NCBI GenBank assembly: GCA_017404955.1
Contig: JAFRBH010000008.1
Span: 1-64,000, forward strand
Origin: Candidatus Saccharimonadota bacterium
GTDB lineage: Bacteria; Patescibacteriota; Saccharimonadia; Saccharimonadales; Saccharimonadaceae
DNA: 64,000 bases
Direction of reading: 5' to 3'
Part shown: positions 1-64,000 of the stretch, piece after piece
Layout: each line of letters starts with the position of its first letter
Position numbering within the stretch: the stretch's first letter is position 1
Position numbers and translations under genes: made by a program
The notes under the pieces: model-generated
Database searches by the model: none
What the model saw: the letters and a program-made list of their open reading frames with translations, nothing else
Told to the model about the DNA's origin: nothing

Positions 1-390
1 ATAGGCCACATTACTATCGTTATGAATCATATCAGTAGTATAGACTGGAGAGGAAGGAGTACTAGTACGAGGGTCAAGGAAGTTTGAAGTCATATAGAGC
101 GTATAGCCAGTAGCATTAGACGTAGCTACATCTACTATGGAGGTATTCTTAACAAACTTACCACTAGGAGTAGGTGTAAGCTCTAGGTTAAGAGCAGAGA
201 TTTCTGAGGAGGCAGTACTATCCAGAGTTCTAATAGAGATATTTGAAGTCAGGTTCAAGGTAACTAGAGTAGTATCTGAAGCTGTACCATTCTCGGCATA
301 GACAAAATTAGAAAAACCAAAAAACACACTTCCTAATAGTAATATGCCAACCACAAACATGAAGGCGGCACGACACTTGCTATAAAGCAT
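1..390 (-). CDS. Secreted surface protein, N-terminal part (runs off the window)
   Basis: The reading frame begins at an ATG at 390 behind a GAGAGG ribosome site and is open to base 1, so the C-terminus is missing. The first 35 or so residues form a signal peptide or anchor: MLYSKCRAAF followed by a long hydrophobic stretch and a plausible cleavage site after FVYA. The 95 residues that follow are rich in Ser and Thr (for example ASDTTLVTLNLTSNIS and VDVATSNATGYTLYM), typical of beta-sandwich surface proteins in CPR bacteria. No domain can be named from this fragment. It is likely exported and cell-surface associated, by inference only. Confidence 0.7.
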   Translation of the reverse strand, partial: MLYSKCRAAFMFVVGILLLGSVFFGFSNFVYAENGTASDTTLVTLNLTSNISIRTLDSTASSEISALNLELTPTPSGKFVKNTSIVDVATSNATGYTLYMTSNFLDPRTSTPSSPVYTTDMIHNDSNVAY

Positions 391-469
391 AAACACCTCT
401 CTTACAGCGCATAGCGCACAATTACTTTTATGCTTAGATTATAGCACAAAAAAATCAAAATGCCTAGGC

Positions 470-1036
470 TTATTTTAAAATTGGCTTAATTTTCTTAGCT
501 TCAAAAAGTACCGTTGGCACCGCTGGTGGTGGTGTAAAATCAGTTGGCTTTAATGGATAGCGAATCTTAGTTTGATATTTAGAAATTAACGCTCGACCAA
601 GTTGTGAAGTGTAGTGGCGATCAGTATTCAAAAGTTTCAGGGCAAATTGTTTTTGTAAAATTAGGTAAAAACTTTCTGGTGGGCTATCGGCTTCCAATAA
701 TTTGTGAACAATTTTGGAAGATAAATCAAATGGTGGGTTGGCAAAAACTTTATAGTTTTCGCGCGGTAAATCACAATCCAAAAAATCATTCTCTATCACG
801 ATTACATTCTTTACATGATGCTTTTTGAGATTTGCATATAATTTCTTGGCAGCTACTGGGTCTTTTTCGATAGCAATTACCTGCTTACAGCGCTTAGAAA
901 GCGCTACGGTAATTACGCCTGAGCCAGCGCCAATATCTAACACAACATCGCGTTTTTTGATATTGGTATGCCCAATCAACATCAAAGCTAGGCGCGGATT
1001 TTTTAGAAAATGCTGTGAGAGCAGATGATTTCGCAT
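470..1036 (-). CDS. Short Erm/KsgA-family rRNA adenine methyltransferase-like protein
   Basis: 188 residues. The SAM-binding motif I is clear (VLDIGAGSG, residues 32-40), followed by an acidic motif II (AIEKD, about 55-59). The catalytic motif is NPPF (100-103) where KsgA has NIPY or NLPF. A KsgA/Erm-like FTPPPAVPTVLF follows at about 167. The protein stops there, so the C-terminal helical domain of true Erm/KsgA enzymes (about 70 residues) is absent. It begins one base after the hisS stop (TAATATG), so it is probably translated from the hisS transcript. A genuine rsmA lies at 28811-29593, so this is a second, shorter family member. Substrate is unknown: rRNA dimethylation, resistance to macrolides, or another RNA are all possible. 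Confidence 0.75.
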   Translation of the reverse strand: MRNHLLSQHFLKNPRLALMLIGHTNIKKRDVVLDIGAGSGVITVALSKRCKQVIAIEKDPVAAKKLYANLKKHHVKNVIVIENDFLDCDLPRENYKVFANPPFDLSSKIVHKLLEADSPPESFYLILQKQFALKLLNTDRHYTSQLGRALISKYQTKIRYPLKPTDFTPPPAVPTVLFEAKKIKPILK

Positions 1037-1037
1037 A

Positions 1038-2372
1038 TTATTTTAAGCTCAATGGTTCTTGCTTGCCAGTCGTAAAATTCTTAATTTGATATTTGCCGCT
1101 TTTTAGCTCATCGCCACCAAAGATAATGCCAGAGCCAGCAATCTTGGTTGCAAAAGTGATTTTGTCTCCTAGCTTTTTACCGGCTAAAACAATCTCTACA
1201 TTTTTGCCACCGTCACGCAAGTTCTTGGCTAGGTCATAAGCGGCAGTCCTAAGTTCTGCATCGTCAGCATCAATTGGCACGATTGCAATATCAATTGGTT
1301 TTCTCTCGGCAGAGTCAATCAATTTATTTTCTGACAAAATGAAGAACAAGCGAGAAAGGCCAATTGAGGCGCCCACACCTGGGAATTTTTGGTCAGTATA
1401 GTGTGAGGCAAGATTCTCATAGCGTCCACCGCCACCAATTGAACCAAGCTCTGGGTATTTTGGCAGACACGCTTCAAAGACGGTGCCAGTGTAATAATCT
1501 AGCCCGCGCACGATTTTGAGGTCAATCTCGGCGGCATCTCCTAAGCCATAAGCCTTCAAATCTTCCATCACGGCAATAAGTTCCCCTAGGCCTTCTGACA
1601 ATTTCTCGTTGCCAGCCTCGGAAGTCTTGGCGGCAATATTGATTTTCAGAAAATCTAGTTTTTCTAATTCCCTGATGTCTCCATGAGTGTTGATAAATGT
1701 TGTAATTTTTACAACGGTTTCCTCTGGTAATCTGAGTTCTTTTAGGGCTTCTACTGTTTTTGCGGCTGGGACTTTTTCGGCATGGTCAATAATATGAGAA
1801 ATCTCTTTTGTTTTATCGGCCACACCCAAAATTTCTAATGCACCACTCAAGAATTTGCGGTTGGAAATTCTAATCTTGATATCAGTTTTAACAAAAGTTT
1901 TCAGAGCATCGTAGAAACACGCAATAACTTTTGCATCATAATAAATCGGCAGGGTATTTCTACCAATTACATCAACGTCGCATTGATAAAACTCGCGAAA
2001 GCGACCTTTTTGCGCACGTTCACCACGGAAATTGCGACCAATTTGTGTGACAGAAAATGGAAAATGCAAGTCGCTCTCGTGCTCCACGACATAGCGAGCC
2101 AAAGGCACAGTGTGGTCAAACCTCAAAGCTTGGTCTGCATCCTTAGTAGTCTCCTCAGTTTTTACAACTTTGTAAATCTGTTTTTCAGTATCACCACCAG
2201 CTTTAGCGAAAAGAATTTCCGAGCGATCAATGGTTGGAGTTTCGATATTTAAAAACCCGTGTTTCTGATAAGTTTCAGCGATTTTTGATTTGATTTCATT
2301 GAAAATAGCCTGCTTTCCTGGCAAAAATTCTTGCATTCCAGAAATTGGCGAAGTATTCATTTTTTTGCTCAT
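1038..2372 (-). CDS. hisS: Histidyl-tRNA synthetase
   Basis: Class II aminoacyl-tRNA synthetase that charges tRNA-His in the cytoplasm. Motif 2 is seen at NFRGERAQKGRFREFYQCD. The histidine-specific loops are seen at GLDYYTGTVFEA and GGGGRYENL, and motif 3 at GVGASIGLSRLFF. An anticodon-binding domain ends the protein. Length is about 444 residues, normal for HisRS. An upstream TTG at 2390 would add six residues, but the ATG at 2372 sits exactly 6 bases after a TGCTATAAT extended -10, so I prefer the ATG and a leaderless message. The methyltransferase gene follows with a 1-base gap. Confidence 0.95.
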   Translation of the reverse strand: MSKKMNTSPISGMQEFLPGKQAIFNEIKSKIAETYQKHGFLNIETPTIDRSEILFAKAGGDTEKQIYKVVKTEETTKDADQALRFDHTVPLARYVVEHESDLHFPFSVTQIGRNFRGERAQKGRFREFYQCDVDVIGRNTLPIYYDAKVIACFYDALKTFVKTDIKIRISNRKFLSGALEILGVADKTKEISHIIDHAEKVPAAKTVEALKELRLPEETVVKITTFINTHGDIRELEKLDFLKINIAAKTSEAGNEKLSEGLGELIAVMEDLKAYGLGDAAEIDLKIVRGLDYYTGTVFEACLPKYPELGSIGGGGRYENLASHYTDQKFPGVGASIGLSRLFFILSENKLIDSAERKPIDIAIVPIDADDAELRTAAYDLAKNLRDGGKNVEIVLAGKKLGDKITFATKIAGSGIIFGGDELKSGKYQIKNFTTGKQEPLSLK

Positions 2373-2378
2373 ACTTTT

Positions 2379-2387
2379 ATTATAGCA
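2379..2387 (-). promoter_or_regulatory. Extended -10 promoter of hisS
   Basis: Reads TGCTATAAT on the minus strand, with a 6-base spacer (2373-2378) before the hisS ATG. The predicted transcription start is the A of the ATG. It lies back to back with the tRNA-Phe promoter at 2395-2403. Confidence 0.65.
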
Positions 2388-2394
2388 CAACGTG

Positions 2395-2403
2395 TGTTAT
2401 AAT
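2395..2403 (+). promoter_or_regulatory. Extended -10 promoter of tRNA-Phe
   Basis: TGTTATAAT, ending 11 bases before the first base of the tRNA. The hexamers of this and the hisS promoter are 13 bases apart on opposite strands, so the two promoters compete for the same DNA. Confidence 0.6.
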
Positions 2404-2414
2404 CTAGAGAGTGT

Positions 2415-2490
2415 GGCTCTGTAGCTCAGTTGGTAGAGCAGAGGCCTGAAGAGCCTTGTGTCACTGGTTCAAGTCCAGTCGGAGCCACCA
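2415..2490 (+). tRNA. tRNA-Phe (GAA)
   Basis: Full cloverleaf of 76 bases with CCA encoded. Acceptor GGCTCTG pairs with CGGAGCC. The D stem is GCTC/GAGC, the anticodon loop is CTGAAGA, and the T arm is intact (CTGGTTCAAGTCCAG). Confidence 0.95.
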
Positions 2491-2496
2491 TTTCCA

Positions 2497-2531
2497 GAAA
2501 CAAAGCGAAACGAAGTTTCGTTTTTTTGTTT
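2497..2531. terminator. Hairpin terminator after tRNA-Phe
   Basis: CGAAAC-GAA-GTTTCG (2506-2520), flanked by an A-rich left side and seven Ts on the right (2521-2527). It can stop transcription from the tRNA side and, through the A-rich flank, from the opposing membrane protein gene. Confidence 0.7.
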
Positions 2532-2871
2532 ATTCGTCTTCGTCAAGTAGTGATTGTTCGTTTTCGGCGACAAGTTCAGTGGTGTTATCTAACTCAGATA
2601 GAAGACCAAGTGGGTAGATAATCGCAAACAGGCCAAATACAATAATGGCGCCATAGCACAAGAAACCTACCCAAGCATTGCTGCTGCTCATATCAATCTT
2701 GATACCGCTTGTAAGCACAGCGATTGCTATACCGATTGCGGCGCCAGAAATTATCCAAGCTTTACCGATCTTGGCAGCAACGCTGATAGCCTTACGCATA
2801 CACATAGTGTTAGCGGCAACTACTCCCAATATTAATTCAATGTTGTTATTTGATTTTTTAGTATTTGCCAT
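2530..2871 (-). CDS. Small membrane protein of unknown function
   Basis: 113 residues with two predicted membrane segments, roughly residues 38-55 (WIISGAAIGIAIAVLTSG) and 67-90 (WVGFLCYGAIIVFGLFAIIY), and an acidic tail (ENEQSLLDEDE). I do not recognise the family. The ATG directly abuts the stop of the mscS-like gene (CCTAAATG), with an AAGGAGG ribosome site inside that gene's last codons, so translation is probably coupled. It is the last gene of a three-gene operon with the amidohydrolase and the MscS-like channel. Confidence 0.75.
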   Translation of the reverse strand: MANTKKSNNNIELILGVVAANTMCMRKAISVAAKIGKAWIISGAAIGIAIAVLTSGIKIDMSSSNAWVGFLCYGAIIVFGLFAIIYPLGLLSELDNTTELVAENEQSLLDEDE

Positions 2872-3411
2872 TTAGGCCTCCTTATTATTTCTACTACAAT
2901 TAATCAAACCATCAATATTATGGTTGGAAAGAATCTTGACTTCACCTTTCTCGTTGGTGATTTCGGTAGTTTTTAGCCCAATCTCGGTAACCGTGCCCTT
3001 AAAGCCATCGGCTGGCACGATAACTGTATCACCCACACCAAATTGATCTTCGGCGATGATAGCAATACCCGCGATGAAATCTTTAATCATATCTTGGAAA
3101 GCAAGACCTAGGACCGCAGTCATAATTCCAAGCCCAGCAAGTAAGGAAGTGACATTCACGCCGAGCACAGCCAGAATGACGAGCAGAATAATAATCAAGA
3201 ACAGGTATTTGATGATGCTTGAAAGCATTTTGGAAACGGTCTTGATACGTTGCCTATGGGCAGCGCTAGTATTTTTTCCGCCAGCACGATTAAAAATAAC
3301 CTTCAATACCCTTCTCAAAATGAGATAGACAACAAAGACAAAGAAAATGTACAAAGCAGAGTTAATTAGCTTCTTAATACCAATTTCGGTGCCAAAGAAG
3401 TCTAAGCTCAT
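2872..3411 (-). CDS. MscS-family mechanosensitive channel, short form
   Basis: 179 residues. After two membrane segments (about 15-33 and 66-90) comes the pore-lining helix signature LLAGLGIMTAVLGLAFQDM, then the MscS beta domain with EDQFGVGDTVIV and GTVTEIGLKTTEI. The large C-terminal cytoplasmic cage of E. coli MscS is mostly missing, as in the short members of this family. The role would be release of solutes on osmotic downshock. It starts just after the stop of the amidohydrolase gene (bases TAAAATGAGC) and overlaps its operon. Confidence 0.88.
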   Translation of the reverse strand: MSLDFFGTEIGIKKLINSALYIFFVFVVYLILRRVLKVIFNRAGGKNTSAAHRQRIKTVSKMLSSIIKYLFLIIILLVILAVLGVNVTSLLAGLGIMTAVLGLAFQDMIKDFIAGIAIIAEDQFGVGDTVIVPADGFKGTVTEIGLKTTEITNEKGEVKILSNHNIDGLINCSRNNKEA

Positions 3412-3412
3412 T

Positions 3413-4360
3413 TTATGCCTCGATTAAATCTTTACCATTTACATCATAATCGGCTAGCGCAGCTTTTTTGATGGCTGGGTCTTCATAAGTATTGTAATAA
3501 TAGGTATTGGTTGCAGTAGAGAAACCGCCAGTATAGACAGTCTTCTCAAAATCACCAGTGCCCATCGCGGCTGCGCCATCAATCATAGCTACGCCAGTAA
3601 GAGTGTGGAACAAGCGAGAAACGTTTTCCTCTTCGGTAGATTTAACTGGGTAGTGGGTATTGAGATATGCAATTCTCACAAAGCGTGATGGTGAATAATA
3701 GTCGCCAGGAAGACCACGCATCAAAGAGCCAGAGCCAAATGGTTTCATTTCTGCTTTACCCCATTTGACTTCTTTTGGTTGTGGATTGGTTAAATTCATA
3801 TAGTTTCTGAGGTTTTCTTGATGCCAAGCGTAGCCAGGCTGATTGGTGAGGACGTCTACATCATTATGGAAAATCTCCATACCTTTATCAGTATATTCTA
3901 CAACGATGCTACGATTTTTATCACCAATAATCCAGTGAAGCATTGAGACTGGATATTTATCATTAATTGGCTTTGCTACAATAGCGATATTTTTCAAAGC
4001 TTCTTCTACTTCATCAACAGTAGAAAAATTCATCGCAATCATTAGAGGGAATTCGTAAGCAGAAATATTATGCTTGCCATCAACTGCATCTTTTTCATAC
4101 TGAGCGTAGCCTGGGAAGTTGAGCCCAGCAATAGCAAGACCGGCTTCATTGGCACAGTCAAAATATAGCGGAACATTTTCCTCGATGATACCCATGCCAA
4201 TCATAGCGTATCTTGGGGCAATATCACCCAAGAATGCGGAATGGTATTGATAGCCTTTTGGAGTAATCACAATTTTCTGACCATAACCAACGGACCAGTC
4301 AAGGTTCCTACCAAAATACATATTACCTTTGTCATCGTTAAAGCGGACACCACTACACAT
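3413..4360 (-). CDS. Ntn-hydrolase of the choloylglycine hydrolase / penicillin V acylase family
   Basis: 315 residues, the usual family length. Cys2 directly follows the initiator Met, so removal of Met would expose the N-terminal nucleophile. The family's other active-site residues are all at the expected places: R18 and D21 (FGRNLDW), N81 (GLNFPG), N173 (LTNQP) and R226 (SPSRF). The family cleaves amide bonds in conjugated bile salts, penicillin V or acyl-homoserine lactones; the sequence alone does not choose between them. There is no signal peptide, so it acts in the cytoplasm. It has a strong ribosome site (CAGGAGGCATAAAAATG) and leads an operon with an MscS-like channel and a small membrane protein. 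Confidence 0.9.
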   Translation of the reverse strand: MCSGVRFNDDKGNMYFGRNLDWSVGYGQKIVITPKGYQYHSAFLGDIAPRYAMIGMGIIEENVPLYFDCANEAGLAIAGLNFPGYAQYEKDAVDGKHNISAYEFPLMIAMNFSTVDEVEEALKNIAIVAKPINDKYPVSMLHWIIGDKNRSIVVEYTDKGMEIFHNDVDVLTNQPGYAWHQENLRNYMNLTNPQPKEVKWGKAEMKPFGSGSLMRGLPGDYYSPSRFVRIAYLNTHYPVKSTEEENVSRLFHTLTGVAMIDGAAAMGTGDFEKTVYTGGFSTATNTYYYNTYEDPAIKKAALADYDVNGKDLIEA

Positions 4361-4428
4361 TTTTATGCCTCCTGTTATTTTTTATGATTTTAGCATAATG
4401 CTTGCGTTAAAACAAGATTACTAGGCAA

Positions 4429-4458
4429 GAAAAAGGCCGCAATTCGTGCGACCTTTCC
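4429..4458 (-). terminator. Terminator of upp
   Basis: On the minus strand AAAGGTCGCA-CGAAT-TGCGGCCTTT followed by TTCTT, about 13 bases after the upp stop codon. Confidence 0.75.
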
Positions 4459-4470
4459 TGAATGAACTTA

Positions 4471-5166
4471 CTACTTTGTGCCGAAGATGCGATCTCCAGC
4501 GTCACCAAGGCCGGGGACGATATAGCCGTTGCTATTGAGACCTTTATCAAGGTGCGCAATGAAAAGCTCCACGTCCGGATGTTTTTTCTGCATTAGGTCG
4601 ATTCCCTGCGGCGCGCCGATGATGCCCATAAAATGTATGGTCTTGCAGCCGATTTTTTTGAGCTCACTAACAGTAAAATCGGCTGAACCGCCCGTAGCAA
4701 GCATAGGATCGAGCACGAAGACTTCGCGGTTCTCTATATCCTTCGGCATCTTCCAGAAGTACTTCTGAGGCTTCAGAGTTTCCTCGTCACGATAGATCCC
4801 GCAAAAGCCAGTTCTTGCCTGCGGCACGATATCCTTCATGGGCTGTTCCATAGCAAGCCCTGCACGAAGAATCGGTACCAAAACCTGTTTTTTGCCAGCG
4901 ATTCTCTTACCGATTGTCGGACAGATTGGCGTAATAATCTCTTTACTCTCCATCTTCAGGTGAGAAAAAGCATCAAAAGCGATGAGCTTCGTTACTTCTT
5001 CTACCAGCTTCCGAAAAATAGAACTCGGCGTCGAAACATCCCGCATAATAGAAATCTTACTCTCGATCAATGCATGGCCATTGTAGATGTGTGTAGTCGG
5101 CTCCAGCACCACTGTAGGATAATCGACAATCAGCTTACTTTCATGTTCCAAAATTACATCGTTCAT
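4471..5166 (-). CDS. upp: Uracil phosphoribosyltransferase
   Basis: Converts uracil and PRPP to UMP, a pyrimidine salvage step suited to a nucleotide auxotroph. The PRPP-binding motif is VFVLDPMLATGGSA (about 150-163), the flexible-loop side is VPILRAGLAME, and the uracil-binding C-terminus is VPGLGDAGDRIFGTK. 231 residues, slightly longer than usual at the N-terminus. It is translated from a very strong purine-rich ribosome site (AAAGGGGGGAAATGA before ATG). The codons here look more GC-rich than in flanking genes, which may mark a transferred gene. Confidence 0.95.
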   Translation of the reverse strand: MNDVILEHESKLIVDYPTVVLEPTTHIYNGHALIESKISIMRDVSTPSSIFRKLVEEVTKLIAFDAFSHLKMESKEIITPICPTIGKRIAGKKQVLVPILRAGLAMEQPMKDIVPQARTGFCGIYRDEETLKPQKYFWKMPKDIENREVFVLDPMLATGGSADFTVSELKKIGCKTIHFMGIIGAPQGIDLMQKKHPDVELFIAHLDKGLNSNGYIVPGLGDAGDRIFGTK

Positions 5167-5284
5167 TCATTTCCCCCCTTTCTTCTAAAGGAACCTACAA
5201 ATTAGCAAAAATTTTGGCCAAATTTCTTGCTTTCATACCGCTTATAATTATATCATATTTTTAGTGTTTTGGCAATGATGATAA

Positions 5285-6466
5285 TTAGTCTTTAAAGATT
5301 TTTTCATCCTTAATTTCGTCTGGGAGATAGCTTTTGTCTAGATGAAAACCAGCTTCCCATTTTTGGCCTTTGCCAAAGCCCAAATCTTTCATTAATTTGG
5401 TTGGCGCATTGCGAAGATGAGTTGGAACTGGCAAACCCATAGATCTATGAGCTAAATCTTGTGCCTTATACCAAGCATCAATCGTACTACGATTTTTCTT
5501 ACATTTTGCCAAAACTACTGCTACATGACTTAGAATGATCCCGCCTTCTGGCATACCCACGCGTTCGATTGCTTCAAAAGCAGAAACTGCCAAATTTAGC
5601 GCGCCATTCCCTGCTAGACTGATATCTTCACTGGCAAAAATTACCATACGACGAGCGATAAACTTTGGATCTTCTCCAGCCTCCACCATGCGTGCAAGGT
5701 AATAAAGTGTCGCATCAACATCACCACCACGCATTGATTTAATAAATGCGGAAATATTATCATAATGATTGTCGCCGGCCTTGTCATAACCTGGGACTTT
5801 TTTGCCGGCAGCCTCCTTTACTACATTTTCATCAACTTTATCAGCCAAACTCAGCGCCAGTTCCAAATCGCCGAGCGCGCTTCTAGCATCGCCACCAGAA
5901 AGTTCTGCGAGGTAGTCAATTGCTTTTTTAGTTACGCGTTTAGTAGCTTTTTCTGCTTTAATCGCACGTTTTAAAACCGTGACAATGTCATCTTTCTTAA
6001 GTGGCGCAACCAAGACTACGCGTGAACGTGAAAGCAAAGGTGAGATCACCTCAAAACTTGGATTTTCTGTAGTAGCACCAATCAAGATAATCAAGCCAGA
6101 TTCTACATGTGGCAAGAACGCATCTTGTTGAGCCTTATTAAAACGGTGAATTTCATCTACAAAAAGCACGGTTCTGGTTTTTAAATTCCAGTTTTGTCTG
6201 GCACGTTCGACAACTTTTTCAACATCACTTTTGTGTGCGGTTACAGCGGAAAGTTCAATAAAATCAGCCTTAAATTCATGTGCGAGAATGCGGGCAAGCG
6301 TGGTCTTACCTGTACCTGGTGGGCCCCAAAAAATCAAATTAACTGGCTCACCTTTTTTTACGATTTCTGTTAAAATCTTACCATCACCAATAATCTCATC
6401 CTGTCCAATAACTTCCGATAATTTTTGCGGGCGCATACGTTCCGCGAGTGGCACTCTATTTGTCAT
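5285..6466 (-). CDS. rarA: Replication-associated recombination protein A (MgsA/WRNIP1 family AAA+ ATPase)
   Basis: AAA+ ATPase acting at stalled replication forks. Walker A is GPPGTGKTTLAR, Walker B is VLFVDEIHRF, sensor 1 is ILIGATTENPSFE, and the arginine finger is in LLSRSRV. The C-terminal tetramerisation and clamp-loader-like helical region includes the conserved MPEGGIILSHVAVVLA and YKAQDLAHRSMGLPVP. An in-frame ATG at 6505 would add 13 residues, but the ATG at 6466 begins the conserved MTNRVPLAERMRP. TATAAT lies 9 bases upstream of it, so I chose 6466. The gene is divergent from the Trm11-like gene. Confidence 0.93.
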   Translation of the reverse strand: MTNRVPLAERMRPQKLSEVIGQDEIIGDGKILTEIVKKGEPVNLIFWGPPGTGKTTLARILAHEFKADFIELSAVTAHKSDVEKVVERARQNWNLKTRTVLFVDEIHRFNKAQQDAFLPHVESGLIILIGATTENPSFEVISPLLSRSRVVLVAPLKKDDIVTVLKRAIKAEKATKRVTKKAIDYLAELSGGDARSALGDLELALSLADKVDENVVKEAAGKKVPGYDKAGDNHYDNISAFIKSMRGGDVDATLYYLARMVEAGEDPKFIARRMVIFASEDISLAGNGALNLAVSAFEAIERVGMPEGGIILSHVAVVLAKCKKNRSTIDAWYKAQDLAHRSMGLPVPTHLRNAPTKLMKDLGFGKGQKWEAGFHLDKSYLPDEIKDEKIFKD

Positions 6467-6542
6467 ATATATAATATTATATATCTTTGCAATTACTTTT
6501 TCCATAATTTAAGAAGTCTATGCTAGGAAATTTTAAGTTTTA

Positions 6543-6551
6543 TGGTATAAT
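6543..6551 (+). promoter_or_regulatory. Extended -10 promoter of the Trm11-like gene
   Basis: TGGTATAAT with a 6-base spacer to the ATG at 6558; predicted leaderless. Confidence 0.65.
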
Positions 6552-6557
6552 ATAATT

Positions 6558-7658
6558 ATGCAATATTTAGCAGTCCTAGGTCGGCAGCCAAAGTTATCTT
6601 TGGCGGAACTTGAAAGTTTGTTTTCTGATGTGACGCCGCTAGGACTCACTCTTGCAACTTTTACCAGTACTGATATTTCTTCTATCTCTAGACTCGGCGG
6701 TACTATTAAGCTTGCTCAGGAAATTTCCGAAAAACCGGAAAAATATCTTCTAGACTTAAACTTTGATGGCAAAATTGTGTTTGGAATTTCTGATTATTCC
6801 AAAGGTGCAAATGCTAGAAAAACTCAAAGTCTAGCTCTAAAAATTAAGCGTGTTTTAAAGACAAATGGCAAATCGGTACGCGTGCTAGAAAACAAAGACG
6901 CAGTACTTTCTTCTGCTACTGTTTTCCATAATCAGCTTGGCGAAAAGCCTGGCCATATCGAATTTATTAAATATGGCAACCGCTGGTTTGTTTTAACTGG
7001 CGTTCAGAACATAAATGCTTATCGTGATCGTGACCAAGGTCGCCCAGCACGTGATGCCAAGGTAGGAATGTTACCACCAAAATTAGCACAGATTTTAATC
7101 AATCTTTGCGGCCCGCTTGAGGCTGGCTCTCGAATTCTCGACCCATTTTGCGGAACTGGCGTAGTGTTGCAGGAGGCATCACTCATGGGTTATTCGGTTT
7201 ATGGCACTGATGCCAGCGAGAGAATGATTGAGTATTCCGACAAAAACCTAGCTTGGTTAAATAAAAAATCTGATTCCCTAGTTGAAGTCGGTGATGCCAC
7301 CAATTATGAATGGCAACCACCAATTGATGCCGTAGCTTCAGAAACATATCTTGGTCCGCCAATGTCTGAGCCACCGGTGGAGATAAAACTAAAAACCGTC
7401 GAGCAAGAGTGTCGTGGAATAATCGTTGGGTTTCTAAAAAACTTGGCGAAACAAATTAAAAAAGACACACCAGTAGTCATTGCCGTGCCAGCATGGCTAC
7501 GCCCAGACGGCTCATATTATCGCTTGAGATTGCTTGACGAGTTCGAGAAACTGGGGTATAATGTAGTAAAGTATAAGAACTTGAGTCAAAGAGATCTGCT
7601 TTATCACCGTGATGGGCAGGTTGTGGCTCGAGAAATAATAGTATTAAGGAAGAAATAA
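6558..7658 (+). CDS. Trm11/TrmG10-like RNA methyltransferase
   Basis: 366 residues. The N-terminal half resembles the THUMP-containing part of archaeal Trm-G10/Trm11 enzymes, which methylate guanosine in tRNA. The linker DQGRPARDAKVGMLPPKLAQ precedes the SAM-binding motif ILDPFCGTGVVLQEA (about 193-207). The usual catalytic D/N-PP-Y motif is not present in standard form; ASETYLGPP (about 261-269) occupies its place, so the chemistry should be treated with care. Predicted to be leaderless. rpmA follows one base after its stop (TAATATG), so the two ribosome-related genes form an operon. Confidence 0.8.
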   Translation: MQYLAVLGRQPKLSLAELESLFSDVTPLGLTLATFTSTDISSISRLGGTIKLAQEISEKPEKYLLDLNFDGKIVFGISDYSKGANARKTQSLALKIKRVLKTNGKSVRVLENKDAVLSSATVFHNQLGEKPGHIEFIKYGNRWFVLTGVQNINAYRDRDQGRPARDAKVGMLPPKLAQILINLCGPLEAGSRILDPFCGTGVVLQEASLMGYSVYGTDASERMIEYSDKNLAWLNKKSDSLVEVGDATNYEWQPPIDAVASETYLGPPMSEPPVEIKLKTVEQECRGIIVGFLKNLAKQIKKDTPVVIAVPAWLRPDGSYYRLRLLDEFEKLGYNVVKYKNLSQRDLLYHRDGQVVAREIIVLRKK

Positions 7659-7659
7659 T

Positions 7660-7932
7660 ATGTCACATGTGAAAGCTGGCGGTACCGCCAAGAATATCCA
7701 CAATAACGCTGGTCAGCGCCTTGGTGTTAAGCGTTTTGGTGGTCAAAAAGTTAAAAACGGTGAAGTAATCGTACGCCAAACTGGCAGCACTAAGATTGCT
7801 GGTCCTGGCACTTACATGTCCAAAAACTTTACCATTCATGCTGCTAAAGATGGCGTAGTCACCTTTGTCAAAACCAAGAAGACCCACTTCTCCGGCAAAA
7901 GCCTACCTCGTGTTCGCGTAGAAGTTCGCTAA
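7660..7932 (+). CDS. rpmA: Large-subunit ribosomal protein bL27
   Basis: 90 residues. The N-terminal tail that reaches the peptidyl-transferase centre and the core are recognisable (MSHVKAGGTAKN, then RLGVKRFGGQ and NGEVIVRQTGSTK). The middle is divergent: IAGPGTYMSKNFTIHAAKDG replaces the usual FHPG-NVG-GKDHTLFA pattern. No Prp-type leader precedes it. rplU (bL21), the common partner of rpmA, is not adjacent; instead it sits behind a Trm11-like gene, with an AAGGAAG ribosome site in that gene's end. Confidence 0.93.
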   Translation: MSHVKAGGTAKNIHNNAGQRLGVKRFGGQKVKNGEVIVRQTGSTKIAGPGTYMSKNFTIHAAKDGVVTFVKTKKTHFSGKSLPRVRVEVR

Positions 7933-7937
7933 ATTTA

Positions 7938-7964
7938 AACCGCCTTTTAAAAGGGCGGTTTTTT
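7938..7964 (+). terminator. Rho-independent terminator after rpmA
   Basis: AACCGCC-TTTTAAAA-GGGCGGTT followed by a run of Ts. Confidence 0.9.
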
Positions 7965-7986
7965 GTTGCCTTGTTTTTACTTCTTA

Positions 7987-7995
7987 TGCTATACT
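7987..7995 (+). promoter_or_regulatory. Extended -10 promoter of the kinase-aldolase gene
   Basis: TGCTATACT with a 6-base spacer (TAATGT) to the ATG at 8002; predicted leaderless. Confidence 0.6.
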
Positions 7996-8001
7996 TAATG
8001 T

Positions 8002-9810
8002 ATGAGTAATATATTAATAATTGGGAATATTCTAAAAGATGTTTATCTAAGATTAGATGAACGCCAAAATAATTTTGAAATCGACCAAAGCGGTACGCCT
8101 TGGCTTGATTTAGGTTTTGATGGGAGTTCATATCACTTCTTCCGCAGAACCAGTATTTATGGTGGGGCAGCAGTAGCGCTGGAAGTGTTAAATCGTTTCG
8201 ATTTTTCCGCACGCATTGCTGGTGCTAAACTTGGATTCGCCGGTGGTTCGATCGTATCCAATAACCAGAAAGCTGACGACTATCGTTATATGCTTTGTCA
8301 TGGTAATAAAATTTCCTACATTGTACCGAATCAACGCACTGAGACTAAATGGGCAATGCCAGATGAGGCAATTGACTGGGTGTTTGTGGATCGTTCAGCT
8401 GGAATTTCTGACGCTTTAGTAAAAGAACTTAAGAAATTTTTAGCTATTTCCAACAAAACTCGCTTGGCTTTCTATGTACCTAAAGATTTAACTGCTGCTG
8501 ATAAAGATTTGATTGAAATGGCGGAAATGATCTTTACCGATGATGAATTACCAGAGCTAAAAGACAAAGGCTCTGTTTGTTACATTTCTGATTCGGAAAT
8601 TTCCCTCAATGGTCATTCTAAAACTTGGCGTATTGAACGCACAGATTTAATGACTCATCTTACTGTTCATTCCATTATCGCTGCAACTGTATTCGGTGCT
8701 CTTACCAAGGGTATGTCCGTAGAAGATGCTTTACGCTACGCTAAAGTCAATGCTGAAGGTTCTTCCCTTTCTGGCACCATGCCAATTGAAAAAATTAAAG
8801 AGATTGCTGATAATCAGAAGATCGAGGAAACCGATATTCGTTTAGTTGCTGCAACTATGATGACTAACGGAAAAGGCATTCTTGCTGCGGATGAATCTGG
8901 CGGCAATATTCACCAAAAATTTGAAGGCCTAATGATTTCTGACGATGAAAAACATCGCCGCGACTATCGCAATTTGCTTCTTTCTACCCCAGAACTAGAG
9001 CGCTACGTCAATGCTGTAATTTTGTTTGATGAAACTACCAAACAAAAGTGTGATGACGGCAGAGATTTTGTTTCTTATCTTACTGCGCATGGAATTGTTC
9101 CGGGCGTGAAAGTCGATGAAGGCCTAGAAAACTTCCCAGACTCTGATGAGAAATATACTAAGGGTCTAGACGGTCTTAAGAAACGCCTACCAGAATATTA
9201 TTCTCGAGGACTTCGCTTCTGCAAATGGCGTGCAGCCTTCGATATTGACCTTGGCAAACCTTCTGATATGGCAATTCTTAAGAACTGTCAAATCCTGGCC
9301 GAGTATGCAAAAGCTTGCCAAGATAACAACTTAGTACCAATTGTTGAACCGGAAGTTCAATATGATGGCAATTATACTTTGCAACAAAGCGCTGACACTA
9401 CTGCCAAAATTCTTGATATCTTGTTTGACGAACTTTCTAAAGCTGGGGTAAAGCTAGATGCAACTATTCTCAAAGTCAATATGATATTGGCTGGCAAGAA
9501 ATATCCGATTCAATCTACGCCAGAAGAAGTCGGTCGCGAAACTGCTAATGTGCTCAAAAATCATGTTCCGGAAAATATTGCTGGTGTCGTATTCTTGTCT
9601 GGGGGCCAGACTGTAGAACAAGCTACCGAGAATCTACAAGCTATTGTCAATAATGGACCATTCCCTTGGCCGCTAACTTTCTCATTCTCTCGTGCCTTGC
9701 AAATGCCAGCACTAGAAACTTGGAAAGGTGACAATAATAAAATTGGTGTTGCGCAAGATGCATTCAAAGCACGCCTTGTTGCTAACACTGAAGCATTGAA
9801 GAAAAAGTAA
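8002..9810 (+). CDS. Fusion: PfkB-like kinase domain + class I fructose-bisphosphate aldolase
   Basis: 602 residues. Residues 1 to about 262 resemble the ribokinase/PfkB fold: GGAA at 54-57, and a C-terminal helix pair with SVEDALRYAKVNAEGSS at 239-255. The catalytic DTGAGD anion-hole motif is lost; HLTVHSIIAA (219-228) stands there, with His223 in the place of the catalytic Asp. Residues about 275-602 are a complete class I aldolase: AADES (D297), K370, K408 (FCKWR), IVEPE (447-451) and Schiff-base Lys491 (ILKVNM), plus FLSGGQ (531-536) and FSFSRALQ. The aldolase half splits fructose-1,6-bisphosphate in glycolysis. The N-terminal half may be a regulatory sugar-phosphate sensor, or less likely a divergent kinase. 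Confidence 0.88.
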   Translation: MSNILIIGNILKDVYLRLDERQNNFEIDQSGTPWLDLGFDGSSYHFFRRTSIYGGAAVALEVLNRFDFSARIAGAKLGFAGGSIVSNNQKADDYRYMLCHGNKISYIVPNQRTETKWAMPDEAIDWVFVDRSAGISDALVKELKKFLAISNKTRLAFYVPKDLTAADKDLIEMAEMIFTDDELPELKDKGSVCYISDSEISLNGHSKTWRIERTDLMTHLTVHSIIAATVFGALTKGMSVEDALRYAKVNAEGSSLSGTMPIEKIKEIADNQKIEETDIRLVAATMMTNGKGILAADESGGNIHQKFEGLMISDDEKHRRDYRNLLLSTPELERYVNAVILFDETTKQKCDDGRDFVSYLTAHGIVPGVKVDEGLENFPDSDEKYTKGLDGLKKRLPEYYSRGLRFCKWRAAFDIDLGKPSDMAILKNCQILAEYAKACQDNNLVPIVEPEVQYDGNYTLQQSADTTAKILDILFDELSKAGVKLDATILKVNMILAGKKYPIQSTPEEVGRETANVLKNHVPENIAGVVFLSGGQTVEQATENLQAIVNNGPFPWPLTFSFSRALQMPALETWKGDNNKIGVAQDAFKARLVANTEALKKK

Positions 9811-9844
9811 CTTTACTACGAATTTTTCAACGTTCTCCTCACGT

Positions 9845-9928
9845 CCAATAAAAAATAAGTTTTCTAGGCAAGTCTGCGCCGGAATTATCAGTTCCGTGCT
9901 CGACTTGTAGAAAACTTATTTTTATTGG
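9845..9928. terminator. Long inverted repeat, probable bidirectional terminator
   Basis: Arms CCAATAAAAAATAAGTTTTC and GAAAACTTATTTTTATTGG enclose CAAGTC/GACTTG and an inner CGGAA/TTCCG hairpin, giving a stem of about 28 pairs. Weaker pairing continues outward on both sides. It lies between the convergent aldolase and bL25 genes and is A/T-flanked on both strands, so it can serve both. Confidence 0.7.
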
Positions 9929-9967
9929 GTTCGTCGAGATGTTTCGAAATTCTGTAGCAAAGCTACT

Positions 9968-10693
9968 TTATTCAGACTTCTCTTCAGACTTAGCCTCTTC
10001 GCCGCCTTCAGCAGCTTCTTCAGGCTTACTACCATTGTCAGAAGGAACATCGGCAGCTTCAGTGGTTTCACCAGCAGCAGCAGCTTCCTTAGCGGCAGCC
10101 TCTTCAGCCTCACGCTGAGCAGCCACGACAGCAGGGTCGTAAAGACTTGCGACTACCTGGTCGCCACTTAGTTCCTTGTCAGCTAGCTCAACACCAGCTG
10201 GAAGTTCAAGATCGGCAACAGTAAGTTTGTCGTCGATATCAGCGAGTTTAGAAGCATCAACAGTGATTTCTTTTGGAAGATCAGCAGGTTTAGCTTTAAC
10301 GTCAATCTCTTCAAGAGCTTGAGTGTAGACATAGTGAAGTTTGTTAGCTTCAGAAGTTTCGTAGCCGACAATAACGATAGGTGTAGTAGCTTCAACTGGC
10401 TTATCAGCAGATACGGCTTGGAGCTCAACATTTACAATTTTACGAGAAACTGGGTCAACAGCAATATCTTTAACGATGACCATGTATGGTTTTTTATCAA
10501 CGGTAATATCAATAGTGGAGTGGTAACCAGCAGCTCTCAAAACTTTTTCAGTGTCATTGTAAGCGGACTGGGCCAAGACAGGCTCATTTCCATCACCATA
10601 AACTACGGATGGAATAAAACCATCAGCGCGAAGCTTAGCAACTTTCTTGCCAGAAACAGTGCGCTTTTCTAGAGACAATTTATTGTCAGACAT
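9968..10693 (-). CDS. rplY: Large-subunit ribosomal protein bL25, long (CTC/TL5) form
   Basis: 241 residues. The N-terminal 5S-rRNA-binding domain is clear: SLEKRTVSGKKVAKLRADGF, PSVVYGDGNEPV, then VIVKDIAVDPVSRKIVNVEL. The C-terminal beta domain of the CTC type follows up to about residue 190. The last 50 residues are very acidic and Ala/Glu-rich (low complexity), probably disordered. The ribosome site is TTAAGGAAATAAT before ATG. It stabilises 5S rRNA in the central protuberance of the ribosome. Confidence 0.93.
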   Translation of the reverse strand: MSDNKLSLEKRTVSGKKVAKLRADGFIPSVVYGDGNEPVLAQSAYNDTEKVLRAAGYHSTIDITVDKKPYMVIVKDIAVDPVSRKIVNVELQAVSADKPVEATTPIVIVGYETSEANKLHYVYTQALEEIDVKAKPADLPKEITVDASKLADIDDKLTVADLELPAGVELADKELSGDQVVASLYDPAVVAAQREAEEAAAKEAAAAGETTEAADVPSDNGSKPEEAAEGGEEAKSEEKSE

Positions 10694-10770
10694 ATTATTT
10701 CCTTAAAAATTAATTGTTATTAACTTAACTTCCCTATATTTTACCGCATTTTCGCAGGAATTGCAAGGGG

Positions 10771-12555
10771 TTACAGAGTCTTTTTCTTCTTTTCACGAGT
10801 AAAGAATTTGAGTCTGTCACCAACGGCAAGGTTTATCTTATGTTCAGTTTTAAGAGCTAAGCCACCGATTTCACCAGAGACAAGTTCATTTACATCCATT
10901 TTTTCCTTTTGGACACTTACTACTTCAACTTCACCAATTTCTTCCTTATTGTGAAATGCACGGGCTAACATACCAGCAGAGACTTTACCTTTTAGCATCT
11001 CGCCACCAGCAATAATAGAAGTTTTCTCGGTACGAAACACACCTTCGACTTTCATTTCGCCAGTATCCTCCTCTACAATCTCGGCATCAAGCAAATCTTC
11101 CATCGAATGTTTAGCATCATCAAGAAGCTCATAAATTACCTTGTAACAGCGAATTGGTACGCCATCGCGTGCAGCCATCTTAGCGATGTTAGTTGGTACA
11201 GTGACATTGAAACCATAAATTACGGTATTCTCGCCATTTGCCATATAGACATCATTTTCGGTAATATCACCTACGCCAGTAGCAACAATATTTAAAGTAA
11301 TCTCTCCTTTAGTATCAATCATTTTAAGACTATCAACTACGGAAGTAACCGAACCAAGTACATCGCCTTTGATTAAAACGTTAAAGACCTTGGAATTATC
11401 GGCAGTGTTCATCATACGGAGAAGGTCGGAAGAAGTTACGTTGGCAGAAGCAGAAGCGTCAGCTGTAGCGTTGGCATTAAGTAACGCCATCTTACGTGCA
11501 GTCTTCTCGTCTGCAACTTCGATAAACTTGTCACCAAAATCTGGAAGCTCTTTGAAGCCAGTCACGGTAACTGGAGTGCTAGGTGTAGCTTTGCCTTTTG
11601 GTTTGCCTTTAAAATCTACCATAGTCCTAATCTTAGCGTAAGTAGAGCCAGCAACGATAAATTCGCCAGTCTTGAGCTCGCCACCAGTAACTAAGAGATT
11701 CACTACGGAGCCTTTACCGACTTCCATGTGGCTCTCAATCACCAAGCCCTCAGCCGGAATATCAACATCAGCCTTTAGTTCCTCCATATCAGCAATGAGC
11801 AAAATCATATCAAGAAGCTTATCAAGATTCTGATTCATTTTAGCAGAAATTGGCACCATAGTAATATCGCCGCCCCATTCTTCTGGCTGAAGCCCATGTT
11901 GAGCAAGATCGGCCATAGTACGTGGAATGTCAGCACCTTCACGGTCAATCTTATTAATAGCAACGATTATTTTGGCGTTAGCTCCTTGAGCAAATTTGAT
12001 AGCTTCAATAGTCTGTGGTTTGACGCCATCATCGGCTGCTACCACAATCACGACAATATCAGTAAGCATTGCACCGTGCTGACGAATAGCGGCAAAGGCT
12101 TCGTGGCCTGGCGTATCAAGAAAAGTGATTTTCCTACCATCATGCTCAAGCTGATACGCAGAAATATGTTGAGTAATACCGCCAGCCTCAGCTTCAACAG
12201 TTTTCTTATTTAGAAGTGTATCAAGCAAAGTAGTTTTACCGTGATCAACATGTCCCATCACTGCTACGACCGGTGGGCGTTCCACGGCTTTATCCGAGAG
12301 TTCATGGGTTTCGTTGGAAATTTTGGTGGCAGAATTTTTCTTCTCCAATTTTACGCCTTCAATTCCTAACTCATCGATAATAATTGCTGCGGTGTCATAG
12401 TCAAGACGCTGATTGATGGTTGCTACAATGCCCTCTTTAAATAACTGACCAATCAGCGTAGTCACCGTAAGGCCAAGAGCATTAGCGAGCTCATCGACGG
12501 TAATGGAACCAGCGATTTGAATCACTTTTTCTGGATTTTTCTGATTTTCGCTCAC
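10771..12555 (-). CDS. infB: Translation initiation factor IF-2, compact form
   Basis: GTPase that brings initiator tRNA to the ribosome and joins the subunits. 594 residues, much shorter than E. coli IF-2 (890) because only one IF2_N domain (about 1-70) precedes the G domain. G1 is GHVDHGKTTLLD, G3 is DTPGHEAF, G4 is NKID. Domains II, III and the C-terminal fMet-tRNA-binding domain follow. The ribosome site AAAGGAGCAAAG precedes the ATG. IF-2 is the factor most associated with starting leaderless messages, which seem common here. Confidence 0.96.
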   Translation of the reverse strand: MSENQKNPEKVIQIAGSITVDELANALGLTVTTLIGQLFKEGIVATINQRLDYDTAAIIIDELGIEGVKLEKKNSATKISNETHELSDKAVERPPVVAVMGHVDHGKTTLLDTLLNKKTVEAEAGGITQHISAYQLEHDGRKITFLDTPGHEAFAAIRQHGAMLTDIVVIVVAADDGVKPQTIEAIKFAQGANAKIIVAINKIDREGADIPRTMADLAQHGLQPEEWGGDITMVPISAKMNQNLDKLLDMILLIADMEELKADVDIPAEGLVIESHMEVGKGSVVNLLVTGGELKTGEFIVAGSTYAKIRTMVDFKGKPKGKATPSTPVTVTGFKELPDFGDKFIEVADEKTARKMALLNANATADASASANVTSSDLLRMMNTADNSKVFNVLIKGDVLGSVTSVVDSLKMIDTKGEITLNIVATGVGDITENDVYMANGENTVIYGFNVTVPTNIAKMAARDGVPIRCYKVIYELLDDAKHSMEDLLDAEIVEEDTGEMKVEGVFRTEKTSIIAGGEMLKGKVSAGMLARAFHNKEEIGEVEVVSVQKEKMDVNELVSGEIGGLALKTEHKINLAVGDRLKFFTREKKKKTL

Positions 12556-12674
12556 TTTGCTCCTTTCTTTTTATAAATGCGCTAAAAATAACACACAAAA
12601 TTACCTCTTTATTCTACCACACTTCGCAAAAAATGCCAATTTATTTTTTAACTATTCCATTTTTTAGAAAAGTA

Positions 12675-12683
12675 TGTTATAAT
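12675..12683 (+). promoter_or_regulatory. Extended -10 promoter of the anchored Pro/Glu protein
   Basis: TGTTATAAT, then a 6-base spacer (AAATAT) and the ATG at 12690. The position rejects an upstream in-frame start at 12633, which would lie ahead of the promoter. Confidence 0.65.
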
Positions 12684-12689
12684 AAATAT

Positions 12690-13274
12690 ATGGAATCTAT
12701 GGGTAATGGAGAAAAGAAGACAATTATTGCTATCAGGCTGCTCTCTGCTGCTGTATTAATTTTTGTGTTTGCTGGTGCTACCGCCATTAAAAAGCCCATT
12801 CGCGGTTCAAATGATAACAAAAATCTCTTTGAAATTGCATTCTTAGATGAAGTTAATAGAAAAACTTCTGATGATACTATAGCTAAGGAGAATGATGATC
12901 CAGAAGTACCTGCAACTGCAACTCCAGAAGAGAAAACTGAGGAAAAAGTCGAGGAGAAAGTCGAGGAGAAACCGGTAGCTGAGGAAGCTTCTCCGCAAGC
13001 TACCCCACAATATACTACCAAGACTATCAAAGCTAATACCTCTAATGCCTCAACCCCAGTAAGCCATCCTAGCCCAAATCACCCAGCAAATTATGATGCT
13101 GGCTCTCCATATGCCGGACAAGTTTATGTCGATGGTGGTGAAGCTCCAGAGCTCCACAATCCAACTTATTATGATATTCCCGGCGGCAACCCAAATGTGG
13201 TAGTCGAAGAGCCCGAACCAGTTGCCCCAACTCCAGTTGAAGACCCTGAAGAGAAACCAGAAAATCTTGAATAA
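12690..13274 (+). CDS. Membrane-anchored Pro/Glu-rich protein of unknown function
   Basis: 194 residues from the ATG at 12690. A single hydrophobic segment (about residues 13-28, LLSAAVLIFVFAGATAI) acts as an uncleaved anchor or signal. The rest is low complexity: TPEEKTEEKVEEKVEEKP repeats, then a Ser/Thr/Asn/Pro-rich stretch and a Pro/Glu tail. Likely extracellular and extended, for instance a wall-spanning linker. I do not recognise a family. Confidence 0.7.
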   Translation: MESMGNGEKKTIIAIRLLSAAVLIFVFAGATAIKKPIRGSNDNKNLFEIAFLDEVNRKTSDDTIAKENDDPEVPATATPEEKTEEKVEEKVEEKPVAEEASPQATPQYTTKTIKANTSNASTPVSHPSPNHPANYDAGSPYAGQVYVDGGEAPELHNPTYYDIPGGNPNVVVEEPEPVAPTPVEDPEEKPENLE

Positions 13275-13278
13275 TTAA

Positions 13279-13307
13279 AGCGCAGTCCGAGGGTTGCGCT
13301 TTTTTGA
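13279..13307 (+). terminator. Rho-independent terminator
   Basis: AAGCGCA-GTCCGAGGGT-TGCGCTT followed by TTTT, directly after the anchored protein gene. Confidence 0.85.
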
Positions 13308-13349
13308 TTTCAGGTGTATAATTAATCGTACATACATACAGGTTCTTAT

Positions 13350-13424
13350 TCCCCGGTAGCTCAATGGTGGAGCAAGAAGCTGTTAACTTCGAGGTTACTG
13401 GTTCGAGTCCAGTCCGGGGAGCCA
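13350..13424 (+). tRNA. tRNA-Asn (GTT)
   Basis: 75 bases with CCA encoded. Acceptor TCCCCGG/CCGGGGA, discriminator G, D stem GCTC/GAGC, anticodon loop CTGTTAA, T arm CTGGTTCGAGTCCAG. One A-G mismatch at the base of the anticodon stem. A TGTATAATTAATCG -10-like element lies about 30 bases upstream. Confidence 0.93.
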
Positions 13425-13433
13425 AGTTGTATG

Positions 13434-13461
13434 CAAAAATAACCCTTCAAGGGTTATTTTA
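13434..13461. terminator. Bidirectional terminator
   Basis: AAAATAACCC-TTCAA-GGGTTATTTT between tRNA-Asn and the oppositely oriented DUF1653 gene; T-rich on both strands. Confidence 0.85.
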
Positions 13462-13710
13462 TTTTGCAATGCTTTCGATGTCTTGAAGCTCAAAGCGATA
13501 TTTCTGTTTCGCGTCCGGGTATTTCTTGTGGTCTACTTCTTCAAAGAACATATCGTACGGTCGACACCATAAACGATTCTCACCATATAGAGCGCGGTAA
13601 GCTACCATTTTTTCTCCAGTTTCAGAATGGTAAATAACATCTTCCAGCAGATATAAATCGCCCTTAAAATGCCTATAGATTCCGTGGATTTTTAGTCTAT
13701 CATTCTCCAT
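13459..13710 (-). CDS. DUF1653 domain protein
   Basis: 83 residues, almost entirely the DUF1653 domain: GIYRHFKGDLYLLEDV, HSETGEKMVAYRALYG, LWCRPYDMFFEEV. The domain is widespread in bacteria with no established biochemical role. The ATG at 13710 is 6 bases after TGATATAAT, so the message is predicted leaderless. Confidence 0.9.
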   Translation of the reverse strand: MENDRLKIHGIYRHFKGDLYLLEDVIYHSETGEKMVAYRALYGENRLWCRPYDMFFEEVDHKKYPDAKQKYRFELQDIESIAK

Positions 13711-13716
13711 ATATTT

Positions 13717-13725
13717 ATTATATCA
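13717..13725 (-). promoter_or_regulatory. Extended -10 promoter of the DUF1653 gene
   Basis: TGATATAAT on the minus strand, spacer AAATAT, then the ATG at 13710. Confidence 0.65.
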
Positions 13726-13757
13726 AAAAGTCCCACTCTTAATGGTGGGACTTTTTT
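13724..13757 (-). terminator. Terminator of rpsA
   Basis: AAAAAGTCCCAC-loop-GTGGGACTTTTTT, 10 bases after the rpsA stop. On the minus strand the right arm runs into TTTTTGATA, so the U-tract of this terminator abuts the next gene's promoter. Confidence 0.85.
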
Positions 13758-13767
13758 AGATTTTGAC

Positions 13768-14832
13768 TTATGCTACAGTCAAAGAAATCTTGCGGCCTTC
13801 ACGGTCGATATCTAGAACTTTAAATTCTTTACGCTCATTCAAGGTAAAGACTTTTTCTGGATCGACATCGTTGCCATCACCAAGTTCAGAAACATGAACT
13901 AAGGCTTCTACAGCTGGGGAAATTTGAACGAAAGCACCAAATGGAGTAATACGAGTAACAGTTCCTTCTACTTTGCTTCCCTTCTTTAAACCTTCAACTT
14001 CAGATAGCCATGGATCTTCCTTGAGTTGTTTCATAGAAAGGCTGAGGCGTTCTTTATCAATTGCGATAATCTTTGCCTCGATAGTATCACCTGGCTTGAC
14101 GTAGTCAGCAGGGTTATTCACGCGTTCCCAAGAAATTTCAGAAATGTGGATTAAGCCCTCGATGCCATCGACATTTACAAATACGCCGAAATCAACTACA
14201 CCGGTAACTAGGCCCTTGATCACATCGCCGACTTTCATTTCTGCAAAGCGGGCAGAGAGAGCATCCTTAACAGCTTCCTTTTCAGAGAAGATAAGTTTAT
14301 TGTCTTTCTTAGATGCATCAAGAATGCGAACTTTGATAGGTTTACCAACAAGAGAATTAAGTCTCTGTAGGATTTCATCCTTATCAGCAGATCCAACGCG
14401 TGGGTAGTGCTCAGCAGAAAGTTGAGAAACTGGTAAGAAACCACGAATTCCTTCGTATTCTACAAGCAAACCGCCGCGATTAGCATCAAATGGAGTAACT
14501 TCTACGATTTCGCCAGCTTCAAGTTTGCCAGAAATTTCATCCCAGCCTTTATCCTTGACGGCTTTTCTCATTGATAGAAGTACCATGCCATCGTCCATCT
14601 CTGCATCGATTACGGATGCGGTTACTTCTTGACCGACTTCCATATCGCGAGAGAAAGCAGCCTCTCTTCTTGGTACCATTCCTACGCCATTAGCGCCGAG
14701 ATCAACCAAAATCTCGTGTTTTTTAACTGACATCACCTTTCCTTCGACGGTGTCACCAGTTACAATTTGTTTGACTTTGTCGCCAGATTTTTCTAGCAAC
14801 TCGTCCATTGTCATTTTTGTGGCTTTAGCCAT
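13768..14832 (-). CDS. rpsA: Small-subunit ribosomal protein bS1 (four S1 domains)
   Basis: 354 residues from the ATG at 14832. It has four S1 RNA-binding repeats, for example GDTVEGKVMSVKKHEILVDL, GDVIKGLVTGVVDFGVFVNV and GSKVEGTVTRITPFGAFVQI, compared with six in E. coli. It binds mRNA at the ribosome. The start is set by MAKATKMTMDELLE and the ribosome site AAAGGAAGGAATAATT. An upstream in-frame codon at 14898 lies inside the leader hairpin and is not used. Transcribed from 14930-14938 with a structured leader of about 90 bases, which may be the site of autogenous control. Confidence 0.93.
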   Translation of the reverse strand: MAKATKMTMDELLEKSGDKVKQIVTGDTVEGKVMSVKKHEILVDLGANGVGMVPRREAAFSRDMEVGQEVTASVIDAEMDDGMVLLSMRKAVKDKGWDEISGKLEAGEIVEVTPFDANRGGLLVEYEGIRGFLPVSQLSAEHYPRVGSADKDEILQRLNSLVGKPIKVRILDASKKDNKLIFSEKEAVKDALSARFAEMKVGDVIKGLVTGVVDFGVFVNVDGIEGLIHISEISWERVNNPADYVKPGDTIEAKIIAIDKERLSLSMKQLKEDPWLSEVEGLKKGSKVEGTVTRITPFGAFVQISPAVEALVHVSELGDGNDVDPEKVFTLNERKEFKVLDIDREGRKISLTVA

Positions 14833-14923
14833 ATTATAATTATTCCTTCCTTTAGGCCCGTTCAAAGAGATTCTTGTGTCCACCAAGGCACAATACAAAA
14901 ATATCTTTGAACGAGCCCAAGAT
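14833..14923 (-). promoter_or_regulatory. Structured 5' leader of rpsA
   Basis: Minus-strand arms CGTTCAAAGA and TCTTTGAACG pair perfectly, extended by GGGC/GGCC-type pairs (outer arms 14855-14870 and 14903-14918). A nested TTGTG/CACAA stem encloses a loop containing CCTTGGTGGA. The outer stem ends just before the AAAGGAAGG ribosome site. Known rpsA genes in other bacteria are self-regulated through leader structure; that this one is too is inference. Confidence 0.5.
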
Positions 14924-14929
14924 AGATTA

Positions 14930-14938
14930 ATTATAGCA
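14930..14938 (-). promoter_or_regulatory. Extended -10 promoter of rpsA
   Basis: TGCTATAAT on the minus strand, overlapping the last codons of uvrA. Predicted transcription start near 14923, leaving a long leader, unlike the leaderless genes. Confidence 0.6.
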
Positions 14939-17819
14939 CGGTTTTTAGATACTGTCCAGTTGGAGTTTTGCCGGCATTAGCCAGATTTTCTGGGGTACCT
15001 TCTGCAATCACAGTACCGCCATTTGCGCCACCTTCTGGACCCATGTCAATTACCCAGTCGGCAGATTTAATTACGTGCAAATTATGTTCAATAATAATCA
15101 TCGAGTTGCCACCATCTACTAGTTTGTTGAGAATACTGAGAAGTTTTTTAACATCAGCAGTGTGTAGACCAGTAGTTGGCTCGTCAAGAATATAGAGAGT
15201 TTTGCCGGTTGAGCGGCGTGAAAGTTCGGTTGCGAGTTTAATACGTTGCGCTTCACCGCCAGAAAATGTAGTTGCCGGCTGTCCAAGACGAATATAGCCA
15301 AGACCAACTTCTTGAATAGTTTTTAGTTTTGGTGCAATTGATGGAATGTTTTCGAAGAATTCGCAGGCTTCGTCGATGGTCATATCAAGAACATCAGCAA
15401 TACTTTTGCCTTTATATTTAATCTCCAACGCTTCGCGATTATAACGCTTACCATGACAAGCTGGGCAAGTCACATAGACATCTGGCAAGAAATGCATTTC
15501 GATTTTATTGACACCATCACCCTGACAAGTTTCGCATCTGCCACCACGAATATTAAAAGAAAACCTGCCGGCTTTGTAGCCTCTGATTTCAGCCTCAGGC
15601 TGCTTAGCGAAAAGTTCACGAATTTGGTTGAACACACCAGTGTAAGTTGCTGGATTGGAACGCGGAGTACGACCAATTGGCGATTGATCAATTACAATAC
15701 ATTTATCAAGGTGCTCAATGCCTTCAATTTTATCGTGCGCACCTGGCACAGTTTGTGCTCGATGAAGACGAGCTAGAAGCTCGTTTGCTAGAATATCATT
15801 GACCAAAGTCGATTTTCCAGAACCAGAGACGCCAGAAACCACCGTCATTACGCCAAGCGGGAATTTGACGTTGATATTTTTGAGATTATTTTCACGTGCC
15901 CCGATCACTTCCAAATACTCTGGGTTGCGATTAATATCAGTTTTAACCTTGCGGCGATGTTTTGGTGTTTCAATTTTCTTACGACCGGAAAGATAGTCGC
16001 CAGTGATAGAATCTTTATTATCCATAATTTCTTCTGGCGTGCCAGTAGCGACAACTCTACCACCATTCACACCGGCACCTGGGCCAATGTCAACAATGTA
16101 GTCAGAGCTAAGCATTGTATCTTCGTCATGTTCAACGACTAGAACGGTATTTTTGAGATCACGAAGATGCTTCAAAGTGGCAATCAATTTGTCATTGTCG
16201 CGCTGATGAAGACCGATTGATGGCTCATCTAGAACATACAAAACGCCTTGGAGACCGGAGCCAATTTGAGTGGCTAGGCGAATACGTTGTGCTTCACCAC
16301 CAGACAAGGTATTAGCAGCGCGACCGAGCTCCAAATAGCCTAGACCCACATCTTGCATGAATTTCACACGCTCTTTAATTTCTTTTAGAATCGGATCAGC
16401 AATCTGATGCTCAGCTTTAGTGAACTCCAAATCTTTATTTAGAACTTCCAGAGTGGTATCAACATCCATGTTACACATATCAATAATATTGAGATTATGG
16501 ACAGTAACTGCCAGCACTGCCGGTTTCAATCTGGCGCCATGACAAGTTTGACACTCCTTGATACGCATAAAACGTTCGATATCTTTTCTGATGAAATCGG
16601 AATCAGTCTCTTTGTGGCGACGTTCCAAAGTTGGGATTACGCCTTCATAAGTGGATTCATAAACTGTGCCTTCAGCAAACTTGCCAGTGCCGGCGAGTCT
16701 GACTTTATATTTTTCGTTGCCGGTACCATAGAGAATTTTCTGTTTAGCCTCTTCAGAAAGTTCACGAATTGGTGTATGAATACTAAAACCTTGCTTCTTT
16801 CCTACCGCATCAAGACGTTTAAGCCACCAAGAATCTTGATTGACGCGATTGAACGGACGGATGCCACCCTCGGCGATAGTTAAATTTTCATTAAACACAA
16901 GTTTCGGGTCTATTTCCATGCGAGTACCAAGGCCAGTGCAGGTTGGACAAGCGCCTTGTGGCGCGTTAAAAGAAAATAGTCTTGGTTCGAGCTCTGGGAT
17001 CAATTCATCCGGGTGGTTTGGACAAGCATAGCGTTGAGAGAAAGTAATAACATTAGAGTTTTCATCGGTAATTTTTTTATTATCAACTGCAGTAGAATTG
17101 TCAGTGATTTTTAGGAGATTGATAATTCCCTGGCCTAGCTCCAACGCTTGCTCGACAGAGGTTGCGATACGGCTTCTTAACTCTGGACTTAGAATAAATC
17201 TATCAACCACAATTTCAATATCGTGGCGTTCTTGTTTTTCAAGTTCTGGAAATTCATCAAGCGCATAAACAATACCATCAACACGAGCACGAGAAAAACC
17301 TTTAGCTTGGTATTGCTCTGGAATATGCTGAAATTCGCCCTTTTTCTGCTGAACAATTGGTGCAAGCAACATAAGTTTTGACCCTAGTGGAAGTTTCATC
17401 ACTTCATTTACGATATCTTCCGTGGTCCTTCTTGAAACCTCGCTGTGACAAATTGGGCAGTGCGGCACACCTACGCGAGCAAATAATAATCTTAGATAAT
17501 CAAAAACTTCTGTCACGGTAGCAACAGTAGAACGTGGGTTTCTACTAGTAGATTTCTGATCGATAGAAATTGCTGGAGAAAGACCAGTGATAGTATCGAC
17601 ATCAGGTTTGTCCATGACACCAAGAAACATCCTAGCGTAAGAGCTGAGCGATTCAACATATCTCCTTTGACCCTCAGCATAAATCGTATCAAAAGCTAGA
17701 CTAGATTTACCAGAACCGGAAAGCCCAGTTAGAACCACTAGCTTGTCGCGTGGAATATCGACATCAATATTTTTGAGGTTGTGCTGTCTAGCACCACGAA
17801 TTTTAATTGCGTTTTCCAT
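14931..17819 (-). CDS. uvrA: UvrABC system protein A
   Basis: Damage-recognition ATPase of nucleotide excision repair, 962 residues (normal). It has two ABC modules: Walker [14 protein letters not shown] near residue 32 and [13 protein letters not shown] in the second half. Signatures are [14 protein letters not shown] and [14 protein letters not shown]. Zinc-finger cysteines are in [16 protein letters not shown] and CETCQGDG...CPACHGKR. UvrB and UvrC are not in the window. The ribosome site is TTAGGAAACT. Confidence 0.97.
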
Positions 17820-17912
17820 AGTTTCCTAACATTAATGCAATTATATTTTTGCACCATTTTCTCTAAAATAGCGCTATATATTATATATGAAAAAGAGAGA
17901 AAAGTCTAGAGT

Positions 17913-19457
17913 CTAATAATCAGCTGGCTGAAGATTTTGATACCAAAGCATTAATTCTTCTAAAATATATGGGTCGATTTTTTGGTTACGCTTGGTAGTA
18001 TCATAACCTTGATCTAGTCTAGTTTGGAGCTCTTCCATTTCTTTTTGGAATTTTGGTAGCTGACGGTTGAGGCGGCCCAGGCGATAATTCTCCCATTTCT
18101 TAACTTCAGCTTCAGACAAGCTAGTTGGGAAATTTTTTGCCTTGTAATGCAGTAATAATTCCGGCAGACGCTCGTCAGTAAATTCTGGATGGAAGTCAGC
18201 CAAGCGATTAGCATCGGCATTTCTTACCGCATTGCATCTCGTACTATCTTGTTCGGTTAGAAAACCATCATATAGGGCCGACTCTGGGTCTATAGCCTCT
18301 GGAAATTCCGGGCGATTTTCATATTGAGAACGCATTTTTTCGGCGAATTCTGGGTGTTTTAGTAGGGTCTCCAGGTTTTTCTCGACCTGTTTTTTATCTA
18401 GCCCAATTCTTTCCCAGCCAGTCTTACCATCTTCTTCTGATTTGCTGTCAAGAACAGAAATAGGCGCAACTGCTGGGCACTTATTTAAACAAAGTTCTTT
18501 TACTATTGGATAAAAAGTTTGTGGTTTTTCTTGTTTCGCTTGTGGTAAAATTGATTCCGTTTCTGCTAAGCCCGAATCTGCTTCTGCTATTTTTGAAACC
18601 CCTTCTGCTTTTTCTGATTCCGCTTGCGCCAAAATTTCATCGAGGTTATGCCTTAAATCAAACACTAAGACATTGCCATTTCTGCCGGCAGTAAGCGGAA
18701 AAGCCACCGTAGTCTTGTTAAATTCTCCCGGATAGCGCCCACAGGCATAAACAAATGGCTTTTTATCGTCTAGATTTACAAGTTTAGCGACTTCACGTTT
18801 ATCACGAAGGTTGAAAAGATAATTAAATAATTTTGGTTGTTTTTCTTTGATTAATTTTGTAACTTCAATCAGTGCATCGACATCGGCAAGCGCATCGTGA
18901 GCATGGGTATGTTCAATATTGTTGAGTTTAGTTAGAAGTTCAAGGCGATTAGTGGCAACACTCACATTTTTTTTCTCGCCAGTTTCTTTATCAATAATTT
19001 CCATTTCTTGGAATGGCCATTTAATTCCTTCTGGTCTGAGCGCACGAGTAAGGCGCACAACATCTAGCAAATCCCAACGGCTACGCCCATCTTTCCATTG
19101 CCACATGTACGGATCATAAAAATTGCGCCAAAAAGTGTGTCGCATAAATTCGTCATCAAAACGCACAGAATTATAGCCAACCGCGCAAGTGTCTTCTGTA
19201 AATAATTCTTCATTCACGTATTTGCAAAACTCAGCCTCGGTGAGGCCATCGGTCAAAGTTTCTTGGGGAGTGATTTTGGTCACTAAGATTGCGCCAGGGC
19301 TCGGCAGAGTATCATCGGACATTTTTACGAGTAAATTAATGGGCTCCCCGACACGGTTTAAATTCTCATCAGTGCGTTGACCAGCAAATTGCATAATGCG
19401 ATCTTCGCGCGGATTTAGACCAGAGGTCTCTAAATCGTAGAAAAAGAATGATTTCAT
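17913..19457 (-). CDS. sbcB: Exodeoxyribonuclease I homologue (SbcB-type, DEDD 3'-5' exonuclease)
   Basis: About 514 residues. The exonuclease motifs are FFYDLETSGLNPREDRI (Exo I), VGYNSVRFDDEFMRHTF (Exo II) and HTHAHDALADVDALIEV (Exo III); D, E, D and D are all present. The downstream SH3-like and helical domains of ExoI are recognisable by length and by DGRSRWDLLDVVRLTRALRP. It degrades single-stranded DNA 3' to 5' in mismatch repair and recombination. The track-start at 19490 adds 11 unlikely residues; the ATG at 19457 is 6 bases after TGCTATAAT and begins MKSFFFYDLE. Confidence 0.88.
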   Translation of the reverse strand: MKSFFFYDLETSGLNPREDRIMQFAGQRTDENLNRVGEPINLLVKMSDDTLPSPGAILVTKITPQETLTDGLTEAEFCKYVNEELFTEDTCAVGYNSVRFDDEFMRHTFWRNFYDPYMWQWKDGRSRWDLLDVVRLTRALRPEGIKWPFQEMEIIDKETGEKKNVSVATNRLELLTKLNNIEHTHAHDALADVDALIEVTKLIKEKQPKLFNYLFNLRDKREVAKLVNLDDKKPFVYACGRYPGEFNKTTVAFPLTAGRNGNVLVFDLRHNLDEILAQAESEKAEGVSKIAEADSGLAETESILPQAKQEKPQTFYPIVKELCLNKCPAVAPISVLDSKSEEDGKTGWERIGLDKKQVEKNLETLLKHPEFAEKMRSQYENRPEFPEAIDPESALYDGFLTEQDSTRCNAVRNADANRLADFHPEFTDERLPELLLHYKAKNFPTSLSEAEVKKWENYRLGRLNRQLPKFQKEMEELQTRLDQGYDTTKRNQKIDPYILEELMLWYQNLQPADY

Positions 19458-19463
19458 AAAAAT

Positions 19464-19472
19464 ATTATAGCA
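19464..19472 (-). promoter_or_regulatory. Extended -10 promoter of the ExoI gene
   Basis: TGCTATAAT on the minus strand, spacer ATTTTT, then the ATG at 19457. It directly follows the U-tract of the upstream terminator. Confidence 0.65.
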
Positions 19473-19502
19473 TAAGAAAAAGCCCCACAAATTTCGTGGG
19501 GC
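19473..19502 (-). terminator. Terminator of the 201-residue membrane protein gene
   Basis: On the minus strand GCCCCAC-GAAATTT-GTGGGGC followed by TTTTTC. Confidence 0.9.
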
Positions 19503-19508
19503 CTCTAG

Positions 19509-20114
19509 TTACCTGGCTCTTGTTGTCCGGAAGTCAACAATTTTGTCGACTTCATCAGCGCCAGCATTAATGTCTTCACTGGTTAAAACTTTCTTCCCAG
19601 CTTTGACGTTGCTGAAGCTGGCAACATCTTGGATGTTGAAATCTTTATCCAAGATGATTTCCTCTCTGTCGGTTTCCCAGGCCGCAAGTAGGCTATCTAT
19701 TTCCGTTTCAAACCCATCACGGTATTCCTTACGGAGTCTTAGCTCCACTTTCTGCTCATGGTCGTCTAGAGCGTTAACCAATGTTACCTGTTGTATTCCT
19801 GCCGACAGGTAGTGCAACCCTCTGAAGTAGACCGCATGTATCGCGGCTATAATCAAGAAGGAAAACACATACGGAGCTTCCGTCTTCAGGTTGAAGAACG
19901 GAGCAATCGACTCCGCCACAAGGCGGAAGTCTGCCAGTATTAGTAATACGAAGCAAACTAGCGTCATTACGAACGCTACCGCGTCAAACACCACTTGCTT
20001 GTATTTTAGGCGCGGCCGGCCATTCTTTTTCATTTCTGTCAGATTCTTAGTTGAAAGCCAGCCAAGCAAAATGGCAAAAACCGACGCTATTGTTAACCAT
20101 ACTATGTAATTCAT
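19509..20114 (-). CDS. Membrane protein of unknown function with a long cytoplasmic tail
   Basis: 201 residues. Membrane segments are predicted at about 3-20, 43-63 and 78-96. The remaining half is charged and probably cytoplasmic, with KVELRLRKEYRDGFETEIDS resembling a coiled coil. The ribosome site is strong (GTGGGAGGTATAATATG). Codon choice (CGC, CTC, ACG, CTA) looks unlike neighbours and more balanced in GC, similar to upp and the pyrophosphatase. I do not recognise the family. Confidence 0.7.
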   Translation of the reverse strand: MNYIVWLTIASVFAILLGWLSTKNLTEMKKNGRPRLKYKQVVFDAVAFVMTLVCFVLLILADFRLVAESIAPFFNLKTEAPYVFSFLIIAAIHAVYFRGLHYLSAGIQQVTLVNALDDHEQKVELRLRKEYRDGFETEIDSLLAAWETDREEIILDKDFNIQDVASFSNVKAGKKVLTSEDINAGADEVDKIVDFRTTRAR

Positions 20115-20341
20115 ATTATACCTCCCACTGGGGATTTCCCCTATAATATATTGTTGCTAGTTCTCCCACTTCGAGAACTCATACTTACATTATACCACAG
20201 ATTTCCTAAAAAGTCAATATGGTTTATGGTTATTTAACAGGGGTGAGACAACAGAATAACAGGGGTAGAGATATAAATAGAGGTGGCAGACAATAGTCAC
20301 AGAGGTGACAGAACTAATGGTAGCAAATAGATCTGATAGAA
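20115..20341. other. Intergenic stretch with short imperfect direct repeats
   Basis: 227 bases with no convincing gene. Near the 201-residue gene lie its ribosome site and a TATAAT-like box. From about 20235 to 20320 the plus strand is purine-rich with recurring (A)ACAGGGGT / ATAGAGGTGGCAG / CACAGAGGTGACAG units, including the small palindrome GTCACAGAGGTGAC. Probably the 3' tail of the FKBP transcript; function unknown. Confidence 0.4.
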
Positions 20342-21073
20342 CTATTGGGCAGTAGTAGAGCCACCGCCAGTAGAAGAGGAGTTCTTATAGGAAGAGCTGT
20401 TGTAGTAAGCTTGGACTAGCTCGCCATAAATGTTTTCCAACTCACTATTGAGCTGATGTAGCTTGTCATCGGTGATTGGCATAATCACGAACTTGAGTGG
20501 TGCGTTGGTCATGCCACAAATTTCTTTAGAATCACCATAGGCAAGCTCTCCAGGAATAGTGATCTCGCGAACACCGCCGACTTTCATGCCAACTACACCT
20601 TCGTTCCAACCCTCAATTAAACCTTGGCCGGCATAAATTGGAACATTGAGCGCAGTAGGATTATCTTTGTCGTTGAAGGTAGTGTCAAAGATACTTTCAT
20701 CTGGGCACCAGCCAATATAATATGCAAAGTAATCAAGATCGCCGGTGGTTAATTCCCTGCCATCGCCCTCTTTTAGATCAGTCTTTTTAACGCCAGTACT
20801 ATTAGCTGCCTCAGCATTGTAAGCTCTAACCTCGGAACGGAAACTATTCATAGTATCAAAATACTTACTAGATAGAGTTTGGCTGTATTCGTTAATTTCT
20901 ACCTGTTTAGCAGTGTAATCATCTTGTAGTTTATTGAGCTTGGCATCGCCAGAATTACTACTAGATAGAACAATCAGAATATATGTAGCAATGGTTGAGC
21001 CAAGAAGCAAAATCGCGATTGCAGCAATTACAATACGTTGCTTTAAACTAGTCTTTAATTCACTTTGATCCAT
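20342..21073 (-). CDS. Membrane-anchored FKBP-type peptidyl-prolyl isomerase
   Basis: 243 residues. One N-terminal membrane helix (about 15-36, AAIAILLLGSTIATYILIVL) places the rest outside the cell. A spacer helix region precedes the FKBP domain (about 98-207) with GLIEGWNEGVVGMKVGGVRE and ITIPGELAYGD, the usual FKBP core. A Ser/Gly-rich tail follows. Likely assists folding of exported proteins such as pilins or wall enzymes. A strong ribosome site is present (TTAAGGAGGTAATATG). Confidence 0.9.
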   Translation of the reverse strand: MDQSELKTSLKQRIVIAAIAILLLGSTIATYILIVLSSSNSGDAKLNKLQDDYTAKQVEINEYSQTLSSKYFDTMNSFRSEVRAYNAEAANSTGVKKTDLKEGDGRELTTGDLDYFAYYIGWCPDESIFDTTFNDKDNPTALNVPIYAGQGLIEGWNEGVVGMKVGGVREITIPGELAYGDSKEICGMTNAPLKFVIMPITDDKLHQLNSELENIYGELVQAYYNSSSYKNSSSTGGGSTTAQ

Positions 21074-21098
21074 ATTACCTCCTTAATAAATAGTGCGC

Positions 21099-23555
21099 CT
21101 AAACGATTTCGGCGCCCACCGCTTGCTTTACATTTTTTTCTACTTCTTCCATTATAGCAGAGATTTCGGTGTTTTCTAAGGTTTTCTTCTTGCTTGCGAA
21201 ATCAAGATGGAAAGAGACGTTCTTGGTGGCGGCATTTTCCTCGGCCTTGTAAATAGAAACTGGCTTAATGTTGATAATTAATTCACCAATTAGTGAATTG
21301 TCATTACCATAAACAACAAAAGATTTAGCAATAGCGGCTTCGATTTTAGCAAAAGCAGTGTCAGTAGCAACCTTAAGCGTAATATCGCGTTCGACTGATG
21401 GGAAGCGGGAAAGCGCAGGCATTTTAGCAGCAGCTTCTGGGAGTTCTTTGATGAGATTATCTAAGCTGATTTCGAAAGCGGAAATCGGTTGATTAATCTT
21501 GAAACGCTTAAGTACACTAGATTTAATTTCACCGCAACAAACATGTGGAGTTTGAGTAGTAGCAGAACGCACAGGCTCCATATATGGGAAGTGGCCATCA
21601 TATTGATGAAACTCTAGATCTTTGAACCCAAGCTCATTTAGCAATGCTATAAGATTCGCTTTCATCTCATAGAAATCACCAGTGGTGACAAAAGCAAGAT
21701 GAGTATAAAGCATTGGCACCTTATCTTCATCTAATTTGTAAGATTTTTTGGTGACTTGGTTGATCTCATAAAGCGCAAAATTCTGGTAACCAGCCTTTAA
21801 GTTATCACGCATTTTCTCAAGAAGTGATGGAGTAATGCTTTGACGGAAACACTGAAGTTCTGGCGAAATACTATTTACGATTTCGTAAGAGTCGCGAGGG
21901 TCTTCGCCAACATCTTCTTGAAGCTTTTTGCTGACAAATGAATACGTTAGTAGCTCATGAGCATCTAACTTGTCTGATAAAATATTCCTGAGTTTTGATT
22001 TTAGCTCCAAAAGTGCATCTTCTTTAGCGCCAATAAATGGTCTTTCTGGGTAATCAATTGAGATATTATCATAGCCAAGCAAACGACCAACTTCTTCAAT
22101 AACATCTTCCTTGATGTGAATATCGGTGCGCCAAAGTGGGGCTGTGACCCTGAGGTTAATAGCTGGGTTATTATCACGAGCAACCTCAACTTCAAAACCG
22201 ACATTTTCAAGAGTGGCTTTTATTGTAGGTAGGTCATACTCGGTACCAAGCAATGAATTGATGGCCAGGACAGAAACATCAACAACGGAAGGTTTTACTG
22301 GTTCTGGATATTTATCGGCAATCTCTATTACATTGCCGCCGAGCATCTTAATAGCCATATTTAGAACTGGCAATGTCTGTGCGGCCGGTTGACCCTTAGT
22401 GAAACGAGTGATAGCTTCAGAGAAAATGCCGTGAGCCATCTGAGTTTTTCTAAGATTATAAAGTGAAAAAGTAGCTGATTCCAAAATCACACGAGAGGTG
22501 GAAGCATCAATCTCAGTATTCTTACCGCCCATAGCGCCAGCGAGGGCGACTGGAATGTTGTTTGAAGTGATTAAGACATCACTTGTATTACATTTGATAA
22601 CTTTATTATCAAGAAGTTGTAATTCTTCCCCATCTTTTGCAGCACGAACAACAATTTCTGGTTTAGAATTTCCGCCGACACTTACAAATTTATCATAATC
22701 AAAAGCGTGAAGCGGTTGGCCAGTCATCAACATTAAATAGTTAGTGGCATCCACAATTTTGGAGATACCTTTCATGCCAGCTTTGGCTAGGAAAATATCC
22801 ATGAAGGTTAAGTATTTATCATCAGTCAATGCATCCTTCATTTCAATCATGGCACAAGAATAACGTGGACAAAGTGCAGAATCTTCAATTTTGATATTAA
22901 TACCAGAACCCGTGGCGATTTTTTCATCAAGACTGAAATTATTTTCAAACTTCACACCAAGAATACCAGCGACTTCACGGGCGAAACCGATAAGACCAAA
23001 AGTATCTGGGCGATGAGTGAGAGATTTGTTTTCGATATCAAGAATAATATCGTTCAAGCCAAACACTTCTGCGAAGCTATCTCCTGATTTAATTTCACGA
23101 GAACCATCTGCGTATTTTTGATGCGGATCAATTTCGACAATGCCGGAATGATCATCGCCAAGATCAAGTTCATCAAGGCCAGCAAGCATACCGTTCGATT
23201 CGTAACCACGAAGTTTCCTAACGTCGAGCTTGAAATTTTCTTCACCAAAAGTTTGTGGAACGATAGCGCCTGGAGCGAGCCAAACAGCAAACATACCAGC
23301 ACGCACATTTGGCGCGCCACAAACGACTTGAACTGGGCCATCCTTAGTCTCGATCTGACAAAGATGCAGATGTGTTTCTGGAATTGCTTCAGCGGAAATA
23401 ACTTTTACAATGTAGGACTTGTCATACTTTTTTGACAGGTCGATTTTTTCTTCAACTTCAACTAGACGTGAACCAATCAATTTGATGAGCTCATCAGTCT
23501 CAACCTTACTGGCTGCGGGAACTAATTTTTTAATTTCATTTAGACTAATTCTCAT
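21099..23555 (-). CDS. pheT: Phenylalanyl-tRNA synthetase beta subunit
   Basis: 818 residues. Domains in order: N-terminal tRNA-binding OB fold (about 40-150), B3/B4 editing domain, B5 domain, the catalytic-like core, and the C-terminal FDX-ACB domain (ending with ERDITLKVATDTAFAKIEAA). It partners with PheS as an alpha2-beta2 enzyme charging tRNA-Phe, whose gene is at 2415. It starts two bases after the pheS stop with the ribosome site AAAGGAGT in the end of pheS. Confidence 0.97.
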   Translation of the reverse strand: MRISLNEIKKLVPAASKVETDELIKLIGSRLVEVEEKIDLSKKYDKSYIVKVISAEAIPETHLHLCQIETKDGPVQVVCGAPNVRAGMFAVWLAPGAIVPQTFGEENFKLDVRKLRGYESNGMLAGLDELDLGDDHSGIVEIDPHQKYADGSREIKSGDSFAEVFGLNDIILDIENKSLTHRPDTFGLIGFAREVAGILGVKFENNFSLDEKIATGSGINIKIEDSALCPRYSCAMIEMKDALTDDKYLTFMDIFLAKAGMKGISKIVDATNYLMLMTGQPLHAFDYDKFVSVGGNSKPEIVVRAAKDGEELQLLDNKVIKCNTSDVLITSNNIPVALAGAMGGKNTEIDASTSRVILESATFSLYNLRKTQMAHGIFSEAITRFTKGQPAAQTLPVLNMAIKMLGGNVIEIADKYPEPVKPSVVDVSVLAINSLLGTEYDLPTIKATLENVGFEVEVARDNNPAINLRVTAPLWRTDIHIKEDVIEEVGRLLGYDNISIDYPERPFIGAKEDALLELKSKLRNILSDKLDAHELLTYSFVSKKLQEDVGEDPRDSYEIVNSISPELQCFRQSITPSLLEKMRDNLKAGYQNFALYEINQVTKKSYKLDEDKVPMLYTHLAFVTTGDFYEMKANLIALLNELGFKDLEFHQYDGHFPYMEPVRSATTQTPHVCCGEIKSSVLKRFKINQPISAFEISLDNLIKELPEAAAKMPALSRFPSVERDITLKVATDTAFAKIEAAIAKSFVVYGNDNSLIGELIINIKPVSIYKAEENAATKNVSFHLDFASKKKTLENTEISAIMEEVEKNVKQAVGAEIV

Positions 23556-23557
23556 AA

Positions 23558-24505
23558 TTAAAACTCCTTTAGAAAGTCAAGTTTGCCAGATTCAAAATAG
23601 CGGACATCAGTAAGGCCGTATTTTAGCATCACCAAGCGATCGATGCCGCCGCCCCACGCAAAACCTTTATACTTGGTTGGGTCAATGCCAGCCATTTTAA
23701 GAACATTCGGGTGAATCATGCCACAACCAAGCATCTCTAGCCAACCATCACCTTTGCCACCGAGTGATTTTGGTTTTTCAATTAAGAGTTCAATTGATGG
23801 TTCGGTAAATGGGAAGTAGCCCGGTTGAGTTTTGATGTTCAAATTTTGACCATAATAGGTTTCGAAGAAATTTTTGAGCACGCCAAGCATCTGACCGAAT
23901 GTAGTCCCCTCGCTCACGAAGATACCTTCGCATTGGTAAAAAGTATGTTCGTGAGTAGCGTCAACATCTTCGTTCCTAAACACACGGCCCGGAATAACTA
24001 CGGCGATTTTGCCACCGTTCTCTAGGTCTTTTTTATAGCGTTTCAATGCGCGGTGTTGCATAGTAGAAGTGTGGGCTGGCGGGATGTAACCTTCAGCGGT
24101 ACGAAAAGTATCATAGCCATCGCGAGCCGGATGACCTTCTGGGAAATTAAGAGATTCAAACATGTGGAACTCGTCATCAAGTTGTTGAGCTTCCATGATA
24201 TTAAAGCCCATGTGAGAGTAAATATCGAGAACGCGTTCGAGCTCTGTCATAAGTGGGTGCTTGCTTCCCTTCTTGATTTCTGGGATTTGAGCATTCTCAG
24301 CAGCAGGTGCGGTAATATCAATTGGAGTAACACTACCTGACTCTTCTGCGTCTAGGGCTTCTTGCAGTTCTTTCTGCAAAGCTTCGCGTTTTTTGTTTAG
24401 CTCGATACCAAAGGCTTTACGTTCCTCTGGTGCTATGGTTTTAATTTTGGCATACTCGGCATTTAGAGCCTTGATTTTTCCCTTAATTTCTTCGATTTTT
24501 GACAT
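23558..24505 (-). CDS. pheS: Phenylalanyl-tRNA synthetase alpha subunit
   Basis: 315 residues, a little short for PheS because the N-terminal coiled coil is reduced. Class II motif 2 is seen at VFRNEDVDATHEHTFYQCEG and motif 3 at FAWGGGIDRLVMLKYG. The ATG at 24505 lies 6 bases after TGATATAAT, so pheST is predicted to be read from a leaderless message with pheT using an internal ribosome site. Confidence 0.96.
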   Translation of the reverse strand: MSKIEEIKGKIKALNAEYAKIKTIAPEERKAFGIELNKKREALQKELQEALDAEESGSVTPIDITAPAAENAQIPEIKKGSKHPLMTELERVLDIYSHMGFNIMEAQQLDDEFHMFESLNFPEGHPARDGYDTFRTAEGYIPPAHTSTMQHRALKRYKKDLENGGKIAVVIPGRVFRNEDVDATHEHTFYQCEGIFVSEGTTFGQMLGVLKNFFETYYGQNLNIKTQPGYFPFTEPSIELLIEKPKSLGGKGDGWLEMLGCGMIHPNVLKMAGIDPTKYKGFAWGGGIDRLVMLKYGLTDVRYFESGKLDFLKEF

Positions 24506-24511
24506 ATATAT

Positions 24512-24520
24512 ATTATATCA
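24512..24520 (-). promoter_or_regulatory. Extended -10 promoter of pheST
   Basis: Minus strand TGATATAATATATATATG: hexamer, 6-base spacer, start codon. Confidence 0.65.
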
Positions 24521-24590
24521 TAATTGGGGTTTTAATGTCGCACAATACAAGAAAAAACTGGCCCAAATTAGCCAGCTTTTACTTTATATA

Positions 24591-24818
24591 TTATATAAGC
24601 ACAATCACAACTAGTGAAATAATTGCGAGAACAACTAGAACTGCCCACACCCAAGCATAGTTGCCGCTCTTTTTTAGATCTTTGGCGTAGTCAGAATCTT
24701 CCACCAAATCTGGGTCGGAACCACGCATTTCTTTTTGCGCACGTTCACGAAGATCTGCGGTAATGCGCTGATTTAATCTAGAGTTTTCATCATTGTTTTT
24801 GGATACAATAATTCCCAT
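24591..24818 (-). CDS. Small tail-anchored membrane protein
   Basis: 75 residues. The first 50 are charged (SRLNQRITADLRERAQKEMR), and the last 22 form one hydrophobic helix (WVWAVLVVLAIISLVVIVLI), so it is probably tail anchored. The ribosome site AAAGGACAAGA precedes ATG. No family recognised. Confidence 0.65.
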   Translation of the reverse strand: MGIIVSKNNDENSRLNQRITADLRERAQKEMRGSDPDLVEDSDYAKDLKKSGNYAWVWAVLVVLAIISLVVIVLI

Positions 24819-24930
24819 TCTTGTCCTTTCTGATTATTCACTTATATAATAAACGGTCTTTTCCACGACTAGACAATTTAAAACTTAAGTACTTTCCTAT
24901 TATATTTTATCTGCAAAGATTTGACAAGTA

Positions 24931-24939
24931 TGATATAAT
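24931..24939 (+). promoter_or_regulatory. Extended -10 promoter of the aquaporin-like gene
   Basis: TGATATAAT, followed by a leader of about 22 bases that contains AAGGAGG. The nearby TTGACA is too close to the hexamer to act as a -35. Confidence 0.6.
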
Positions 24940-24967
24940 TAGTACATATACCAATTAAGGAGGAATA

Positions 24968-25867
24968 ATGGCTACAACCAAGTCCAAGAAGACTACAAGG
25001 TCTTCAAAGTCTAGAGCTACTGCTGCAAGAACCAAAAAAGCTGCAGTAGTTCAGACACCGGTTGTCGAAAAAAGCGGGAACCCATTAAAAGGTTTCTTTG
25101 CTAGAAAGTTCGACGCCAATGAAAATATATTAACAATCTTTAAGAGCCCACGCATTTATGGCGCAATCCTAGGCGAAGTTCTTGGTACTATGTTACTTAC
25201 CTTGATCTTACTCACCTTGGGTGTTTATCAGCCACTTTATGTGATGTTTGGCGTAATTGCTATCACTATGGCAGTCTTTGCCCTTTCTGGTGCAAACCTA
25301 AATCCAATCATCACCGTTGGTATGATGGCTTCTCGCCGTATGTCTGCAATTCGCGGCGTAGTTTACTTGCTCTCTCAGGTGCTCGGTGCTTGGCTTGCAT
25401 TCTTGCTAGCTAACGCTTTCCGTACCGCTGCAAAAGAGCCAGCTGCTTTCCCACAAATGGCGGAAGTTGCTGAAGGCCAATTCTGGCTAGTAACTATGAT
25501 CGAGTTTGTTGGTGCAATCATGATTGCATTCTTCTTTGCACGTGCACTTGCTTACAAGCGCAGCACATTCACCTTTGCTGCTATCTTTGGCGGTGGTGTT
25601 TGTGTTACCCTTTTGTTCATTATCGTAGTTTCTTCAACCTACCTTAATCTACAAAATAACTTCATCCTTAACCCTGCTGCAGCTTTGATGTATCAAATCT
25701 TGCCAGCTGGCGGTGAAGGCTTTGGTGAAGTGTTTGGCGCAATTTGTTCTGCTCTTCTAACCTATGTCATCTTCCCTATGGCTGGTGGCGTCCTAGGTTT
25801 CTATCTAGCAGACTTTGCAGCTCGTCTTTCTGGCGAAACTTGCTGCGACAAATGCATCAAGAAATAA
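24968..25867 (+). CDS. Aquaporin/MIP-family membrane protein with divergent selectivity motifs
   Basis: 299 residues. A Lys/Arg/Thr-rich cytoplasmic tail (residues 1-35) is followed by six membrane segments. The two half-helix boxes are SGANLNPIIT (for SGAHLNPAVT) and NNFILNPAAAL (for NPARSF). The first is NPI rather than NPA, and the arginine that normally follows the second NPA is Ala. The C-terminus ends in CCDKCIKK. The family moves water, glycerol or other small neutral solutes. Loss of the arginine suggests a wider or different pore. It has a strong ribosome site, AAGGAGGAATA. Confidence 0.82.
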   Translation: MATTKSKKTTRSSKSRATAARTKKAAVVQTPVVEKSGNPLKGFFARKFDANENILTIFKSPRIYGAILGEVLGTMLLTLILLTLGVYQPLYVMFGVIAITMAVFALSGANLNPIITVGMMASRRMSAIRGVVYLLSQVLGAWLAFLLANAFRTAAKEPAAFPQMAEVAEGQFWLVTMIEFVGAIMIAFFFARALAYKRSTFTFAAIFGGGVCVTLLFIIVVSSTYLNLQNNFILNPAAALMYQILPAGGEGFGEVFGAICSALLTYVIFPMAGGVLGFYLADFAARLSGETCCDKCIKK

Positions 25868-25872
25868 CCAAC

Positions 25873-25906
25873 TAAAAAGAACCGCTAGAAATAGCGGTTC
25901 TTTTTT
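25873..25906. terminator. Bidirectional terminator with GAAA tetraloop
   Basis: AAAAAGAACCGCTA-GAAA-TAGCGGTTCTTTTT between the convergent aquaporin-like and metG genes. Confidence 0.92.
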
Positions 25907-27353
25907 AGTTTTTTGGAAATAGCGGCACTTCTGGTGGCGTAATTTTTTCTGCCGTAAAAATGTTGGTGATTTTTTCACTAGTTTCTGGGAGAAATGGGGC
26001 TAAAAGATGTGCAACGTTTAGCAACTTTTGTGCCATATCAATTAAAACGCCGTGGAGCTCTGCGGTAAGCTTCTCAGCTTCATCCTCATCGGATGCTTTA
26101 ATTTTTTTATTGTATTCCCAGGGCTTTTTGTCATCAATTTCCCTATTTAGATCTTGGACTTTTTCCCAAGTATAATCAAAAGCTTTGCTGAAATACAATG
26201 AGTCCATAATTTCTAGGTATTTAGCGTCTTTTTCTGGCTGAAAATCTTTAATGCCAGCTAAATCCTGTTTTTTGCAAAGATTAGCAAGACGCTGTACCAG
26301 ATTACCTAAATCGTTAGCGAGCTCATTATTGTAGGCAGCATCATATTTCTCCCATGTAAAATCTGAGTCAGCAAACGTATCAATATGACGTAGGAAAAAG
26401 TAACGGAACGCTGGTAAGCCTTTGGCTTCTAAGACTTCCATTGGATCAACTACGTTGCCAATTGATTTGCTCATTTTTTTGCCATCTGCTAAGACGTGTC
26501 CGTGTGAATGTAAGATTTTTGGCAAAGGTAATCCTAAACCAAGTAGCATCGCTGGCCAGATAATCGCATGAAAACGTAAAATATCTTTGCCAACAAATTG
26601 AACTTTGGCTGGCCAAAAATCAGAAATATCATTTTCTGGGTATCCTAAGACAGTCAGATAATTAGATAGTGCATCAATCCAAACATACATCACCTGACTT
26701 TCGTCACCTGGTACTTTAACACCCCACTTCAACTGAGAAGTTGGGCGAGAGATAGAAACGTCTGGACTATCTTTCAAAAGTTCTAACATTTCTTTAGCGC
26801 GGAAATCTGGTAGAATTGCCATTTCTTTAGATTCGATAGCTTTTTTAATTTGCTCTTTAAAGTCAGAAATCTTAAAGTAATAGTTTTCTTCTTTCAATTT
26901 TTCGTATAGCCTGTTATGGTCTGGGCAAACACCGTTGTTTTCTGTATATTCTTTATCCGTGACATAGCGTTCGCAGCCCTCGCAGTACCAACCCTCATAT
27001 TCAGCTTTGTAAATATGATCTTCCAGTTTTTTCCAAATTTCTTGGCAACCTTTTTCGTGGTTTGCATCTGTAGTCCTTATAAAATCAGTAGGCTCTGCGC
27101 CAAGCTCTCTAATAAATTCTCGGAATTTATTAGAGTTTTGATCTACATAATCTTTAACATCTATTTTGAGCTCAGCGGCTTTTTTAGCGATTTTATTGCC
27201 ATGTTCATCAGTGCCAGCCTGGAAACGGACTTCATTCCCTAAGCCCTTTTGATAGCGTGCATAAGTGTCAGCCAAAAGATAGTCCATCGCGTGCCCAATA
27301 TGCGGCGCGCCATTGACATAAGGAATGGCGGTAGTGATGTAGATTTTTGACAT
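25905..27353 (-). CDS. metG: Methionyl-tRNA synthetase
   Basis: Class I enzyme charging tRNA-Met, 482 residues. It shows YVNGAPHIGHAMDY (HIGH motif), the KKMSKSIGNVVDP motif (KMSKS), and a zinc knuckle with CEGC and CPDH. The helical anticodon-binding domain is present; the C-terminal dimerisation domain is absent, as in the short type. The ATG at 27353 is 6 bases after TATAAT. It lies next to rsmA and a YabE/Rpf-like gene, the neighbourhood known from Firmicutes and Actinobacteria. Confidence 0.97.
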   Translation of the reverse strand: MSKIYITTAIPYVNGAPHIGHAMDYLLADTYARYQKGLGNEVRFQAGTDEHGNKIAKKAAELKIDVKDYVDQNSNKFREFIRELGAEPTDFIRTTDANHEKGCQEIWKKLEDHIYKAEYEGWYCEGCERYVTDKEYTENNGVCPDHNRLYEKLKEENYYFKISDFKEQIKKAIESKEMAILPDFRAKEMLELLKDSPDVSISRPTSQLKWGVKVPGDESQVMYVWIDALSNYLTVLGYPENDISDFWPAKVQFVGKDILRFHAIIWPAMLLGLGLPLPKILHSHGHVLADGKKMSKSIGNVVDPMEVLEAKGLPAFRYFFLRHIDTFADSDFTWEKYDAAYNNELANDLGNLVQRLANLCKKQDLAGIKDFQPEKDAKYLEIMDSLYFSKAFDYTWEKVQDLNREIDDKKPWEYNKKIKASDEDEAEKLTAELHGVLIDMAQKLLNVAHLLAPFLPETSEKITNIFTAEKITPPEVPLFPKN

Positions 27354-27359
27354 ATATAT

Positions 27360-27365
27360 ATTATA
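27360..27365 (-). promoter_or_regulatory. -10 promoter of metG
   Basis: TATAAT with spacer ATATAT before the ATG at 27353. The TG extension is not present here. Confidence 0.55.
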
Positions 27366-27367
27366 TA

Positions 27368-28756
27368 CTATTTTTCAACACAGGTAAAGCCATCAGTCTG
27401 GAAGGTATCTTTCAGAGTCTCCATATCGGAGATAACTTCACCACGGAGAACATATAGGTCCATTACCTTAGCGTTAGAAGTAGTAATGGCTTCACCATCA
27501 GCTTGGTGAGTTACTGTTACAGTATTGCCAGTAACATCATAGGTACTTAAGAATGGGTCTGCGGTAAGATTCAGCTGGGTATATTTAGTTTTATAGTTTT
27601 GTTCAGCCGCAGTTCGCCCAGTATTTGCATCATCTTCTGAGCTATAATTCAAAGTTATATTGGTACCTAAACTTGTAAGTGCATCATCAGAATACATGGC
27701 AATAACATTTTCCTCGCCACTAGTTACATTACCATAACCTTGGAATTTTGAACCATCGCCAGACAAAGTACAAATTAAGCTAGAAACGACTGGCTGATTA
27801 GGTTTGACATTGGCGCTGTTATTAGAATTATTATTCTTGTTAGTCGAAGATTTATTGCCCGATGTACTATTCATAACGAACAGTAAAACAATCACAACGA
27901 TAGCAACAAGTACTACTGCAGCAACAATCATGATGATAAGTTTAGCATTGCCTTTAAAATCAAACATCGGGGTCTTTTTTGGCTTGATCACTGGGGTAGA
28001 GTGGTCTGGAGTCGAATCGGAATACGCAAGCGCACTACCAATAGAGCCTGGTACTGGGTCAGCTGGTTTTAGTGGTTCTTCATCATCTTCAGTGTCTGTT
28101 GGTTTTGACGATTCTGGAGCATCGCCAACAAAACTTGCAGAGCTAGGAGTAGTCTCGGATGTAAAATCGGTAGATAAGTCAGGTTGCGCTTCAGTAGTAC
28201 CAGCTGGCGTTTCAATAGATGAAGATTCTGGCGTAGTTGGAGTGGATAAATCTACTGGGGTAGTCGAAGCTGGCGTTGATAAGTCTACTGAAGTAGCAGT
28301 TGAAGTTTCTGTGGTTGTCTCTGATGCCAAAGGCGACTCTGGCACAATTGGAGCCTCAGGAGTGACAGGAGTGACAGGAGTGGCTACTGGAGCAACTTCT
28401 GGTGCTGTTGCAGCTTCAGAAGTTAAGGTTTCAGTAGTAACTGGATTCTCTGGGACAGCAGGAGCTTCTGGAGTGGTAGGAGCTTCTGGAGTAGTGGTAG
28501 GGGCTTCAGCGGTCAAACCTTCTGGAGTTGGAGTTGGCTGCGGGACTGAAGTTTCTGGTGCGGAAATCTCTGGAGTAGCTAATGATTCTGGCGTAGTATT
28601 AGTCAAATCTGCAGCAACTTGGTCTAAAGATGGGGTCTCTTCTGCGGCAGGAGTTTCAGCTGGTGTCGTTTCCGGCGCAGGGACTTCTGGCGCAAGAGCA
28701 GAATTAAGAGTTGCCGCTGCGTCACCCTGATTATTTTGATTTTCTTCCGGATTCAT
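27368..28756 (-). CDS. Pro/Thr/Glu-rich single-pass membrane protein
   Basis: 462 residues. Residues 1-255 are low complexity with repeated PE/TP/ST units (for example TTPEAPTTPEAPAVPENP), then basic residues, then one membrane helix (about 275-298). An Asn/Ser linker leads to a C-terminal domain of about 130 residues with two cysteines (SSLICTLSG and GFTCVEK). No signal peptide precedes the repeats, so the repeats are probably cytoplasmic and the C-terminal domain outside. Function is unknown. It lies between rsmA and metG. Confidence 0.7.
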   Translation of the reverse strand: MNPEENQNNQGDAAATLNSALAPEVPAPETTPAETPAAEETPSLDQVAADLTNTTPESLATPEISAPETSVPQPTPTPEGLTAEAPTTTPEAPTTPEAPAVPENPVTTETLTSEAATAPEVAPVATPVTPVTPEAPIVPESPLASETTTETSTATSVDLSTPASTTPVDLSTPTTPESSSIETPAGTTEAQPDLSTDFTSETTPSSASFVGDAPESSKPTDTEDDEEPLKPADPVPGSIGSALAYSDSTPDHSTPVIKPKKTPMFDFKGNAKLIIMIVAAVVLVAIVVIVLLFVMNSTSGNKSSTNKNNNSNNSANVKPNQPVVSSLICTLSGDGSKFQGYGNVTSGEENVIAMYSDDALTSLGTNITLNYSSEDDANTGRTAAEQNYKTKYTQLNLTADPFLSTYDVTGNTVTVTHQADGEAITTSNAKVMDLYVLRGEVISDMETLKDTFQTDGFTCVEK

Positions 28757-28810
28757 ATAAAGCCTCCCTTTTTAGTCAATATACACTTTGTTTTATTATA
28801 TCGCTTATGT

Positions 28811-29593
28811 TTAAGATTGACAAGAGAAAAATGAATCTAATTTTTGCCATTCTTTAAGGGATAAATCGGCTGAGCGAACATCAGCGGAAATACCAATCTC
28901 AGCGAACGCTTTAAGAAGATCTTCTTTAGAGATTTGTCCGAGATTTTTTATGAGTTTCTTACGCGGCGCAGAAAAACCACGCTTGATTAGAGCAAAGGTG
29001 GCTTCTGGAATAACTGGACTATCGAGTGGGTCCAGAATTACAACCTGGCTATCAACTTTTGGAGCTGGTGCAAATTCTTCCCTAGAAACTACTGGGCCAA
29101 GAGATACTTTGGCATAATTTTGGACCATAAGCGAAAGAACCGTGTGCTTCCCTTTTTCTGCCGCAATACGTTCAGCTACTTCCTTCTGAATTAGGAGCAC
29201 GATGCGTTCTGGTTTATTAGTGGCCTTAACTAACTTTTGAATAATTGGCGAAGTAATATAATAAGGAATATTTCCAGCAACCACATACGGTTCTTTGACA
29301 CTCTCAAGGTTAAACTTAAGAAAATCCATATTTTTGACTTCTAAGTTTTTACCTGGAAAAGATTTTGGCAAGTTATCAGCTAATTTTTTATCGAATTCAA
29401 TAGCTAAAACTTTTGGGAAAACCCTAAGTAGGCTAGAAGTCAGAGTCCCAAGACCTGGGCCGATTTCTAGACAGAGACGGTTTTCTTCTGCTTCTGGGGA
29501 TGAGCTATCAGCAGCTATTTCGGCGATCTCATCCAAAATAACTCGGTTTTTTAACCAGTTTTGACCAAGTGATTTATTGTTTTGTAATGCCAT
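28811..29593 (-). CDS. rsmA: 16S rRNA dimethyladenosine transferase (KsgA)
   Basis: 260 residues. It dimethylates two adjacent adenosines near the 3' end of 16S rRNA. The signature SLGQNWLKN starts the protein, motif I is LEIGPGLGTLT, motif IV is GNIPYYITSPI (NIPY), and EEFAPAPKVDSQVV follows. The C-terminal helical domain is present. It lies downstream of a YabE/Rpf-like gene, as in Actinobacteria and Firmicutes. Confidence 0.96.
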   Translation of the reverse strand: MALQNNKSLGQNWLKNRVILDEIAEIAADSSSPEAEENRLCLEIGPGLGTLTSSLLRVFPKVLAIEFDKKLADNLPKSFPGKNLEVKNMDFLKFNLESVKEPYVVAGNIPYYITSPIIQKLVKATNKPERIVLLIQKEVAERIAAEKGKHTVLSLMVQNYAKVSLGPVVSREEFAPAPKVDSQVVILDPLDSPVIPEATFALIKRGFSAPRKKLIKNLGQISKEDLLKAFAEIGISADVRSADLSLKEWQKLDSFFSCQS

Positions 29594-29636
29594 TTATTAT
29601 ATTATACAATATTTTTGCTAAAAAGCCAATCAAATA

Positions 29637-30674
29637 TTAATACCAGTGGTGAGCCCACCAATAGGCCATTGCTTGGTTCCAACCACCATAGCGACCGGTG
29701 ACATATTTTGCCATCCATTTAATTTGGGTGACAGGATTAGTCTGCCAGTCAGCGCCTTCGGAAGCCATCTTACTACCTGGCAGAGCTTGTGGGATGCCAT
29801 AAGCACCGGATGAAGCATTTGTAGCGCCTACGCGACAACCAGATTCGTGATAAATGAGAGTGAGAGCATTCTGAAGATCGGCTTCTGAGACACCTGCTTC
29901 GCGAGCCCAGCCAGCACATGTTTCCCATTCTGGTGGAATAGATTTCTTGGAGCCTACCGCGGTGATACGTGCAACTGGTTCTTTAGCAGTCTCCTCAGAA
30001 ATTAGAGTACGAGATACTTCGACACCATCCTTGAAGTTAACTTCATATTTGGCAACTTTGCGTCCTTCCTCACCAGCCTGGATTAACTTTGTTTCACCCT
30101 GAGCAAGGGAGCTATCTTCCTGAGTTTCTTCTGAATACGGAATTACTGTTTCTACGGTCGCAGTTTGGCCACCATTTCTGATAATTTTATAAGTGGTAGA
30201 AAGGCCAGTTTCCATAATATTGTTGTTAGTAACAAGTTTCACTTCATCCCCATCGTAAATAGAAATGCCCGCAGCTTCAGCAATTGTCTGCGGATCATAA
30301 CTTGCAGTCATGATATTTTTCTTAATCATCCCGTCAATTAGAGTGACAGGGCGAGAACGATAGATATTAATATGGAAATTATCAAAATTGATAAGTGTAG
30401 TTTTGGAAGGTTCCACGATATCAGTCTCTGCAACTTCTATATTTGCGCGTTCCAAAGCTTCACCGACTGTGACGGCGTCAGTTTTGATAGTTAATTTCTT
30501 TCCTTGATCGTGAATTGAAACAAAATGTGGTTCGGTGATATCACCGGAAACACCAGAGTCTTCTGCAAAAGTATTCATCGTGATAGCTTTAGCGACAGAA
30601 GAAAAAACCATCGCGACAATAATCACGCCAAAAACCACAAGAGATAATCGGTTACGCCTAGAATGTAGTCTCAT
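29637..30674 (-). CDS. YabE/Rpf-like secreted wall hydrolase (DUF348, G5, lysozyme-like domains)
   Basis: 345 residues. The N-terminus is a signal or anchor (about 10-30, LSLVVFGVIIVAMVFSSVA). DUF348 ubiquitin-like repeats follow (KKLTIKTDAVTVGEALERAN and PVTLIDGMIKKNIMTAS). A G5 domain spans about 165-235 (TYKIIRNGGQTATVETVIPY). The C-terminal lysozyme-like domain has IYHESGCRVGATNASSGAYG, with a catalytic Glu in HESGC, and ends with GGWNQAMAYW. This is a peptidoglycan-cleaving enzyme acting outside the cell. The gene pair with rsmA mirrors rpfB-ksgA of Actinobacteria. Confidence 0.88.
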   Translation of the reverse strand: MRLHSRRNRLSLVVFGVIIVAMVFSSVAKAITMNTFAEDSGVSGDITEPHFVSIHDQGKKLTIKTDAVTVGEALERANIEVAETDIVEPSKTTLINFDNFHINIYRSRPVTLIDGMIKKNIMTASYDPQTIAEAAGISIYDGDEVKLVTNNNIMETGLSTTYKIIRNGGQTATVETVIPYSEETQEDSSLAQGETKLIQAGEEGRKVAKYEVNFKDGVEVSRTLISEETAKEPVARITAVGSKKSIPPEWETCAGWAREAGVSEADLQNALTLIYHESGCRVGATNASSGAYGIPQALPGSKMASEGADWQTNPVTQIKWMAKYVTGRYGGWNQAMAYWWAHHWY

Positions 30675-30717
30675 ACCTTTTAGTATAGCACACTCAAAAC
30701 ACTTATGGCAAATATAA

Positions 30718-30755
30718 AAATCGCAGCAAGTTTGAAATTACTTGCTGCGATTAGT
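30718..30755 (-). terminator. Terminator of the surface protein gene
   Basis: AATCGCAGCAAGT-loop-ACTTGCTGCGATT; on the minus strand it runs into TTTTTATA. Confidence 0.88.
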
Positions 30756-30758
30756 AAT

Positions 30759-32168
30759 TTATTTACGAATCTTTTCGCTCGCGAACCAAAGTGCGGTGGA
30801 TAGCACTGTTACGGCAAAGAGTGTAGCAGCGCCGCTAGATACTACGGAAGCGGTGGCAACTGTAGTATTTACGCCAGAGTTTGGTGTGCCAGCAACTGGC
30901 TTAGAGGCGATAGCGTAATTAGAGAAGCTATCAACTTCAAATGAGATAGTATTGGTCTCTAGATCATAAGTAGTCTCGATAACTTCATAAGTACCATCGT
31001 GCTTTTCGTGGATGATCACAAAATTGCTGCCATCTACACCATCATCAAGTTTCAAAGTTACAGTAGCTTTGTGCTCTAGCTCGTTAACTTGGGTATCCCA
31101 GCTAGCTGCAGCAGAGGCTTTGTAGACAGTATTAAATAGAGAGATATCTACGAAATTAGAAATATCGTAGCCGGCAGGAGTAGCGTTCTTAAAGTTGTCG
31201 ACTTTGTCGCTTGGCAGTTCTTTATCAACAATATCAAGTCTAGCAGTCCCCATGCCCATGCTTGGCTCATTATTAAGAACAATAGAGCCAGAGCTGATAG
31301 CGCTAGTTGCATTAGCATTTACTGCGTTAGCAACTGATTCGAATTTCGCTGCTAAGTGTGCGTTACCACCACGAATGGTGAAAGTATATTCACCAACGTT
31401 TGCCTGTGGTGTAAATTGACCACCGTTAATACCGAAGGAGGTCAGCTGATAACCGGCATTTGGAATCAACTTAACAGTAAGTACAGTACCAACTGGAAAT
31501 TCGGCACCACCAGTGCTACCATCTGGGTCTTCCTCGGTAACAATACTGTTAGCCCAATGGCAATAATTGAGACCACAGTTGTTGTTGAGATCATCTACAG
31601 AATTATAAGTTACACCATTGATTACAGCTTTAACGAAGCTAATTGTGCCTTGGCCAATAATATCATCTGGAAAAGCGTGAACTTCAGTCTCGTCATTTTC
31701 CCAAAGGAAATTGCCAAAGAACTGTTGTTCCTGAGTAATGTTAGCGCTCTTGGTGATAACATTGTAGGTGTCAGCTTTTGGAACTTGAACAGTGAAGCTG
31801 ATGTGCTGATTTGCATAATGAGTAGCTAAGTCTTCCTTGGTACTTGGCAACTGATTAGTAAGAACAGTGTCATTAATCTTCAAGTAATTAATTACATCAA
31901 TATAAAGTGTCTCGAACTTGAAAGTAACCAAGTCGCCATCGTTCCATTCATAACTGACGCCATCGTTGGTCCACGCCTTCGAACCAGGTTGTGCGTCTTG
32001 TGGGTTAGCCATCGTATTGTTAATCCAAACATCTGCAACTTCGCCTTCCTGAGCAGAATAGGTAACCTTACTTACAACTTGGGCGGCGGAAACATTACTA
32101 GAGAGTGGCAAGAATATGCTAGCAAACGCAAAAAACAATGCCGCAAACACTTCAGATAATCTTTTCAT
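30759..32168 (-). CDS. Surface protein with signal peptide and C-terminal anchor
   Basis: 469 residues. Signal peptide 1-29 (ends NVSAA), then Ig-like and InlB-B-repeat-like segments (GYQLTSFGINGGQFTP and GEYTFTIRGGNAHLAAKFE). The C-terminus has GTPNSG, a hydrophobic stretch (about 440-462) and KIRK. This resembles a sortase-type sorting signal but lacks canonical LPxTG, so simple membrane anchoring is equally possible. Exposed on the cell surface; its ligand is unknown. Confidence 0.75.
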   Translation of the reverse strand: MKRLSEVFAALFFAFASIFLPLSSNVSAAQVVSKVTYSAQEGEVADVWINNTMANPQDAQPGSKAWTNDGVSYEWNDGDLVTFKFETLYIDVINYLKINDTVLTNQLPSTKEDLATHYANQHISFTVQVPKADTYNVITKSANITQEQQFFGNFLWENDETEVHAFPDDIIGQGTISFVKAVINGVTYNSVDDLNNNCGLNYCHWANSIVTEEDPDGSTGGAEFPVGTVLTVKLIPNAGYQLTSFGINGGQFTPQANVGEYTFTIRGGNAHLAAKFESVANAVNANATSAISSGSIVLNNEPSMGMGTARLDIVDKELPSDKVDNFKNATPAGYDISNFVDISLFNTVYKASAAASWDTQVNELEHKATVTLKLDDGVDGSNFVIIHEKHDGTYEVIETTYDLETNTISFEVDSFSNYAIASKPVAGTPNSGVNTTVATASVVSSGAATLFAVTVLSTALWFASEKIRK

Positions 32169-32262
32169 ACATGATCTCCTTATTTAAGTATATTATATAT
32201 TGACACTCTCGAAAGTCAAGCATTTTTAAACCATCAACAGATATGATATAATAATTATATTC

Positions 32263-32349
32263 CCCCGAGTGGCGGAATTGGTAGACGCGCTAGCTTCAGG
32301 TGCTAGTGTCTGTAAAGATGTGCTGGTTCGAGTCCAGTCTCGGGGACCA
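32263..32349 (+). tRNA. tRNA-Leu (CAG)
   Basis: 87 bases with a long variable arm and CCA encoded. Acceptor CCCCGAG/CTCGGGG, anticodon stem CTAGC/GCTAG around loop TTCAGGT. A TGATATAAT extended -10 lies just upstream (32243-32251). Confidence 0.94.
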
Positions 32350-32355
32350 AACAAT

Positions 32356-32988
32356 ATGTTAGTTTTTGCTAAAATTTTCTTATCGTTTTTCATCTATTCA
32401 TTTGCTGGATGGTTTTTTGAACTCTTATGGTGCTCGGTAGTTCATAAGAAGGCCAAGACTAGGGGCGTGCTTTTCGGTCCATATTGTCCAATTTATGGAT
32501 TTGGAGCAATTTTGGTTCTAGGGGCAACCTACACCGTACGTGACAATTGGCTGCTAACCTTTTTAATTGCTATGGCGCTTTGCTCAATATTGGAATACTT
32601 TACTAGCTTTTTACTAGAAAAAATTTTTCATATCAGATGGTGGGACTACTCAAAGACTGAAAAATTTAACATCAACGGACGCATTTGCTTGACTGCAACT
32701 TTATCATTTGGACTTTTTGGTGTAATCGCCGCCCAATGGACACAGCCATTCATAGAGAACATTTTTTCCATAATACCCGACATCACACAAGTAATTCTCG
32801 CTTTAGTCTTATTAGTAATTATATTAGCCGATTTTACCGCATCAATGCTTGCAACCTGGGGAGCAAAAAAGTTGGTAGATTTTAGCAAATTTGCCGGTGA
32901 TCAGACCGCAGAGGTAAAAAAGGCTTGTAAAACTGTCGCAAAAAAGACTATCAAAAAACTAAGCAAAAAGTCTCGTAAAAAGCGTTAA
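32356..32988 (+). CDS. PF06541 (CmpB-like) putative ABC transporter permease
   Basis: 210 residues from the ATG at 32356; an in-frame extension starting at 32269 would be the tRNA-Leu itself. About five membrane segments. Family signatures are AGWFFELLWC, RGVLFGPYCPIYGFGA, RWWDYSKTEKFNINGRICL. The C-terminus is very basic (KKTIKKLSKKSRKKR). No ATPase partner is nearby and the transport role of the family is unproven. A truncated paralogue lies at 57729-58315. It may share the tRNA-Leu promoter, since only 6 bases separate them. Confidence 0.85.
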   Translation: MLVFAKIFLSFFIYSFAGWFFELLWCSVVHKKAKTRGVLFGPYCPIYGFGAILVLGATYTVRDNWLLTFLIAMALCSILEYFTSFLLEKIFHIRWWDYSKTEKFNINGRICLTATLSFGLFGVIAAQWTQPFIENIFSIIPDITQVILALVLLVIILADFTASMLATWGAKKLVDFSKFAGDQTAEVKKACKTVAKKTIKKLSKKSRKKR

Positions 32989-35090
32989 ACTCTATTAATT
33001 ACCGGGATTACAATTGGAGTGTGTCCAGTTGCGTCAAAGAGAATATGAGTAACATCTTCTTTGATCTCTTCCTTTAAGGCTTTAAGTTCAGTGTCACTGG
33101 AAATGGCACGGTCAGTTTTCATGCGCAGATAGTGGCGAATCTTACCAATAAGTTCTTCAGAATTATCAAGGTAGATAAACGCACGAGAAATAATGTCTGG
33201 AGTCTTGGCTAGGCGACCGGTCTTTTTATTGAGGGTCAAAACTAATACGAAGATACCTTCACGAGAAATGTGAATACGATCTTTTACCACTGCTTCATGG
33301 ACCGGCTGATCAGCATCATCGTAAAGTTTGTTGCCAACATGAATACGTCCACATTTTCTAATCTTCTTATCTTTCCTAAATTCAATTACATCACCATCGT
33401 CCGCAACGATAATACGTTCCCTTGGAATGCCAATGACATTTTCTGCCATTTCAGCATTATGTTCGAGCATATAGAATTCGCCATGATATGGCACATAATT
33501 GGTTGGGTGAAGACGAGTGACAAAATCAACATGGTCTTCGTAATAGGCGTGGCCAGAAAGATGAAGTGGGCCAATATTAGTATTGTGAGTTTTGCCATTT
33601 TGAATAACCTGCGCACCTTCACGGAGAAGGCCGTCTACAGTATTGACCACATGTGGCTCATTGCCTGGAATTGGGTTAGATGAAAATACAATAGTATCGG
33701 TAGATTTGATTTTAATATACTTATGCGCACCAGTCACCATACGATTCAACACAGCATTGAGCTCGCCTTGAGAACCGGTACAAACAATTGTAACTTTATC
33801 ATCTGGAAGTTTGATAATATCTTCCATCTTCATGATAGTATCTTTTGGCACCTTGATTTCTTTAGAGCGAATTGCGACTTCGATGTTGTTAATCATAGAA
33901 AAGCCAGCAAAAGCGACTTTTCTCCCGCGTTCAGCGGCCTCTTTTAAGACTAGCTCAATACGAGCAATCTGGGATGAGAAACAAGAAACGATAATACGAC
34001 CATTGGCATAGTGATCCATAATAGCGCCAAAAGAATCGCCAACGTCATATTCAGAATGTGGGTGATGTCCTGGACTATCAATGTTAGTCGATTCATTAAT
34101 CATAAGGTCGATGCCTTCATTTTTGACAATTTCATCGATGCGCTCATAATCAGCTTGGCGGCCCATTGGATTTTCTTCGTGACGCCAGTCACCAGAGAAA
34201 TAGATGGTGCCATTTGGAGTACGCACAACGATAGCAGTATTTCCTGGAATCGAGTGCAGTACATGAATAAATTCTACTGAAAGGTATTCAGAAACCTGGA
34301 ATTTTTCATGTTTCAATGGGTCAACGATTTGATAATTCAAGTCTGGCTCTTCATCCAGCTCGGACATTTGACGCTTAATCATACCAAGAGTAAAAGCAGT
34401 ACCATAGATTGGAGTGAGCGGGTTAAACTTTGGTAGAAGATGACGACAAGCGCCAATATGGTCAAGGTGCGCGTGAGTAAAGAGAATCGCTTTAACTTTA
34501 TCTTTATTATCCTCTAAGAATTTGATGTCCGGAATGAGATAATTTACGCCTGGGTAATCAGCCCCTGCAAAGAGCACGCCCATATCGATAACAATCATCT
34601 CACCTTTATATTCGACGATGGTCATATTTTTACCAATACCAAACTCACCAACACCACCTATTGGCATAATGCGAACTGCATCTGGATCAGGACGAGAATT
34701 CTTAAGCTGAGCATGGGTGACTTGCTTACCATCGTAGCCATTATACCTAGATTTATTAACTGGAATACCAATAATGTGTTGAGTAGCCTGTGCGTTAACA
34801 TCTTGAGAAAGCATACGCTGGTGATGAACCATCTCGCCCTTTCTAGTAGAAACAGAAAGATTGACCTTAGTCTTAGCGGCTTTAGTTTCAGTAGTTTTTG
34901 CCTTAGTAGTCCTTTTGGTTACAGTTTTCTTAGCTGATTTTGCTACTAGGTGCGCGTCTTTTCCGCCTGGTTTAAAATTACTGTTGAAGTTGCGATTCTG
35001 AGCCTCTTCAAACTGTTCCTTTATTCCAGGCAAACGCTCCTTAGCGCTTTTTAGGAGGCGCGCACGGCGCGCTTGTTCTTGTTGATTCAT
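32985..35090 (-). CDS. rnj: Ribonuclease J
   Basis: Metallo-beta-lactamase/beta-CASP ribonuclease with endo- and 5'-exonuclease activity in mRNA decay and rRNA maturation. Residues 1-140 are a basic, Ala/Lys/Thr-rich extension unusual in length. The metal motif is FTHAHLDHIGA, followed by STNIDSPG and FSGDWRHEE. beta-CASP motifs follow, ending with GHAYYEDH and NYVPYHGEFYMLEHNAE. 701 residues against about 555 for B. subtilis RNase J1. Its 3' end overlaps the CmpB-like gene by 4 bases, tail to tail. Confidence 0.93.
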   Translation of the reverse strand: MNQQEQARRARLLKSAKERLPGIKEQFEEAQNRNFNSNFKPGGKDAHLVAKSAKKTVTKRTTKAKTTETKAAKTKVNLSVSTRKGEMVHHQRMLSQDVNAQATQHIIGIPVNKSRYNGYDGKQVTHAQLKNSRPDPDAVRIMPIGGVGEFGIGKNMTIVEYKGEMIVIDMGVLFAGADYPGVNYLIPDIKFLEDNKDKVKAILFTHAHLDHIGACRHLLPKFNPLTPIYGTAFTLGMIKRQMSELDEEPDLNYQIVDPLKHEKFQVSEYLSVEFIHVLHSIPGNTAIVVRTPNGTIYFSGDWRHEENPMGRQADYERIDEIVKNEGIDLMINESTNIDSPGHHPHSEYDVGDSFGAIMDHYANGRIIVSCFSSQIARIELVLKEAAERGRKVAFAGFSMINNIEVAIRSKEIKVPKDTIMKMEDIIKLPDDKVTIVCTGSQGELNAVLNRMVTGAHKYIKIKSTDTIVFSSNPIPGNEPHVVNTVDGLLREGAQVIQNGKTHNTNIGPLHLSGHAYYEDHVDFVTRLHPTNYVPYHGEFYMLEHNAEMAENVIGIPRERIIVADDGDVIEFRKDKKIRKCGRIHVGNKLYDDADQPVHEAVVKDRIHISREGIFVLVLTLNKKTGRLAKTPDIISRAFIYLDNSEELIGKIRHYLRMKTDRAISSDTELKALKEEIKEDVTHILFDATGHTPIVIPVINRV

Positions 35091-35189
35091 TTAAAAAATT
35101 CCTTTATTTATCTTATAACGTCTCCCTAGTACCTCCAACAGAATAAGATTTCTGCGACTAGAAGAGTGAAACAAGTATTATTAGTTATA

Positions 35190-35205
35190 TTTATTATAGC
35201 ACAGG
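35190..35205 (-). promoter_or_regulatory. Extended -10 promoter of rnj
   Basis: TGTGCTATAAT on the minus strand, giving a leader of about 95 bases before the ATG with ribosome site AAAGGAAT. Confidence 0.55.
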
Positions 35206-35230
35206 TTGTTTAAAAAATCTACAACAAAAA

Positions 35231-35262
35231 GAAGGTGTTGTAAGTTTTACAACACCTTTATC
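35231..35262 (-). terminator. Terminator of ndk
   Basis: AAGGTGTTGTAA-GTT-TTACAACACCTT, 12 pairs, followed on the minus strand by CTTTTT. Confidence 0.88.
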
Positions 35263-35289
35263 TGTTATTTTTGATGGAAATTTTGAATT

Positions 35290-35805
35290 TTAGCGGGTAT
35301 ATTTCTCGTTCAAATCAGAATAATCATAAAGCTCATCTTCGTTGAACCAGAGCTTCAACTCCTTCTTAGCTTCTTCTGGGTTAGCGGAAGCGTGGACAAG
35401 ATTTGGCACACCTTGTTTCTTAGCATCAGAATAGCCATAGCTCATGTGTGCGAAGTCACCACGAATAGTACCCATATCTGCAGACTTTGGTTCGGTTGGA
35501 CCAACAATTTTCCTAACTAGCGGAATTGCTTCAATACCTTCAAGACACATCGCAATTACTGGACCGGTCATCATATAAGCAACATTGTAGCGGAAAATAT
35601 CTTCGCCATGGCGGGTGATCATCTGGCCGACATCTTCATAATGTTTATAGTAAAGGTCTTCACCTGGCATAACCATCTTCATGCCAACGATCTTTAAACC
35701 AACACGTTCAAAGCGATGGATAATTTCGCCAACGATGCCACGCTGAACCGCATCCGGCTTTAATACTACTAAACTTCTTTGGATTAGATCTTTCTCTTTT
35801 CCCAT
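35290..35805 (-). CDS. ndk: Nucleoside diphosphate kinase
   Basis: Balances NTP pools by phosphate transfer through a histidine. RSLVVLKPDAVQRGIVGEII is the N-terminal signature, and the catalytic His is in VPNLVHASANPEEA. 171 residues, about 30 longer than typical: an insert around residues 65-85 and an extended acidic/aromatic C-terminus (NEDELYDYSDLNEKY). The ribosome site AAAAGGAGTTTT is clear. Confidence 0.95.
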   Translation of the reverse strand: MGKEKDLIQRSLVVLKPDAVQRGIVGEIIHRFERVGLKIVGMKMVMPGEDLYYKHYEDVGQMITRHGEDIFRYNVAYMMTGPVIAMCLEGIEAIPLVRKIVGPTEPKSADMGTIRGDFAHMSYGYSDAKKQGVPNLVHASANPEEAKKELKLWFNEDELYDYSDLNEKYTR

Positions 35806-35876
35806 AAAACTCCTTTTTAATGATTATACCACTAATCTACGAAAATTGCGGTTAAAAGTATCTCGTTTACGTTTTG

Positions 35877-35914
35877 ATGTCGTAAAATGTTAGCATTTTC
35901 ATATTTTACGACAT
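35877..35914. promoter_or_regulatory. Palindrome upstream of the Xer gene (possible operator)
   Basis: Perfect 12-base arms ATGTCGTAAAAT and ATTTTACGACAT separated by 14 bases. It ends 5 bases before the -10 hexamer of the recombinase gene, a good position for an operator. It could equally be a recombinase-binding site. Confidence 0.5.
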
Positions 35915-35919
35915 TGGTG

Positions 35920-35925
35920 TATACT
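35920..35925 (+). promoter_or_regulatory. -10 promoter of the Xer gene
   Basis: TATACT, spacer GATGTC, ATG at 35932; predicted leaderless. Confidence 0.55.
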
Positions 35926-35931
35926 GATGTC

Positions 35932-36876
35932 ATGAGTACACAATATGTGACCGATTTAATCCAAGATTTTCTTCAATACCTAGAGATAGAAATGGGGCGC
36001 TCAGTTAATACTGTAAGAAATTATGAACTTTATCTCATGCGTTTTTATGAGATGGCAGGCGAAGGCTTAAGCCACGAAATGCTCCCTTCTGATATTACCG
36101 AGGAGATGATGCGAAAATATCGTTTAAAGCTAAATCGTTTTATGCCCCCAGAACACCATGAGCGTTTGACACCAGTTACGCAATCATATTACCTGATTGC
36201 CTTGCGTGGTTTTCTAAAATACTTGGCTCGTCGTGGCATCGATTCCCTAGACCCGGCACTGGTAGATTTACCAAAGACTCATCGTCCACAAGTTACTTTT
36301 TTGCACTTCGATGAGATCCAAGCAATGCTAGATGCAATTGATCTAAATACCGAAACAGGGCTTCGCGATCGTGCTATTATTGAGCTATTATTCTCTGGCG
36401 GATTGCGCGTATCGGAACTCTGTAAATTAAATCGCGGCGACATCAACCTTCAGAAATACGAATTCGTAGTACGCGGTAAGGGAAGCAAAGATCGTCCAAT
36501 TTTCATTGATAAGTCCGCGGCTGAACGCGTGAGGGAATATTTAGCAGTAAGACATGATAGCCTACCCGCATTATTTCTAAATAACAGTAGAAATTCTGGG
36601 GTGCCAGATACTAATGGTGATTATAGACGACTAACTCCTCGTAGCATCCAACGAATTATCGAAAAATACACCAAAGCTGCAGGAATTACTAAACATGTGA
36701 CTCCCCATACTTTGAGGCATAGTTTTGCAACCGATCTCTTAATGAATGGTGCTGACATCCGTTCAGTACAGTCACTTCTAGGACATAGTAATATTTCCAC
36801 AACTCAGATTTATACTCACATTACTGACCCGCACCTAAAGGATGTTCATAAAAGATTTCACTCAGAGACTAATTAA
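35932..36876 (+). CDS. Tyrosine recombinase of the XerC/XerD family
   Basis: 314 residues from the ATG at 35932; an in-frame ATG at 35887 falls inside the palindrome and before the promoter. N-terminal SAM-like DNA-binding domain (FLQYLEIEMGRSVNTVRNYE), then the catalytic domain with Arg in SGGLRVSELCKL, HTLRHSFATDLLMNG (H-x-x-R), LLGHSNISTTQIY (His) and nucleophile Tyr in QIYTHI. Normal length for Xer. Likely resolves chromosome dimers; only one Xer gene is seen here. No integrase neighbours suggest a mobile element. Its end overlaps the prepilin peptidase gene by 4 bases, convergently. Confidence 0.92.
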   Translation: MSTQYVTDLIQDFLQYLEIEMGRSVNTVRNYELYLMRFYEMAGEGLSHEMLPSDITEEMMRKYRLKLNRFMPPEHHERLTPVTQSYYLIALRGFLKYLARRGIDSLDPALVDLPKTHRPQVTFLHFDEIQAMLDAIDLNTETGLRDRAIIELLFSGGLRVSELCKLNRGDINLQKYEFVVRGKGSKDRPIFIDKSAAERVREYLAVRHDSLPALFLNNSRNSGVPDTNGDYRRLTPRSIQRIIEKYTKAAGITKHVTPHTLRHSFATDLLMNGADIRSVQSLLGHSNISTTQIYTHITDPHLKDVHKRFHSETN

Positions 36877-37721
36877 ACTAGCCCAGCAAAAACCACCATT
36901 AGCCAATTTTGTAAGGAATAGACAATAATAAATGCCAAGATTAAAAATGGACCGAAGGGGATTACCTTTTCCCCGTTTTTGATTTTTAGAATAATTCCGG
37001 CAATGCTAGCCATAAAATTCGATAAAAATAACACTAGAAGACATAGCCACCAGCTGCCAAGAATTAGGGAAACGGCAAGTGCCAGTAGCCAATCGCCACT
37101 ACCAACGAATTTTTCATTAGACATTTTATACAGCAAGAAATACATACCAGGAAGAATAGCAATGCCGATGCCTAAACTTGGTAGCATCTTAGTGAGATCT
37201 TGCCAGAAGGAATTTCCAAAGGAAAGACTTACTATCTCAAAACCTAGATAAATTACCGCCAAAATATCTACTGAAACTAACAACTTTGTCGGCAAAAGAC
37301 GCCACTTAGCATCATAAATCATTAGCACCCATAACATCACCAAAATTATTAAAATTGTCAGGAACGAAGCTATCAAGAATAATAGCTTCATCATATTACT
37401 CTCTGATGAGGCAAAGCTCGGCCAAAATAGAACCCCAACCGCAACAAAACCTAAAGCCAGGCTGATTTCGCTTAAAATCTCTGCTATACCAATTTTAGCA
37501 CCACATTCTTTGCATTTCCCTTTCAAAAAAATCCAAGAGAAAATAGGGACATTTTCTTGCGGCTTTAACTTCTTGCCACAGTTTAGGCAGACTGACCATT
37601 TCCCTAAATCTTTCTTTTTCTCTTCTTTATAGTGAATACGCCAAGCTTGGCAACAAGCAAAGCTGCCGAGTATCGCGCCGAAAATAAACATAATCACAAG
37701 GAAAATTATTTCTGAAAGCAT
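36873..37721 (-). CDS. Type IV prepilin peptidase (A24 family)
   Basis: 282 residues, membrane aspartyl protease that cleaves and usually methylates prepilins. It has GAILGSF near the N-terminus, a zinc module with CLNCGKKL and CKECGAKIG, and catalytic aspartates in MIYDAKWRLLP and GSGDWLLAL (GxGD). Several membrane segments fill the rest. Its likely substrates are the pilin-like proteins at 37829 and 59195. Predicted to be leaderless. Confidence 0.93.
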   Translation of the reverse strand: MLSEIIFLVIMFIFGAILGSFACCQAWRIHYKEEKKKDLGKWSVCLNCGKKLKPQENVPIFSWIFLKGKCKECGAKIGIAEILSEISLALGFVAVGVLFWPSFASSESNMMKLLFLIASFLTILIILVMLWVLMIYDAKWRLLPTKLLVSVDILAVIYLGFEIVSLSFGNSFWQDLTKMLPSLGIGIAILPGMYFLLYKMSNEKFVGSGDWLLALAVSLILGSWWLCLLVLFLSNFMASIAGIILKIKNGEKVIPFGPFLILAFIIVYSLQNWLMVVFAGLV

Positions 37722-37727
37722 ATATAT

Positions 37728-37736
37728 ATTATATCA
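37728..37736 (-). promoter_or_regulatory. Extended -10 promoter of the prepilin peptidase gene
   Basis: TGATATAAT, spacer ATATAT, ATG at 37721 on the minus strand; identical to the pheS and ruvB arrangement. Confidence 0.65.
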
Positions 37737-37828
37737 TGATTTTCGACTTGATTTTTTAACGCTTATGTTATAAGATAAAAATAAGCGTAATAAAATAGGC
37801 TTAAATTCTAGTATAAAGAAAGGAAATT

Positions 37829-38461
37829 ATGCCAAAAAATCTAACAAAATCAAAAAAAGGCTTTACAATCATCGAGGTAGTTCTCGTGCTTGCAATCGCC
37901 GGTCTTATCTTCCTTATGGTATTCTTAGCACTTCCAGCGCTTCAACGTTCTCAGCGTGACACTCAGCGCCGTGACGATCTCGCTCGTTTCCAGACTTCGA
38001 TCGCCAATTACCAAACCAATAACCGTGGTAAGATTCCTGGTAACAATGTGGCTTCCGGCTCTTCCCAAGCTGCTTATCGTGATGCTTACGCAAACTTCAT
38101 GGTCAACTATCTTTGGGTAGGCGGTGATGAATATGTCGATCCAGATGGCCAAGTTTATGCCGTCGGTACTGTCTGTCCGAATCTTGGCAACAATACTGGT
38201 GGTGCAGAATGTCAAAGCTTGACTGAGCGTTCTGCTAACGAAAATGCCACTGTCAATACTTTCGAATTTGAAGGCGGCAACATCACTGCTCAAGATCTTC
38301 TTCCAGACGATCCAACCTATGGCGGTAAGTTCAATCATATGATTTATATTTTCCAAAATGCCGCTTGTGACGGTGAAAATGTAGTTCCTTCTACCGGTGT
38401 TCGCAAGATTGCCATTCAATTTAAACTAGAAAATGGTGGTATCTATTGCGGCAATAACTAG
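37829..38461 (+). CDS. Type IV pilin-like protein
   Basis: 210 residues. Prepilin leader MPKNLTKSKKG is cut before FTIIEVVLVLAIAGLIFLMV, with Glu at +5 of the mature protein. The globular domain has four cysteines (CPNLG, GGAECQS, NAACDGE, GGIYCGNN) that could form two disulphides. The ribosome site AAAGAAAGGAAATT precedes ATG. A terminator follows closely. Probably a major pilin or pseudopilin, processed by the divergent neighbour peptidase. Confidence 0.9.
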   Translation: MPKNLTKSKKGFTIIEVVLVLAIAGLIFLMVFLALPALQRSQRDTQRRDDLARFQTSIANYQTNNRGKIPGNNVASGSSQAAYRDAYANFMVNYLWVGGDEYVDPDGQVYAVGTVCPNLGNNTGGAECQSLTERSANENATVNTFEFEGGNITAQDLLPDDPTYGGKFNHMIYIFQNAACDGENVVPSTGVRKIAIQFKLENGGIYCGNN

Positions 38462-38474
38462 TAATTAGTCGAAT

Positions 38475-38502
38475 AAAAAACCTCCCTCATGGGAGGTTTT
38501 TT
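38475..38502 (+). terminator. Terminator after the pilin gene
   Basis: AAAAAACCTCCC-TCAT-GGGAGGTTTTTT. Confidence 0.93.
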
Positions 38503-38513
38503 ATGGAGAACTA

Positions 38514-38522
38514 TGTTATAAT
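38514..38522 (+). promoter_or_regulatory. Extended -10 promoter of the methyltransferase gene
   Basis: TGTTATAAT, spacer AGTCGT, ATG at 38529. Confidence 0.65.
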
Positions 38523-38528
38523 AGTCGT

Positions 38529-39278
38529 ATGACTAAATCTATTTCCGACTATAATGGTTACGATTACAAAAAAATCTTCTGGGAAGATGCTGATAGAAAA
38601 TACGAAGATGCAGCTGACCGTATGGCAATTAGAAAATTGCTCCCAAAGCACATGGAGAATTTTGTAGATATTGCTGGTGGCTATGGTCGCTTAGCCGATG
38701 AATATTTGCCACGCGCCAAATCTGCTACACTTTTTGACTTTAGCAAAAGCGAACTAAAGCAAGCCGAAGAAAAGTATGGCAAAAAACTTAAGACTAAACA
38801 AGGCGACATTTATAATTTGCCATTCAAAGATGGTGAGTTCTCTAGCTTGATGATGATTAGAGCTACTCATCATTTCAAAGATATGGATAAGGTTCTTGCT
38901 GAGCTTTATCGTATTTTAAGGCCTGGCGGTGTAGCCGTAATTGAAGTTGCTAATAAGCGCACCCTTCCTCGCATCGCACGTTATCTTACTGGTAAGACTA
39001 AGGTCAGCCCATTTGACAGAAAAGTCGTCAATCTTTCCGATATTGATAAAGATGGTTTTTTCAATTACCACCCAAAATATATGGAAAATCTTTTTATTGA
39101 TACTGGCTTTGACATTGATAAGGTTCTATCCGTTTCAAATTTCCGCTCCCAAGGTCTTAAGAAAGTCTTTGGTACTAAGAACTTAATTAGACTAGAGAAA
39201 GGCGCCCAGACTATTTTAGCGCCAATTCGTTTTGCTCCATCAATTTACTATCGCCTGAAAAAGCCTGGCGATAAGTAA
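38529..39278 (+). CDS. SAM-dependent methyltransferase (class I, UbiE/Methyltransf_11 type)
   Basis: 249 residues. SAM-binding motif FVDIAGGYGRLAD (about 41-53), acidic loop TLFDFSKSEL, GDIYNLPFKDGEFS and the post-motif LRPGGVAVIEVAN. Substrate is unknown. No quinone pathway is nearby, so a quinone role seems unlikely. Predicted leaderless. It is convergent with murJ, from which it is separated by 5 bases. Confidence 0.85.
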   Translation: MTKSISDYNGYDYKKIFWEDADRKYEDAADRMAIRKLLPKHMENFVDIAGGYGRLADEYLPRAKSATLFDFSKSELKQAEEKYGKKLKTKQGDIYNLPFKDGEFSSLMMIRATHHFKDMDKVLAELYRILRPGGVAVIEVANKRTLPRIARYLTGKTKVSPFDRKVVNLSDIDKDGFFNYHPKYMENLFIDTGFDIDKVLSVSNFRSQGLKKVFGTKNLIRLEKGAQTILAPIRFAPSIYYRLKKPGDK

Positions 39279-39283
39279 TATAT

Positions 39284-40909
39284 TTAAACGTTTCTGAATA
39301 GAGCTTTTTTGATTTTTTGAACAATTGGTTGAACTTCGGGTAGACCGAGAAAGTAGCCGGAAATAATATAAGTAATAAAGCTGACTAGGGAAATCAATAA
39401 GAATTTTGGCAGCGTTGCAAGAATCGAGACGTCGGTAGAGCGAAGCGGGAAGAACTTAGTCATGGAATAAGCAACCGCACCAGTAATGGCAGTAGCGAAC
39501 AACATCTTGTAGAAGCCTTTCCAGAAAGACTTAGAAAGTAATTTTTTCTTACTAATTTTTTGCAACAGTCCAATCAGAATAATCACTTCAAGAAGTGCAC
39601 CAATTGACTGAGCATAGCCTAAACCTTCTGGACCAAAACCAGCCATAGTGAAAAGAATTGCGAGCAATGTCGAAAAACCAACCGCTACAATGCTGACAAC
39701 AAAGGGCGTCCTAGTATCTTGTCTAGCATAGAATCCACGCGAGGCGATATGGAAAACTGAGCGTGCAAAAATTGCAATCACCAAGGTACCTAATACCGAG
39801 GCAATTAAGGTATCGCCGCCGTTCTTGATAAACGATACTACATAGCCACGTGCAAAGAAGGCAATAATTGCTACCGGCAGGGAAATCCAGATGATTGACC
39901 TTAATGCTGCACGAAGAGTTGCATAATACTCGTCTTCTTTTCCCTCGCCTAGTTGCTCTGTCATTTGTGGGAAGAAAGCGGTGGAAATAGCCACCCCGAT
40001 GAGATTAACTGGCATTTGATGAAGCGATGTTGCCTGCTGATAACTTCTCATCGCACCAGCGCCCATACGAGAGGAAAGATTAGTATTAACGATAGTATTC
40101 ACATAATCAATTCCCTGGTCCAAAGAGCGAGCTGGGAGAAGCTTCAATACTCCACGAAAACCGTGGTTCTTCCAATAAATTTTAAACTCGTAGTCTACGC
40201 CTAAGCCGAATAGGCCAATCAAGGAAATAATTACCTGGAGAATCGCACCAAAGACCACACCGATAGCTACACCCATGATACCACCTTCGAAAATCTGTAC
40301 ACCAAAGATATTGATACCATTAGTAAAGAACACGATGCCAATCAAAATACCAATATTATAAACTGCTGGCGCTAGGGCATAAAATACAAAACGCCCAACT
40401 GCCTGCTGAATACTAGACAAAACTGTAGCAATCGACATAAGAAACGGATTAATTGCAATCACGCGCATCATGTTGATAGCGAGAATTGTACCAGCTTCAT
40501 CTAGACCTGGACCTACTACGTAACGGACTAATGGGTCAGCAAAAACCATGATAAGAATCGAGGCAATCAAGGTAGCTAATGCCATAAGGTTGAGTACGCT
40601 AGAAGAAAGCTCCCAAGCAGATTTTTTATTACCATTGACTAGACGCTGATTAAAGACTGGGATGAAGGAAACTGCCAAGGCGCCAGAAGTGAGAATGAAG
40701 AACATAAAATCTGGAATCGTGAAAGCCGCAGTGTAAGCATCAATACCAGTTGGGTAGGTATCAAGATAATAGGAGTTGAGAAGACGGTCGCGGAAAATAC
40801 CAAGTAACGCAGAAACCAAGGTTGAGCTCGCCAAAATTACAGCTGATGCCTTGATTGAAAATCTAGCATTAGCCATCGCAACAATCGACTTAAACTTTGG
40901 CGCTTTCAT
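39284..40909 (-). CDS. murJ: Lipid II flippase MurJ
   Basis: 541 residues with about 14 membrane segments (MATE/MOP fold). It flips lipid II across the membrane in peptidoglycan synthesis. Family features are FRDRLLNSYYLDT near the N-terminus, the loop DYVNTIVNTNLSSRMGAGAM, and INPFLMSIATVLSSIQQA. The start codon lies 8 bases after TGCTATAAT, so any leader would be 2 bases or less. With MurA at 45014 it shows that this reduced genome keeps its own wall pathway. Confidence 0.93.
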   Translation of the reverse strand: MKAPKFKSIVAMANARFSIKASAVILASSTLVSALLGIFRDRLLNSYYLDTYPTGIDAYTAAFTIPDFMFFILTSGALAVSFIPVFNQRLVNGNKKSAWELSSSVLNLMALATLIASILIMVFADPLVRYVVGPGLDEAGTILAINMMRVIAINPFLMSIATVLSSIQQAVGRFVFYALAPAVYNIGILIGIVFFTNGINIFGVQIFEGGIMGVAIGVVFGAILQVIISLIGLFGLGVDYEFKIYWKNHGFRGVLKLLPARSLDQGIDYVNTIVNTNLSSRMGAGAMRSYQQATSLHQMPVNLIGVAISTAFFPQMTEQLGEGKEDEYYATLRAALRSIIWISLPVAIIAFFARGYVVSFIKNGGDTLIASVLGTLVIAIFARSVFHIASRGFYARQDTRTPFVVSIVAVGFSTLLAILFTMAGFGPEGLGYAQSIGALLEVIILIGLLQKISKKKLLSKSFWKGFYKMLFATAITGAVAYSMTKFFPLRSTDVSILATLPKFLLISLVSFITYIISGYFLGLPEVQPIVQKIKKALFRNV

Positions 40910-40917
40910 TACTATTA

Positions 40918-40926
40918 ATTATAGCA
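40918..40926 (-). promoter_or_regulatory. Extended -10 promoter of murJ
   Basis: TGCTATAAT on the minus strand, 8 bases ahead of the ATG. Confidence 0.6.
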
Positions 40927-40959
40927 CAAAAGTAGCACGTTTTTATCTATAAAATCAGC

Positions 40960-42879
40960 TTAGTGGAGTTTGGCGGCTGTCGGAAGTACTGCGCCTTCCA
41001 TAAGCGGTGCGATTTGCTCCTCCTCGATGGTCTCGTTTTCTAGAAGAGCTTTAGCCACGCGATCAAGAACTTTAGTGTTGGCCTTAAGTACAGCTTCGGC
41101 ACGTTTAGCGGCCTCATCAGAAAGTTTTTTAATTTCCGCATCAATCAGTTCGGCAGTCTTTTCTGAATATGGCTTGCCCGTAGAAATAGTGTAATAGCCC
41201 ATATTGCTATTTTCTGGGAAGACAAGATTGCGGGTACCAGAGCCCATACCTTCTTCGACAATCATTTCTTTAGCAAGCTCTGCGACATTCTTAAGATCGG
41301 AAGATGCACCGGTAGTAATGTCATCTTCGCCAAAAATAATTTTTTCAGCAATACGGCCGCCCATTGCGCGTGCGAGCACGTCTTTTAGCTCATAGATATT
41401 TTTATAGCTTCTGTCTTCAGGTGGCAAGAACCAAGTGACTCCACCAGTTCTACCACGTGGAATGATGGTAACCTTATGAACCGGATCGGAATCCGGAAGT
41501 ACATGACCAACTACAGCGTGGCCAGCTTCATGGTAAGCTGTAAGTTTGCGTTCATAATCGTTCATTACCTTGCTCTTTCTTTCTGGGCCAATTGCTACGC
41601 GTTCAAAGGCTTCAGTAAGGTCGCTATTCATGATTTCTTTATGGCCTTCGCGAGCAGCTGTGATAGCAGCTTCGTTAGCAATATTAGCAAGATCAGCACC
41701 AGAAGAGCCGGCAGTTTTAGCAGCAAGTTCTTCTAGTTTTACATTCTTATTGGTAGGTTTATTTTTGAAATGGACCTTCAAGATTTCTAGACGGTCTTTT
41801 CTTTCTGGAAGAGTAACATTAACATGTCGATCAAAACGCCCTGGGCGGAGAAGTGCTTTGTCTAGCATATCGACACGGTTAGTAGCGGCCATCACAATCA
41901 CACCAGAATCATTATCAAAGCCATCCATCTCAACTAGGATCTGATTTAAAGTTTGCTCGTCTTCACGACCTGCGCCACCACGCGCATCACGTTTATGAGC
42001 GACTGCATCAATTTCATCGATGAAGATAATCGATGGAGCATTTTTCTTAGCTTTAGAGAAGAGATCGCGTACGCGAGATGCACCCACACCTACAAACATT
42101 TCTGCAAATTCGGAACCAGAAATAGAGAAAAATGGAACATTAGCTTCGCCAGCTACTGCGCGCGCCATCAATGTTTTACCAGTACCTGGATCGCCAGCTA
42201 GCAGAACACCACGTGGAATCTTAGCGCCAAGTTTTTCATACTTCTTAGGGTTTTTCAAGAAATCAACAATTTCTGTCAAATCTTGTTTAGCAGCCTCGTT
42301 GCCGGCAACATCTTCAAATTTTACTTTCTTTTTGTCTGGGCCATAAAGTTTAGCCTTAGCTTTGCCAAAACCCATAGACTGGTTATTCATAGACTGTGCT
42401 TGACGTAGTAAATAAATAAAGAAGCCAATCATTATGATAACTGGAACGACAATTACTACTACATCAAAGATTGTACCCCAGACATTAAACGGCTCAATGT
42501 ATTCAATTATTGGGTATTTTTCTTGGCAAGATTTCAAATCATCGCCAGATTTTCCTTCACATTTATTTTCTAGACCTTGATCATAAAGTGTGCCAGAAGC
42601 ATCTTTTCTGGAAATTTGAGTTGGCTGATCCTTGCCCTTTAAGGTGATTTTAAGTTCGGAACCGGCGACAGTGATTTTCTCGATGTCGCTATTTTCGCTA
42701 TTAGCTCTAGTAATGACAGCGGAAAGAGGAACTTCCTCTAAGTGTGTTTGTGGCGTCATTAAAGTAACAAAGGCTAAACACATTAAAATCAAAATTAATA
42801 TAAAAGAAATACGACGAGCACTATTAGAAGCATCTTGCTTCTTTTGTTGCTGTGATTTTTGATTATTTGAACTTGGCAC
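40960..42879 (-). CDS. ftsH: ATP-dependent zinc metalloprotease FtsH
   Basis: 639 residues. Two N-terminal membrane segments (about 25-43 and 135-158) bracket a small external domain. AAA+ module: Walker [16 protein letters not shown], Walker [36 protein letters not shown]. Zinc site [10 protein letters not shown] with the third ligand in the downstream GASSDLKN region. Degrades damaged and unneeded membrane proteins. The ribosome site AAGGAGTTTTTATT precedes ATG. Confidence 0.97.
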
Positions 42880-42939
42880 AATAAAAACTCCTTAATAGTT
42901 AAATTATAGCATATTTAAGATAAAAATAGTACTTTAAAC

Positions 42940-44964
42940 TTACTCAAAAACTGGACCATCGTCAGGGAAGGGATCGTTGTCGAAAAGCTCAACATCGTCT
43001 TTCCATGGATCAAATTCTTTTTTCACCGGTTCATCGCTAAAATCATTGGAACCGTACGGATTAAAGCCTAATTCTAGTAAGAAGCGAGATGGGGAAGTAT
43101 AATTACGTGAACCAAAAGTAAAGCGTGATTTCGCATAACTGAGATGCAATTCTTCCTTGGCACGAGTCATACCGACGTAGGCCAAACGTCTTTCCTCTTC
43201 AAGCTCGGCTTCATTATCGGAGCGCTCGCTAGGGAAAAGCCCCTCCTCCATGCCCACGATAAAGACTACTGGAAATTCCAAGCCTTTAGCAGCGTGTAAC
43301 GTCATTAAAGTAACTGAATGTTTATCGGTGACTTCATCAGCAGATGACATTAGAGCCGCGTCAGCCAAAAATTCATCTAGAGCCTCGTAGTTCACTGCGT
43401 TGCCAGCTAGTACGCTCAGGTTCTCTAGGCGATCTTCTCCACTTGGCGTGCCGTCATTCAATAACTCTTCAAAATCAAAGTATTTAATTGTCTGGTTAAT
43501 TAGTTCTGAAACGGTTCGATCTTCCGAACTAGCAAGCTTTAAATAATTTTGAAGTCTAAGAACCGAAGTTTTGGCTTTGGCAGAAAGACTACTAGCTAAA
43601 TCTTCATTGGTTAGCGGATTTCCATCTGGGTGTGCGGCAAGAATATCATCTAGTGCAGAATAGAGTTTTCTAATACTGGCATCACCTATGCCGGAAAGTA
43701 CATTTTTCAATACGCGTTCTAAGCTAATACGGTCCAGAGGATTGATGATTAGTTTCAAGATCGCAAGTGCATCTTTTACTTCTTTACGATCATAAAATCT
43801 TACACCACCAATGATTTTGTAGGGAATCTTTTCGGCAATGAAAGCTTTTTCAAAAGCATAGGACTGGGCATTGGTACGATAGAGAACTGCAAAGTCCGAA
43901 AATTTTCGTTCTGTTTCCCTTTTAATTTTATTTGCAACCCAAATCGCTTCCATGGTCTCATCAGCTAAAGCTTCAATTTCTACCGGTTCCCCGTTCCCTG
44001 CTTCGGTAAATAATTCCTTGTCGGTTCTGGTTTTATTATTCTTAATAATTTTTTGTGATGCCTTTAAAATATTTCCGGTACTACGATAGTTCTGCTCCAA
44101 CTTTATTACTTTAGCTTCAGGGAAATCTTTTGTAAAATTCAAGATGTTGGTGAAGTCGGCACCACGCCAAGAATAAATCGATTGCCAGTCATCTCCAACC
44201 ACGCAAATATTTTGCGATTTATTAACTAGCGCTCGCACTAATCGATACTGGACCGCATTAGTATCCTGATACTCGTCAATTAAGATGTGCTCAAATTTTT
44301 CCTGCCATTTCTTTCTGACTTCCGAGTTTTTGGTAAAAAGTTCAGCGGTTTCAAGTAGGAGATCATCAAAATCGAGAGCGCTGCATGAACGTTTTTCCTT
44401 TTCATATTCAGCATAGATTTTAGCAATTTGCTTGAGATTTTCGTAGTAAGCCTCATTTTCTAAATCACTAGGACTTTTTAATTCGTTTTTGCATTTAGAA
44501 ATCACCGATTGAATAGCTTTCGGCTTCAAGTTTTTGCTATTGTAATCACCATTTTTAATAATACGACGAATGAGGGAAATCTGATCTTCAGTATCATAAA
44601 TCACAAAGTTGCGGTTGAGGCCAGCAGCCAAATATTCTATGCGCAAAATCTTTACACAAATACTATGAAAAGTACCCATGTAGGGCATAAACCTAGCTGG
44701 TGGAGTTTCGGTTCCGCCGGATAATTTCCATAAACGTTCGCGCATTTCGCCAGCTGCTTTATTGGTAAAAGTTACTGCAAGAATATTTTTAGGATTAACA
44801 CCATGAGCAATCAAATTAGCAATGCGATGAGTTAAAGTCTTAGTTTTGCCGGAACCAGCGCCAGCCAAAATTAGTAGGGGACCAGAAAGAGTGTTCACCG
44901 CGTCTTGCTGAGCGGGGTTTAAACCTTTCAAAATTTCCTCTGAGGCTTGCTCCACTTTGTCCAT
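42940..44964 (-). CDS. UvrD/PcrA-type DNA helicase
   Basis: 674 residues, superfamily 1A, 3'-5' helicase in repair and replication restart. Walker A LAGAGSGKTKTL, motif Ia LAVTFTNKAAGEMRERL, motif II LIDEYQDTNAVQ, motif III VGDDWQSIYSWRGAD, motif IV EQNYRSTG, motifs V-VI MTLHAAKGLEFPVVF and AYVGMTRAKEEL. The C-terminus lacks the long tail of PcrA. The ATG lies 6 bases after TGCTATAAT. Confidence 0.95.
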   Translation of the reverse strand: MDKVEQASEEILKGLNPAQQDAVNTLSGPLLILAGAGSGKTKTLTHRIANLIAHGVNPKNILAVTFTNKAAGEMRERLWKLSGGTETPPARFMPYMGTFHSICVKILRIEYLAAGLNRNFVIYDTEDQISLIRRIIKNGDYNSKNLKPKAIQSVISKCKNELKSPSDLENEAYYENLKQIAKIYAEYEKEKRSCSALDFDDLLLETAELFTKNSEVRKKWQEKFEHILIDEYQDTNAVQYRLVRALVNKSQNICVVGDDWQSIYSWRGADFTNILNFTKDFPEAKVIKLEQNYRSTGNILKASQKIIKNNKTRTDKELFTEAGNGEPVEIEALADETMEAIWVANKIKRETERKFSDFAVLYRTNAQSYAFEKAFIAEKIPYKIIGGVRFYDRKEVKDALAILKLIINPLDRISLERVLKNVLSGIGDASIRKLYSALDDILAAHPDGNPLTNEDLASSLSAKAKTSVLRLQNYLKLASSEDRTVSELINQTIKYFDFEELLNDGTPSGEDRLENLSVLAGNAVNYEALDEFLADAALMSSADEVTDKHSVTLMTLHAAKGLEFPVVFIVGMEEGLFPSERSDNEAELEEERRLAYVGMTRAKEELHLSYAKSRFTFGSRNYTSPSRFLLELGFNPYGSNDFSDEPVKKEFDPWKDDVELFDNDPFPDDGPVFE

Positions 44965-44970
44965 TAATTC

Positions 44971-44979
44971 ATTATAGCA
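44971..44979 (-). promoter_or_regulatory. Extended -10 promoter of the UvrD/PcrA gene
   Basis: TGCTATAAT, spacer GAATTA, ATG at 44964 on the minus strand. Confidence 0.65.
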
Positions 44980-45013
44980 TTAATATAGTTAGGCTGGGCA
45001 AAAACTCTGCAGA

Positions 45014-46564
45014 TTAAATACCAGTGAGCGGGGCAATGTCAGCACCAAGCTGACGGAGTCTAGCGGCAAAGTCTTGATAACCACGATCGATTGAATAAGT
45101 GTTTCTTAAGATTGAAGCACCAGGCGCAGCAAGCATTGCAATTAAAATTACCACAGCCGGTCTCAAAGCTGGTGGCGCTACCAGCTCCGCAGAACGCCAA
45201 TTAGTTGGACCTTCCACATAAACACGATGTGCATCAAGAAGCTCAACCTTGGCGTTTAGCTTGGTAAGATCGGTAGTATAGACTGCGCGATTTTCAAAAA
45301 CCCAGTCATGAATCAAGGTCCTGCCACGAGCAGAAGCTGCAATGACAGAGAAAAATGGCAAATTATCAATATTTAGGCCAGGAAACGGCATTGGATGAAT
45401 TTTATCGGCCGGCGCGACCAAATCAGTCTTTTTAATAGTGAGGTCAACTAGTCTAGTTTTACCATTGTCAGCTAGATATTCCTCACTTCTTCTAATATCA
45501 GCATTCATGGTTTTTAGAATTTCTAACTCAATTTCTAGAAATTCGATTGGCGCACGACGAATAGTAATCTCCGAATGAGTAGTAAGTGCAGCGGCAATAA
45601 AAGACATGGCCTCGATTGGATCTTCAGAAGGGGAATATTCGATTGGCTGACCGATTTTTGCTTTACCAATAATTTCTAACGTAGTGGTACCAATACCAGT
45701 AATTTTTACACCGAGTTTCTGCAAGAAGAAGCAAACATCTTGTACCATATAATTTGGAGAAGCACCAACAATGATAGTTTTACCTGGATAGAGAGCGGCA
45801 GCCATAAGGACGTTTTCCGTAACGGTATCCCCACGTTCAGTTAGAACAATACGGCGTTCTGGCTTTACGCCAACCTTCACCTTAGCATTATAGAAACCAC
45901 TCTCCTTCCTAGCATCGACTTCTAGACCGAAGCTCTTTAGTGCGCGAAGATGTGGCTCAACAGTACGTACGCCAAGGGAACAGCCACCAGCATAAGGAAG
46001 TTTAAACTCGTGAAATTTGTGTAGTAATGGTCCCAAAAACATGATGATTGAGCGGGTTTTTCTAGCGGCATTGATATCAAGATTTTTAATTTTTAATTCA
46101 CGTGGTGGTATAATTTCTAAATCTCGATTACGATTAATCCAGCGGCATTTTACACCGATAGACTCCAAAACTTCAATAATACGGAAAACCTCTTCAATAC
46201 GAGCTAGATGCTTTAGAGTAGTTTTTCCGGAATTCAAAAGTGAAGCACAAAGCAAACCTACAGCTGCATTTTTACTAGTATTAACAGTAATTTCGCCATG
46301 TAGTTCCTTACCGCCTTCAATAAAAAGACTCTGGGAAACAGAGGTATTGACTGACAAAATTGGGCTACCCAGTGCACTAGAGAGTTTCCTGATCATGTCG
46401 AGGGAAACGTTCTGAGCGCCTTTTTCAATACGATAAATAGCTGGCTGAGAAGAGCCTACAAGTTTAGCGAGCTCAGCTTGAGTAAGACCACGCTCCGAGC
46501 GAAGATGCGCAACAACGCCACCAATTTCCTGCTGATAGGTCTTATTCTCCACACTTTTTGACAT
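45014..46564 (-). CDS. murA: Fusion: XRE-type HTH domain + MurA (UDP-GlcNAc enolpyruvyl transferase)
   Basis: 516 residues from the ATG at 46564. Residues about 12-68 are a Cro/C1-type helix-turn-helix (LRSERGLTQAELAKLVGSSQ, then AIYRIEKG). From about 78 on it is a complete EPSP-synthase fold of the MurA type: K98-N99 in NTSKNAAV (E. coli K22-N23), the catalytic Cys195 in AGGCSLGVRTVEPHL (E. coli C115), and IHDWVFENRAVYTTDL with DNLPFF. It catalyses the first committed step of peptidoglycan synthesis. Ordinary MurA is about 420 residues and has no DNA-binding domain. TTG at 46570 is a less likely start, as the ATG is 6 bases after TGATATAAT. Confidence 0.93.
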   Translation of the reverse strand: MSKSVENKTYQQEIGGVVAHLRSERGLTQAELAKLVGSSQPAIYRIEKGAQNVSLDMIRKLSSALGSPILSVNTSVSQSLFIEGGKELHGEITVNTSKNAAVGLLCASLLNSGKTTLKHLARIEEVFRIIEVLESIGVKCRWINRNRDLEIIPPRELKIKNLDINAARKTRSIIMFLGPLLHKFHEFKLPYAGGCSLGVRTVEPHLRALKSFGLEVDARKESGFYNAKVKVGVKPERRIVLTERGDTVTENVLMAAALYPGKTIIVGASPNYMVQDVCFFLQKLGVKITGIGTTTLEIIGKAKIGQPIEYSPSEDPIEAMSFIAAALTTHSEITIRRAPIEFLEIELEILKTMNADIRRSEEYLADNGKTRLVDLTIKKTDLVAPADKIHPMPFPGLNIDNLPFFSVIAASARGRTLIHDWVFENRAVYTTDLTKLNAKVELLDAHRVYVEGPTNWRSAELVAPPALRPAVVILIAMLAAPGASILRNTYSIDRGYQDFAARLRQLGADIAPLTGI

Positions 46565-46570
46565 AAGCAA

Positions 46571-46579
46571 ATTATATCA
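46571..46579 (-). promoter_or_regulatory. Extended -10 promoter of the HTH-MurA gene
   Basis: TGATATAAT, spacer TTGCTT, ATG at 46564 on the minus strand. Confidence 0.65.
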
Positions 46580-46611
46580 CAGAATGAATAATTTGTGAAT
46601 AGAGAACTACC

Positions 46612-47448
46612 TTATTTTGAACTACAGACAACGTTATTAGCATGAACCCAGCCTTCTAGGGAACCGCCGTCTAGATACTCGCCATCGGTTTTGGCCACAC
46701 GCATAATACCACCTTTTTCGATATAGGTAGCAAATGGGTCAGTAATCATATATTCCTGGTCTAATGGTCCAAAATCGTGACTATGAACATATTCAACAAT
46801 TTCTTTTAGTAGGCTTGGGGAAATGATGTATTTAGAGACGGACGCAATGCCGGTGACTTGCTCCGGCTTCGGCTTCTCGGTAATCTTGGTGATTTTTTCA
46901 TCTTCAATAGTAAGTGCACCACCATTTAGAAGCGCTGCTTCTGGTTTAGTAATGCCAATCAAGGCAGACTCATCTTCGGACTTTACAGCTTTCAGTAATG
47001 CTTCGGCGGAAGATTCACCATCTGGGTTCCAAATAAAATCATCACCCATAAAGACAAAGACTGGTTCATCAATGTTGTATTCTTCAACTGCTAAACAAAC
47101 CGGGACAGCGGTGCCATACTTACCAGATGGGTCCTGAGAAACATAGTGAATATGGACATTATCTGGCAAAGTTTTAGCAAGTTCTAAACGATCGTTCTTA
47201 CCACGTTCTTCTAGATACTTATTAAGAGCAAGGTTGTCTTTATAAAACTCGCGCACTTGGCAAGGTTCAACATTGGAGATCACCATGTAAATATCAGTTA
47301 CGCCGGCATCTATTAGCTCTTGTACTGAATAATCAACCAATGGGCGATTTCCTACTGGCAACATCGACTTCTCGATTATTTTAGTAATTGGAAGTCTCCT
47401 AGTTCCCCAACCGGCAACTGGAATGATGGCTTTGGTGATTTTTTGCAT
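46612..47448 (-). CDS. galU: UTP-glucose-1-phosphate uridylyltransferase
   Basis: 278 residues. It makes UDP-glucose from glucose-1-phosphate and UTP. The nucleotide-binding signature is IIPVAGWGTRRLPITK, the catalytic Lys lies in EKSMLPVGNRP, and FVFMGDDFIW and GQEYMITDPF-like segments follow. UDP-glucose feeds surface glycans. It is the last gene of the seven-gene co-directional run and starts 8 bases after the ZIP gene with the ribosome site ATAAGGAGT. Confidence 0.94.
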   Translation of the reverse strand: MQKITKAIIPVAGWGTRRLPITKIIEKSMLPVGNRPLVDYSVQELIDAGVTDIYMVISNVEPCQVREFYKDNLALNKYLEERGKNDRLELAKTLPDNVHIHYVSQDPSGKYGTAVPVCLAVEEYNIDEPVFVFMGDDFIWNPDGESSAEALLKAVKSEDESALIGITKPEAALLNGGALTIEDEKITKITEKPKPEQVTGIASVSKYIISPSLLKEIVEYVHSHDFGPLDQEYMITDPFATYIEKGGIMRVAKTDGEYLDGGSLEGWVHANNVVCSSK

Positions 47449-47456
47449 AAAACTCC

Positions 47457-48158
47457 TTATTTTGCTGGAACGCCTTTTTTGGCTTTATTCCATATTACTT
47501 TAATAATACTCCAAATTTCTCCGAGTGCAATATAAATAAAGAAACCGGCAATAAATGAAAGCAAAGTCGGCAGGGCCGGCGTCAGGGCATCACCAATGAA
47601 ATAGGAAACAACGGAAAAAGGAACGATTATCAATGCTGAAATTATCTGAAGTTTAATAATCTTTTTCGGCTCCATTTTGGAACGAATCATAATAGAGAAG
47701 TCGCCCACTTCTTGAGGAATTTCATGAGCGGCAGTGGCAAGGGAAGATGTAAGACCAGTAGGAATACCAGCTGCGAAAGATGTGCCAATTACAATACCAT
47801 CCATTGCGGTGTGGAGGCTGTCAACAATCAGCATCGCATATGCTTGCTTTTTGTTTTTAAAAGTTTTTTCTTCACCATGTTTATGATAATGTCCAGCTAA
47901 ACCACTAATAATAAAACAGGAGAGAACACCAATGGCAGAGAACAGAGCGACTTGCCAGACTGGAAGTTCGCCTTCTTCCAAAATCTCTGGGATAATGTCA
48001 CCAAAGGCAGCATAAAGCAAAACTACTGCCGCAAATATAGTACCATATTTTTGAAAAGTCTTAGCAAGCTTAGAACCAGATAATAATAAAAAGCCGCCAG
48101 TAAGGGATAGAATTGCAGTTACTGAAGTAATCAAAATAATTAATAGTACTTCTATCAT
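47457..48158 (-). CDS. ZIP-family metal transporter
   Basis: 233 residues with about eight membrane segments. The metal-site helices are DSLHTAMDGIVIGTSFAAG and TAAHEIPQEVGDFSIM, the ZIP consensus for zinc, iron or manganese uptake. A His-containing loop (GHYHKHGEEKTF) lies at about 88-100. In a gene run with phosphoglycerate mutase (metal dependent) and GalU; a direct link to metal supply for the mutase is a guess. Confidence 0.9.
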   Translation of the reverse strand: MIEVLLIILITSVTAILSLTGGFLLLSGSKLAKTFQKYGTIFAAVVLLYAAFGDIIPEILEEGELPVWQVALFSAIGVLSCFIISGLAGHYHKHGEEKTFKNKKQAYAMLIVDSLHTAMDGIVIGTSFAAGIPTGLTSSLATAAHEIPQEVGDFSIMIRSKMEPKKIIKLQIISALIIVPFSVVSYFIGDALTPALPTLLSFIAGFFIYIALGEIWSIIKVIWNKAKKGVPAK

Positions 48159-48176
48159 GATTTTATTTTATCTCTG

Positions 48177-49799
48177 TTAGATATTCCCGTCAATAGGGGA
48201 GATTAATGATGGTCGCCAAGTGTCTGGGTAGTCACTTTGTCCTAGGAATGTAGCAATCGTAGCAGCGATATTGGAAATACCAGCATCTTCAAGTTTAGCG
48301 AACTCATACTTATCACGATTTTCCGTGTTGTCATAAATTACAAATGGTACCGGGTTAGTAGTATGAGCAGTCTTGGCATGACCTTCATTATCCGTCAACT
48401 CCTCAGCATTACCATGATCAGCAGTAATAATTAGCACGCCACCGAGGCGGTCAACTTCTTTAGCGATGCGTGCTAGCTGAATATCAATAGCTTCCATAGC
48501 GACAATTGTCGGCTCAAGCTCCGCAAAATGTCCCACCATATCTCCGCCAGGAAAGTTAAGACGAATAAACTTATATTTATCAAGATTTTCAATTACAGCA
48601 TCAGTAATCTCCGCCGACTTCATCCATGGACGTGTGTCAAATGGCTGAGTATCGGATGGTATCTCAATATGTTCCTCACCAATAGCTTTTTTGTAGCTAT
48701 TGCCGTTAAAATAATAAGTGATGTGACCAAACTTCACAGTCTCAGAAACTGCTAATTGATGAATGCCGCGAGAGCCCAAGAAGGAATTAAGCGTATCATT
48801 AATAACGACTGGTTCGACTAGGCGATGTTCTGGCACATGAGTATCAGAGTTATATTCTGTCATCCCCACGAAATAAACATCTGGTTTATTGTGATAGAGT
48901 GTACCATCCTTGTCATAATAAGTACGATCAAAATGAGGGAAGTCATTATAAGTCATTGCCATAGCAAATTCCACAGCACGATCAGCCCTAAAATCATAAT
49001 AGATAAAGGTATCACCATCTTGGACGCGGCCAACTGGCTTGCCATTTTCTACAACGACAAATGGTGGAATATATTGATCTTGAAGACTAGGGTCTTTCTC
49101 TCTAAAGGTATTAATGGCGCTGGTAGCTGAAGGGAAGCGATGAAAAGCTTCACCACAAACAATGGCATCCCAACCAGCTTTAACAATATCCCAATCACTT
49201 TCGTAGCGGTCTGCCACGAAGACCATACGGCCACCGCCAGAAGCGATGCGATAATCAGGATGATCAGGGAAGGAAGCGATAAACGCTTCTAGTTCTGCTA
49301 CATATTGAAGTGCTGATTGTGGCGGAGTGTCACGACCATCTAGTACGAGGTGAATGCGAATATGCTCAACACCCTCAGAATGAGCTTGGTCAATCATACG
49401 TTCTAAATGGTAAATGCTACTATGGACGTTGCCGTCGGAAAAAATACCAGCAAAATGCAAAGTAGAATTTCTTTCCTTAGTACGTTTGATAACTTCTTGC
49501 CAAGCTTCAGATTTCCAAATGTCACCGCTATTAATAGCTTCGTTAATTTGAGCAATGTCTTGTTTAATAATTTGACCAGAGCCAATGGCGTTATGTCCAA
49601 CTTCAGAGTTGCCCATACTACCTGGCATAATTCCTACTGCTTCGCCAGAAGCGTTGAGACCGGTGGTTTTGTAATTTCCTACTGCGTAGTTCAAAAATTC
49701 GGTGTGAGCTTGCTTCACAGCATTACCCATTAGATCACGTTTCAAGCCGACGCCATCTAGGATTGCTAGCACAACTGGACCGTTATAGTTTAAATTCAT
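48177..49799 (-). CDS. gpmI: 2,3-bisphosphoglycerate-independent phosphoglycerate mutase
   Basis: 540 residues. Interconverts 3- and 2-phosphoglycerate with two metal ions. Nucleophile Ser is in GNSEVGHNAIGSG, the second metal site is in GGVLIITADHGNAEE, and LDGRDTPPQSA and YDFRADRAVEFAM are conserved. The ribosome site AAAGGAGTGG lies further from the ATG than usual. A GTGTATAAT box overlaps the pgi stop just upstream and may give a separate promoter. Confidence 0.96.
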   Translation of the reverse strand: MNLNYNGPVVLAILDGVGLKRDLMGNAVKQAHTEFLNYAVGNYKTTGLNASGEAVGIMPGSMGNSEVGHNAIGSGQIIKQDIAQINEAINSGDIWKSEAWQEVIKRTKERNSTLHFAGIFSDGNVHSSIYHLERMIDQAHSEGVEHIRIHLVLDGRDTPPQSALQYVAELEAFIASFPDHPDYRIASGGGRMVFVADRYESDWDIVKAGWDAIVCGEAFHRFPSATSAINTFREKDPSLQDQYIPPFVVVENGKPVGRVQDGDTFIYYDFRADRAVEFAMAMTYNDFPHFDRTYYDKDGTLYHNKPDVYFVGMTEYNSDTHVPEHRLVEPVVINDTLNSFLGSRGIHQLAVSETVKFGHITYYFNGNSYKKAIGEEHIEIPSDTQPFDTRPWMKSAEITDAVIENLDKYKFIRLNFPGGDMVGHFAELEPTIVAMEAIDIQLARIAKEVDRLGGVLIITADHGNAEELTDNEGHAKTAHTTNPVPFVIYDNTENRDKYEFAKLEDAGISNIAATIATFLGQSDYPDTWRPSLISPIDGNI

Positions 49800-49841
49800 A
49801 AGTGTTGCCCACTCCTTTTAATTGCTCTTTATATTATACAC

Positions 49842-51122
49842 CTAAGCAATTGGTTTGCCTAGTAGTTCAAACATATTTTGCTTATATGTTTCCACGCCTG
49901 GCTGGTCAAACGGATTGACACCAGAAATTTTAGCAGAAAGGGCACAAGCGAGTTCGAAGAAGTAGATTAGCTCACCTATACTTCTTGCGGTTAAATCTGC
50001 AATCTCAATTTCAAGCACTGGAATACCGCCAATACGATGAGCCCTAATGGTAGCTTCTTCAGCTTTTTGATTGACATAGTCTAAACTTTTACCGGCGAGA
50101 TAATTTAAGTTGTCGAGATTTTCTGAGTCATTTGGAATCACAATTGATCTAGCATTAGGTGTTGTAATTTTTACAACAGTTTCAAACATATTACGACGAC
50201 CTTGCTGAATATACTGACCAAGAGAATGTAGATCTGTAGTATAAACAACGGAGGCAGGGAAAATTCCTTGTCCGTTTTTCCCTTCAGATTCGCCAAATAG
50301 CTGTTTCCACCATTCCATGAAAGTGGTAAGTCGCGGCTCAAAAGTAGCTAAGATTTCAGTCTCTTTCCCCTGCTCTTTGTAAAGCATTTGGCGGAGGATG
50401 GCATATTTGGCAGCCTCTCTTGCAATAGCGGCAGAAGTATCTACAGTAGCCGAACTCATAGTTGTGGCAAATTCTGCTTCGGTGCCAATCGCGGCTTTGC
50501 GTGCGCTTTCTAATAATTCATCAATGTTAACACCAGCTACTGCCATTGGTAAAAGCCCTACTGCAGTTAGTACCGAAAAACGTCCACCAATATTATCTGG
50601 TACAACAAAACGTTGGTAGCCTTTTTTGACAGCCTCATCATGTAAGGCGCCTTTATTGGCATCGGTTGTAGCATAAATACGCTCCGCTGCACCTTTCTCA
50701 CCATATTTGGCAATCAGACCAGCCTTGAGCAGCCTAAAGGCAATCGCTGGTTCAGTTGTGGTGCCAGATTTAGAAATAACATTCACGGAAAAATCAGCTG
50801 TGCCAATTTCGGCAAATAGTTTGTCTAGTGCGGCAGAACTTAGATTGTTCCCAGCATAAACAACTTTGGTCTTACTATTGTTGCCAAGCGCATCAATTAC
50901 GGCCTTGTGCCCCAAATATGAGCCACCAATACCAACACAGATTAAAAAGCTTGAATCGCTGCTAATTTTAGCTGCAGCCTGCTTGATGCGTGTCAATTCA
51001 TCCTGGTCAATTGGGACATTGAGCCAGCCAGCCATAGAATCGGTTTTGATTTCGGCGAGCGCAGTTTCTGCGGCAGAATAATCAGAAATATGTATCGTTG
51101 TATCCGTAAGAACCCTTATCAT
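49842..51122 (-). CDS. pgi: Glucose-6-phosphate isomerase
   Basis: 426 residues, the short bacterial type. Interconverts glucose-6- and fructose-6-phosphate. Signatures are ICVGIGGSYLGHKAVIDAL, VISKSGTTTEPAIAFR, VPDNIGGRFSVLTAVGL and TPEFAFRLL-like helices, ending with NPFDQPGVETYKQNMFELLGK. The ribosome site TTTGGAGGAAAA is strong. A GTGTATAAT box overlaps the stop of the nuclease gene, so pgi may also be transcribed on its own. Confidence 0.96.
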   Translation of the reverse strand: MIRVLTDTTIHISDYSAAETALAEIKTDSMAGWLNVPIDQDELTRIKQAAAKISSDSSFLICVGIGGSYLGHKAVIDALGNNSKTKVVYAGNNLSSAALDKLFAEIGTADFSVNVISKSGTTTEPAIAFRLLKAGLIAKYGEKGAAERIYATTDANKGALHDEAVKKGYQRFVVPDNIGGRFSVLTAVGLLPMAVAGVNIDELLESARKAAIGTEAEFATTMSSATVDTSAAIAREAAKYAILRQMLYKEQGKETEILATFEPRLTTFMEWWKQLFGESEGKNGQGIFPASVVYTTDLHSLGQYIQQGRRNMFETVVKITTPNARSIVIPNDSENLDNLNYLAGKSLDYVNQKAEEATIRAHRIGGIPVLEIEIADLTARSIGELIYFFELACALSAKISGVNPFDQPGVETYKQNMFELLGKPIA

Positions 51123-51149
51123 TTTTCCTCCAAATTATGCTTATATTTA

Positions 51150-51884
51150 TTATACACCGATTGCTGGTTCTTTCGGGCATTTTTCTAAGACATTCGCAAT
51201 CGCACTTTTCTCTGCCTCTGTTACCCAGAGAGAATATTTGTATTTTACAGAAATTTGACGAGTAACATATTGGCATCTAAAGGCTTTATTTGGTGGCAAC
51301 CAAGTAGCGGCATCTCCATCAGATTTTTGTTGATTGGCTGCGCTATCCGCAGCAATTAGATTAAGTGGGTCAGTAGCAATCTGGTAGCGCTCTTCCTTGG
51401 TTTTATACTGAGCCCCTTTTTGCCAAGCATCAGAAAGCGCTACGATGTGATCGATTTGAATCTTTTTACTGAACTCAGATTTGCTAGAAAAAGTCATTTC
51501 ATTCCCAGTGTATGGCTCAATAAATTTTCCGCCAACCACATCACAACCATCCATCACTGCAGTATTACCTAATTCTCTTTTGATGATAATTTGGCGAAGC
51601 GAACAGCCATCAATCTTTGGCCAACCAGCATAGAACTCAGAGCGATTGTAACCAGTTTTTGGAGCGCGACCTTTAACTTCAAGTTTTTCTAGAACTGTAG
51701 TGGCTAATGTAGTACTTTCATTTTCTGGGGCAATATCAATTGTCCCAGCTATAGCTTCTGGGTCGTCTTCTTTTGGGACTACTTCTTTCTCGTAGCTGGC
51801 TGGGTTAATAATCAAGAAAACCGCCACAACAAAGAGCAAGGCAAGCATAGCAGCTATCCTTCTGATTCTATACGGTTCTTTCAT
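51150..51884 (-). CDS. Secreted or anchored HNH nuclease (DUF1524-like)
   Basis: 244 residues. N-terminal membrane anchor (about 9-27, IAAMLALLFVVAVFLIINPA) places the rest outside. The nuclease core has IQIDHIVALSDAWQKGA (DH catalytic pair), ATDPLNLIAADSAANQQKSD and AATWLPPNKAFRCQYVTRQI. Four cysteines could pair outside the cell. Such proteins are frequent in Actinobacteria. A role in degrading host or environmental DNA for salvage is inference. No Shine-Dalgarno is seen. It is embedded between pgk and pgi. Confidence 0.88.
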   Translation of the reverse strand: MKEPYRIRRIAAMLALLFVVAVFLIINPASYEKEVVPKEDDPEAIAGTIDIAPENESTTLATTVLEKLEVKGRAPKTGYNRSEFYAGWPKIDGCSLRQIIIKRELGNTAVMDGCDVVGGKFIEPYTGNEMTFSSKSEFSKKIQIDHIVALSDAWQKGAQYKTKEERYQIATDPLNLIAADSAANQQKSDGDAATWLPPNKAFRCQYVTRQISVKYKYSLWVTEAEKSAIANVLEKCPKEPAIGV

Positions 51885-51930
51885 AAGACTAGTGTTTCAC
51901 AGAGACTAAAGTTTCGCAAGCACAAGTGTG

Positions 51931-53037
51931 TTATTTATCATCTAGAGAGTCTAAACCTGGCAGAGACTCGCCGGCAAGGAGTTCTAAAGCTGCTCCACCA
52001 CCAGTAGATATTAGACCATATTTTAAGCTGTTGTCAATCTTCTGTAACCCTTCCACAAAGCCAGTGGTGTCACCGCCACAAATTACAGAGTAAATTCCCT
52101 TCTCTTTCCCTAGAAATTCGGCCAGAGCTTGAGAGCTTTTAGCAAAATCTGGGTTTTCTACGTAGCCTAAGACACCGTTCCAAAGCACGGTTTTGGCGCC
52201 TTTTACCAACTCAATAATCTCAGCTGTTGATTTTGGACCGAGATCGAGTTTTGTACCATTTTCGTCAGTAGCAAAGTCGGAAGCAATGTAAATCTTATCG
52301 GAAGAAGTTAGCAATTCCCTTTCCTCGTCAGATAAACTACCATCCGCAATATCTGCGGCAATCTTACCGCCAACAATGATTTTGTCGGCAATCTTCAAAA
52401 ACTTGGTGATTAATGGCTGCTTGTCTTTGACCTTGGCACCACCAATTACTACTACAAATGGGTGGGCCGGATTTTCGGCGAGCTTAGATAAGCTTGTGAC
52501 TTCTTTCTCTAGAAGTGGGCCGGCTACGGAAGGAAGTTCAGAAGTAATAGCGGAAGTTGAGGCGTGAGCACGATGAACCACGGCAAAGCCATCTTGGACA
52601 AACACCTCTGCATGAGTAGATTCGGCAATCTCCCTGGCAAACTCAGCAGAATTCTCTTCTTCACCTGGGAAGAAACGCAAGTTTTCCAAAAGTAAAATTC
52701 CACCGACTGGTAATTTTTCTACAGCTTCTTCAACATCTGGACCAGAAACATCAGCCACGAAAAATACTTTTTTATCTGGCAAAAGTTCTTTCAGTTTATC
52801 AGCAACGGGCTTTAAAGATAACTCCGGGACCTTCTTACCTTCTGGACGGCCAAGATGAGAAATTAGAATAATACGCCTAGCTCCTTTTTTCTCTAATAAC
52901 TCTAAGGTTGGAATAGTTTCGCGAATACGTAAATCGTCAGTAACTACTCCATCTTTCATTGGTACGTTATAATCAACGCGCATGAGAACGGTTTGCCCAC
53001 GTACTTTAGTATCGTTTAAGCTAAGCTTTTCAAACAT
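51931..53037 (-). CDS. pgk: Phosphoglycerate kinase
   Basis: 368 residues from the ATG at 53037 (start of MFEKLSLNDTKV), preceded by TGGAGGCAAA. Transfers phosphate from 1,3-bisphosphoglycerate to ADP. Signatures are VLMRVDYNVPMKDG, LISHLGRPEGKK, LLLENLRFFPGEE and VIGGAKVKDKQP, ending with the hinge CGGDTTGF and STGGGAALELLAG. Somewhat shorter than the usual 390-400 residues. A TGTATAAT box overlaps the pyk stop codon just upstream. Confidence 0.96.
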   Translation of the reverse strand: MFEKLSLNDTKVRGQTVLMRVDYNVPMKDGVVTDDLRIRETIPTLELLEKKGARRIILISHLGRPEGKKVPELSLKPVADKLKELLPDKKVFFVADVSGPDVEEAVEKLPVGGILLLENLRFFPGEEENSAEFAREIAESTHAEVFVQDGFAVVHRAHASTSAITSELPSVAGPLLEKEVTSLSKLAENPAHPFVVVIGGAKVKDKQPLITKFLKIADKIIVGGKIAADIADGSLSDEERELLTSSDKIYIASDFATDENGTKLDLGPKSTAEIIELVKGAKTVLWNGVLGYVENPDFAKSSQALAEFLGKEKGIYSVICGGDTTGFVEGLQKIDNSLKYGLISTGGGAALELLAGESLPGLDSLDDK

Positions 53038-53063
53038 TTTGCCTCCATTAACTCTATTATACA

Positions 53064-54497
53064 CTAGATACGCACAATATGAATAGTGTCTGTGCCACCA
53101 GCGGTGTCTTTGTGACCAGAGATGATTACTGCTAAAATGTCGTCTTTATCTTCACGGACTTGGAGATAACCATTTTCTTTTAGCTCACTGGCTAAATCCT
53201 GACCATAGGTTTCAGAATAAGTGCGAACGAAAGCAGAATTAGCATAAGTCAAGGCAAGCTGTCCAGCTACGCGTGGATTGCTGGTGACGGTAACAATCGG
53301 TAGCTTTGGACGCTGCGCGGCAATTGCAGAAGCAGTTGCGCCAGAAGCAGTTTGACAAACGATAACATCAGCATCGATTTTTTCTGCAAGGCTAACAACG
53401 CCATTAGCAATAGCGTCATAGCTTTTATAATTGCCGGTAACTTCATGGTTGATTGGTGAAACGTGAGAATGATTTTGGGTGTATAAAATCACCTTTTTCA
53501 TTGCCTTTACAGTTTCTACTGGGTATTTGCCGTTGGCAGTCTCATCAGAGAGCATTACGGCATCTGCGCCTTGAATTACAGCATTTGCTACATCAGAGAC
53601 TTCAGCACGAGTTGGCTCTGGGTTCTCTACCATTGAACCCATCATCTGAGTAGCCACAATACAAAGCTTAGAGTGCTCGCGGCACATAGCGATTAATTTT
53701 CTCTGGACAATTGGCACTACTTCAGCACCAGCTTCAACGGCCATATCGCCACGTGCGACCATGATACCATCGGTTGCTTTGACGATTGCTTCCATGGTTT
53801 CATCAGACTCAATAGCTTTTTTAGTCTCAATCTTGGCGATAATGCGAGCGGTAGAGCCATGAGAAAGTAGAATCTGTCTCAACTTCTCAATATCCTCTGC
53901 CGACTGTACAAAAGATAACGCCACATAATCAAAATCACGGCTAGCACCAAACTCAATATCAGCCATATCCTTTTCAGTAATAATGTCGCCACCAAAATCT
54001 GTATCTGGAAGATTGAGACCTTTATGACTCATAATGAAGCCATCATTTAAGACCTTCACTTTAATAGCGGTATTGGATACAATCTCGGTAACCTCAGATT
54101 TAACTTTGCCGTCAAACATAGAAAGCGGTTCGCCGACTTTTACCTTCTCGGCAAGATTATATTGAACTGGGATAATGTTACTGCCATCATGTGTGGTGAT
54201 AGAATTATCCAAAATCAATTCATCGCCCGTGCGAACATCCATATGATTATTTTGAATCTCGCCAAGACGAATCTTTGGTCCCTGCAAATCCTGCAGAATA
54301 GCCACAGAACGACCTTTCTTTGCGGCAGCCTTTCTTATCCATTCAATTTGTTGGTCGCGCTCGGTATAATCACCGTGAGAAAAATTAAGTCTGCAACCAT
54401 TAACGCCAGCCATGATCAGCTCTTCAATTTTCTCTTCAGAAAAAACTGCTGGTCCAATGGTGGCAAGAATTTTAGTTCTTTTAAACAATTTACTCAT
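53064..54497 (-). CDS. pyk: Pyruvate kinase
   Basis: 477 residues from the ATG at 54497 (MSKLFKRTKILATIGPAV). Makes pyruvate and ATP from phosphoenolpyruvate and ADP. Signature ARIIAKIETKKAIESDE with the catalytic Lys, and GIMVARGDMAVEAGAE. The C-terminal regulatory domain is complete. The first gene of the co-directional glycolytic run. The -10 TAAAAT is 7 bases before the ATG, so the leader is at most about one base. Confidence 0.96.
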   Translation of the reverse strand: MSKLFKRTKILATIGPAVFSEEKIEELIMAGVNGCRLNFSHGDYTERDQQIEWIRKAAAKKGRSVAILQDLQGPKIRLGEIQNNHMDVRTGDELILDNSITTHDGSNIIPVQYNLAEKVKVGEPLSMFDGKVKSEVTEIVSNTAIKVKVLNDGFIMSHKGLNLPDTDFGGDIITEKDMADIEFGASRDFDYVALSFVQSAEDIEKLRQILLSHGSTARIIAKIETKKAIESDETMEAIVKATDGIMVARGDMAVEAGAEVVPIVQRKLIAMCREHSKLCIVATQMMGSMVENPEPTRAEVSDVANAVIQGADAVMLSDETANGKYPVETVKAMKKVILYTQNHSHVSPINHEVTGNYKSYDAIANGVVSLAEKIDADVIVCQTASGATASAIAAQRPKLPIVTVTSNPRVAGQLALTYANSAFVRTYSETYGQDLASELKENGYLQVREDKDDILAVIISGHKDTAGGTDTIHIVRI

Positions 54498-54504
54498 ATC
54501 TTTT

Positions 54505-54513
54505 ATTTTACCA
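54505..54513 (-). promoter_or_regulatory. Extended -10 promoter of pyk
   Basis: TGGTAAAAT on the minus strand, 7 bases before the ATG. A matching TGGTAAAAT on the other strand at 54542-54550 serves the divergent gene. Confidence 0.55.
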
Positions 54514-54541
54514 CAGAAAATGGTGGCGCTCAAAGTTTTTA

Positions 54542-54550
54542 TGGTAAAAT
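54542..54550 (+). promoter_or_regulatory. Extended -10 promoter of the 162-residue anchored protein gene
   Basis: TGGTAAAAT followed by a leader of about 14 bases with a TTAAGGAA ribosome site. Confidence 0.55.
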
Positions 54551-54569
54551 GGTCTTAAGGAATTTTTGT

Positions 54570-55058
54570 ATGCCAAAGAAGAAAAAAGTTTTACAAAGAT
54601 ACTATTCTTACCCTAAACAGCCTGAGCCGTTGAATTTTCCAATTGAGCCGATTGCTCATAGATTTTCAATGTTTGCGATTGTCCTCTGCCTTGTCCTGGT
54701 ATTTGGAAACTTAATCGCTCATTTCGTGTTTAATCCAGAAACCGCCGCAAAGAGAGAGCTTGAACGCATCGCCAAGGATTATTACGAAAATTATTACTAT
54801 GATATTTTTACAGAGAATACACCAGAAGATGAATTAGCAATCGCTCTACAATCTTATGCTGATTATGGTTTTCCGCCAGTTTATCTAAGGCAGCTATTGT
54901 TGTTTGATGATGGTAGACACGAAGCCTCTAGGCAATACTTTACCGGCCAATATTTCTGCAACACCAATCATACTTCAGTGATTTATATGCCTTATGCCCC
55001 GTACGGGAAGACTGATTATAATATTAAATATAGCTACGACTGCTGGTGGGAAAAATAG
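54570..55058 (+). CDS. Membrane-anchored Tyr-rich protein of unknown function
   Basis: 162 residues from the ATG at 54570. Basic start (MPKKKKVLQRYYSYP), one membrane helix at about 37-57 (FAIVLCLVLVFGNLIAHFVF), then about 105 residues probably outside the cell, rich in Tyr, Phe and Asp, with cysteines in FCNTNH and YDCWWEK. No family recognised. The frame stays open upstream to 54162, but that part is antisense to pyk. Confidence 0.72.
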   Translation: MPKKKKVLQRYYSYPKQPEPLNFPIEPIAHRFSMFAIVLCLVLVFGNLIAHFVFNPETAAKRELERIAKDYYENYYYDIFTENTPEDELAIALQSYADYGFPPVYLRQLLLFDDGRHEASRQYFTGQYFCNTNHTSVIYMPYAPYGKTDYNIKYSYDCWWEK

Positions 55059-55188
55059 TCATAAAATAAAATGCTTATCTTTGCGGTTTTTCGCAATGGG
55101 TGTTAAAATAAGTTTGGTGGGCGTCTAAGGAGCGCGCACTATTTTGTTTTGTAGCAAAGTTCTTTAACAAAAAAGGAGGTAGAAGCCT

Positions 55189-57408
55189 ATGTTAGTTTAC
55201 TATGGCGTTATGTTTATCTCTATCATTACCTTCTGTCTCATCTTCCGAAACTTCAAAGATTTGAAGAATCACGATGAGGGTACTGAGGAAATGAGTGAGA
55301 TTGCCAGTATTATTCGCGCTGGTGCAAAAACTTTCATGCGCAGAGAATATCGGGTAATTATTCCTACAGTTATTATCGTATCAGCTGTCTATTCCCTGTT
55401 TATAGAAAGGACGGCCGGTCTCTCATTCATGTTTGGGTCATTACTGTCTAGTTTAGCTGTAATAATCAGTATGAGGGGAGGCACTTACGGCAATGTTCGG
55501 ACAACTAACGCAGCGAGGGTAACTAAGGCTATGAGCAGAACCTTGCGTATTGCGTTGCTGGGTGGCAGTATCAGCGGTTATTCCGTGCCGGCCTTCGCTT
55601 TGTTCGGAGCGATGGTAATCTTTATCGCATCTGGCGGTATTACCACCAACGTTGATGGGCACGGTTTTCTTCTGAGCGTGCCCTGCAACCCTTTGGCTAT
55701 GCGTGTCACGACGTATTCACTTGGCTATTCACTAGTCGCCATGTTTAATCGTGTGGCTGGCGGTAACTACACCAAAGCTGCGGACATTTCGGCAGACATT
55801 GTCGGAAAGAATGTTCACAACTTACCTGAGGATGATGCAAGAATGCCTAATACTTTAGCTGATTTCATTGGCGACTGTGTCAATGATATCGCTGGCAACG
55901 TTTCCGATCTTTCGGAATCGTTTATCGCTACGCCGGTAGCAGCAATCTTGGTGTCAATACAGGAGTTCGCAGAAAATACCGAGACTTTGAATGCAGCTTG
56001 CATTTATCCGTTTATCTTAACGGGAGGCGGTCTACTCGCGAGTATTATAGGTGTTAATCACATCATCTTGAGGAACCGTAAGCAAGTTCAGATCATCAAC
56101 GGCAAGGAAGTGGAAGTTTCCCGTGAAGACATCGATCCGGCAACAGAGTTAGATCATGCGACTTATCTTTCAGCTATCGTAGTAGGGCTAATCGGTCTCA
56201 TAGGAGCAAAGGTGGTGTTCGGTCACATAGAATTACCCGAGTGCTTCATCTGGGGTTGGCTCTCTCCTGTAGTCGCAGCGATACTCGGCATGATTAGCTC
56301 TGTAGCAATAGGTAAACTCACAGAACTCTACACCAGCTACAAGTACCATCATGTCAAGAGACTTGCTTATATGGCACGAGAAGGTGTAGCCTATGAACAA
56401 ACAGAGGGTGATTCGATTGGTAAACGCTCAGTTATGGCGCCGTGCATCATCATTGCGTTAGCAATTATTATTTCCTGTGCAATCTGTGGGGTTTATGGTG
56501 TTGCTATCGCAGCAGTTGGCGTACTTAGCTTTATTGGAACTACTGTGTCTATTGATGCTTTTGGTCCGGTGGCAGACAATGCTGGCGGTATCGCTGAAAG
56601 TTGTCATCTTGATCCGAGCGTTCGAAGGATTACTGATGAACTGGACGCGGTCGGAAACACTACCGCCGCTATTGGAAAAGGAAATGCTATTTGTGGAGCA
56701 GGATTTGCAACTGTGTCATTGACGTTTTCCTATATCGGCTCATACGACATCTCAAAGTATTTTGGGACATCACGAGCTACGATTATGTCTATAGTGACTA
56801 TCATTGGTGGTTTAATCATCGGTTCAGCGCTGATTGACTATTTCTCATCAATACTTGGACATAATACCATCGAAGCGGCCAAGAAACTTGCTGATGAAGG
56901 CGAAAGACAGCTCAAAATCCCTGGCGTGCTGGAAGGAGAAACTCGCCCTGACTATGAGCATGTCATCACAATGGCAGCCGATGAAGCTCTCGGTTATATG
57001 TTCATGCCGTCGATCATAGCAATGGTGGTGCCACTTTGTGGTTTTATCTTTGGCCCAAATCTTGTACTCGGATTGCTTGCAGGAGCTATTGCTGCCGCAA
57101 TCAAGGAAGCGCTCTTTATGGGCAATTCTGGCGGAGCATGGGATAATGCTAAGAAGATGTGGGAAGCAGGCATGGTAATATTGTTGGGAGAAGACGGAGA
57201 GCCTGTCCGCAATGAAGATGGCAGTGCCGTTATTCTCTACAAGAATAATCCTGAAAACACTGAAGCGTACAAATCTGCCGTGGCTTGTGATACTATGGGT
57301 GATACCAGAAAAGATGTAATCGGTGTAGCCCTTGATATCTTTATCAAGATCATGTCCACCGAATCGAACACTCTGGCGCCGCTCTTCGCCGCGTACAGTT
57401 TGTTCTAA
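55189..57408 (+). CDS. hppA: Membrane-bound proton/sodium-pumping pyrophosphatase (divergent)
   Basis: 739 residues with about 16 membrane segments. Hydrolyses pyrophosphate and pumps ions. The substrate site is recognisable though altered: KAADISADIVGK (usually KAADVGADLVGK), PEDDARMPNTLADFIGD (usually EDDPRNPATIADNVGD) and GGIAESCHLDPSVRR. DAVGNTTAAIGKGNAICG carries Ala where K+-independent enzymes have Lys, pointing to the K+-dependent class. Catalytic Asp and Lys residues remain. The ribosome site AAAAAAGGAGGTAGAAGCCT is unusually strong, and codon use is more GC-balanced than in neighbours, which suggests transfer. A TGTTAAAAT box (about 55100) may be the promoter. Confidence 0.9.
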   Translation: MLVYYGVMFISIITFCLIFRNFKDLKNHDEGTEEMSEIASIIRAGAKTFMRREYRVIIPTVIIVSAVYSLFIERTAGLSFMFGSLLSSLAVIISMRGGTYGNVRTTNAARVTKAMSRTLRIALLGGSISGYSVPAFALFGAMVIFIASGGITTNVDGHGFLLSVPCNPLAMRVTTYSLGYSLVAMFNRVAGGNYTKAADISADIVGKNVHNLPEDDARMPNTLADFIGDCVNDIAGNVSDLSESFIATPVAAILVSIQEFAENTETLNAACIYPFILTGGGLLASIIGVNHIILRNRKQVQIINGKEVEVSREDIDPATELDHATYLSAIVVGLIGLIGAKVVFGHIELPECFIWGWLSPVVAAILGMISSVAIGKLTELYTSYKYHHVKRLAYMAREGVAYEQTEGDSIGKRSVMAPCIIIALAIIISCAICGVYGVAIAAVGVLSFIGTTVSIDAFGPVADNAGGIAESCHLDPSVRRITDELDAVGNTTAAIGKGNAICGAGFATVSLTFSYIGSYDISKYFGTSRATIMSIVTIIGGLIIGSALIDYFSSILGHNTIEAAKKLADEGERQLKIPGVLEGETRPDYEHVITMAADEALGYMFMPSIIAMVVPLCGFIFGPNLVLGLLAGAIAAAIKEALFMGNSGGAWDNAKKMWEAGMVILLGEDGEPVRNEDGSAVILYKNNPENTEAYKSAVACDTMGDTRKDVIGVALDIFIKIMSTESNTLAPLFAAYSLF

Positions 57409-57428
57409 CTAAATAAATACTCCTTAGA

Positions 57429-57458
57429 GAAGCCCCCAGCTTGTGCTGGGGGCTATTT
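57429..57458 (+). terminator. Terminator of the pyrophosphatase gene
   Basis: AAGCCCCCAGC-TTGT-GCTGGGGGCT followed by ATTTTA. Confidence 0.93.
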
Positions 57459-57475
57459 TATGACGGTATAAATTT

Positions 57476-57505
57476 AAAAAATAAACCCTACGGGCTTATT
57501 TTTTC
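57476..57505. terminator. Bidirectional terminator between hppA and tRNA-Glu
   Basis: AAAAAATAA-ACCCTACGGGC-TTATTTTTT; serves the minus-strand tRNA-Glu. Confidence 0.8.
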
Positions 57506-57515
57506 GTTCGAAACT

Positions 57516-57590
57516 TGGTGATCTCGAGGAGAGTCGAACTCCTATTGACGGGATGAAAACCCGTTGTACTAACCGTTATACTACGAGACC
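57516..57590 (-). tRNA. tRNA-Glu (TTC)
   Basis: 75 bases on the minus strand with CCA encoded. Acceptor GGTCTCG/CGAGATC, anticodon stem ACGGG/CCCGT around loop TTTTCAT. Confidence 0.94.
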
Positions 57591-57694
57591 AATAAAGACT
57601 CGTTCGGACGATTATTATTATTTTATCAGATTATCCAATTTTTCGCAAGCATTTATGTTATAATATAAACATAGCCTGCGAAAGCAGACTTTTT

Positions 57695-57769
57695 GCCCCG
57701 GTCGTTCAACGGATAGGACATATCCCCTCTAAGGATACAATGCTGGTTCGATTCCAACCCGGGGTACCA
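57695..57769 (+). tRNA. tRNA-Arg (TCT) with an unusual C at position 33
   Basis: 75 bases with CCA encoded. Acceptor GCCCCGG/CCGGGGT, D stem GTTC/GGAC, anticodon stem TATCC/GGATA, loop CCTCTAA. The anticodon reads TCT, but position 33 is C in place of the near-universal U. The T stem has one C-A mismatch. A TGTTATAAT extended -10 lies about 30 bases upstream. The 3' half overlaps the end of a minus-strand coding frame. Confidence 0.85.
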
Positions 57770-58315
57770 AATTCCCGACTACCGCTGCATCATTTGGGTT
57801 AAATATTGAGTAGACGAAATCAGCACAAATCAAAAGTAAGACGACTATCAAAATGATAGTCATTATTTTTGGATTAATTTTCTTGTATATGATATCCATT
57901 TTCGGAACCACAAGATAAACGATTAGGCAGGCTATTATAGCAAAAGCTAGTAGGTATTCCAAGCAGATTCTTCCCTGTATATCAAAATATAACATGCTAT
58001 AATCCCACCATTTGGCATTATAAACTTCCTTTAATATGGTTGCTGTCGCGTATTCTAAAATTCCGCTAACGATAAATGCAGCTAAAAATAGCTGCCATGG
58101 TTTCTTGAATTTTTTGGAAAGTAATAATATACCAACGCCACCAAAGCCATAAATTGGTGTCCATGGACCAAATAGCGTTCCACGATTTACGAAATGTCCG
58201 GTCATTATAAAACTCAGAAGAACTTCCCATACCCAACCCAAAAATGAAAAAATAATAAAATAAAAACGACGCGTTTAATTTTTTCGATAAGGTTTTTATT
58301 ATTTCTATTTTTCAT
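57729..58315 (-). pseudogene. PF06541 (CmpB-like) paralogue with an apparent N-terminal frameshift
   Basis: The intact frame (57729-58241) carries family motifs LGWVWEVLLSF, RGTLFGPWTPIYGFGG and KWWDYSMLYFDIQGRICLEY and about five membrane segments. It has no good start: reading upstream, the first helix (RRFYFIIFSFLGW) is met by TAA with no ATG. The only ATG with a promoter (58315, TGATATAAT upstream) is in another frame, giving MKNRNNKNLIEKIKRVVFIL. One extra T in the T6 run (58247-58252) would join the two into a normal protein. The C-terminus also runs into tRNA-Arg on the other strand. It is either a pseudogene, a phase-variable gene, or a sequencing error. Confidence 0.65.
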
Positions 58316-58379
58316 AATATATACATATATATTATATCATGACTAGCGTAAGAGGTGAAAATGTAGTATAATAATCTAT

Positions 58380-58465
58380 GGAAGGGTGGCCGAGTGGTTG
58401 ATGGCACTGGTCTTGAAAACCAGAGATGGAAACATCCGCAGGTTCGAATCCTGTCCCTTCCGCCA
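58380..58465 (+). tRNA. tRNA-Ser (TGA)
   Basis: 86 bases with the long variable arm and CCA encoded. Acceptor GGAAGGG/CCCTTCC, anticodon stem CTGGT/ACCAG around loop CTTGAAA. A TAGTATAAT element precedes it. Its last 16 bases recur twice downstream. Confidence 0.94.
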
Positions 58466-58624
58466 AAATGGATAAGCAAGAGTTTACTCTTGGTTAGCCA
58501 TTTTGAAGGAAGAGCGGATACGTAGTTTCCTGTCCCTTCCGCCATCACATAAAAAACGAGAGCTTGCTCTCGGTTTTTTATGTACAAGTAAAGGTGTATA
58601 CGTAGCTTCCTGTCCCTTCCGCCA
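58450..58624 (+). repeat. Array of tRNA-Ser 3'-end copies separated by hairpins
   Basis: The 16 bases CCTGTCCCTTCCGCCA occur at 58450-58465 (in the tRNA), 58529-58544 and 58609-58624, spaced 79 and 80 bases. The two downstream copies share a longer unit, ATACGTAGyTTCC plus the rest, at 58518-58544 and 58598-58624. Between copies lie two long hairpins: 58464-58505 (CAAAATGG ... CCATTTTG, about 20 pairs with two mismatches) and 58547-58583 (ACATAAAAAACGAGAGC paired with GCTCTCGGTTTTTTATGT, one bulge), the second of terminator type. Could be remnants of integration at the tRNA, or a repeated element that copies the tRNA end. Confidence 0.8.
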
Positions 58625-58641
58625 AAATTCTTAAATAAGAC

Positions 58642-58661
58642 ACCCCCCTATGCAGGGGGGT
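58642..58661 (-). terminator. Terminator of the 96-residue protein gene
   Basis: ACCCCCC-TATGCA-GGGGGGT, 7 bases after the stop, followed on the minus strand by GTCTTATTT. Confidence 0.75.
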
Positions 58662-58668
58662 AGACCCT

Positions 58669-58959
58669 TTAGAAATGTCCAGTTTTTTCAAGACGTTCTA
58701 CATCTTCTGCGCTCGCATGAAAGCCGCGGGCAAGTAAAAAGAACAGATACCCTATGTCAGCGAGTTCATCCAGTTCTTCCTCACTTAGTTCTTCGACGTC
58801 GACATCCGGATATAACACTTTGGCTGCACTACTGGCAAAACTACGATCAACTGACTCGAAAAGCTCGTTTGTATTGCCATAGTACTTATCATCTGGTATA
58901 GGCATTTCTTCTTCAGCTACTCTTTTTTGAAATAGCTTTTTAAAAAAATTTTTGAACAT
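58669..58959 (-). CDS. Small acidic protein of unknown function
   Basis: 96 residues from the ATG at 58959, behind the strong ribosome site GAAAGGGGGTGACATA. The start is basic (MFKNFFKKLFQKR), then acidic (VDVEELSEEELDELADIG). A longer frame to 59007 has no ribosome site. No family recognised. Its very strong Shine-Dalgarno resembles those of upp and the pyrophosphatase. Confidence 0.7.
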   Translation of the reverse strand: MFKNFFKKLFQKRVAEEEMPIPDDKYYGNTNELFESVDRSFASSAAKVLYPDVDVEELSEEELDELADIGYLFFLLARGFHASAEDVERLEKTGHF

Positions 58960-59091
58960 TATGTCACCCCCTTTCGATAATATTCCTGGACTTAAGCTAC
59001 TAAGCAATGCCTATTTTTCTATTATACCATAGATATCTTAAATAGTCAATACTTTCCTTTTCCTGTCCAGATGTGTTATAATGTACTAAGT

Positions 59092-59168
59092 GGCAACGTA
59101 GCTCAGTTGGTTAGAGCGTGGGACTCATAAGCCCAAGGTCACTGGTTCGATCCCAGTCGTTGCTACCA
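59092..59168 (+). tRNA. tRNA with CAT anticodon (probably elongator tRNA-Met)
   Basis: 77 bases, CCA encoded. Acceptor GGCAACG/CGTTGCT with a G-U first pair, D stem GCTC/GAGC, loop CTCATAA. It lacks the initiator hallmark of an unpaired C1-A72. Isoleucine tRNA (modified CAT) cannot be excluded. The anticodon stem has an A-G mismatch next to the loop. TGTTATAAT lies about 12 bases upstream. Confidence 0.88.
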
Positions 59169-59179
59169 TTTTTGTTACG

Positions 59180-59188
59180 TGTTATAAT
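59180..59188 (+). promoter_or_regulatory. Extended -10 promoter of the second pilin gene
   Basis: TGTTATAAT, spacer TAGCTT, ATG at 59195. Confidence 0.65.
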
Positions 59189-59194
59189 TAGCTT

Positions 59195-59584
59195 ATGAAA
59201 AAGAAATCTGGTTTTACACTAATTGAACTCATTATCGTAATTGTTTTTGCTAGCCTCGCACTTATTCTTTTCTTTGTTCAAAAAATGAATATGGATGCAA
59301 TGAATCGTGATGACCATCGTAAAACTGCAATCAATGCAATGTATTACGGCCTAGAAGAGGGCTATTTCACTAAAAATGGTTACTACCCAGAAACTATCTC
59401 CGAAGAAAATCTTACCGTAATCGACCCAAATCTCTTTACTGATCCTTCTGGTATTGTTCTCGGTGAGAATGGCTGTTCTTATCTTTATGAAGCTGCCAAC
59501 TGCGAAGATGGAAAATGCAAAGAATACACTCTTCGCGCAATTCTAGAAAAAGAAGAAGATTATATCAAGAAAAATCGTAACTAA
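59195..59584 (+). CDS. Type IV pilin-like protein (small)
   Basis: 129 residues. Prepilin leader MKKKSG is cut before FTLIELIIVIVFASLALILF, with Glu at +5. The globular part is short with three cysteines (GCSYLY, NCEDGKCKEY). Smaller than the pilin at 37829, so it may be a minor pilin or pseudopilin. Predicted leaderless. Convergent with the PH-domain gene. Confidence 0.88.
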   Translation: MKKKSGFTLIELIIVIVFASLALILFFVQKMNMDAMNRDDHRKTAINAMYYGLEEGYFTKNGYYPETISEENLTVIDPNLFTDPSGIVLGENGCSYLYEAANCEDGKCKEYTLRAILEKEEDYIKKNRN

Positions 59585-60382
59585 TTATTTCTTTAGGGCT
59601 TGGTTTAGTTCTTGGATGCTTTGTGGCTGATTAGTTGTAACAGTAGTTTGTTGCACTGTCACCGATCCAACCGATGACGACTGAACCGGAAATGGTTGTG
59701 CTGCTGCAGATTGCTGAGTAGTGGCTAGCTGCTGTTCTGGTATTGGCATCTCATCGTCAAAATCTTCATCATCATAGTATTGTTCTTCATCTGGGCGACG
59801 ATGACGGCGCTTAGTCTTTTCTTTCTCTACGTGAACTAAGTGCGTAATTGCGTCAAGTTCATCTTTTGGCGTATTTACATATTTGAATGTATATGTAGTT
59901 TCATCACCGACTGTAGCCATACGGATAGTTCCAAGTTTGAAAATATGATCGGCAATATTATCTTGCTTAAAAGAAACGTCCTCGATAGAAACGAGCTCAA
60001 TAATATTTACTGATTTAGAAAAAAGCGAGTTGGCGCAGTGGTGAATAAGACGCTTGTTAGTAACGTAGAGGCGGTTACTCTTGTAGACCCTACTTCCCAC
60101 GAGAGCAGCGATTGTAATAATTCCAAACAAAATTAGAATGATAAGATAAAGATACGATTTAGCAAAACCATTTAAGACATTAGTATGGGTACCATTGGTT
60201 TCCAGAAAGATTAATGCAATCAACAACGATACGTACCCAATACAAGCAGCTGTCCAGATAAAAATAATACCCAGTCTAGAACGCTGGATAGCTAACTCAA
60301 CATACTCATTTTCCTCAAGTTTTAACTCAGGAAAATCCTTCTTACTACGAGCGTGATGAAGTTTGACAAGTTCCTGTTTCAT
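59585..60382 (-). CDS. Membrane protein with bacterial PH domain
   Basis: 265 residues from the ATG at 60382, behind AAAGGGAAAGTGCT. Two membrane segments (about 38-60 and 76-98) are followed by a bPH2/YdbT-like domain: NRLYVTNKRLIHHCANSLFSK, then NIIELVSIEDVSFKQD and LGTIRMATVGDETTYTFKYV. A basic/acidic stretch and a Gln/Ser/Thr/Val tail complete it. Family members are membrane-associated; their roles are poorly known. Confidence 0.8.
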   Translation of the reverse strand: MKQELVKLHHARSKKDFPELKLEENEYVELAIQRSRLGIIFIWTAACIGYVSLLIALIFLETNGTHTNVLNGFAKSYLYLIILILFGIITIAALVGSRVYKSNRLYVTNKRLIHHCANSLFSKSVNIIELVSIEDVSFKQDNIADHIFKLGTIRMATVGDETTYTFKYVNTPKDELDAITHLVHVEKEKTKRRHRRPDEEQYYDDEDFDDEMPIPEQQLATTQQSAAAQPFPVQSSSVGSVTVQQTTVTTNQPQSIQELNQALKK

Positions 60383-60438
60383 AGCACTTTCCCTTTTCTT
60401 AATTATACCACAAATTGACAAAAATTTGAAGTGTTTTA

Positions 60439-60444
60439 TATAAT
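60439..60444 (+). promoter_or_regulatory. -10 promoter of ruvA
   Basis: TATAAT, spacer ATGAAC, second ATG at 60451. The spacing favours the second ATG (MIAHIEG) over the first one inside the spacer. Confidence 0.55.
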
Positions 60445-60450
60445 ATGAAC

Positions 60451-61026
60451 ATGATTGCTCACATAGAAGGTATTATTGCAGAAAAGTTTGGGAACTCAGT
60501 GATTGCTGATGTTAATGGCGTCGGTTACGAAATCGCCCTTACTTCCCTAGATTATGATGATACAAATTTAAATGATAAGAAGAAATTTTATACTTATCAT
60601 AAAATTTCTGAGAACGCCGAAGAATTATATGGCTTCTCCACGCTCGCTGCTAAAAAGATTTTTGAACTCTTGATTTCCGTAAATGGCGTTGGTCCAAAAG
60701 CCGGAATCGCTATTCTCTCTTTGGGTGCACCAGAAGATGTACGAAATGCCATTGCTAATGGCGATGTGGCTTATATTTCCAAGGCCGCTGGCGTTGGTAA
60801 AAAATCCGCCGAACGTGTGATTGTAGATCTTAAAGACAAAGTCGGTTTGCCATCTAAATATGGGACTGCGGAAGTAATTGGTGCCGCCAAGGTCCAGGAA
60901 GGTGATGAGGCGCTGGACGCTTTGATGGCGCTAGGATTTACTTTGAAAGAAGCAACTGATGCACTATCTGAAGTCGACCAAAAATTACCAGTCGAAGAAC
61001 GCATCAAACAAGCCCTCAAAAAATAA
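60451..61026 (+). CDS. ruvA: Holliday junction DNA helicase subunit RuvA
   Basis: 191 residues from the ATG at 60451; the upstream ATG at 60445 lies in the promoter spacer. It binds four-way junctions and loads RuvB. OB-fold start MIAHIEGIIAEKFGNSVIAD, helix-hairpin-helix motifs ISVNGVGPKAGIAILSLG and AAGVGKKSAERVIVDLKDK, and a C-terminal domain III that contacts RuvB. Convergent with ruvB, their stops adjoining, unlike the usual ruvAB operon. Confidence 0.95.
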   Translation: MIAHIEGIIAEKFGNSVIADVNGVGYEIALTSLDYDDTNLNDKKKFYTYHKISENAEELYGFSTLAAKKIFELLISVNGVGPKAGIAILSLGAPEDVRNAIANGDVAYISKAAGVGKKSAERVIVDLKDKVGLPSKYGTAEVIGAAKVQEGDEALDALMALGFTLKEATDALSEVDQKLPVEERIKQALKK

Positions 61027-62052
61027 TTACTTATTTAAGTGTTTTTTAGCTTTTTCGGTAATTCTGCGTCCGCGTGGAGTGCGCTCAATGAAACCGATTT
61101 GTAATAAGTATGGCTCGTTATAGTCTTCAATCGTAGTGGCTTCATCACCAGTAAGTGCTGCGAGCGTATTGAGTCCTACTGGGCGATCGCCATAATTCTC
61201 TTCCATGAGCTTTAGCAAATTCCTATCTGCTGGATCTAGACCAAGCTCATCAATCTCCATCAAATCGAGTGCAGAGTTAGCAATTTTATTATCGATAATA
61301 CCATCACCGTTAACGTCAGCATAATCACGTACGCGACGAACTAGGCGGTTAGCAATACGTGGAGTTCTGCGTGAACGAGTAGCAAGAAGCTTAACTGCAC
61401 TTGGTTCAATCTTAGTGTTTAGGATATTGGCTGTCCTATTAATGATTTGTTCGATTTCGTTTTCTTTGTAATATTCAAGGCGATGAAGCATACCAAAACG
61501 ATCGCGAAGTGGGCCGGCAAGAGAACCCGTGCGTGTAGTAGCACCAATTACAGTAAAGTGTGGCAAATCTAGACGCATGGAACGTGCGGCGGGACCTTTG
61601 CCGATAGTAATATCTAATTTGAAATCTTCCATTGCGGAATAGAGCACTTCTTCAACGGCGCGACGCAAACGGTGAATCTCATCAATAAACAGTACATCCC
61701 CATCTTGTAGATTAGTCAAAATGCTAGCTAGGTCACCCGCGCGCTCAATTGCAGGACCAGATGTCACCTTGAGATTAGCAGACATCTCGTGGGCAATAAC
61801 ATTTGCCATAGTAGTCTTGCCTAAGCCTGGTGGCCCATACAATAGTATATGGTCGAGCGTACTGCCTGGGGTATCAGTCTCGCCTTCACTTTTACGTTTC
61901 TTTACGGCATCAATCGCAATTTTGAGATTATTTTTCATGCGCTCTTGACCGATATATTCATCAAAAGTTAGCGGACGAAGAGATTTTTCAATAATTTCTT
62001 CTTCTTTATCATCTTCGGAAATCTCCGTGCTGACAATTCTTTCAATTCCCAT
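61027..62052 (-). CDS. ruvB: Holliday junction branch migration ATPase RuvB
   Basis: 341 residues. AAA+ motor: Walker [19 protein letters not shown], Walker [11 protein letters not shown], sensor 1 [21 protein letters not shown], then the winged-helix tail with [23 protein letters not shown] starts the conserved part. Predicted leaderless, sharing a compact divergent promoter region with rubrerythrin. Confidence 0.97.
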
Positions 62053-62058
62053 ATATAT

Positions 62059-62067
62059 ATTATATCA
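62059..62067 (-). promoter_or_regulatory. Extended -10 promoter of ruvB
   Basis: TGATATAAT, spacer ATATAT, ATG at 62052 on the minus strand. Back to back with the rubrerythrin promoter; together they form a near-perfect palindrome centred on CACGCGTG. Confidence 0.65.
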
Positions 62068-62071
62068 CGCG

Positions 62072-62080
62072 TGTTATAAT
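62072..62080 (+). promoter_or_regulatory. Extended -10 promoter of the rubrerythrin gene
   Basis: TGTTATAAT followed by GAGAAAAAGGAG, a leader with a ribosome site. Its hexamer is 10 bases from that of ruvB on the other strand. Confidence 0.65.
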
Positions 62081-62097
62081 GAGAAAAAGGAGATTAT

Positions 62098-62643
62098 ATG
62101 ACTGTTGAATTTGAAAAATCTAAAACTTATCAAAATCTGCAAACTGCTTTTGCTGGTGAGGCGCAAGCGTTCACTAAATATTCTTATTATGCCAGCAAGG
62201 CTAAAAAAGATGGTTTTGAACAAATTGGTGCGATTTTTGAAGAGACCGCCACTAACGAAAAAGAACACGCCAAAATTTGGTTCAAGTATTTACACGATGG
62301 TGGCGTTCCAGAAACTAAAGAAAACCTAAAAGATGCGATTGCTGGCGAAGAATATGAATGGACTGATATGTACAAAGGTTTTGCCGAAACTGCCCGTAAG
62401 GAAGGTTTTAATGAAATTGCCGACAAATTTGAGGGCGTAGGCGCTATTGAAAAAGAACACGAGGAACGCTACAAAAAATTACTCGATAACGTTGAAAACG
62501 ATGTCGTGTTTAAGAGTGATAAAGTCACCGTTTGGAAATGCCGTAACTGTGGCTATATTTTCGTAGGCGAGGACGCACCTGAAATCTGCCCTGTCTGTTC
62601 GCACCCACAAGCCTTCTTTGAAATACGTGCCACTAACTACTAA
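62098..62643 (+). CDS. Rubrerythrin
   Basis: 181 residues, peroxide-reducing diiron protein. The ferritin-like domain has iron ligands in [29 protein letters not shown] (ExxH), GEEYEW and [13 protein letters not shown] (ExxH). The C-terminal rubredoxin-like domain has [10 protein letters not shown] and CPVCSHPQ. Fits oxidative stress defence in a fermentative organism. The ribosome site AAAAGGAGATTAT precedes ATG. Confidence 0.95.
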
Positions 62644-62718
62644 AGTACTTGGGTTCAAAATCCATTACAACCTAAAAGTAAGCGCTCTACTCGTGCTTTA
62701 CTTTTTAAAAATAAGGTA

Positions 62719-62724
62719 TATAAT
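62719..62724 (+). promoter_or_regulatory. -10 promoter of the MMPL-type gene
   Basis: TATAAT with a 9-base spacer to the ATG at 62734; a very short leader is expected. Confidence 0.45.
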
Positions 62725-62733
62725 GTACTCGAA

Positions 62734-64000
62734 ATGAAGGTCTCAAGATTAATTGTCAAGCATCGTATTTTGATATTAATCATATCTGTTATTTTGATGA
62801 TTCCAGCCTTTTTAGGTATGATAGCAACTCGTGTCAATTATGATATGCTCACTTACCTCCCGTCTGAGATTGACACAATGAAGGGCCAAGAAGAGCTGCA
62901 AAAAGAGTTTGGAAAAGGCGCATTTTCCCTAGTAATAATAGAAAATATGCCAGCTTCCGATGTAGATAAATTAAAAACTGAAATTGAAAAAATTGAAAAT
63001 GTAGATTCCGTAGTTTGGTACACTTCAGTTGCTGACTTATCTATTCCAATGGAATTTTTGCCAGACAAACTATACCAGGCATTTAACACCGATCATTCTA
63101 CAATGATGGCGGTGTTTTTCACTGGTGGCACTTCTGAAGATACTACTTTGGAGGCGGTTGGAAAAATCCAGCAAAAAGCTTCTGGGCAAGTTTTTGTATC
63201 TGGTATGTCAGCACTGGTCTTAGACTTAAAGGAACTTTGTGAAAGAGAGGAAATGATTTATGTAGCAATTGCAGTAGTGCTAGCAATTATTGCAATGTTA
63301 ATCTTCCTCGACAACTGGCTAACTCCTTTTATATTTATTATCTCTATCGGCATGATGATTCTCCTCAACCTTGGCACAAATATTATCTTTGGAGAAATTT
63401 CATTTATCACCAAGGCCTTAGCTGCAGTCTTACAACTGGCAGTGACAATGGACTATTCCATCTTTCTTTGGCACAGCTACAAAGAGGAGAACGCAAAAGA
63501 TTCTAATAAAGAAAAAGCTATGGCAACCGCCATCTCTAAAACATTTACTTCCGTAGTGGGAAGTTCAATTACGACCATTGCTGGTTTCATAGCCCTTTGC
63601 TTCATGTCCTTCACTCTTGGCTTAGACCTTGGTATTGTTATGGCAAAAGGTGTGGTACTTGGCGTTATCGGCTGCGTAACGGTACTACCGTCTCTGATTC
63701 TTGTCTTTGATAAAGTTTTGTCAAAGGCAGCGCACAAATCATTATTGCCAGACATGACTAACCTTTCTAAAAAATTGCTTAAAATCTTCCCTATTTTATT
63801 AATTGTATTCGTTACAATCGCTGTACCAGCGTATATTTTCAGCAAACAAGCAGAACAGGAAGTTTACTATGACATGGGCGGCTCCCTACCTGGAGATATG
63901 GACGTAGTAATTGCCAACAGTAAGTTGAGAGATGATTTTAATATCTCTTCTACGCATATGGTGCTACTGGAAAGTTCCACCCCAGAATCAGACGCTCGCA
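62734..64000 (+). CDS. MMPL/RND-family transporter, N-terminal part (runs off the window)
   Basis: 422 codons without a stop to the end of the window. N-terminal membrane helix (about 9-30), then an external domain (NYDMLTYLPSEIDTMKGQEE, then VDSVVWYTSVADLSIP), then five membrane segments with the RND/MMPL feature LQLAVTMDYSIFLWHSYKEE and SSITTIAGFIALCFMSFTLG. After the first bundle a basic cytoplasmic loop and the next external domain begin (YYDMGGSLPGDMD). Substrate is unknown; the family exports lipids, peptides or drugs with proton energy. Confidence 0.85.
   Translation, partial: MKVSRLIVKHRILILIISVILMIPAFLGMIATRVNYDMLTYLPSEIDTMKGQEELQKEFGKGAFSLVIIENMPASDVDKLKTEIEKIENVDSVVWYTSVADLSIPMEFLPDKLYQAFNTDHSTMMAVFFTGGTSEDTTLEAVGKIQQKASGQVFVSGMSALVLDLKELCEREEMIYVAIAVVLAIIAMLIFLDNWLTPFIFIISIGMMILLNLGTNIIFGEISFITKALAAVLQLAVTMDYSIFLWHSYKEENAKDSNKEKAMATAISKTFTSVVGSSITTIAGFIALCFMSFTLGLDLGIVMAKGVVLGVIGCVTVLPSLILVFDKVLSKAAHKSLLPDMTNLSKKLLKIFPILLIVFVTIAVPAYIFSKQAEQEVYYDMGGSLPGDMDVVIANSKLRDDFNISSTHMVLLESSTPESDAR

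Follow-up and report, generated by a model that had tools for sequence, protein, structure and literature searches.

Behind the tRNA-Ser(UGA) gene in the genome of a gut Saccharibacterium (718 kb in 13 contigs), the last 16–17 bases of the tRNA, with its CCA, are repeated twice in tandem, each copy closing a structured unit of 79 or 80 nt. We interpret these units as compact RtT-like tRNA-tail repeats whose tail copies would be cut by tRNA-processing enzymes, a reading to which we assign a probability of about 0.6. The locus lies in a 64,000-nt stretch of contig JAFRBH010000008.1, hereafter the window (Table 1). It looks like a compact variant of RtT, and not like something left behind by an integrated virus, because its design recurs throughout the genus and resembles RtT of E. 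coli. The evidence comes from the anatomy of the units, the agreement of each tail copy with its own tRNA, the co-varying stems, the genus-wide occurrence, and the presence of the same plan in the tyrosine and argVYZQ loci of E. coli.

Table 1. Features of the tRNA-Ser(UGA) locus (positions refer to the 64,000-nt window).
Feature	Position	Strand	Basis
tRNA-Ser(UGA) gene, CCA encoded	58380..58465	+	ARAGORN; sequence
Repeated piece, the 3′ tail of tRNA-Ser(UGA)	58450-58465	+	sequence
Unit 1, 79 nt; starts flush with the tRNA CCA and ends with a tail copy	58466..58544	+	sequence; R2
Unit 1, hairpin H1; no T-run, not terminator-like	58466..58503	+	fold; terminator scan; covariation
Unit 1, hairpin H2; minihelix-like, followed by GCCA	58508..58540	+	fold; co-variation
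Tail copy 1, identical to the tRNA tail	58529..58544	+	sequence
Unit 2, 80 nt	58545..58624	+	sequence; R2
Unit 2, hairpin H1; T6 run, terminator-like in both directions	58547..58583	+	terminator scan
Tail copy 2, identical to the tRNA tail	58609..58624	+	sequence

Across the genus, a unit usually opens with a hairpin (H1) flush against the tRNA CCA and continues with a second one (H2), whose 3′ strand copies the 3′ strand of the tRNA T-stem and acceptor together with the CCA; the 5′ strand of H2 is a new arm that matches this copy. In unit 1 the 3′ arm of H2 is the tail copy, the ATACGTAG stretch forms the loop side, and the fold pairs the left arm (GGAAG...) with the copied tRNA strand, leaving GCCA single-stranded. 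The left arm of H2 in unit 2 is degenerate in the fold, and H1 of this unit is ~91% identical to the unit behind tRNA-Ser(GGA) of the same genome. The 159-nt stretch of two units folds at -49.9 kcal/mol, against -33.6 +/- 3.8 for shuffled sequences (z -4.3). The covariance model R2, described below, matched unit 1 at 1.9e-13 and unit 2 at 2.4e-11 (58547-58624), both units being among its training sequences.

Much of this had been noticed in an earlier note on the same DNA. The 16-base tail CCTGTCCCTTCCGCCA does recur exactly, at spacings of 79 and 80, and each new copy is preceded by the motif that the note singled out, as ATACGTAGTTTCC (58518-58530) and ATACGTAGCTTCC (58598-58610). The hairpins are also real, but have ~15-17 standard pairs, slightly fewer than the 17-20 it counted. 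As it stated, neither an integrase gene nor any cargo lies within the 79- and 80-nt intervals between the repeats. In the genome search that the note recommended, neither ATACGTAGTTTCC nor ATACGTAGCTTCC occurs exactly anywhere else across the 718 kb, and one-mismatch matches are scattered. The ATACGTAG-type motif is species-specific, and what is conserved is the architecture.

In a BLAST search with the locus, numerous species of this genus showed a tRNA end, a hairpin and a further tail. We aligned 16 of these units (alignment A1) and wrote the two-hairpin structure by hand, since the automatic consensus fold mis-paired H2. In this alignment 89% of pair cells are paired and 14 pairs have changed on both sides, a level reached by none of 500 shuffles. 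The covariance model built on this hand structure (R2) found matches in 81 of 118 genomes of one Saccharibacteria genus. Within a class-wide sample of 195 genomes from 96 genera, it matched 31 genomes, all from that one genus, with no match in any other genus sampled. Of the 30 best model loci, 29 stand immediately after a tRNA gene or follow a first unit that does; the repeat unrelated to tRNA genes that the earlier note had named as a refutation was not seen, and the assembly artefact that it had also considered is excluded by recurrence in independent genomes. In the window genome, a check of all 44 tRNA genes revealed four intact units, of which two follow Ser(UGA), one Ser(GGA) and one Gln(UUG); Ser(GCU) is followed by a decayed unit.

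When 84,980 named species genomes were scanned for pairs of Ser-type tails, the pattern turned up in 66 stretches. Almost all of these come from Saccharibacteria, mostly of the ruminant gut and including Candidatus Nanosyncoccus alces, whose genus is probably also that of the window. A match in Lachnoclostridium (L194) was without a tRNA and was judged to be due to chance. One contig filed as Methanobrevibacter sp. RGIG2411 (L214) is nearly identical at the locus to the Saccharibacterium G047, and is therefore probably a case of binning contamination. Viral contigs contained neither the unit pattern nor the RtT core, and viral carriage of the units was rejected on this ground.

Tail copies were found behind Ser (all four anticodons), Gln, Arg, Gly, Ala, and Met tRNAs, and each follows the tRNA it stands behind. 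The last 15 nt are identical to the adjacent tRNA in 103 of 111 distinct copies, and for 108 of the 111 the own tRNA is the best fit among 19 distinct tails. Many of the Ser loci were found by a pattern demanding a near-exact second tail, which inflates their exactness while leaving variable positions free; no such selection applied to the loci behind non-Ser tRNAs. Counted back from the CCA, identity extends to position 59 (+/-1) in 72 copies and as far as 55/56 in 29, defining two structural classes, and one Met copy covers the whole T-arm. The opposite strand of H2 follows suit: when its left arm is paired against the tails, the own tail ranks first of 20 in 41 of the 111 units and pairs better by a median of 4.3 kcal/mol. 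Copies often start at position 59 (18 nt), and we considered reverse transcriptase copying halted at modified base 58 as their origin. This was rejected as a general mechanism because the second class starts at 55/56, the Met copy spans the whole T-arm, and half of the genomes tested lack reverse transcriptase genes.

The tRNA-Ser(GGA) gene upstream of an ABC-transporter gene could be compared in ~20 species. Most have one compact unit there; G047 has two of different types, each found singly in sister species; two loci (L034, L178) have another hairpin type; three (L139, L148, L201) have decayed units; and one (L205) has none, with the gene starting immediately after the tRNA CCA. In four of the loci (L115, L120, L128, L144), a C to T change in the T-stem is repeated in the unit tail, and the partner base in the left arm is altered so that the pair is kept. 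Across 17 orthologous units, pairing is kept in 93% of the pair cells, and at 15 pairs both sides have changed (0 of 500 shuffles). Both hairpins are thus under structural constraint, whereas the unit itself is dispensable.

RtT has been known from E. coli since 1991, and to our knowledge it has no settled role. In E. coli, three 178-bp repeats stand behind tyrV, each closing with a tRNA-Tyr tail, and Rfam assigns all three to RtT (RF00391). The annotated RttR begins 8 nt past the tRNA, and its end coincides with the CCA of the first copy. To see how far the own-tail rule reaches in E. coli, five other tRNA regions were read. The tRNA-Arg(ACG) genes of argVYZQ in strain K-12 are followed by elements of ~134 nt with an exact Arg tail at their end (L265), which contain GGGAGGAT...ATCCTCCC arms and the CCCGAAGGGCGA stretch also present in rttR. 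They score below the Rfam cut-off of 45 bits, and RF00391 may be too narrow a model. Release of RtT as an RNA during tRNA processing has been reported for E. coli (PMC4986893).

The window units resemble both RtT (RF00391; rttR in the tyrT locus) and the argVYZQ spacers in standing directly behind tRNA genes, in tandem, and in ending in the tail of the adjacent tRNA with its CCA. A left arm GGAT... paired with the ...ATCC of the tail is a further likeness, and long forms in the genus share a GGATGAGAACC...AGGTTCGA core with RtT. The two differ in size and interior: the E. coli units are 134-178 nt long with a large branched interior, whereas those of the window have 79-80 nt, a small-loop interior, and a separate stem-loop, H1, flush against the tRNA. 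The branched core GGATGAGAA...AGGTTCGA is absent from the 79/80-nt units and present in longer relatives. RF00391 matched 7 of 118 genomes of the genus, one of them above the cut-off at 48.5 bits; this match, in G113, is a long relative that follows tRNA-Gln, and the alignment covers the core GGATGAGAACC...AGGTTCGA from end to end. On the retrieved loci where the tRNA was readable and a close tail copy present, the RF00391-matching elements behind tRNA-Gln, -Arg or -Ser end in the tail of their own tRNA. No other genus was matched among 333 genomes of the phylum. The window units themselves (L098) gave no RF00391 match up to E 0.5, let alone one of at least 45 bits, and none was found in G000. 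At loose thresholds, Rfam searches with compact units returned only tRNA and chance miRNA- or sX4-like matches. The window units thus share the plan of RtT without its core, and the link to E. coli RtT could be one of convergence. Behind tRNA-Ser(GGA) in G083 (L256), we observed three tandem long RtT-like units of ~173 nt, with two H1 types alternating.

The earlier note offered three ideas for the units, of which RNA units with CCA ends seem to us the best supported, given the RtT parallel and the annotated end of E. coli RttR exactly at the CCA of the tail copy. Its small non-autonomous element finds some support in the clean gain, loss and replacement of units at orthologous tRNAs, but no recombinase of the families tested tracks the units. 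In its fuller form, that idea makes the tRNA 3′ end an insertion site and the hairpin at the unit end an attC-like recombination site recognised by its structure, with units and small gene cassettes accreting there; we regard this as possible but unlikely. It would suit the variation at tRNA-Ser(GGA)/ABC, where zero, one or two compact units or a unit of another type stand with exact tails, the side-by-side types of G047, and the 91% of H1 shared by units at two tRNAs of the window genome. It would also suit three ORF-bearing intervals between tail copies: 459 nt with an ORF of ~100 aa behind tRNA-Gln in G010 (L140), 912 nt with an ORF of 142 aa behind tRNA-Gln in G029 (L143), and 940 nt with an ORF of 258 aa behind tRNA-Ser(CGA) (L187), the first and last ORFs having no Pfam match. 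None of the three families tested (tyrosine recombinases, reverse transcriptases and Y1 transposases) tracks the units: near-complete unit-bearing genomes such as G045, G055, and G026 hold a single tyrosine recombinase of a kind that is near-universal among the genomes, reverse transcriptases are missing in half of the unit-bearing genomes tested, and Y1 transposases in 11 of 12. Moreover, viral contigs lack the pattern, and there is no single site sequence, each tRNA having its own tail. A further proposal, which we think improbable, is a tRNA-anchored cassette system in which hairpins are recognised by shape rather than sequence, so that a single machinery could place units and small genes after any tRNA and copy or restore the tail of that tRNA. 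The unit hairpins share with integron attC sites the form of an imperfect palindrome that closes a short unit, with arms that co-vary and an interior that varies. They differ in that a tRNA tail serves as the repeated arm and that most units are geneless, and no integron integrase was noticed incidentally.

Repeats of a tRNA tail are the usual mark of tRNA-targeting islands and phages, and the note's remaining idea was that nested integrations of such elements had left the units behind. Islands at tRNA sites (attL/attR, ICE/CIME accretion) do produce direct repeats of the tRNA 3′ end, sometimes arrayed and rarely gene-bearing, and tRNA-Ser(GGA) of G078 does harbour a genuine island of 7.4 kb, which carries an integrase gene and an excisionase-like one. 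However, the part of the tRNA that this island displaced begins at the anticodon arm instead of position 59 and has taken the unit with it; ordinary integration therefore leaves a different mark. An island would be expected to keep to one tRNA, whereas the unit design occurs at six amino-acid families with 19 tails. The units are without integrase, tiny and fixed in length, with a tail that differs per tRNA and arms that co-vary with it; the constant lengths, the co-varying hairpins and the recurrence at six amino-acid families are at odds with random decay. With this geometry genus-wide behind many tRNAs, and no integrase correlating with it, we consider integration remnants very improbable. 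The units could alternatively be functionless relics, either tandem duplicates of the tRNA that have shrunk or palindromes that slippage has spread, homogenised through gene conversion with the tRNA. Slippage is indeed shown by the near-identical 81-bp units in tandem after tRNA-Ser(GCU) in G079 and G104, and several units are decaying, H2 of window unit 2 among them. Yet the left arms lie outside the tRNA and still track its changes, and 93% of pairs are conserved at the orthologous locus, so that we find neutrality quite unlikely as well.

If the units are RtT-like repeats, as we favour, each would be co-transcribed with its tRNA, and the enzymes of tRNA 3′-end maturation would take the tail copy for a tRNA end and cut at its CCA. 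Such a cut may free a small RNA, part the tRNA from downstream sequence, or both. In the window, the transcript probably stops at the terminator-like H1 of unit 2, in which case only H2 of unit 1 would be made; a transcript end just past this hairpin fits with its being intact while H2 of unit 2 has decayed. Among 84 compact arrays, 56 have no terminator-like site before the first copy, in favour of this reading; a third do have one, which counts against it; and 35 have such a site after the last copy. Copy number would grow by recombination between the direct repeats. Candidate roles include a small RNA, tRNA 3′-end quality, and separation from downstream mRNA. The predicted small RNA cut from a tRNA primary transcript is a likeness to spacer RNAs of the 3′ETS-leuZ type; 3′ETS-leuZ acts on named Hfq-bound RNAs in E. 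coli, and we know of no tail copy in it. The units are dispensable, being absent (L205) or decayed behind orthologous tRNAs, which counts against the reading we favour. So do the low number of intact units in the window genome, only four behind 44 tRNA genes, and the failure of the window units to match RF00391.

The plan of RtT thus occurs in a second, distant lineage, with more than 100 copies behind many tRNAs, which turns an oddity into a testable rule: a unit must end in the tail of its own tRNA, and the other arm must follow. The rule points to the tRNA-processing machinery as a partner and yields a comparative data set for function. It also means that tail repeats behind tRNAs need not be marks of integrated elements.

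A minimal form directly after tRNA-Ser(UGA) (L167) has no H1 and comprises two tandem minihelices of 38 nt, each with the tail at its end. The arrays behind tRNA-Ser(GCU) in G079 (L129, contig C7) and G104 (L130, contig C26) have three near-identical units each, followed by an H1 that stands alone; in G104 the contig breaks off within the array. The G078 island (L133, contig C11, ~1400-9150) lies between tRNA-Ser(GGA) and the displaced tRNA fragment, with a unit on both sides. Its ORFs include a tyrosine integrase identified by Pfam and, by eye, excisionase-like, methyltransferase-like, DUF262/HNH-like, and Fic-like genes.
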